A stretch of 36,506 bases of DNA from Haliea sp. GTDB lineage: Bacteria; Pseudomonadota; Gammaproteobacteria; Pseudomonadales; Halieaceae. The notes under the pieces are model-generated. The model did no database searches and was not told where the DNA came from. It was given only the letters and a program-made list of their open reading frames with translations. Both the position numbers and the translations under genes were made by a program. Location: NCBI GenBank assembly GCA_002862985.1, contig PKCY01000215.1, positions 1 to 36,506 on the forward strand. The letters are read 5' to 3'. Below are positions 1 to 36,506 of the stretch, in pieces (position 1 is the stretch's first letter; each line of letters starts with the position of its first letter).

Positions 1-21
1 ACGTTGTTGGTCATGGTTTAT

Positions 22-915
22 TCAGGCACCGCCAGCCAGGTAGTCGAGCGCGATGCCGGCGAACAGCGCCATACCCACCCAGTTGTTATGCAAGAAGGCT
101 TTGAAGCAGGCGTCGGGCCTGCGCTCGCGAATCAGATAGTGTTGGTAAACGAACAGTACAGCGGCCACGATTAGAGCGGCGTGGAAATACCCGCCCAGAC
201 CAAATGCGCGCCCTGCCAGGTATAGACACAGCAGGCAGGCTAATTGTAGGGCACCGATCATGAGCCGATCGTAACGGGCGAACAGGATAGCCGTAGATTT
301 AATACCAATTTTCAAATCTTCTTCCCGGTCTACCATGGCGTATGCCGTATCGTAGGCCATGGTCCACAGTAGGTTTCCAAGGTACACCAACCAGAGCGCC
401 GCGGGGAGGGAGTCAAGCTGGGCTGCAAAAGCCATAGGAATTCCCCAGGAAAAAGCAGCCCCCAGCACTAGCTGTGGTAAATGGGTGTAGCGCTTCATAA
501 AAGGATAGCTGGAGGCAAGCACGACGGCACCGAGGGAGAGTGCGATTGTTAGCGTGTTGGTAAATAGCACCAGAACAAATGCCAACAGCATTAGTACGGC
601 AAACAACGTTAACGCTTCGCGCTCGGTGACTGTGCCTGTTACCAGGGGCCTGTCGCTGGTGCGAGCCACTGCTCCATCGACATGCCGGTCAGCGAAGTCG
701 TTGATGACACAACCTGCTGAGCGAGTGAGGAATGTGCCTAGGACAAAAATTACTAACAGATCCCCGTCCGGAAACCCCTCGGCAGCAAGCCACAACGCCC
801 ACAATGTAGGCCATAGCAACAGGAGGGTACCTATAGGCCTATCAAAGCGGATTAGTTGCAGCAGTGCGCTGGTACGAGCGGAGATAGTGGTGGATTCCTT
901 TGTAAGGCCTTCCAA
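22..915 (-). CDS. ubiA: 4-hydroxybenzoate octaprenyltransferase
   Basis: 297 aa ORF; UbiA motifs ([62 protein letters not shown]); next to ubiC. Confidence 0.96.
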
Positions 916-925
916 AAGACCTAGC

Positions 926-1570
926 TTACTGGGTTGGCGCTCGAAAAGCAGCGCTGACCTTGCCTCGCTGAGAGCGATGCACCGCCAGTGCGGTCTCCCA
1001 GGGCGTAAATGGTTCTAGAAAGACTTCACTTACCATTAACTTTTTGCCGTCTATCTCAAATCGGCAGCGGCGCCCCCAGGCGGGAGTAGGTTGATGCAGA
1101 TGCTTCGGTAGATAATCACTGTCTCCGGGCATGTGGGCAAGTTCAAACGGGTAACGGCGCATGCCCGGATGCTTGAACAAAATGGCACCGAGCGATTTGT
1201 TCTGTAACCGCCTAAGATGGGCGAGACTCCCTGACAGGCTGGAGATGGGAAAGATACTGCGTGCGAACACCACCACCTCTTCTCCCAGGCGCAGGGCAAC
1301 CTCGCGCACAAGGGCGAGTTGCCGGGGAGGGAGAGCTAATAGTCGGCGCTCGGACGGGAGCGGCACTTCCCAGTTCTGATGGAGCCGCTGGACCGCGAAC
1401 CGGCCCTCTCCAGAGGCTATCAGGTGCTCTGTCAGGGAACCATTGTCGGTCAGCCACACCCGCAGCTCCGGTGCGAGTGTTGCACTGGTGTAGCGTGCCA
1501 TCGATCGCCAGTTCGGTTCGATGGCAATACGCCTTCGTGGCAGCGGCTGTGGAGCAATTGGAGGGGACAA
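926..1570 (-). CDS. ubiC: chorismate--pyruvate lyase
   Basis: 214 aa ORF upstream of ubiA on the same strand; UbiC-like sequence ([67 protein letters not shown]). Confidence 0.92.
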
Positions 1571-1673
1571 AAGCCTAGTTTCCTTAAATCCAGAGGCGAG
1601 AATGCGTTATCCGCAGTGCGCATGCAAGCCGCTCCAACGCTCAATCCAGTAGAAGAAAGCCGCGAGAAAATCC

Positions 1674-1692
1674 TTGCACAATTATTGTACAA
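1674..1692. promoter_or_regulatory. 19-bp near-perfect inverted repeat (TTGCACAAT-T-ATTGTACAA) overlapping a sigma70-like promoter (TTGCAC-N16-TATAGT)
   Basis: read directly; 8/9 complementary arm positions; -35 at 1674-1679 and -10-like hexamer at 1696-1701, upstream of the rubredoxin-reductase fusion. Confidence 0.5.
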
Positions 1693-1792
1693 CCCTATAG
1701 TGTTGCGTCTCGAATTTTGTCTCTCGTTTCCGAGTTTGCCGGGTAGCGTTTGGCTAATCTATGAACCTAATTGAAAGAAAGCGAGTACTAGC

Positions 1793-3163
1793 ATGAGTAA
1801 GTGGGAATGTATTGTCTGTGGCCTGATCTATGACGAGAAAGAGGGTTGGCCGGACGATGGTATTGCGCCGGGCACGAAATGGGCGGATGTTCCTGAAGAC
1901 TGGTTGTGCCCCGATTGCGGCGTTGGCAAGGAAGATTTTGAGTTACTCGAAGAGGCGGCAGTCGAAGCCGCGCCTCATCACGAGGAACCGTTGGTCGATA
2001 AAGAACATGCGCCGATCGTCATTCTGGGGACTGGCCTGGCGGGATACGGCCTGGCTAAGGAATTTCGCAAACACGACAGCGACACACCACTCATCCTGAT
2101 CACCTCTGATGACGGGCGTGCGTATTCCAAGCCGATGCTTTCAACGGGGTATACCCGGAAGCAGTCAGCTAATGATCTCGCCCAGTCGGATGCGGGCAAT
2201 ATGGCCGGCGTGCTCAAAGCCAGCGTCTGGACCATGACCAAAGTGAATGAGATTGATACTGCGCAGCAGTTGATCAAAGTGGCAGATGCCGATACCGCAA
2301 TTCATTATGGCAAGCTGGTGTTGGCATTGGGTGCTGATGTGATTCGCCCCCCCATCGAAGGAGATGGCCTGGACTTGGTATACTCCGTCAACGACCTGCT
2401 GGATTACGCTGACTTTCGCACAGCGGTAGAAAAAAATGGCGTCAAGAAAGTGTGCATCATCGGCGGTGGGCTTATCGGCTGCGAGTACACCAATGATTTG
2501 ATTAACGGTGGTTTTGAGGTAGAGGCTGTCGATCCTCTCGGTTATTGTCTACCGACCCTGTTGCCTGAAGCTGCCGGTAAAGCGGTTCAGGCTGCCCTGG
2601 AAGAGAAAGGTGCCAAGTTTCATTTCGGTCCTTTGGTGACTGCTGTCAATAAGTCAGAGACAGGCGTTAACGTGAGCCTGAACAATGGTGAGACAATCGC
2701 GGCAGACATTGTGATTTCCGCTGTCGGTGTCAGGCCTAGAATCGATTTGGCCAAAGCCAGTGGTATTGCTACGAACCGCGGCATCGTCGCCAACCGCCTG
2801 TTGGAAACCAGTGCGCCCAATGTGTATGCCATGGGCGATTGCGCCGAAGTCGACGGGCATGTATTAGTTTATGTTGCGCCACTGATGGCGGCTGCGAAAG
2901 CACTGGGCAAAACTCTGGCGGGCGAGTCTACCGATGTCACGTATCCGGCCATGCCTGTCACCATTAAAACCCCGGCCTGTCCGGTAGTGGTTGCACCTGT
3001 GGCGCCCGATACAGAAGGCGAGTGGACCATTGCGGTCGATGGCAACAACGTCAAGGCAGAATTCCGTGATGCCGGCGGCAAGCTGCTGGGCTTTGCACTG
3101 ACCGGCGAGGCGACCAAAGAAAAAATGGCATTGCAAAAAGAGTTACCGGCTATCATGGCCTGA
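1793..3163 (+). CDS. rubredoxin-FAD/NAD(P)-dependent rubredoxin reductase fusion protein
   Basis: N-terminal rubredoxin ([50 protein letters not shown]) fused to a pyridine nucleotide-disulfide oxidoreductase fold ([48 protein letters not shown]). Confidence 0.95.
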
Positions 3164-3188
3164 TGTGGCACTCCGGTCATCTGCGCAC

Positions 3189-3737
3189 ATGACCGGTCGC
3201 GCAGAGCGGCATATAAAAACCTGGTTGCAAGAGTTTGTTGTCGACTTGAACCTGTGCCCCTTCGCGCGCCCCCTGTTGGGCGCGTCTAACTTGCGTATCG
3301 TTGTGTGTGATAAAAGTGTCACGGCGTCCATGCAAAAGGCTTTCCTTTTAGAGCTGGATGTATTGCAATCGAGCCCGCAGCGGGAAGTTGCCACATCACT
3401 ACTGGTATTCCCAAATGCGCTGCACGAATTCCATGAGTATTTACGATTTCTCGAGGATGCGCAGGATCTGCTGCTTAAGTCCGGACTTGAGGGTGTTGTG
3501 CAGTTGGCCAGTTTTCATCCCCAGTACCTGTTTGCCGGTGAGGCTTCCAACGCCGCCAGTCACTACAGTAACCGGGCGCCTTATCCGTTGATTCATTTGC
3601 TGCGCGAGGATATGTTGAGTCGCGTTTTGGCGGACTTTGCTGATTCGGAAAAAATTCCTGAAAGGAACATAGAAATGCTGGATGGAATTGGTGTGGATGA
3701 GCTTGAGCGCCGTTGGCAGGCGATTTTCAAACGCTAG
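3189..3737 (+). CDS. DUF1415 domain-containing protein
   Basis: ORF 3165-3737; DUF1415-like features (LNLCPFARP, LLVFPNALHEFHEYLRFLE, VVQLASFHPQYLFAGE, YSNRAPYPLIHLLREDMLSR); ATG at 3189 preferred over GTG at 3165. Confidence 0.88.
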   Translation: MTGRAERHIKTWLQEFVVDLNLCPFARPLLGASNLRIVVCDKSVTASMQKAFLLELDVLQSSPQREVATSLLVFPNALHEFHEYLRFLEDAQDLLLKSGLEGVVQLASFHPQYLFAGEASNAASHYSNRAPYPLIHLLREDMLSRVLADFADSEKIPERNIEMLDGIGVDELERRWQAIFKR

Positions 3738-3775
3738 GCTGTTAAGGGCGCCTGTTGCAAAGTACGCGCGCGTGA

Positions 3776-5842
3776 TCAAACCTTTGCAAACTGCTGCCCA
3801 GCGCCAGTCCACCGATGAATCAGCGGATCGGCTAGTTCCGGATGCGTCTTGCGAATATCGTCTGAAATAAGCTGGACGTCATCCAGTAAATGATTGTGCG
3901 TCGGTAGTTCGGCAATCCTGAATTCCATCAGCCCCGTTTGGCGCGTGCCCAGCACTTCGCCGGGCCCCCTCAGTTCAAGATCCTTCTCGGCAATATAAAA
4001 GCCGTCCGAACTCTCCCGCATAACCGACAGCCGTTGCTTGCCATTGGCAGACAGTGGTGATTGGTAGAGCAAGACGCAATGGCTTGCCTGCGCACCGCGG
4101 CCGACTCGCCCGCGTAGCTGATGTAACTGCGCTAAGCCCAGACGCTCAGGATTTTCGATTATCATCAGGCTGGCGTTGGGCACATCCACCCCGACTTCGA
4201 TGACGGTTGTCGCCACCAACAAAGCTAATTCTCCATTTTTGAACGCAGCCATAATCGATTCTTTTTCAGCGGGCTTCAAGCGCCCGTGAATAAGCCCAAT
4301 TTTCAGGTGGGGCAGCGCGGTGCGCAGCTCTGCCTCTGTCGCCTCTGCGGCCTGCGCCTGCAGGACATCGCTTTCTTCGATCAGGGTACAAACCCAGTAG
4401 GCCTGGCGGCCGTCATTGCAGGCGGCGGCGACCCTTGCGACAACTTCTTCCCGGCGGACGCTGTCGACCAGCGCAGTTGTCACGGCCTGCCGTCCCGGCG
4501 GTAATTCGTCGATGATGGAGCAGTCCAGGTCCGCGTAAGCCACCATGGACAGTGTTCGTGGAATGGGTGTCGCGGTCATTACCAGCTGGTGCGCGCGGCC
4601 CTGTTCCGGCGCGGTTTTTTGGGTCAGTGCGAGCCGCTGATGGACACCGAAACGGTGTTGCTCGTCGACGATCACCAGACCCAGTTGTGAGAATGCCACA
4701 TCGTCCTGGAACAAAGCGTGGGTGCCAATTACCAAGCTGGCCTCTCCGGACATCAGACGCGCCAAAGCGTTGGCTCGTTTGTTGCCCTTGGAGCGGCCGC
4801 TCAGCCACTCCATGTCGATACCCAGAGGTTTAAACCATTGAGAGAAGCTTTGCCAATGCTGTTCGGCCAGTATTTCAGTCGGCGCCATGATAGCGACCTG
4901 AAAACCAGCATTGATGGCCTGAAGGGCTGCACCTGCGGCAACCAGAGTCTTGCCTGAGCCGACATCGCCCTGAACCAATCGCATCATGGGCACCGTCCGG
5001 GCAAGATCAACCGCGATTTCGCTCAGTACCCGGCTCTGGGCTTGGGTGGGCGTGAACGATAGAGTAGCGAGAAACTTCGCCAGGGCATTTTCATTTTGCT
5101 CCATGGGTGGAGCGCCCTCGCGTTGCTGGCGTTCACGCAGACGATGCAGCGATAGGTTGTGTGCCACCAGTTCCTCAAGTGCAAGCCGCAATTGGGCGGG
5201 GTGTCGTCCTTCGCGCAGCAGTTCAAGTGACGCTCCCGGGGGCGGGGCATGCAGGTATTGCAGCGCTCGTGTCAGTTCGTACGGGTATTTCTCGCTGGCT
5301 GGCAGCAGCTCACCAACCTGTTCCCGTTGCATACGAGATAGAGCTTGTGCGCAGAGATTGCGCCACTGATTTTGGCCGATACCCGCTGTTGTTGGATAGA
5401 CGGGCGTTAGCGTCTCCTCTACCGGAGACCCTTCATCCTGCAGTAGACGATATTCGGGATGGTACATTTCCAGGCCGCTGCTGCCACGACGAACCTGGCC
5501 GAAACAGCGCAGGCGGGTTCCCGGTTTGAGGTTATTTTTTTGGGCGGCGGTGAAGTGGAAAAAGCGCAGTGTCAATGTACCGGTGCCATCCTGAATTCGG
5601 GCGACGAGGCTGCGTCGTCTGCCAAACACCACATCTGCTGCCCGCACTTCTCCGTCGATAACGAGGTCTATGCTCTCGCTCGCACCGGCAATGGGAGTCA
5701 CATGCGTGCGGTCCTGATAGCGCAGGGGTAAATGGAACAACAGGTCCTCTACTCGGTGAACACCGTAGTCAGAGAGCTTGCCCGCAAGCTTGGGGCCTAC
5801 GCCGCGCAGCTCCTGCACAGATATATTGGCGATGCCTTGCAT
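3776..5842 (-). CDS. recG: ATP-dependent DNA helicase RecG
   Basis: ORF 3776-6034; RecG motifs (GVGPKLAGKLSDYGV, RLVQGDVGSGKTLVAAGAAL, VDEQHRFGVHQR, MTATPIPRTL, QLRGRVGRGAQASHC). Start set at Met65 (5842) because the longer ORF runs into oxyR. Confidence 0.96.
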   Translation of the reverse strand: MQGIANISVQELRGVGPKLAGKLSDYGVHRVEDLLFHLPLRYQDRTHVTPIAGASESIDLVIDGEVRAADVVFGRRRSLVARIQDGTGTLTLRFFHFTAAQKNNLKPGTRLRCFGQVRRGSSGLEMYHPEYRLLQDEGSPVEETLTPVYPTTAGIGQNQWRNLCAQALSRMQREQVGELLPASEKYPYELTRALQYLHAPPPGASLELLREGRHPAQLRLALEELVAHNLSLHRLRERQQREGAPPMEQNENALAKFLATLSFTPTQAQSRVLSEIAVDLARTVPMMRLVQGDVGSGKTLVAAGAALQAINAGFQVAIMAPTEILAEQHWQSFSQWFKPLGIDMEWLSGRSKGNKRANALARLMSGEASLVIGTHALFQDDVAFSQLGLVIVDEQHRFGVHQRLALTQKTAPEQGRAHQLVMTATPIPRTLSMVAYADLDCSIIDELPPGRQAVTTALVDSVRREEVVARVAAACNDGRQAYWVCTLIEESDVLQAQAAEATEAELRTALPHLKIGLIHGRLKPAEKESIMAAFKNGELALLVATTVIEVGVDVPNASLMIIENPERLGLAQLHQLRGRVGRGAQASHCVLLYQSPLSANGKQRLSVMRESSDGFYIAEKDLELRGPGEVLGTRQTGLMEFRIAELPTHNHLLDDVQLISDDIRKTHPELADPLIHRWTGAGQQFAKV

Positions 5843-5849
5843 GAGTAGG

Positions 5850-6752
5850 CTACCGATCGCGCAGGGCGTCGTTGAGAATGTCGATGGCCTCGGGTCGCGG
5901 GTAACTAGCCCGCCAAGCGAGCGCGATGCTCCGCGTTGGTCCCGGATCTGCAAAGGGGCGCACAGCCAGCGTGTGTTCGCCATACGTGACTTCCTTTGCA
6001 GCGGAATGTGGCAGCACAGTAATGCCCAGGCCACTCGCCACCATATGCCTTAATGTCTCCAGCGAACTGCCTTCTACCACTGCATTGCCACGCGCATAGT
6101 TCTCACGCATGGCTTGCTGTAAACCTGGACACGCCTCCAACACCTGATCACGGAAACAATGTCCCTCGCCCATCAGTAACACCCGGTGCTCCGCCAATAC
6201 CCGCGGTTCAATGTGTGACTGCTTCGCCAGTGCGTGATCCTGCGGCAACAACACCACAAAGGGCTCATCGAAGAGTGTTTGTGTCACCACATCGGTTTCT
6301 GTAAATGGCAACGCCACGAAAATGGCATCTAACTCGCCGCTGGTTAGCTTGGCTCGCAGGCTAGCGGTGTAATTTTCTTCAATATACAAAGGCATTTTGG
6401 GAGCCAACCGCTGTAGCCGGCTAACCAAACGGGGAAAGAGATAGGGGCCCACGGTATAAATCGCACCCACGCTGAGCATACTTCCCAACGGGTCTTTGCC
6501 CAGGTTCGCCAGCTGACGCAGGGTTTGGGTTTCCGCCAGTACCGCATGTGCCTGCTCCACAATACGCTCGCCGATTGGTGTGGTCGCCACCTGCTGGCGA
6601 GCTCGTTCGAACAGGCTAACGCCCAATTCCTCCTCCAGCTTTTTGATCGCGATACTCAGCGTAGGTTGGCTGACGCTGCACTGCTCGGCGGCTTTGCGAA
6701 AATGGCCTGTTTCAGACAGGGCTACAAGGTAGCGCAGTTCTGTTAATGTCAT
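5850..6752 (-). CDS. oxyR: LysR-family hydrogen peroxide-inducible regulator OxyR
   Basis: N-terminal LysR HTH; redox motif GHCFRDQVLEACPG with the C-x8-C spacing of E. coli Cys199/Cys208; adjacent to recG. Confidence 0.93.
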   Translation of the reverse strand: MTLTELRYLVALSETGHFRKAAEQCSVSQPTLSIAIKKLEEELGVSLFERARQQVATTPIGERIVEQAHAVLAETQTLRQLANLGKDPLGSMLSVGAIYTVGPYLFPRLVSRLQRLAPKMPLYIEENYTASLRAKLTSGELDAIFVALPFTETDVVTQTLFDEPFVVLLPQDHALAKQSHIEPRVLAEHRVLLMGEGHCFRDQVLEACPGLQQAMRENYARGNAVVEGSSLETLRHMVASGLGITVLPHSAAKEVTYGEHTLAVRPFADPGPTRSIALAWRASYPRPEAIDILNDALRDR

Positions 6753-6806
6753 GGGGTGTCGACCGTGTTGGATAAGCCCCTAGTGTAACCAGTGAGGGAT
6801 CATTTT

Positions 6807-7679
6807 ATGAAGAGCAGTTCTGTCCTATTTGTTGGGTGTGGCGATGTGGGTATTCGCACAGGCGCCCTATTGTTCGATAGGGGTTGGCGTGTAGAGGGCG
6901 TGCGTCGCAACACTGCAAAGCTACCGCCTGAAATTGTTGCCCATGCGGCCAACTACACGTTGCCTGGGAGTTTGGGCTTTCTGGCGGAGCTGCGGCCTGA
7001 ATTTGTGGTGACGACCTTCAATCCTACCGACCGCTCTGTGGACGGTTATACAGACGGTTTTGAAACGGCCATGGGCAATTTACTGACCGGCCTGGGGCCG
7101 CATCGCCCCCAGCATATTGTAATGGCCAGCAGCACTCGAGTCTTTGCCGAAGCGAACGGCGGATGGGTGGACGAGGGCAGCGCGTTGACCGAGAAAGACC
7201 TCTGGGCTCAGCCGATCATTGCCGCTGAGCAACAACTTCTGAATTCTGGTCATTCGGCGTCCGTGGTGCGTTTTGCCGGTATCTATGGCTTGCACGGAGG
7301 TCGGCTTTTGTCGCGTATTCGCCGCGGAGAGCTTTGCCCGCGAGAGCCTGAAAGTTTTACCAACAGAATTCATCGGGATGATTGCGCGGGTCTTATTGCG
7401 CATTTGTTACAACGGGCCCAGTCTGGAGAAGCTATTGCACCGATGATTATTGGTGTGGATGATCTGTCCGCGCCTCGCTATGAGGTGGAGTCATGGTTGG
7501 CTACTGAGCTAGGAGTGGCAACTCAGGGTCCGGAATCTATGGGCACCGTTGAAGAGCCTACGCGCCACAATACCGCTGGGCATAAGCGGTGTCGTAATAC
7601 CGCGCTTCGCGAAAGTGGTTATCAGCTGCTGTATCCAGACTACAAAAGTGGCTACGGCGCGGTACTTGATTCACTCTAG
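6807..7679 (+). CDS. NAD-dependent epimerase/SDR-family oxidoreductase (YeeZ-like)
   Basis: N-terminal Rossmann (VLFVGCGDVGIRTGALL), MASSTRVFAEANGGWVDE, FAGIYGLHGGRLLSRIRRGE, NRIHRDDCAGLIAHLL; ATG at 6807 preferred. Confidence 0.85.
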   Translation: MKSSSVLFVGCGDVGIRTGALLFDRGWRVEGVRRNTAKLPPEIVAHAANYTLPGSLGFLAELRPEFVVTTFNPTDRSVDGYTDGFETAMGNLLTGLGPHRPQHIVMASSTRVFAEANGGWVDEGSALTEKDLWAQPIIAAEQQLLNSGHSASVVRFAGIYGLHGGRLLSRIRRGELCPREPESFTNRIHRDDCAGLIAHLLQRAQSGEAIAPMIIGVDDLSAPRYEVESWLATELGVATQGPESMGTVEEPTRHNTAGHKRCRNTALRESGYQLLYPDYKSGYGAVLDSL

Positions 7680-8059
7680 AGTACGAGAATCGCGTCCACC
7701 TCTATTTGAGCGCCTTTGGGCAGCGCGGCAACTTCCACGCATGCTCTGGCCGGGAAAGGTTCCTCTAGGAACTGGGTCATGACGTCATTGACGGCACCGA
7801 AGTGATCCAGGTTGGTCAATGAGATGTTGATCTTCACAGCCTTACTCAAGCCGCCACCTGCCGCATCAGCGACTGCACAAAGGTTTTTGAAAACTTGAGT
7901 GGCCTGGTCTCTGATATCACCGGTAATCAGCTCCGTCGAACCGGGGACGAGCGGGATCTGGCCGGACAGCCAAACGGTATTTCCCACCTTTACCGCTTGC
8001 GAATACGGTCCGATGGCGTCTGGGGCTGCGGGGGTAGAAATGATGGCACGGTTACTCAA
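7676..8059 (-). CDS. ridA: RidA family enamine/imine deaminase
   Basis: 127 aa; APDAIGPYSQAVKVGNTVWLSGQIPLVP and PFPARACVEVAALPKGAQIEVDAI are diagnostic for RidA/YjgF; downstream of spoT. Confidence 0.95.
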   Translation of the reverse strand: MSNRAIISTPAAPDAIGPYSQAVKVGNTVWLSGQIPLVPGSTELITGDIRDQATQVFKNLCAVADAAGGGLSKAVKINISLTNLDHFGAVNDVMTQFLEEPFPARACVEVAALPKGAQIEVDAILVL

Positions 8060-8098
8060 GGGGGTTCTCCATGAATGGTCGGGTAATCTTCTGGTGGC

Positions 8099-10216
8099 TT
8101 AGTTTTTAAGTCTGACGACTTTACGCACATGATTGATGGTGCGTAGGCGTTTCATAATTCTGGCCAGGTGGACGCGGCTTTCTATCAGCATTTCCAGACT
8201 GACGTAGGTGAACTGGTAGTCCTTGTCTTCGGAGGAAATTTTCTCGATGTTCACACCCATGCTGTTGATACGGGTGGCGATGACGGCAATCATACCGCGG
8301 CGGTTTTCAACTTCGACACGCAGTTCAGAGGAGTATTCGCCAACGACTTCGTCGTCCCAGCGCAACGCGACTTGTCGCTCGCCGCCCTGGCGCATATCGC
8401 CCAGGTTGTTACATTCTTCCCTATGTACTACCACGCCTTTTTCTGGGCTCAGATAGCCTTCAATGGGGTCGCCGGGTATGGGGTGGCAACATCGGGCATA
8501 ACTCACCATAAAGCCCTCAGTGCCACAGATTGCAACGGGTTGCGCGCCACCGCCGCTTTTCTGTGGCTGATCCCCTGCCGGCCCACTGAGCAGCTGTTGA
8601 GCCGTAAGCGCAGGCAAGCGATTACCGCGGGCGATCTCCACTAGCAAGTCTTCCAGGCTGTCGTAGTGATACTCGGTTAGCAAGTCTTCCAGGTTTTTTT
8701 GTGGAAGCTTCTCCAGGTTACTGCCGAAGCCAGTGAGCCCCTTGTCCAGCAAGCTGCGTCCCAGGGCTACAGAGTCATCTCGGGTCTGATGCTTGAGAAA
8801 GTGGTGAATATTGGAGCGGGCCTTGGCCGTTACGGCATAGTCCAGCCACGATGGATTGGGACGCGCGCCGGATGATGTCAAAATTTCTACCCTCTGGCCG
8901 CTCTCCAGGGGCTCAGAGAGAGGGGCCAGTCGTCGGTTGATGCGACATGCTACACAGCTGTTGCCCACATCGGTGTGGACTGCGTAGGCAAAGTCCACCG
9001 CAGTAGCCTTGCGTGGCAGCTCAAGAATGCGCCCCTTGGGCGTGAAGACATAGATCTCGTCTGGAAATAAATCGATCTTGACGCTCTCGATAAATTCCAG
9101 AGAGTTACCGGCTCGCTGCTGCATTTCGAGAAGGCCCTGGACCCACTCTCGGGCTCGGGCATGGCTGCCATTGGCGGATTGGCCATCACTTTTGTAAAGC
9201 CAGTGCGCGGCGATGCCATTGTTGGCCATGTCCTCCATTTCCTGGGTGCGAATCTGAACTTCTATGGGAACTCCATGCATGCCCATGAGGACTGTGTGCA
9301 GGGATTGATAGCCGTTGGCCTTGGGGATCGCGATGTAATCCTTGAACTCACCCGGTACCGGTTTGTAGAGGCTGTGAATACACCCCAGCACGCGATAACA
9401 GGTGTCAACTGAATCAACGATGATGCGAAAGGCATAAATATCCATAATCTCGGAAAAGGACTTCCGTTTGGACTTCATTTTTTTATAAATACTGTATAAG
9501 TGCTTTTCGCGCCCGACGACCGAAATCTGGTGGCCTTCCTGTTCAAGCGTCGCCTCGATTTGATGACGAACCTTCTCCACGAGTTCCTTGCGATTTCCCC
9601 CTGCGAGTCGCAGGGCGGCGTCGATACGTCTGGCACGCATGGGGTAGAGTGCGCTGAAACCGAGGTCTTCAAATTCCATACGGACATTGTTCATGCCCAG
9701 CCGCATGGCGATGGGGGAGTAAATGTCGAGTGTTTCGCGGGCAATCCGCCGCGCCTTATTTGAGGTGAGCACGCCCAGTGTGCGCATGTTGTGCAATCTG
9801 TCTGCCAGCTTTACAAGAATGACGCGAATGTCTTGGGCCATAGCCAGCGCCATTTTTTGGAAGTTTTCCGCCTGTTTTTCTTCCAGTGACTGAAACTCCA
9901 TCTGCGTAAGCTTGCTAACGCCGTCTACCAATTCCGCCACAGTGGGGCCAAATTGCTCGCCGATCACGGATTTCTCAATTCCCGTGTCTTCAATGACATC
10001 ATGCAGCATGGCCGCGACCAGGCTCTGATGGTCCATGTGCATATCGGCTAGAATGCTGGCTACTGCCAGAGGATGCGTTACATAGGGTTCGCCGCTGCGC
10101 CGTTTTTGTCCGTAATGGGCTTGTTCGGCGAAGAAATAGGCGCGCTTTACGTGATTAGCTTGTTCGGGATTGAGGTAGGTTCCAAGGGTGGTGCTGAGGG
10201 CAGCTATGGTTTGCAT
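8099..10216 (-). CDS. spoT: bifunctional (p)ppGpp synthetase/hydrolase SpoT
   Basis: 705 aa; intact HD hydrolase motif HDVIEDT, synthetase region (AIPKANGYQSLHTVLMGMHGVPIEVQIRT), TGS and ACT domains; rpoZ-spoT-ridA order. Confidence 0.97.
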   Translation of the reverse strand: MQTIAALSTTLGTYLNPEQANHVKRAYFFAEQAHYGQKRRSGEPYVTHPLAVASILADMHMDHQSLVAAMLHDVIEDTGIEKSVIGEQFGPTVAELVDGVSKLTQMEFQSLEEKQAENFQKMALAMAQDIRVILVKLADRLHNMRTLGVLTSNKARRIARETLDIYSPIAMRLGMNNVRMEFEDLGFSALYPMRARRIDAALRLAGGNRKELVEKVRHQIEATLEQEGHQISVVGREKHLYSIYKKMKSKRKSFSEIMDIYAFRIIVDSVDTCYRVLGCIHSLYKPVPGEFKDYIAIPKANGYQSLHTVLMGMHGVPIEVQIRTQEMEDMANNGIAAHWLYKSDGQSANGSHARAREWVQGLLEMQQRAGNSLEFIESVKIDLFPDEIYVFTPKGRILELPRKATAVDFAYAVHTDVGNSCVACRINRRLAPLSEPLESGQRVEILTSSGARPNPSWLDYAVTAKARSNIHHFLKHQTRDDSVALGRSLLDKGLTGFGSNLEKLPQKNLEDLLTEYHYDSLEDLLVEIARGNRLPALTAQQLLSGPAGDQPQKSGGGAQPVAICGTEGFMVSYARCCHPIPGDPIEGYLSPEKGVVVHREECNNLGDMRQGGERQVALRWDDEVVGEYSSELRVEVENRRGMIAVIATRINSMGVNIEKISSEDKDYQFTYVSLEMLIESRVHLARIMKRLRTINHVRKVVRLKN

Positions 10217-10270
10217 GTCGTTGATCTGTGACCCGTGCCAGAGCTGCCCCCTAGATTTGAGGGGGCTTGC

Positions 10271-10531
10271 CTAGATCGGCTCGCCTACCTCCATTACTTC
10301 AGCCAACTCTTCCTCTGCTTCCAATTCCTCTTCGCGGCTGAGAATTTCGTTGGTCACGAACCCTTCAGCAATTTCGCGCAGCGCAATGACGGTGGGCTTG
10401 TCTGACTCCTCCTGCACCAATGGGTCTTTGCCTCCCGTAGCGAGCTGCCGGGCGCGCTTGCTGGCAACCATGACCAACTCGAAGCGATTCGCGACGTTTT
10501 CCAGACAATCTTCAACGGTTACGCGTGCCAT
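10271..10531 (-). CDS. rpoZ: DNA-directed RNA polymerase omega subunit
   Basis: 86 aa; [57 protein letters not shown]. Confidence 0.97.
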
Positions 10532-10754
10532 TTTTGAATGTTTCCCATATTGTGTGTCTCCTTAAGACTTCGCTCAGGTGGCACAGTGCAAGTGAATGTG
10601 ATTCGGCGGCCCTGAGTATTTTAATACCCCGATCTGGCCGTCTGTAATCTTCTTTAGCGGAACCCTCAATTATAACGCGAAGCCCCGGGGTTACGTCCAG
10701 CAGTATTATTCCCCAGGCGATGGGTCGAGAAGGGTTGTCTTCGGCCTATAGAGA

Positions 10755-12280
<1,526 letters not shown>

Positions 12281-12493
12281 GGACAGGGGGCAGGCTCCAG
12301 GGAGTTCAATCGAATTTCGAGTGTAGCAGTTTGTTATTGGGGCATATAGATACCATCGGGAGATACTCAGGGGACCGCTAGTAAAATAGGCCGCGGTGCC
12401 TGGCGAGCTGGAAGTCTGCCAGTGAGAATTGACTGCCTCTGTTTGCTGCCTCGCGTATACTTTCGCGACTGATAATTCTTAAGAGGCATTTTC

Positions 12494-13213
12494 ATGCAAC
12501 GTCCCAGTGGCCGCTCGCCTGAGCAACTGCGAGAAATTAGTATCACCCGCAACTTCACTCGGCATGCGGAGGGCTCTGTTCTCGTCTGCTTTGGTGACAC
12601 ACGCGTTATTTGTACTGCATCGGTGGACAAAGGTGTCCCATCATTTATGCGTGGTCAGGGCCATGGTTGGGTAACCGCTGAGTACGGCATGTTGCCACGC
12701 TCTACCGACAGCCGTATGGGCCGGGAGGCGAGTCGGGGCAAGCAAGGCGGGCGTACGGTAGAGATACAGCGATTAATCGGGCGCTCCTTGCGGGCGGCTC
12801 TGGATATGTCCAAGCTCGGGGAGAATACGATAACGATAGATTGTGACGTGATTCAAGCCGATGGAGGCACCCGCACAGCTGCTATTACTGGCGCCTGTGT
12901 TGCATTGGTGGATGCCATTCGTTACCTGCAGCGCGAGAAATTGATCACCGCGGACCCACTGCTGCACCTGGTCGCCGCTGTATCAGTGGGAATCTACCAG
13001 GGTGCACCCGTGCTGGACCTTGATTATCTTGAGGATTCGGCTGCAGATACCGACATGAATGTCATTATGGCCGATCCTGAGGGGTTGATTGAAGTGCAGG
13101 GTACGGCAGAGCGAGCGCCCTATTCCCGCGCAGAACTGAATAGCATGCTGGATTTGGCGGCAATGGGGATACAGCAGCTGATCATGCAGCAGAGAGCCGC
13201 GTTGGCTTTATGA
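12494..13213 (+). CDS. rph: ribonuclease PH
   Basis: 239 aa; [78 protein letters not shown]. Confidence 0.98.
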
Positions 13214-13245
13214 TCATGGGTGCGGTTGCCGCAGCAGTTATTATT

Positions 13246-13266
13246 GGGCGCCCCTTCTTGGCGCCC
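13246..13266. terminator. GC-rich hairpin between convergent rph and the crc-like gene, no clear U-tract
   Basis: GGGCGCC-CCTTCTT-GGCGCCC: 7-bp perfect stem, 7-nt loop; no T-run on either side, so terminator function is uncertain. Confidence 0.45.
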
Positions 13267-13274
13267 TCACAGCA

Positions 13275-14039
13275 CTACAGCTCGATATCGTAGTCCATGA
13301 TGACGGGCGCGTGGGATGAAAACTGTTTGATCTTATAAATTGCGCCGTAGTCGACCGAATACTTCAGGCCTTGCGAAATAATTTGGAAGTCTGTACGCCA
13401 GCCATTTGATCCCACTTCGCCATCTGGCCACCAGCTGAATTCATCCTGGTCGGAGCTTATTTCGCGAAATGCATCGACATAGCCTGATTGCAGCAATTCG
13501 CTCATCCACTGACGCTCTTCGGCCAGGAAGCCGGATGTAGTGCTATTTTTCTGCGTGTCCTGTACATCCTCCGGGCAATGGGCGATGTGCCAGTTGCCAC
13601 AAATGATGAATTCCCGGCGCTTATTACGAACTTTTTGCAGGTGTGCGCCAAAAAGGCCGTAAAATTCATTTTTTCGGGATTGTTGCTCGGCGTTATCTTT
13701 TTCTGCTTGCGGAGCCAGCAAACAAGCTACGCTGAAATTTTCATAATCGGCCTGAACATAGCGACCTTCCATATCAAAGTCTGAAAACCCCAGCCCAGTC
13801 ATGATGGCCTTGGGCATCTTTCGACAGTAGATAGCTACGCCATTGGCCTTCCCATCGACATCGTCAAAAAAGTAGCTGTTGTACTCTTCCGGGAAGAACT
13901 GGCTGTCCTGCAGGTCGTATTCTGAACACTGCAAATCCTGAACGCAGATAAAGTCCGCATCCTGTTCTTTCAGCCAGTCGAAAAATCCCTCTTCGGCAGC
14001 GTTTTTAATGCCGTCAGCACTGAAACTGATAATTCTCAT
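13275..14039 (-). CDS. crc: Crc-like ExoIII-family protein (catabolite repression control protein homologue)
   Basis: 254 aa; resembles Pseudomonas Crc as recalled (MRIISFSADGIKNA, AIMTGLGFSDFDMEGRYVQADYE, GWRTDFQIISQGL, FSSHAPVIMDYD); between rph and pyrE; catalytic motifs degenerate relative to ExoIII. Confidence 0.8.
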   Translation of the reverse strand: MRIISFSADGIKNAAEEGFFDWLKEQDADFICVQDLQCSEYDLQDSQFFPEEYNSYFFDDVDGKANGVAIYCRKMPKAIMTGLGFSDFDMEGRYVQADYENFSVACLLAPQAEKDNAEQQSRKNEFYGLFGAHLQKVRNKRREFIICGNWHIAHCPEDVQDTQKNSTTSGFLAEERQWMSELLQSGYVDAFREISSDQDEFSWWPDGEVGSNGWRTDFQIISQGLKYSVDYGAIYKIKQFSSHAPVIMDYDIEL

Positions 14040-14300
14040 TCATAGCCCCTTGGTATGAGAGCGTGTATGATGCGCGACTTAGGCGCCAGCCTAATGCAGC
14101 CACCGGGCTTTCTCGCGGAGAGCTCGAGCATCCGATTGTTAAACTTGAAGCTTGGTGGCTTCACCACTGCAGATTATGGCGACTGCCGGGAGAAATGTTC
14201 CGGCTCAAATCTTGTTAGTAGAGAGTGGCAAAAACCAGATGCAAGCATTCTATAGCGTAAACTGTGGAATACAAAGCCTCCTTTAAGGATCTAATGCGCC

Positions 14301-14945
14301 ATGGATGCCTACCGCACTGAGTTTATCGATCTAGCACGTCAATGCCAGGTGCTGAAATTTGGTGAATTTACACTTAAATCGGGTCGTCTAAGCCCGTACT
14401 TTTTTAATGCAGGTGCTTTTGCAAACGGCCGAGCGCTTGCCGCATTGGGCCGCTGTTACGCGCATTGTATCGTTGAATCGGGCGTGAGCTTTGACGTGTT
14501 GCTGGGGCCCGCATACAAAGGTATCCCGTTAGCGGCCGCAACGGCTGTCGCCCTGGCGGACCATCACGGGCTGGACGCCCCTTTCGTCTACAATCGCAAG
14601 GAAGCCAAGGCCCACGGTGAAGGAGGAACCCTTGTGGGCGACCCGTTGCATGGGCGTGTGTTGGTCATTGATGACGTTATCACTGCGGGTACCGCTGTTC
14701 GTCAGGTGATCGACATTATTGCCAGGGAGGGTGCAGAGCTGGCGGGCGTTGTTGTTGGGCTTGATCGCCAGGAGCGCGGAGCCGGTGCTCTGTCAGCAAT
14801 ACAGGAAGTGGAGCAAGAGTATGGGGTACCAGTGCTTAGTATTGTCAACATGGGGCAGATCATCGATTATCTGGACAGTATGGAGAATGTGCCGTCCGGT
14901 GCCCTGGATGCCATGAGGCGCTACCGCGAAAGCTTCGGAGTATAG
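14301..14945 (+). CDS. pyrE: orotate phosphoribosyltransferase
   Basis: 214 aa; [73 protein letters not shown]. Confidence 0.98.
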
Positions 14946-14985
14946 GGCACGCTGCCTAAGTGCGCATCTTCGGCAGCTCGCCAAC

Positions 14986-15014
14986 TTGTACGAAATTGGT
15001 ACAGGTCCTATATT
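14986..15014 (+). promoter_or_regulatory. putative sigma70 promoter TTGTAC-N17-TATATT
   Basis: -35 TTGTAC at 14986-14991, 17-nt spacer, -10 TATATT at 15009-15014; next ORF ATG begins at 15021. Confidence 0.5.
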
Positions 15015-15020
15015 GGAGAT

Positions 15021-15695
15021 ATGAACTTCCGGTTTTCACATATTCGCCACGTCTATACATGGACATGGGTGCTCTGCTTGGCTTTCGCGTCAAGTGCCGA
15101 GGCTAGTAAGCAATTATACCGATACCGCAATGTGGATGGTGTTGTGGTGGTGGACTATCAGGTCCCCACGCACTTAGTCGCTGGCGGCTATGAGGTCCTC
15201 AACCACGATGGAACAGTGATCAAAGTCGTGCCCCGCGCTCTTACCCCTGAAGAAAAAAAGATAAAGGACGCTGAGAAAACACGAGAACAGGCGGCCACGG
15301 CGGAGCAGGAGCGTCTGCGTGCATGGGATCAATCCCTCATGCTTCGCTACAGCACGACAGAGGATATTGAAGACGCGAGAAAGCGCGGTCTGGGGGATCT
15401 CCAGATCAGAGTTAGTATTCTCAAAAGCAATCGTCGGTCGCTCAAGCAGAAAGTGGAAAATTATCAAATAGAGGCGGCTGGCATAGAGCGGTCTGGCATG
15501 ATCGTGGGGGTAGATCGCCTCCGGGCCATCGACGACCTGCAAGGAGAAATTGACACTACTGATCGTGCTATCGCCGAACGTCAGATAGAAAAAGAGGAGC
15601 TTGCGGCGCGTTTTGCGGCCGATATAGAGCGCTTTGAAATGTTGCAGGAGGCTATAGTGTTGCGGCGCACACTAAGTGATCAGAGGACCCGTTAA
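15021..15695 (+). CDS. DUF4124-like exported coiled-coil protein
   Basis: 224 aa; signal peptide-like N-terminus (VYTWTWVLCLAFASSAEA), LYRYRNVDGVVVVDYQVP...GYEVLNHDGTVIKVVPRALTPEEK as in DUF4124-type proteins, then a charged coiled-coil region. Confidence 0.75.
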   Translation: MNFRFSHIRHVYTWTWVLCLAFASSAEASKQLYRYRNVDGVVVVDYQVPTHLVAGGYEVLNHDGTVIKVVPRALTPEEKKIKDAEKTREQAATAEQERLRAWDQSLMLRYSTTEDIEDARKRGLGDLQIRVSILKSNRRSLKQKVENYQIEAAGIERSGMIVGVDRLRAIDDLQGEIDTTDRAIAERQIEKEELAARFAADIERFEMLQEAIVLRRTLSDQRTR

Positions 15696-15744
15696 TAATC
15701 TGAGCCTCACAAGAAGGCGCTGGAGAAGTCCAAGTGCGTCACGT

Positions 15745-16380
15745 TTAGTTTACGAAGCTGGAGGCCTGGTCGGAAAGTGACTGGCTGACAGCGTCGCGAA
15801 AAAAACCAGCCATTAAAAATTCCCATTGCTGTGTCCAGTCTGTTGTTGGGGCTCGTTGGAAACCGCTGCGCACATACTGGGAGATGCGGCCCTCAGCAGC
15901 GGCCATCAGCAAATTCGCCGCAGCTGGTAAGGGAATTCTTGGGCGCATGCCCTCGCGAATTTCCGCCTCGCGAATAACCTGCTTGATCTGTGTTTCAAAG
16001 CGATCAAACAGTTGCACCACACGCTGATGCAGGCGCTCGGATTCTCCCGCCAGCGCATCTCCGGTGAGGATGCGGCTGAGGCCCGGATTACGCTCACTGA
16101 ATACCAGCAGCAACATCAACATCTTTTCGCATCGCTGCGCGGTCGAATGGTCCTCGGCCAGAATGATTTTGATGCGGCTAAACAGAGTATCTTCAATAAA
16201 CGCTATCAGCCCCTCAAACATTTTCGACTTACTAGGGAAATGACGGTACAAGGCCGCTTCGGAGACGCCCACCTGCTTGGCCAGCCCTGCAGTGGTAATT
16301 CGGCTACCTGGCTTAGCCTCCAGCATTTGCGCCAGAGCTTCCAGTATTTGTTGGCGCCTTTGATATTTTTTAGGAGGCAT
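15745..16380 (-). CDS. slmA: nucleoid occlusion factor SlmA (TetR-fold)
   Basis: 211 aa; RRQQILEALAQMLEAKPGSRITTAGLAKQVGVSEAALYRHFPSKSKMFEGLIAFIEDTLFSRI is SlmA-like; argB/pyrE neighbourhood. Confidence 0.93.
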   Translation of the reverse strand: MPPKKYQRRQQILEALAQMLEAKPGSRITTAGLAKQVGVSEAALYRHFPSKSKMFEGLIAFIEDTLFSRIKIILAEDHSTAQRCEKMLMLLLVFSERNPGLSRILTGDALAGESERLHQRVVQLFDRFETQIKQVIREAEIREGMRPRIPLPAAANLLMAAAEGRISQYVRSGFQRAPTTDWTQQWEFLMAGFFRDAVSQSLSDQASSFVN

Positions 16381-16483
16381 CGTGGTCCATTTCGAATAGC
16401 GTTCTAACGCATGCTAGCGATTACCTGTCTTGCCTGCAACAAGCCCGACAATAATGGAGCAGGTTTTTTAAGATTTTTGTCGG

Positions 16484-17428
<945 letters not shown>

Positions 17429-20038
17429 TTAGAAATCAAGTTCAATCTCAGGGTCGATCAGTGCAATCTGGGCTCTGAATTCGTCCTGAATCATGTCGAG
17501 GGCTTCCTGCGTGTCTGCTTCGAAGCGGGCCGTAAGTGCCGGGCCGGTATTCGAAGCCCGCACTAGTCCCCAGCCATTATTGAAATCAACGCGGACGCCA
17601 TCTATGGTGTTAACTTTCCCCGAAGAGAAGTCTGACTCTTTGACAATCTTTTCTATCAATAGAAATTTGTAGCTATCCGCCACGGGAATAATAATTTCTG
17701 GTGTGTTGACAGTGGTTGGAAATTTGGAAATAGAATCGTCCAGGCTTTCTCCGTGGGTACTGAGGATTTCAGCGAGGCGTGCTGCGGCGTACATCCCATC
17801 ATCAAACCCAAACCATCGCTCGCCGAAGAACATGTGGCCTGAAAACTCACCACCCAAAAGAGCGCCGGTTTCCATCATCTTTTCCTTCATAAATGCATGC
17901 CCTGTTTTGCATAACACAGGCCGACCGCCATATTGGGTTATCAATGTGGAGAGGTGGCGGCTGCATTTTACGTCAAACACCACGTCTGCGCCGGGATTAC
18001 GTGACACGACATCTTGCGCGAAGAGCATCAGTAGAACATCGGATCGCACAATCTGTCCTGACGGGGTGACCACGGCCAGGCGGTCTCCGTCTCCGTCGAA
18101 AGCCACACCAAAATCGGCACCTACTTTTTGAACAACCAGCGCCAGATCTGCAAGGTTGTTTTCGTCGCTGGTGTCAGGGGGGTGGTTGGGGAAGCGTCCG
18201 TCAATTTCGCAGTGCAGGCGTTCGACCTCGCAGCCGAGCTCGTCAAAGAGTAATGGCGCAATCTCGCTAGTTGCGCCATTACCGGCATCGATCACTATTT
18301 TGAGAGGGACTGCAATAGCGATATCGTGCAAAACCGCTTCGATGTAGGCCGGCATCACTTCTTCGCGGGTCATGCGTCCGTCCCCCGTGCCGAATGTGCC
18401 TGCCAACACCCGGTCACGAATCTGCTGGATGCCACCGGCGGCAATAGTTTGCTGGTTGAGCACGATTTTTAGTCCGTTGTGCTCTGCCGAGTTGTGGCTG
18501 CCAGTAACCATTACGCCAGAGTGATAATTGAGGTGCCGCGTCGCAAAATATAGAAGTGGTGTTGGCACCAGGCCGATATCAACAATGTCTCTTCCTGTTT
18601 CCATCATGGCCCGAATCAGCGCGGATTTAATACGCGGGCTGGATTCCCGCCCATCACATCCGACAATTAGTGTTTGTTCGCCCATTTCCCCAGCGATGCT
18701 GCCAATGGCTCTGGCAATATTCGAGATTAGCTCATCGCCCAATTCGGTATCTGCGAGGCCGCGGATATCGTAGGCACGAAATATGTGCGCCGGGAAATCG
18801 GCCTCTGTGTCGGCAGCGGCTGAGCTGTCCTTTTCGTTGGATAAATCAAGATCCAGCACTTCCTCCTCCTGATCCAGCATGCTATCCGTATGGAACATGT
18901 GGTTGGCCAGGTCTGGGTCGGGAGATGAGATAGCTTCAACCTCGGGCTGGGGTATTTTTTCATGGCTGGAGCTGTTTTGACGCAGGGCACGCAATGTGGC
19001 ACGCCGCAATTGCTTGGCGATCGAGACCAGCTCGGGTATTGACAGGGTAAAAGACGACTTTCGGTCCGCCGCGGAAATGATCTTGTTCACTTCGGCATCC
19101 AACTTCCTGGGGAATAGTATCAAGAGCAATAAGAGGGAGCAGATCGTTGCGATCACAATTGTCGTTAGTACGGCGAACAAAGGCGACTGCTGGATGTGAA
19201 GCGTGGCCAGTAATTTCTTCGAGGGGCTAAATGCTACCCGCCACCTCGTCTCCGGAACATCGGCATAGTGCGTGTTTGTATCAGGGGCGGCGCTGCCGTT
19301 TACGGCAATGACATCTACGCGTTCGTTGCCCGAGGAGGTCGTGTACAGTTGCTCGAGTGCAAATCGACCACTCGCTTGATCCAGGGATTTCAGCTGAGTG
19401 ACTATCTGTGTATTATCGATAGTCACAATGATAACAGCCTGGTGTTCCTCAATGCGTGGATGCGTTACACGAGCAGCCATGGAGGTCAGCCACTGATCTT
19501 CAAACTTGTAGGCTTCGGGTTGGATTTCCTCGCCCTCGCTGGCGCGCCTTACAAGGTCAACTTCAATGTGATTGCGTAGGCCCTGATTGCCATCTGCGAA
19601 AACCGCCGTGCCCATATTTCCAACCGGGATAATGCGCAAACTGATCACTTCTGGAAAGTAGTCCAGCATAGCCTTTTCTACCAGGGCAATGTCATCCGTC
19701 GACCTACTGGCTATCGCCGAAAGTGCTAGGGGTGACAGTGCGGCACTTTGAACACGATTTTCCATTCGATCAAACAGGTGATGGACATTCGTTGCCTGCT
19801 GCACTGCGAAAGACGATGCAACCCGCGCGATCTGCTGGTTTTGCAAGTAGGGTTCGCGAATTAGACTCAGGTAACTAAATCCCAGCAACACGGGCACGAG
19901 AGTAACTAGCAGGGCCATACCACCAATGCTCTTTAAGGCATTGCCTTTGGCGATAATTCCCTGCTGACTCTGTGAGACTGCTTCCTTCTTGTCATCGTTT
20001 TCGGAGACAGTTTTTTGGGTTTTTTTAAGCTTCAGCAT
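17429..20038 (-). CDS. algC: phosphomannomutase/phosphoglucomutase with N-terminal membrane-periplasmic extension
   Basis: 869 aa; C-terminal alpha-D-phosphohexomutase (FRAYDIRGLADTELGD, VMVTGSHNSAEHNGLK, VAFDGDGDRLAVV, GGEFSGHMFF, RASNTGPALTARFEA); N-terminus has TM1 (MALLVTLVPVLLGFSYLSL), ~250 aa extracytoplasmic region, TM2 (LFAVLTTIVIATICSLLLLLILFP). Confidence 0.93.
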   Translation of the reverse strand: MLKLKKTQKTVSENDDKKEAVSQSQQGIIAKGNALKSIGGMALLVTLVPVLLGFSYLSLIREPYLQNQQIARVASSFAVQQATNVHHLFDRMENRVQSAALSPLALSAIASRSTDDIALVEKAMLDYFPEVISLRIIPVGNMGTAVFADGNQGLRNHIEVDLVRRASEGEEIQPEAYKFEDQWLTSMAARVTHPRIEEHQAVIIVTIDNTQIVTQLKSLDQASGRFALEQLYTTSSGNERVDVIAVNGSAAPDTNTHYADVPETRWRVAFSPSKKLLATLHIQQSPLFAVLTTIVIATICSLLLLLILFPRKLDAEVNKIISAADRKSSFTLSIPELVSIAKQLRRATLRALRQNSSSHEKIPQPEVEAISSPDPDLANHMFHTDSMLDQEEEVLDLDLSNEKDSSAAADTEADFPAHIFRAYDIRGLADTELGDELISNIARAIGSIAGEMGEQTLIVGCDGRESSPRIKSALIRAMMETGRDIVDIGLVPTPLLYFATRHLNYHSGVMVTGSHNSAEHNGLKIVLNQQTIAAGGIQQIRDRVLAGTFGTGDGRMTREEVMPAYIEAVLHDIAIAVPLKIVIDAGNGATSEIAPLLFDELGCEVERLHCEIDGRFPNHPPDTSDENNLADLALVVQKVGADFGVAFDGDGDRLAVVTPSGQIVRSDVLLMLFAQDVVSRNPGADVVFDVKCSRHLSTLITQYGGRPVLCKTGHAFMKEKMMETGALLGGEFSGHMFFGERWFGFDDGMYAAARLAEILSTHGESLDDSISKFPTTVNTPEIIIPVADSYKFLLIEKIVKESDFSSGKVNTIDGVRVDFNNGWGLVRASNTGPALTARFEADTQEALDMIQDEFRAQIALIDPEIELDF

Positions 20039-20176
20039 TCACTGAGCCAATGTGTAGGTGCATATAGTTATGATATTACATAGTAGCGACCACACAAATG
20101 GGCATACTTCCTATTATTGCCGCTTTCGCACCAGTGCTTCTCGACGGGCGGAAAGTGCGCGCTAGACAGCTTCAGT

Positions 20177-21379
20177 CTAACTGGCACTGTCGATTTGTTG
20201 TGCTATCAATGTCACAATTTGTCGAGCTATGGTGCCCTTGTTCGCACGCTCAGCAGTATGCTCTCCAGTGCGCCACAACACGGTCACACTATTGTCATCA
20301 CTATTGAAGCCAATGGACGGATCAGAGACGTCGTTGGCCACAATCATATCCAGCCCTTTTCGCTCCATTTTGGCCCGGGCGTATGAGACCACGTCGTTTG
20401 TCTCTGCGGCAAAACCAACCGTGTAGGGGCTGTGCTTGCTAGCGCTGACCGCCGCCACGATATCCGGGTTGCGAACCAATGGCAGGCTTACTTCCTGGGG
20501 CCCCTTTTTTATTTTTTGTTCCTGGATCGTTGCGGGACGATAGTCGGCTACCGCAGCGCAAGCAATAAATATGTCGCACTGGGGTAACAACGCCAGACAC
20601 TGATTCAGCATTTGCTCAGCAGTCTCCACACAAAGGAGCTGCACATGGTCAGGTGGCGTCAAATTGACGGGACCGCTAACCAGCGTTGTTATTGCACCGG
20701 CATCTGCCGCTGCTTGCGCGAGCGCGTATCCCATTTTTCCAGAGCTGTTGTTGGAAATGTATCGTATTGGATCCAGGGCTTCACGGGTGGGGCCTGCTGT
20801 AATGACGATCCTTTTACCTGCCAGCTCGCCCGTCGCAAACAATTCCGTGGCAGCTTGCGCAATAATTGATGGCTCTTCCATCCGTCCGGGGCCAGTATCA
20901 CCGCACGCCTGCTGCCCTGAGGCCGGGCCGATCATCTGTGCGCCTCGTTGAGAGAGAGTGGCGATATTGGCGATGGTTGCCGGATCTTTCCACATCTGTT
21001 GATTCATAGCAGGTGCCAGCAGTAGCGGCGCGGCAGTCGCAAGAGCGACCGTCGTGAGTAGGTCGTCGGCGCGACCCATACTCAATCGCGCAATCAGATC
21101 TGCGGTAGCCGGTGCAATCAACAGCAGGTCGGCCCAGCGGCCAAGTTCAATGTGGCCCATGCCCTGTTCAGCTTTCTCGTCCAGCAGTTCGGTATGCACG
21201 GGATTGCCTGAAAGCGCCTGCAGTGTCAGGGGTGTGATGAACTCTTGGGCACCGTGGGTCATGATCACGCGCACACTGGCCCCGCGCTCCTGCAACTGTC
21301 TAACCAGCTCGGCAGACTTGTAGGCGGCAATACCGCCGCTGACGCCGAGCAGGACGTTGTGATTAAAAAGATGTGCCAT
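20177..21379 (-). CDS. coaBC: bifunctional phosphopantothenoylcysteine decarboxylase/phosphopantothenate--cysteine ligase
   Basis: ORF 20177-21475; LLGVSGGIAAYKSAELVRQL, LLAPAMNQQMW, ITAGPTREALDPIRYISNNSSGKMGYALA, VGFAAET; start at MAHLFNHNVL (21379). Confidence 0.96.
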   Translation of the reverse strand: MAHLFNHNVLLGVSGGIAAYKSAELVRQLQERGASVRVIMTHGAQEFITPLTLQALSGNPVHTELLDEKAEQGMGHIELGRWADLLLIAPATADLIARLSMGRADDLLTTVALATAAPLLLAPAMNQQMWKDPATIANIATLSQRGAQMIGPASGQQACGDTGPGRMEEPSIIAQAATELFATGELAGKRIVITAGPTREALDPIRYISNNSSGKMGYALAQAAADAGAITTLVSGPVNLTPPDHVQLLCVETAEQMLNQCLALLPQCDIFIACAAVADYRPATIQEQKIKKGPQEVSLPLVRNPDIVAAVSASKHSPYTVGFAAETNDVVSYARAKMERKGLDMIVANDVSDPSIGFNSDDNSVTVLWRTGEHTAERANKGTIARQIVTLIAQQIDSAS

Positions 21380-21464
21380 TTGCTCGCTCAAATTGGGAAG
21401 ATGGCGGAAGGCAAAAGATATCACTGTGGAGTGGTATTTGACACCGCAGGTAGGAGGCTCACGG

Positions 21465-22148
21465 ATGAGTACCATGAGTATAGCGCGTTGGATGCCCGGA
21501 GAGGGTCCCCGGGATAAATTGCTGGAGCGAGGCGCGGCATCACTCTCTGATGCAGAGTTACTTGCTGTGCTGCTTCACACGGGCTATCGAGATTGCAGCG
21601 CATTGAATATGGCGCGCGCATTGTTGCGCGAATTTGGTGGCATTGGCGGGTTGCTGCGAGCCGATCAAGATAGCCTGCTGTCATGCCAGGGGGTAGGGCC
21701 GGCCAAATATGGCCGGCTGCGCGCGGCCTTGGAGATCGTTAGCCGTCAGGCGCTGGAGGAGGTGTCTGCCGGTAGTGCGCTGAACAGCCCGAGTGAAACC
21801 AGGCGCTTTTTGCAACATCACCTTGGCAGCCGCAACAGAGAGGTGTTCACGTGTCTGTTTTTGGACAGTCAGAACCGGGTGCAGCGCTGTGAAGATTTGT
21901 TTCTAGGCACCCTTGATGGGGCTGCCGTTTACCCGCGAGAAGTTGCAGTCCGCGCACTGCAGTATGGAGCTGCGGCGGTGATATTCGCCCACAACCATCC
22001 TTCCGGGGTGGCAGAGCCCAGTAGTGCTGACCGCAGGATCACAGAGCGCCTTCAATCCGCCCTATCACTGCTGGATATAAGGGTGCTAGATCACATAATC
22101 GTTGGCGCTGGCCGGGAGTACTCATTCGCGGAGGAAGGGCTGCTGTGA
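21465..22148 (+). CDS. radC: RadC/JAB-domain DNA repair protein
   Basis: ORF 21393-22148; MPGEGPRDKLLERGAASLSDAELLAVLLHTGY; JAMM motif HNHPSGVAEPSSAD; VLDHIIVGAGREYSFAEEGLL; start at 21465 or 21474. Confidence 0.95.
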   Translation: MSTMSIARWMPGEGPRDKLLERGAASLSDAELLAVLLHTGYRDCSALNMARALLREFGGIGGLLRADQDSLLSCQGVGPAKYGRLRAALEIVSRQALEEVSAGSALNSPSETRRFLQHHLGSRNREVFTCLFLDSQNRVQRCEDLFLGTLDGAAVYPREVAVRALQYGAAAVIFAHNHPSGVAEPSSADRRITERLQSALSLLDIRVLDHIIVGAGREYSFAEEGLL

Positions 22149-22250
22149 TGGGTGTTGGGGCGCACACTAGCGACTGGCATTGACTGCGTAACCTCCCGGA
22201 ATCATTCGGCGCGACGCTGGTGCGGAGGCTTTTCGCGCCTAGGGTTGGCC

Positions 22251-22279
22251 TTGCTATGGCTGGGGTGTTCTGGTATAAA
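22251..22279 (+). promoter_or_regulatory. putative extended -10 promoter for rpmB-rpmG (TTGCTA-N17-TATAAA, TGG upstream of -10)
   Basis: hexamers read directly at 22251-22256 and 22274-22279. Confidence 0.5.
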
Positions 22280-22371
22280 GTCGCGCTCTGCGCGGCTGGA
22301 GCTCTGTTTTGGCCGCAAAGCACACCCTTTTTTACTGGAATTCCCGCGTCTTATTTGGGAGAGCAACGATC

Positions 22372-22608
22372 ATGGCAAGAGTCTGTCAGGTTACCGGCAA
22401 GCGTCCGGTAACAGGAAACAACGTATCACACGCAAAAAACCGCACCCGACGCCGTTTTTTGCCGAACCTGCACCACCATCGATTCTGGTTGGAGTCGGAG
22501 AAGCGTTATGTTCGTTTGCGCGTTTCTAGCAAAGGCATGCGCATAATCGACAAAAAGGGAATTGAGCAGGTACTGGAAGAAATCCGCGGTCGTGGCGAGA
22601 AAGTATAA
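22372..22608 (+). CDS. rpmB: 50S ribosomal protein L28
   Basis: [42 protein letters not shown] at 22372 inside the 22309-22608 ORF. Confidence 0.98.
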
Positions 22609-22620
22609 GGGAGATTGGCG

Positions 22621-22776
22621 ATGAGAGAAAAAGTTAGAATGAATTCCTCGGCTGGTACAGGACACTTCTATACCACCGACAAAAACAAGCGTACCACGCC
22701 CGACAAACTTGAGATGAAGAAGTACGATCCCGTGGCACGTAAGCACGTGATGTATAAAGAAAGCAAAATTAAGTAA
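22621..22776 (+). CDS. rpmG: 50S ribosomal protein L33
   Basis: 51 codons translated by eye: [51 protein letters not shown]; absent from the ORF track; 12 bp after rpmB. Confidence 0.97.
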
Positions 22777-22802
22777 AAATTAGCGCTTAAGACTTTTCTA
22801 TG

Positions 22803-22829
22803 AAACCCTGGCGACTGCCGGGGTTTTTT
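22803..22829 (+). terminator. Rho-independent terminator after rpmB-rpmG
   Basis: AAACCCTGGC-GACT-GCCGGGGTTTTTT: 10-bp stem with one G-T pair, 4-nt loop, T6 run. Confidence 0.88.
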
Positions 22830-22880
22830 GCTTCAGGGCCTGGGTTTTTTAGGGAAGGTGACAAGTGCTAACAAACTGCC

Positions 22881-23693
22881 ATGCCTGAACTGCCCGAAGT
22901 TGAAACTACGCGACGAGGCGTCGAGCCACATTGCCTCAATCAGGTGGTAAGGCGAGTCATCGTGCGTGAAGCTCGTTTGCGCTGGCCCGTGCCTGACCAG
23001 CTCGTCGCCCTCTTATCGGGACAGGTTATTGAAGCAGTACAGCGGCGGGCCAAATACCTTCTTTTTCGCACCGCAGCCGGTTCACTGATGGTGCATCTGG
23101 GGATGTCCGGGTCTCTGCGCCTGGTTGATGCCACAAAGCCGCCCGGCCGGCACGATCATATCGATATTCTGTTTGATGGTGGTGTTTGTCTGCGCTACCA
23201 CGACCCACGACGCTTTGGCTGTTTCCTTTGGCTTGCGCCGGGGGATGACCACCCGTTGCTGAGGAACCTGGGACCAGAGCCACTCTCGTCCGACTTCGAC
23301 GGACAGCTTTTGTACCGCCGATCGCGTGGTCGAAAATTGGCCGTAAAGAGCTTCATAATGGACGGGAAAGTCGTAGTTGGCGTTGGTAATATTTACGCTA
23401 ACGAGGCCCTGTTTCTGGCGGGTATTCGTCCGGACCGAGCTGCCGGGCGCATCTCCAGCGCGCGTTATCAGCACTTGGCGGAAAATGTGAAGCTAGTGCT
23501 CACTAACGCCATAGCGCAGGGTGGGACTACTCTTCGGGATTTTGTCGGCGGCGATGGGAAGCCCGGATACTTCGCCCAGCAACTACTCGTCTATGGCCGG
23601 GGAGGGCAGCCTTGCAAGACCTGTGGCTCAGTGTTGCAAGAGCGGCGTCTGGGGCAGCGCAGCAGCGTCTACTGCGTGACCTGTCAGCACTGA
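22881..23693 (+). CDS. mutM: formamidopyrimidine-DNA glycosylase
   Basis: 270 aa; [46 protein letters not shown]-terminal zinc finger [25 protein letters not shown]. Confidence 0.98.
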
Positions 23694-23744
23694 TCGGGCT
23701 AAACTGGTCCGAAAGGGGAGCGGGTTAAACTCGCGGGGGAAATA

Positions 23745-24128
23745 ATGAGAATAATAGCGAAAGTACGTCGTACCACGGTAGCGCTGATGGTGAGCTGCAT
23801 GCTGGTACCACAGGTGGTGTGGGCTCAGGAGGCAATCGATGAAAGCCCCAATGAATGGGCCATGGTGGGAGATTTATTGGTTGCACGCCCCATCGGTGTA
23901 GTGCTGACTGTTGGAGGCGCTGCCGTATGGCTGGTTAGCTTGCCATTTACCCTACTGGCGGGCAACGCCAGTGAAGCAGCAGGGACTCTGATTGGCGGGC
24001 CAGCAGAGACAACCTTTATGCGCTGCCTGGGCTGCCGTGATACCGGTTACACGGGAAAGGACGCTGAGGCGATTCGCAGACAAAACGAAAAAGAAGCGGT
24101 AGCGGAAGCGGAATATCCTGAGTCCTGA
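23745..24128 (+). CDS. small putative exported/membrane protein of unknown function
   Basis: 127 aa; signal-like N-terminus ending VVWA, hydrophobic segment GVVLTVGGAAVWLVSLPFTLLAG, CxxC in RCLGCRDTG; between mutM and coaD. Confidence 0.7.
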   Translation: MRIIAKVRRTTVALMVSCMLVPQVVWAQEAIDESPNEWAMVGDLLVARPIGVVLTVGGAAVWLVSLPFTLLAGNASEAAGTLIGGPAETTFMRCLGCRDTGYTGKDAEAIRRQNEKEAVAEAEYPES

Positions 24129-24167
24129 GACGGCTGTTTGATTTGTCAGCCTGTTCGCCGAAAAGCT

Positions 24168-24677
<510 letters not shown>

Positions 24678-24750
24678 TCATGGTTGCAAATGGTAAACAA
24701 TTTGCGAGGGAGCGACAATGTGCCCGTGCAATTGGCCCATATCATTGAAG

Positions 24751-25341
24751 TCAATCCGCTATCTGATCAACGGTAAACAGACGATAGGCAACGCCGCCGG
24801 AGGCTTTCTCCCGGTGGGGATTCCAGCCGGCAGGAAGCTGGGGTGACGGTTCCGCCGTGCTCGTCTCTATATAGACTATCGCGCCTTTGCGTACCAGTTG
24901 TCGGCGAGCCAGTATCGCGCACACAGGCTCCACCAGTTGTTGATGAAAAGGGGGGTCGATAAATACTATATCAAAGGAGTCAGTGCTTGCTTCGAGAAAC
25001 TGCTGTGCAGAACCCGGAGTACATGTGCCCCTAATATTGGCGCCTAGCGTATGTAAGTGATCACAAACCTGCGTCAGTGCCGCGCCTGAACTGTCCACAA
25101 AAGCGCAGTGATCAGCACCACGGGAAAGTGCTTCGAGTCCCAGGGCTCCACTTCCGGTAAATAAGTCGGCGCAGCGGGCACCCGCCGTATAGTCGGCCAA
25201 CCAGTTGAATAGCGTTTCCCTGATTCTGTCCCCGGTCGGGCGCAGTCCGTCTGCCGGAGTGAACGCAAGTTTACGACCGCGCCAGTGTCCGCCAATGATT
25301 CGCACCTGTTGCTTCCCTGTTCGGCTATTTGATCTCGCCAT
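24751..25341 (-). CDS. rsmD: 16S rRNA (guanine(966)-N(2))-methyltransferase
   Basis: 196 aa; VRIIGGHWRGRKLAF, GLRPTGDRIRETLFNWL, DLFTGSGALGLEALSRGA, FDIVFIDPPF. Confidence 0.96.
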   Translation of the reverse strand: MARSNSRTGKQQVRIIGGHWRGRKLAFTPADGLRPTGDRIRETLFNWLADYTAGARCADLFTGSGALGLEALSRGADHCAFVDSSGAALTQVCDHLHTLGANIRGTCTPGSAQQFLEASTDSFDIVFIDPPFHQQLVEPVCAILARRQLVRKGAIVYIETSTAEPSPQLPAGWNPHREKASGGVAYRLFTVDQIAD

Positions 25342-25417
25342 TTCTTCACTGAATCCAAGGATGTTACGATAGATGTCTTCGCAGACATTCGTTTGCCCTT
25401 ACTCTAGCACGACATAT

Positions 25418-26593
25418 ATGAAATTTTTTAGACGCAAAAAACAGGTGGAGACTCAAGAGATCCACTCTGTGTCCGGCGATGCCGCTGTTCAGGCTGATGA
25501 GCTTCTCCCGGCTGAGGAAGATCATCCGCACTCGGCAGCAGTGCCAGAGCAGCGACCAGAACCAGAACCCGAACCAGTGTTGGAATCAGCGTCGGAGTCC
25601 ACGCCACAAGCAGAGCTTTTATTGGAGTCCGAAGCAAAGCGACCGGCAGAGGTAGAAGACAAACAGGGTTTCTTTTCCCGATTACGCCGCGGGCTGGGGC
25701 GCACCAGTGATAATTTGGTGCAGGGGATGGGCAATCTGTTCCTGGGCCACAAGGAAATTGATGCCGATCTGTTTGAGGAGCTGGAGTCGCGCCTGCTGAT
25801 GGCCGACGTGGGTATAGACGCTACACGGGAAATCATTGAAAAACTGACCCTGCGTGTCTCCCGCAAGGAATTGACGCGGCCTGAAGCGCTTCAAGCCGCA
25901 TTACGCGAAGAGCTTCTGGCCATGCTGCAGCCTTGCGAGGAGCCCCTGGAGGTCCAGGGTCACCAGCCCTTTGTGGTCCTGATGGTAGGCGTCAACGGAG
26001 TGGGAAAAACGACTACGATCGGCAAGATGGCAAAGCACTATCAGGGCAATGGCCGATCAGTCATGCTTGCTGCTGGCGACACCTTCCGGGCCGCAGCAGT
26101 AGAGCAGCTTCAGGTGTGGGGTGAACGCAACGATGTACCCGTGATTGCCCAGCACACTGGTGCGGATAGTGCATCGGTCCTGTTCGATGCTTTGGAGGCG
26201 GCCCGCGCGCGTAAGATCGATGTGTTGATTGCCGACACAGCCGGTCGGCTGCATAACAAAGACAATCTCATGGAAGAGTTGAAAAAAGTGGTTCGGGTAA
26301 TGGGCAAGCTGGATACGTCTGCGCCGCATGAGGTGATGTTGGTTTTGGACGCGGGTACAGGGCAGAACGCTTTGTCTCAGGCCGAACACTTCCAGCAATG
26401 GGTAGGTGTTACCGGCCTCACGCTGACCAAATTGGATGGTACCGCTAAGGGGGGCATCATCTTCGCCATAGCAAAAAAACTGGGCTTGCCGATTCGCTTT
26501 ATTGGCGTGGGTGAGGCTGCGGAAGATTTGCGCCCATTTCAGGCCGATCAGTTTATCGAAGCGTTGTTTGACGACGAAAATGCCGCTGCATGA
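25418..26593 (+). CDS. ftsY: signal recognition particle receptor FtsY
   Basis: ORF 25373-26593; acidic N-terminal A domain, NG domain GVNGVGKTTTIGKMA, GDTFRAAAVEQL, DTAGRLHNKDNLMEEL, LTKLDGTAKGG; start at MKFFRRKK (25418). Confidence 0.97.
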   Translation: MKFFRRKKQVETQEIHSVSGDAAVQADELLPAEEDHPHSAAVPEQRPEPEPEPVLESASESTPQAELLLESEAKRPAEVEDKQGFFSRLRRGLGRTSDNLVQGMGNLFLGHKEIDADLFEELESRLLMADVGIDATREIIEKLTLRVSRKELTRPEALQAALREELLAMLQPCEEPLEVQGHQPFVVLMVGVNGVGKTTTIGKMAKHYQGNGRSVMLAAGDTFRAAAVEQLQVWGERNDVPVIAQHTGADSASVLFDALEAARARKIDVLIADTAGRLHNKDNLMEELKKVVRVMGKLDTSAPHEVMLVLDAGTGQNALSQAEHFQQWVGVTGLTLTKLDGTAKGGIIFAIAKKLGLPIRFIGVGEAAEDLRPFQADQFIEALFDDENAAA

Positions 26594-27255
26594 TCACTTT
26601 TGACCGGGTAAGCAAACGCTACGAGGAAGGACACGATGCCTTGCGAGAAGTCAGTGTCAGTATAGATCGCGACGAGCTGGTTTTCCTCACTGGTCATTCA
26701 GGTGCAGGTAAAAGTACAATGCTGCGACTGATCATGCTGATGGATCGTCCCAGTCGTGGGCAGGTCACAGTGGACGGTCAAAACCTGGCGACAGTGCGTC
26801 CTCGTGGCGTTCCACAACATCGCCGCAACATTGGCGTTGTTTTTCAAAACCACCAACTGCTCTTCGATCGAACGGTTTTCGATAATGTGGCGTTACCCCT
26901 GATCATCGCGGGGTATGACCATCGTGAGGTGGGGCGCCGGGTGCGTGCCGCTCTGGATAAAGTGGGGCTACTTAATCGGGAACGGGCTATGCCACTCACG
27001 CTGTCCGGCGGAGAACAGCAGCGCGTGGGCATCGCCAGGGCTGTGGTGGGCAAACCTAAAATCTTATTGGCAGATGAGCCTACCGGCAACCTCGATCCGA
27101 TACTGTCGGCAGAGATCATGAACTTATTTGAAGCGTTTAATCAGGTCGGCGTCACGGTCTTGATCGCCAGCCACGACCTAATTCTGATCTCGCGGTTGCA
27201 GCATAGGATTATTACCCTACAGCAGGGACGCCTGGTCACCGGGAGCGCGCCGTGA
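26590..27255 (+). CDS. ftsE: cell division ATP-binding protein FtsE
   Basis: 221 aa ABC ATPase; Walker A GHSGAGKSTML, signature LSGGEQQRVGIARA, Walker B ILLADEPTGNLD; ATGA overlap with ftsY. Confidence 0.97.
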   Translation: MITFDRVSKRYEEGHDALREVSVSIDRDELVFLTGHSGAGKSTMLRLIMLMDRPSRGQVTVDGQNLATVRPRGVPQHRRNIGVVFQNHQLLFDRTVFDNVALPLIIAGYDHREVGRRVRAALDKVGLLNRERAMPLTLSGGEQQRVGIARAVVGKPKILLADEPTGNLDPILSAEIMNLFEAFNQVGVTVLIASHDLILISRLQHRIITLQQGRLVTGSAP

Positions 27256-28235
27256 TGGGTCGGCGCGAAAACCTTCGTCGCAAGGAAGGTGCCAGTCCCA
27301 GTGAGGCGAACCTCAGGGATCGCTATCATGGCTGGTTGCAGCACCACCGGCTTTCGGCCGCAGACAGCCTACTGCGAGTGTTGGATAATCTGGGCCCCAG
27401 CCTGCTGACATGGCTGGTGATCGGCATTGCCCTTGCGCTGCCGGTTGGATTGAACGTTTCCTTGGATAACGTAAACGATTTGAGCGCCGGATGGGATAGC
27501 CCCGCTCAAATCTCAGTTTTCCTGCAGGAGGGCATATCCGCTGACCGGGGAAACCAACTTGAGATAGAGTTGGGCGCGCGCGAGGATATTGCCCAGACAC
27601 AGTTTGTTTCAAGAGAAGAGGCTCTTGCCGAATTCAGTACCCTCTCGGGATTTGCCGATGTATTGGCCAGCTTGCAGAAAAACCCATTGCCCAACCTGAT
27701 ACTTATTACGCCGACTGACAACCTTCAAGGGTCGAGTGTATCTGCGCTGCGCGAGAGTATTCAGGGTATGCCCGATGTTGCTGAAGCCGTGTTGGATATG
27801 GAGTGGCTGCAGCGACTCAACAGAATCATGGAATTGAGCCGACGACTGGTAATGGCGATAGGGCTTATGCTCGTGGCGGGAGTGTTGTTGATTCTGGGAA
27901 ACACCATACGCCTGGCTATTGAGAACCGCCGAGATGAGATCGTCATCGTTAAACTTGTGGGCGGGAGCAACGCCTTTGTGCGGCGTCCCTTTCTCTACAC
28001 TGGTCTTTGGTATGGTGTCGGTGGTGGTGGACTGGCGGCTTTACTGGTTTCGCTTTCGCTGTGGTATCTGGAGGAACCGGTAGGTAATTTGGTACTGCTC
28101 TACGGGAGTGGGTTTCAGTTGCGCGGCTTGGGGGTGATGGGGGCTCTGAACCTGATAACTCTGGGCGGACTGTTGGGGCTTGGTGGTGCCTGGCTGGCGG
28201 TTACTCGTCATATTGCTAGCATTGAACCGCGCTAG
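27252..28235 (+). CDS. ftsX: cell division protein FtsX
   Basis: 327 aa FtsX-type permease downstream of ftsE with overlapping start/stop; GTG at 27252 or ATG at 27255. Confidence 0.95.
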   Translation: MMGRRENLRRKEGASPSEANLRDRYHGWLQHHRLSAADSLLRVLDNLGPSLLTWLVIGIALALPVGLNVSLDNVNDLSAGWDSPAQISVFLQEGISADRGNQLEIELGAREDIAQTQFVSREEALAEFSTLSGFADVLASLQKNPLPNLILITPTDNLQGSSVSALRESIQGMPDVAEAVLDMEWLQRLNRIMELSRRLVMAIGLMLVAGVLLILGNTIRLAIENRRDEIVIVKLVGGSNAFVRRPFLYTGLWYGVGGGGLAALLVSLSLWYLEEPVGNLVLLYGSGFQLRGLGVMGALNLITLGGLLGLGGAWLAVTRHIASIEPR

Positions 28236-28314
28236 TTCTTCGTTGGGCCGGCTGCAGGTCGGCGAGCATAAGCAACTGAATCTATTGAAGTAAATAATAC
28301 TTTTCTGCAAAAAA

Positions 28315-28343
28315 TTGAACTTTCCCGCTATTAGCACTCTAAC
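28315..28343 (+). promoter_or_regulatory. putative sigma70-like rpoH promoter (TTGAAC-N17-TCTAAC)
   Basis: -35 TTGAAC at 28315-28320 and weak -10 TCTAAC at 28338-28343, the latter inside the CIRCE element. Confidence 0.4.
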
Positions 28344-28357
28344 TTAAAGAGTGCTAA
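28331..28357. promoter_or_regulatory. CIRCE element (HrcA operator), perfect 9-9-9 inverted repeat
   Basis: TTAGCACTC-TAACTTAAA-GAGTGCTAA read directly; identical to the classical CIRCE consensus; 33 nt before the rpoH ATG (28391). Confidence 0.93.
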
Positions 28358-28390
28358 TATCCTTGTCCGAATTTGAGTGGGGGTCGAGAA

Positions 28391-29245
28391 ATGAAGAAGA
28401 GCCTACAGCCAGTTGATCAGATGGTTCCGGGAGCCAACCTGCCAGCCTATGTTCAGGCGGTCGGTACTATTGCAGTGCTGAGCATCGAGCGCGAGCGCGA
28501 ATTAGCAGAGGATCTCTACTACAACGAAAATTTGCAGGCGGCGCGCCAATTGGTAATGTCACATTTGCGCTTCGTGGTGCACATTGCGCGCAGCTATTCT
28601 GGCTACGGCCTCGCTGAGGCGGACCTGATTCAGGAAGGCAACGTGGGTCTGATGAAGGCGGTCAAACGCTTTGATCCTGAGAGAGGTGTGCGCCTGGTCT
28701 CTTTCGCAATCCACTGGATCAAAGCAGAAATGCACGAGTTCATTTTGCGCAATTGGCGCATTGTGAAAGTGGCGACCACCAAGGCACAGCGAAAACTGTT
28801 CTTCAACCTGCGCAGTGCTAAAAAGACCCTGTCCTGGTTAAACTCGGCGGAGGCACAGGCCATTGCTGATGACCTGAATGTTGATGTGAAGGAAGTTCAG
28901 CGTATGGAGGGTCGTCTGAGCAGTCGTGATCTGGGTTATGACCAGCCCACGGATGCGGAGGATGATAATGCCTGGCAAGCCCCCCAATATTATCTTGAGG
29001 ATCAAAGCTCTGACCCCGCGGCGGCGGTAGAGTCTGATGACTGGCAGGACAGTAGCGAGACACAGCTTCATAACGCCTTGGCCGATTTGGATGAGCGCAG
29101 CCGCGACATATTGTCTCAGCGCTGGTTGTCAGAGAAGAAATCCACACTGCACCAATTGGCGGCCCAGTATGGTGTTTCTGCGGAGCGTATCAGGCAGCTT
29201 GAACAATCGGCTATGAAAAAGCTGCGAACTTCCATCGCCGCTTAG
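28391..29245 (+). CDS. rpoH: RNA polymerase sigma-32 (heat shock) factor
   Basis: ORF 28373-29245; RpoH box QRKLFFNLRSAKK, region 2 EADLIQEGNVGLMKAVKRFDPERGVRLVSFAIHWIKAEMHEFILRNWRIVK, region 4 HTH; ftsYEX-rpoH order; ATG at 28391. Confidence 0.98.
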   Translation: MKKSLQPVDQMVPGANLPAYVQAVGTIAVLSIERERELAEDLYYNENLQAARQLVMSHLRFVVHIARSYSGYGLAEADLIQEGNVGLMKAVKRFDPERGVRLVSFAIHWIKAEMHEFILRNWRIVKVATTKAQRKLFFNLRSAKKTLSWLNSAEAQAIADDLNVDVKEVQRMEGRLSSRDLGYDQPTDAEDDNAWQAPQYYLEDQSSDPAAAVESDDWQDSSETQLHNALADLDERSRDILSQRWLSEKKSTLHQLAAQYGVSAERIRQLEQSAMKKLRTSIAA

Positions 29246-29259
29246 ACACTCCCCACGAT

Positions 29260-29285
29260 AGAGGCGGTATCACCGCCTCTTTGTT
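29260..29285 (+). terminator. hairpin after rpoH, probable terminator
   Basis: AGAGGCGGT-ATC-ACCGCCTCT followed by TTGTT; 9-bp perfect stem. Confidence 0.7.
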
Positions 29286-29298
29286 ACACTATGTTCCT

Positions 29299-29676
29299 AT
29301 GGCTAAACTTTTTATTACTCTGGCATCTCTTAGCGCAATGCTGGCGGTCGCTTTTGGCGCTTTTGGCGCACATGCTTTGAAAGGGAGGCTGGATGATTAC
29401 TCCCTGGGTGTTTTTGAAACTGCCTTTCAGTACCACTTCCATCATAGTTTTGCCTTGCTGTTGGTGGGGGTCATCGCCCTAAGCCAGCCCCAGACTGCGA
29501 TGCTCAAGAGCAGTGGTTGGCTGTTCCTGCTGGGTATTGTAGTTTTCTCCGGTAGCCTGTATCTGCTGAGTTTAACCGGAGTACGCTGGCTAGGTGCCGT
29601 CACCCCTTTGGGTGGTCTGGCATTTATCGCTGGCTGGGCCTGTCTCGCGGCAGCGGGCTGGAAACTAGTCGTCTGA
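29299..29676 (+). CDS. DUF423 domain-containing membrane protein (YgdD-like)
   Basis: ORF 29281-29676; MAKLFITLASLSAMLAVAFGAFGAHALKG and FQYHFHHSFALLLVG are DUF423-like; ATG at 29299. Confidence 0.92.
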   Translation: MAKLFITLASLSAMLAVAFGAFGAHALKGRLDDYSLGVFETAFQYHFHHSFALLLVGVIALSQPQTAMLKSSGWLFLLGIVVFSGSLYLLSLTGVRWLGAVTPLGGLAFIAGWACLAAAGWKLVV

Positions 29677-29701
29677 TTCATTCGACTTAGCGAGACCTCT
29701 C

Positions 29702-30388
29702 ATGACGGATCTCAAAAAGGGACGGCCCATTCGCAGCTATGTGTTGCGCACCGGACGCATGACTCTTGGCCAGAGGCGGGCTTTTGAGGAAGGCTGGCAA
29801 AAATGGGGGCTTGAATATGACCGGCGTGAAATCGAGCTGGATGCCATATTTGGACGCGCCGGCCCGTATATACTTGAAATAGGTTTTGGAATGGGCCAAT
29901 CCCTCGTGGAGATGGCACTGGCTGAACCAGACAGTAACTTTATCGGTATTGAAGTGCACAAACCGGGTGTTGGGCGGTTGCTGCACAGCATGGCGGAACA
30001 CGATGTCGATAGTATTCGAGTCTACTGCCACGACGCCGTGGAAATTCTTCAGTACTGTATTCCTGATACATCACTTGATTCGATACAAATCTTTTTCCCC
30101 GACCCTTGGCATAAAAAACGCCACAACAAGCGGCGCCTTATTCAGCGTGGTTTTGTGCTGCAGTTGATAAGCAAACTGAAGCCGGGAGGGCTTTTGCATT
30201 TGGCGACTGACTGGGAAGACTACGCTCACCAGATGATGGAGGTGCTGAGTGGCGCAGAGGGCTTATCCAATACCTGTGGCGAGGGTCATTTTTCTTCGCG
30301 GCCTAAACGCCGCCCGCTTACTAAATTTGAGTTGCGTGGCGAACGCCTTGGACATGGGGTTTGGGACTTGATTTTCGCTCGCGCTTAA
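29702..30388 (+). CDS. trmB: tRNA (guanosine(46)-N7)-methyltransferase
   Basis: 228 aa; RSYVLRTGRMTLGQ, LEIGFGMGQSLVEMA, IGIEVHKPGVGRLL, IQIFFPDPWHKKRHNKRRL. Confidence 0.97.
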   Translation: MTDLKKGRPIRSYVLRTGRMTLGQRRAFEEGWQKWGLEYDRREIELDAIFGRAGPYILEIGFGMGQSLVEMALAEPDSNFIGIEVHKPGVGRLLHSMAEHDVDSIRVYCHDAVEILQYCIPDTSLDSIQIFFPDPWHKKRHNKRRLIQRGFVLQLISKLKPGGLLHLATDWEDYAHQMMEVLSGAEGLSNTCGEGHFSSRPKRRPLTKFELRGERLGHGVWDLIFARA

Positions 30389-30407
30389 AGCTGCTAAGCA
30401 CTATTTG

Positions 30408-31547
30408 CTAGTCCGGAAGAAACTCTGACACAACACTATCTAAAAAACGACGACCAATCCCGGTAGCGCAGATAGCGTCACCGTCTCGCTGAAGCAGCTC
30501 ACGCCGGCAGAGCGATTCCAACTGCGGCTCCAATTGTTCGCAGCTCAATCCCGTTCGCGCACCAAACTGCTGCAAGGTAAAGCCGTCATTCAGACGCAAC
30601 GCATTCATCATAAATTCTCCGACGACCTCGTTCAGCTCCAGAGTTCTAGTACTAGCAACGAAACCTCCTGCTCCCGGCGACATGTATTCTTCTGGCTGAC
30701 GTCGCTTGGCATAACGCTCAATGTGACCATCGGCAAAACTGATCTTGCTATGCGCGCCCGCCCCAATCCCTAGATAATCTCCAAAGGACCAGTAGTTGCG
30801 GTTGTGTTGGCAGTTGAATCCACCTCGGCTATACGCAGAAACCTCATACTGTGCGTAGCCAGTGGCGGCCAGTAACTGCTCGCCGTGTTGCTGAATATCC
30901 GCAAGCAGATCTTCAACGGGTAGCGCTGGAGGACGTTTGTGAAATACCGTGTTGGGTTCGATGGTCAGTTGATACCAGGAGAGGTGCCCAGGTCCACTTG
31001 CAATTGCGCACTGCAGATCTTTTTCGGCAGTTTCCAGGGTTTGTTCGGGAAGACCGTGCATCAAGTCCAAATTAATATTAGTGAACCCGGCATCACGAGC
31101 GTGCTCGATAGCGGCGTGTGCCTGATCGCTATTGTGAACTCTCCCCAAAGACTGAAGAAGAGCGTCATCGAAACTTTGGATACCAATCGACAAGCGATTA
31201 ACGCCAGCTTCTCTGAAAGAGCAAAACTTTTCAGCATCTGCACTTCCAGGGTTTGCCTCCATGGTGGATTCCAGTGTTGCGGACAGTGGCACGAGGTTTT
31301 TTATACCCTGTAATAATTTCTCAACACTACTGGCCGAAAATAAACTAGGCGTTCCACCCCCAATAAAAAGAGTGTCTACCGTTCGACCCTGCAATAGTGG
31401 AAGGTCTTCGCGTAAATCCTGTAGCAAGACGTCAATATAACGTTGCTCGGGTACGATGCTTGTCTCATGAGAATTAAAATCGCAGTACGGACATTTACGC
31501 TCACACCAAGGCAGGTGGACATAGAGCCCCAGCGGCGGCAATAGCAT
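30408..31547 (-). CDS. hemW: radical SAM family heme chaperone HemW
   Basis: 379 aa; GLYVHLPWCERKCPYCDFNSHE, LFIGGGTPSLFSA, NRLSIGIQSFDDALLQSLGRVH; follows rdgB with TAATG overlap. Confidence 0.96.
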   Translation of the reverse strand: MLLPPLGLYVHLPWCERKCPYCDFNSHETSIVPEQRYIDVLLQDLREDLPLLQGRTVDTLFIGGGTPSLFSASSVEKLLQGIKNLVPLSATLESTMEANPGSADAEKFCSFREAGVNRLSIGIQSFDDALLQSLGRVHNSDQAHAAIEHARDAGFTNINLDLMHGLPEQTLETAEKDLQCAIASGPGHLSWYQLTIEPNTVFHKRPPALPVEDLLADIQQHGEQLLAATGYAQYEVSAYSRGGFNCQHNRNYWSFGDYLGIGAGAHSKISFADGHIERYAKRRQPEEYMSPGAGGFVASTRTLELNEVVGEFMMNALRLNDGFTLQQFGARTGLSCEQLEPQLESLCRRELLQRDGDAICATGIGRRFLDSVVSEFLPD

Positions 31548-32152
31548 TAACTCTGACGCAGCGCTTCGAATAGAAGTGTGCTGGCCTTCGCGCGGTGGCT
31601 AATACGGTTTTTAATGCTGGGCTCTAATTCTGCAGAGCTACATTCATGCTCAGGAACGTAAAACAATGGATCGTAACCAAAACCATTTTCGCCGTGCGGC
31701 TCAAACAAGATAGAGCCTTCCCAGCTGCCGTGGCAGACCAGCGGTGTTGGGTCCAGAGCATGTCGCAAGTAGACCAGCACGCAATGAAACCGGGCGCCCC
31801 GTTGTTCCTTGGAAAGATCACCCAACGCCGTCAATAGTTTGGCATTGTTGGCCTCGTCTCCAGCGCCGGAATAGCGCGCGGAATGAATTCCAGGAGCACC
31901 GTTGAGGAAGTCGACTTCCAAACCGGAGTCATCAGCAATGGCGGGTAAACCAGTATGCCGGGCAGCTGCCCGCGCTTTGATGAGCGCGTTTTCGACAAAG
32001 CTAAGGCCGTCTTCTTCGACCTCGTGCACTTTTAACTGAGATTGGGGCTTGAGCGTAAGTCCTAAGGGGGCAAGAAGCTCACTTAACTCTCGCAACTTGC
32101 CGGTGTTTCCGCTGGCCAATACCACAGACTGGTTGTGGGATGGGTCTGTCAT
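31547..32152 (-). CDS. rdgB: RdgB/HAM1 family non-canonical purine NTP pyrophosphatase
   Basis: ORF 31547-32239; [56 protein letters not shown]; start at MTDPSHN (32152). Confidence 0.96.
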
Positions 32153-32592
32153 CAGTTGGTATACAGCTGATGTTTGAACTTGAATGTGTAGGTTTCCTGG
32201 GCGCCTGTCGGGCGGAAGTCCATTTCGAAAAAGCGCCACTCTTCATTGATAAAAGTGAATTCGGCGATGTAGTAAATGGCCTCTCCTTCGCGAATTTCTT
32301 TGAATTCCAGGGGTTGGTTTTGTATGAGATCCCAAGTACGGCCCTTCAACATCATGGCACGGGGAGCACTGCCTTCGGCCAATCTTTCACGAGCAGCCAG
32401 GTTGAGAATAGCGCGCTTTTCGCTGCGTGTAATGTTGTAGGCGGCTGCAATTTCCGGGGCCAGAAAAGTCGTGTTCACCACGCTGTAGTGAAGTTCATAG
32501 GGGCCGAAGGATTCAGACTGTTGTGCCAAGACTGAGCCCGACAGAATAGCTAACCAAAAGAGTGCAAAACGAATTGTCATAGGTCCTTTCAT
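32152..32592 (-). CDS. DUF4426 domain-containing exported protein
   Basis: 146 aa; signal peptide, [38 protein letters not shown]; between metW and rdgB; MTIRF at 32580 has a better SD (AAAGGACC) and may be the true start. Confidence 0.88.
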
Positions 32593-32593
32593 G

Positions 32594-33184
32594 TCAGCGG
32601 GTAATGCGATAGATCGCCGTAGTGGCGAACAGGTTAGGCCATTTGTTTGACAATAGCGGTGTGGGCCGGGTGTTGCCTACGACATCCCTGGCTAATATGC
32701 GGATACCTTTTTCCTGGCAGAGCTCCTCGAAATCTTTCACCGTACAGAAATGGATATTGGGCGTGTTGTACCAGGCATAGGGCATGAGTTTGGAAATAGG
32801 CATGTGTCCTCCTATACCCAGCATGAGGCGACAGCGCCAGTGGCCAAAATTCGGGAAAGTGACAATTCCCTCGCGACCAATGCGCAACATCTCCTCCAAT
32901 ACCCGGTCCGGATAATTCACTGCCTGTAGTGCCAGGGCCAGCACTACGGTATCGAAGCTATGGTCGGGAAAATTAGCGAGGCTCTCGTCCATATTTTGCT
33001 CTACGACATTGATGCCGCGGGCGATGGCGGCAGTGATGTAGCCCTGGTCGATTTCCAGACCGGTACCACGCACCTGTCGCTGATCGCGCAGAGATTCCAG
33101 AAACACGCCGTCGCCACAACCCAAATCAAGTACCCGCGAGCCGGGGTCAATCCAGCGTTGAATGTGGGATAGGTCGAGGCGCAT
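32594..33184 (-). CDS. metW: methionine biosynthesis protein MetW
   Basis: 196 aa; IDPGSRVLDLGCGDGVFLESL, VVEQNMDESLANFPDHSFDTVVLALALQA, WYNTPNIHFCTVKDFEELC; TAATG overlap with metX. Confidence 0.95.
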   Translation of the reverse strand: MRLDLSHIQRWIDPGSRVLDLGCGDGVFLESLRDQRQVRGTGLEIDQGYITAAIARGINVVEQNMDESLANFPDHSFDTVVLALALQAVNYPDRVLEEMLRIGREGIVTFPNFGHWRCRLMLGIGGHMPISKLMPYAWYNTPNIHFCTVKDFEELCQEKGIRILARDVVGNTRPTPLLSNKWPNLFATTAIYRITR

Positions 33185-34332
33185 TAGTCGTTTGCTCCCA
33201 CGCGCAGCATGTAGGCGCGAAATACATCAAGGTAACGCGGAATGGGAAGCAAAAAAGCGTCATGCCCTTCATTCGCTTCAATCTCGGCATAGCTCACTGG
33301 TCGGTCTGCCTCGATAAGCGCATTAACAATTTCTCGTGAGCGTTGCGGAGAAAACCGCCAGTCACTAGAAAACGAGACCACAAAAAAACTACTCTGGGAC
33401 TGTTTGAAAGCTTTAACAGCGTTGCCGTCGTGCTCCAGTGCGAGATCAAAATAGTCCAGGGCTCGGGTCATAAGTATGTAGGTGTTAGCGTCAAAGTTAC
33501 TGGAGAATTGACTGCCCTGGTGGCGCAGGTAACTCTGTACCTGGAATTCTGCGTCGGCCGTCTCTCCTCGGCTGAGGCTTCCGGAGCGCAGGTCACGACC
33601 AAATTTGTTCGCCATAGCATCGTCCGAGAGATAGGTGATGTGGCCGATCATACGTGCCAGGGCCAGGCCTTGTGCTGGTATGGTATTGCTGTCTTTATAG
33701 CATCCCCCGACAAACGCCGGGTCGGATTCAATGGCCTGGCGCGCGACCTCATTGAAAGCAAGATTCTGGGCACTGAGTTTGAGTGCTGCGGCGATTACGA
33801 TGCAATGCTGAATTCGGTCTGGAAACTCCAGCGACCAACGCATGGCCTGCATGCCGCCGAGGCTGCCACCGATGACTGCTGCCCAGCAGTCAATTTCCAA
33901 AACATCTGCCAATCGAGCCTGGCTGTGCACCCAGTCTGTAGTGCGCATCGGCGGAAAATCAGGACCCCATGTTTTACCGGTTGCCGGGTTGATTGAACTG
34001 GGCCCGGTGGAGCCGTGGCAGCCACCCAAATTATTGAGACTCACCACGAAAAAGCGATCAGTGTCTATGGGTTTGCCGGGGCCGATACACTCGTCCCACC
34101 AACCTGCTTTTTTATCCTCGGGCTCGTGGAAGCCGGCCGCATGATGGCTACCGCTGAGTGCGTGACAAATTAGAACAGCATTGGAGTGTTGTTTATTGAG
34201 CGTGCCGTAGGTTTCGTACACCAGCTCATAATTGGGCAGTTCTCTGCCACATACGAGCTTCAGTGGCTCGTCAAAGCGTGCAGTTTGCGGCGTGACGATG
34301 CCGACAGAGTTTTTATGCTCTGGTATGTTCAT
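33184..34332 (-). CDS. metX: homoserine O-acyltransferase MetX
   Basis: 382 aa alpha/beta hydrolase; [38 protein letters not shown]; acyl donor (acetyl vs succinyl) not resolved. Confidence 0.95.
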
Positions 34333-34341
34333 GCCAGTCCC

Positions 34342-34932
34342 TTATAGCCAAGGTACAAACCCCAAGATCCCCAGGGAAAAGGCGAGGTTCCTCAAGACTA
34401 TCTGGAGCACGTTGATAATGATGAACACCAGTATCGGAGAAAAATCGAGGCCGCCCATGGATGGCAGAACCTTCCGAAAGGGCGCCATTACCGGTTCAGT
34501 TATCTGGTGAAGAAGATACAGTGCCGGATGATTGCCCCCGGGCGCAATCCAGCTCAGCACAATCATCGCCAGTAGCGCGAAGAAATAGATCTTCAGTAAA
34601 TAGGAGGCCAGCCCTAGGACACCTGCAAGCAGGAGCGACAGCGGCGCCAGCATGACGCCACTTTGAATCAACACCAGCAAGGTCACCATCAGTATTTGCA
34701 GGATGAGCGCCAGTAGCAGCGACGCCAGATCCAGGCCACCATAACCGGGTAGAATTTTACGCAGCGGGATAACCAGTGGATTGGTTACTTTCACCAGTGA
34801 TTGGCTGATCGGGTTGTAGAAATCAGCACGCACTGCTTGTAGCAGAAACCGCAGCAGCATCGCCAGTATATACAAGCCAAAAAATACGTAGATCAGATAA
34901 GTAAAAACATCGCTCAGGGCAGTCATCGTCAC
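34342..34932 (-). CDS. YggT family membrane protein
   Basis: 196 aa with duplicated hydrophobic YggT-type repeats (ADFYNPISQSLVKVTNPLVIPLRKILPGYGG; HPALYLLHQITEPVMAPFRKVLPSMGGLDFSPI). Confidence 0.93.
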   Translation of the reverse strand: MTMTALSDVFTYLIYVFFGLYILAMLLRFLLQAVRADFYNPISQSLVKVTNPLVIPLRKILPGYGGLDLASLLLALILQILMVTLLVLIQSGVMLAPLSLLLAGVLGLASYLLKIYFFALLAMIVLSWIAPGGNHPALYLLHQITEPVMAPFRKVLPSMGGLDFSPILVFIIINVLQIVLRNLAFSLGILGFVPWL

Positions 34933-34940
34933 CTCTTTTC

Positions 34941-35780
34941 CTAGCCCATTTCCCGTGCCATTTCCGCAGCCCGGTCCGCGGCCGCAATCATAGCTCTTGC
35001 TACCACATCGTGCAGCCCGTCTTGCTCGAAGCTCCTAATGGCGCGTTCCGTTGTTCCGCCCGGGCTGGTAACCCGGCGCCGTAGTTCAACCAGATCAACA
35101 TCCTTTTGTTCAAGAGCCATGCGTGAGGCACCAAAACCGGTCTGCAATGCCAAATTAGTCGCATCTTCCCGATCCAGGCCTAGCTGTTGGCCCGCATCTA
35201 TCATGGCTTCCATGAACAGGAAAAAGTAGGCCGGCCCGCTGCCCGACAAAGCAGTAACCGCATCCAGTTCTTGCTCTGACTTCACCCAGAATGTCATGCC
35301 CACTGCTGATAAAATAGCCTGTGAAAAATCTCGCTGCTGGTCCGTACTGGCCTCGTTGGCAAACAGGCCGCTGGCGCCGCATCGCAGTAGTGCGGGTGTG
35401 TTGGGCATGCTGCGGACAATAGCGGCTTTTGGCCCAAGTCTCGCCTGAATACTGGCGATCGTTACTCCCGCAGCGATGGAAATAACGACAGCCCCATTGG
35501 CGCTGACAGTCGCGGCGATACTGTTTGCCGCTTCAGCGATTATCTGAGGTTTTACTGCCAGTACAATTACGTCGGCACTAGCCACTGCCTCTGTGTTGTC
35601 GTTATAAACGGCTACCGGGGCTGATTCGCGCAAGCGCTCAAGACTTGCCGGGAATGGGTCAGCCGCACTGATTCTATCAGCTGGATGTCCACTGGCGAGC
35701 AAGCCCCCGATTATGCTGCTGGCCATATTGCCAGCACCGACAAATGCGATGTGGTGCGAGTGCCCGGAGCCGATTGTCAT
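34941..35780 (-). CDS. proC: pyrroline-5-carboxylate reductase
   Basis: 279 aa; IAFVGAGNMASSIIGGLLASG, VRSMPNTPALLRCGASGLFAN, ALSGSGPAYFFLFMEAMIDAG, VTSPGGTTERAI. Confidence 0.97.
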   Translation of the reverse strand: MTIGSGHSHHIAFVGAGNMASSIIGGLLASGHPADRISAADPFPASLERLRESAPVAVYNDNTEAVASADVIVLAVKPQIIAEAANSIAATVSANGAVVISIAAGVTIASIQARLGPKAAIVRSMPNTPALLRCGASGLFANEASTDQQRDFSQAILSAVGMTFWVKSEQELDAVTALSGSGPAYFFLFMEAMIDAGQQLGLDREDATNLALQTGFGASRMALEQKDVDLVELRRRVTSPGGTTERAIRSFEQDGLHDVVARAMIAAADRAAEMAREMG

Positions 35781-35834
35781 GTGCTTTCCAACGAAAAAAC
35801 AGTCAGACAGTATACACGGCGGCCGAGGCCAAAA

Positions 35835-36506
35835 TCACCTGTTACGGGGGCCAAAAATAGCAGTACCCACGCGGATGGCGCTTGCGCCCTCCAGTATGGC
35901 CGCTTCCAGGTCGTCGGACATGCCCATGGAGAGGGTGTCGACAGTGGGTGCCAGGGGTCTAAGTTGCGCCAGGGCTTTGCGCATTAAACTGAAAACCTCG
36001 TGCTGTTGTGCTGTGCCTGCATTGGCTTTGGGTATTGCCATCAAGCCGCGCAGCTGGAGGCGCGGTAGCTGGAGAATGGTTTGTGCCAGATTCGGTAGCT
36101 CCTTCATGCTCGCGCCAGATTTAGTGGACTCACCGGATATGTTGATCTGTACACAGACCTGCAGTGGTGGAAGGTTCGCTGGTCGCTGGTCGCTGAGTCG
36201 GCGGGCGATTTTTTCGCGGTCGACAGTATGCACCCAGTCAAAATGTTCGGCGATGAGGCTTGTTTTGTTTGATTGGATGGGTCCGATGAAATGCCATGTC
36301 AGTGGCAGGTCTTGCAGTGCCATTATTTTTTGGACGGCCTCTTGTAAGTAGTTCTCACCAAAATTGACCAACCCATGTGCATGGGCGACCCGAATATCTT
36401 CAGCTGGGCGGGTTTTGCTCACTGCAATTACAAGAATGTCACTATTGCCAAATTCGCTTTTTTCCGCGCTGCGCCGTACCCTTTGGCGTAACTTTGGGAT
36501 ATTGTC
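35835..36506 (-). CDS. yggS: YggS family pyridoxal phosphate homeostasis protein (5' end beyond window)
   Basis: FGENYLQEAVQKI, WHFIGPIQSNKT, LSMGMSDDLEAAILEGASAIRVGTAIFG; frame stays open upstream of 36422 (DNIPKLRQRVRRSAEKSEFGNSDILVIAVSKTRPAE), so the start lies outside the window. Confidence 0.95.
   Translation of the reverse strand, partial: DNIPKLRQRVRRSAEKSEFGNSDILVIAVSKTRPAEDIRVAHAHGLVNFGENYLQEAVQKIMALQDLPLTWHFIGPIQSNKTSLIAEHFDWVHTVDREKIARRLSDQRPANLPPLQVCVQINISGESTKSGASMKELPNLAQTILQLPRLQLRGLMAIPKANAGTAQQHEVFSLMRKALAQLRPLAPTVDTLSMGMSDDLEAAILEGASAIRVGTAIFGPRNR

Follow-up and report, generated by a model that had tools for sequence, protein, structure and literature searches.

The heat-shock sigma factor gene rpoH of the marine bacterium Haliea sp. 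is preceded by a perfect CIRCE, the predicted binding site of the repressor HrcA, whose letters coincide with those of two promoter motifs. From the sequence and its conservation, we consider it very likely that this CIRCE is an HrcA operator overlapping two rpoH promoters, one of sigma-E type and one of extended -10 type, and that it would block both when GroEL is free. Sigma-32 would then probably be made only once the GroEL-dependent HrcA releases rpoH.

A perfect CIRCE between ftsX and rpoH

The window analyzed here is the whole 36,506-nucleotide stretch of the Haliea contig. On its plus strand, positions 28331–28357 read TTAGCACTC-TAACTTAAA-GAGTGCTAA, with exactly inverted 9-bp arms around a 9-nt spacer and 18/18 arm bases agreeing with the HrcA operator pattern TTAGCACTC-N9-GAGTGCTAA. 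The first-pass annotation had placed this repeat between ftsX and rpoH, 33 nt before the start codon; coordinates and arms were re-read exactly, and curated models confirmed both genes. Specifically, rpoH (28391–29245, plus strand) encodes a sigma-32 of 284 amino acids scoring 393 bits against NCBIfam TIGR02392 (cut-off 323), and its ATG at 28391 lies 33 nt past the CIRCE end. Its upstream neighbor is ftsX (27252–28235, plus strand), the last gene in the order ftsY-ftsE-ftsX (TIGR00439, TIGR02673, and TIGR00064 for the group). A CIRCE pattern with up to three mismatches matches nowhere else in the window, and 100 dinucleotide shuffles of the window gave no match.

In the 3.64 Mb assembly (329 contigs, 89.7% complete), exact CIRCE sites occur twice, at rpoH and upstream of groES (C2:40411–40437), while a reversed control pattern gave no matches in the whole assembly. 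The search for further sites proposed earlier thus yielded one more perfect operator, located at groESL, the constant target of HrcA/CIRCE regulons. A third CIRCE-like site with three mismatches (C287:153–179) lies within an open frame, and we discounted it as a chance match. The groES CIRCE adjoins a sigma-70-like promoter. At many Halieaceae groES regions, a TTGACT-N16-TAGAA promoter abuts the CIRCE on its upstream side; in the Haliea groES region and in L237–L256, the CIRCE is followed just downstream by a sigma-32-like CTTGAAA...CCCCAAT.

The assembly also encodes hrcA, whose presence was one of the checks suggested at the outset; the protein matches TIGR00331 with 314 bits (cut-off 197) as well as PF01628. 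A simple pattern search upstream of hrcA found no sigma-32-like promoter (TTGAA...CC). For dnaK, the assembly holds no match above the curated cut-off. The best hit (C128:958–2703) probably encodes a different Hsp70, such as HscA; dnaK itself apparently lies in a gap of the assembly.

Conservation of the operator and co-occurrence with hrcA

The closest relatives of this rpoH come from Halioglobus (the nearest being MAGs), Haliea, Parahaliea, and other Halieaceae. Because all are Halieaceae, the comparison with enterobacteria drawn in the first-pass annotation holds as one with a distant group. We read 90 Halieaceae rpoH upstream regions, two of which were cut by contig ends and left out. All of the remaining 88 loci have the CIRCE, with 17 or more of its 18 arm bases kept, so this refutation test proposed at the outset, like that for hrcA, did not refute the reading. 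These loci contain 56 distinct spacers; the arms stay constant while most of the spacer drifts, which argues that the arms are under selection. Among 100 Halieaceae genomes, 96 have rpoH above the curated cut-off and 98 have at least one CIRCE, most of them two. Single-contig genomes of the family (for example G034, G036, and G041) carry two sites only, with up to two mismatches allowed.

The arrangement extends to many other gammaproteobacterial families. Among the named relatives compared, every Halieaceae member has a CIRCE (17–18/18 arm bases) before rpoH, as do Ketobacter and a few others; none was found in Pseudomonas or Marinobacter. A composite GAAC-N8-14-CIRCE element is present in 47/245 genomes of the order and 89/369 genomes of a class sample; in a phylum sample of 299 genomes, a single match lies outside the class, at groES. 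Fetched element loci were upstream of rpoH in 29/30 cases from the order and 30/30 from the class sample.

Within the order, 68/245 genomes encode hrcA, and the gene strongly co-occurs with the element, being found in 41/47 element-positive versus 27/198 element-negative genomes. Fisher values overstate significance here, as species are not independent and the groES control used below has 20 sites only. An hrcA match was absent from six of the 47 element-positive genomes (G189, G237, G241, G289, G308, and G327), three of them >90% complete, which could mean a gap in the assembly, loss of the gene in the recent past, or divergence of the repressor. These six genomes would also fit a CIRCE that is vestigial or arose by chance and has no regulatory effect at rpoH. 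We regard this as extremely improbable: it is the arms and not the spacers that persist at all 88 Halieaceae loci and in many other families, and the shuffles put the chance expectation of a CIRCE match at zero.

A predicted sigma-E type promoter under the left arm

In the aligned upstream regions, GGAACTT stands at a fixed distance before the CIRCE and TAA opens the spacer. The conserved element reads GGAACTT-N15/16-TCTAA, its TC being the end of the left arm. This is the pattern of promoters recognized by sigma-E (RpoE/AlgU), with a GGAACTT-like -35, a gap of ~15–16 nt, and a TC(T/A)(A/G)A -10. Haliea has TGAACTT-N15-TCTAA on the plus strand at 28316–28342. The -35 TGAACTT (28316–28322; GGAACTT in most relatives) lies 15 nt before the -10 TCTAA (28338–28342), which is built from the last two left-arm bases and the first three spacer bases.

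GAAC occurs 13–16 nt upstream of the CIRCE in 81/88 Halieaceae loci, compared with a mean of 1.2 and a maximum of 6 when the upstream letters are shuffled. The third spacer base is A at 80/88 Halieaceae rpoH sites versus 0/20 groES sites of the family. In 50 loci from outside the family, gathered with a pattern permitting a GAAC–CIRCE gap of 8–14 nt, the gap is 10, 11, or 12 nt, being 11 in most of them; 44 of these loci have A as third spacer base.

The first-pass annotation had read this region as a sigma-70-like promoter, TTGAAC-N17-TCTAAC. Those letters are present; the sigma-70 identity was rejected because conservation follows GGAACTT and TCTAA and a scan of 28150–28450 found no consensus sigma-70 promoter. 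By its letters, the promoter under the CIRCE appears to be of sigma-E type, and the sigma-70 call needs changing.

The Haliea genome encodes the matching sigma factor, a TIGR02939 rpoE equivalog (310 bits). It is adjoined downstream by an RseA-like gene that matches RseA_N (PF03872) with 56 bits, above the cut-off, and scores under the cut-off of the full-length RseA equivalog model; we regard it as a probable rseA. Upstream of rpoE lies GAACTA-N16-TCTAT, which would fit autoregulation by sigma-E from a promoter sharing the specificity of the one predicted at rpoH.

A few Halieaceae carry the CIRCE without GAAC, so sigma-E input to rpoH is not universal. They leave room for a scheme in which HrcA binds but sigma-E is uninvolved: GGAACTT-TCTAA would serve another ECF sigma factor or be inactive, and the extended -10 promoter described below, which these genomes retain together with the CIRCE, would alone be used and repressed. 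We consider this unlikely, given that GAAC in its register and TCTAA show strong conservation across many families, hrcA-less relatives included, that the rpoE equivalog of Haliea is preceded by a matching promoter, and that rpoH of Salmonella is an established sigma-E target (PMC4577112). We thus retain sigma-E as the predicted user of the upstream promoter.

Two variants of the element were seen within the family. Luminiphilus-like loci and one other Halieaceae group (L166, L169, L171, L148, and L176) have a CIRCE and an extended -10 but no GAACTT, which suggests loss of the sigma-E input in these lineages. In some members of one genus-level group (L158, L163, and L170), TCTAA lies two bases further into the spacer of the CIRCE (CTCTCTAA), and the spacing from GAACTT to the shifted TCTAA stays 16–17 nt.

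An extended -10 motif in the right arm

The right arm of the rpoH CIRCE forms part of a second motif. In 87/88 Halieaceae loci, GAGTGCTAA and the three bases after it spell TG-C-TAAAAT or a close variant; the Haliea version is TG-C-TAATAT (TGCTAATAT, 28352–28360, plus strand). The final T of TGCTAAnnT, three bases past the arm, is found in 88/88 family and 50/50 non-family loci versus 2/20 groES sites, the groES control comprising 20 sites in all. The arm and its three-base extension fit an extended -10 promoter, presumably used by the housekeeping sigma factor. The left-arm TTAGCA (28331–28336, plus strand) may serve as a weak -35 at a spacing of 18 bp. Since CIRCE sites at groES are without the TAA and the +3 T, both features are attributable to the rpoH promoters rather than the CIRCE as such.

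The positions of the two promoters also bear on whether the inverted repeat could act in the rpoH mRNA, as a 5′ hairpin, an attenuator, or part of a thermometer, and not as a DNA operator. Inverted repeats near 5′ ends can stabilize mRNA, and transcripts starting further upstream would include the hairpin. The two rpoH starts are predicted near 28349 (about 28348–28350) for the sigma-E promoter and near 28367 (about 28366–28368) for the extended -10 promoter. Each thus falls within the repeat or past it, and the main transcripts would lack at least one of the arms. From 28349, where the mRNA is predicted to start, the sequence is no more stably folded than its shuffles (z = +1.19), and no terminator was found in 28150–28450. 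Moreover, the arms equal the HrcA consensus base by base, hrcA co-occurs with them, and some arm changes are uncompensated (L089, L107, and L133). We rejected a role in RNA as very unlikely and continue with the repeat as a DNA operator.

Tandem promoters in relatives lacking CIRCE

Pseudomonas, Marinobacter, and Stutzerimonas, which have no CIRCE at rpoH, keep GGAACTT-N15/16-TC at the same distance from the gene, with TGnTAnnnT ~35 nt downstream of GAAC. The operator therefore appears to have been laid over a tandem promoter. Read most simply, these alignments suggest tandem promoters that do not depend on the operator and a CIRCE placed over the pair in register, through either CIRCE gain in some lineages or loss together with hrcA in others. 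In Pseudomonas and relatives (L084, L073, L077, and L078), the rpoH extended -10 is enclosed in a short palindrome (for example GCAGTGCTACACTGC), located where a CIRCE would have its right arm. This palindrome may be a different operator or a CIRCE relic.

A model for rpoH control by free GroEL

GroEL keeps HrcA active in other bacteria, so free GroEL capacity would set the degree of repression. With GroEL free, HrcA would be folded and bound at the CIRCE, covering the sigma-E -10 and the extended -10 together and excluding RNA polymerase with either sigma factor. Both envelope-stress and housekeeping transcription of rpoH would thereby be blocked. When unfolded protein occupies GroEL, HrcA would lose activity and rpoH would be transcribed, with housekeeping and sigma-E activity determining the rate. 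The resulting sigma-32 would direct transcription of chaperone genes, including groESL, and newly made GroEL would reactivate HrcA, closing the loop. Because the groES CIRCE lies beside sigma-70-like and sigma-32-like promoters, HrcA release would raise groESL both directly and via sigma-32. The binding and repression by HrcA, the sigma factor assigned to each promoter, and the control of HrcA by GroEL are predictions drawn from motifs and gene content.

We give roughly even chances to a broader proposal, namely that in much of the hrcA-keeping Gammaproteobacteria, a 27-bp operator is fused letter-for-letter with both rpoH promoter cores. Sigma-32 synthesis would then be an AND gate requiring envelope stress (or housekeeping drive) plus loss of free GroEL. 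If true, this gate would be a widespread and undescribed alternative to the scheme of E. coli, where mRNA thermosensing and sigma-32 turnover provide most of the control of rpoH. The textbook account of sigma-32 control comes from this organism, which lacks HrcA. Direct gating of rpoH by HrcA in many gammaproteobacteria would wire the repressor-based and sigma-factor-based heat-shock strategies in series and let GroEL capacity set sigma-32 transcription. Operator bases that double as promoter elements allow precise, testable mutations and a clear evolutionary comparison with relatives that have the promoters but no hrcA.

Comparison with known systems

The first-pass annotation had cautioned that HrcA–rpoH links might already have been proposed, and one indeed was: in Geobacter sulfurreducens, a CIRCE at -51 of rpoH was predicted by comparative genomics (Rodionov et al. 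2004, PMC545781, Table 8). The CIRCE at rpoH is thus of a known kind, of which Haliea presents a variant. The two systems share the same perfect CIRCE at rpoH, with groESL as the other constant target. They differ in that Geobacter belongs to a distant lineage, the delta-proteobacteria of PMC545781, and has a further CIRCE at hrcA-grpE-dnaKJ; the overlap with a sigma-E and extended -10 pair is not described in the available text of PMC545781. That text also cites a 2003 study by Permina and Gelfand, which covers beta-, gamma-, and epsilon-proteobacteria and is the likeliest place for an earlier gammaproteobacterial report. A literature search for HrcA with rpoH promoters in gammaproteobacteria returned nothing relevant, and no description of the operator–promoter overlap or its spread was found in the literature searched. 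While a CIRCE at rpoH has been predicted elsewhere, the promoter overlap and its spread appear new, with priority uncertain.

Compared with classical HrcA–CIRCE systems at groESL and dnaK, Haliea has the same operator and repressor family and a perfect CIRCE at groES, but here the target is also a sigma factor gene and the CIRCE letters double as core promoter. The enterobacterial sigma-E dependent rpoH promoter, P3 in E. coli, is likewise of the GGAACTT...TCTAA type, lies downstream of ftsX, and connects envelope stress to sigma-32. E. coli, which gave no match as a control in our hrcA search, operates this promoter without HrcA, whereas in Haliea the corresponding -10 is built into the CIRCE.
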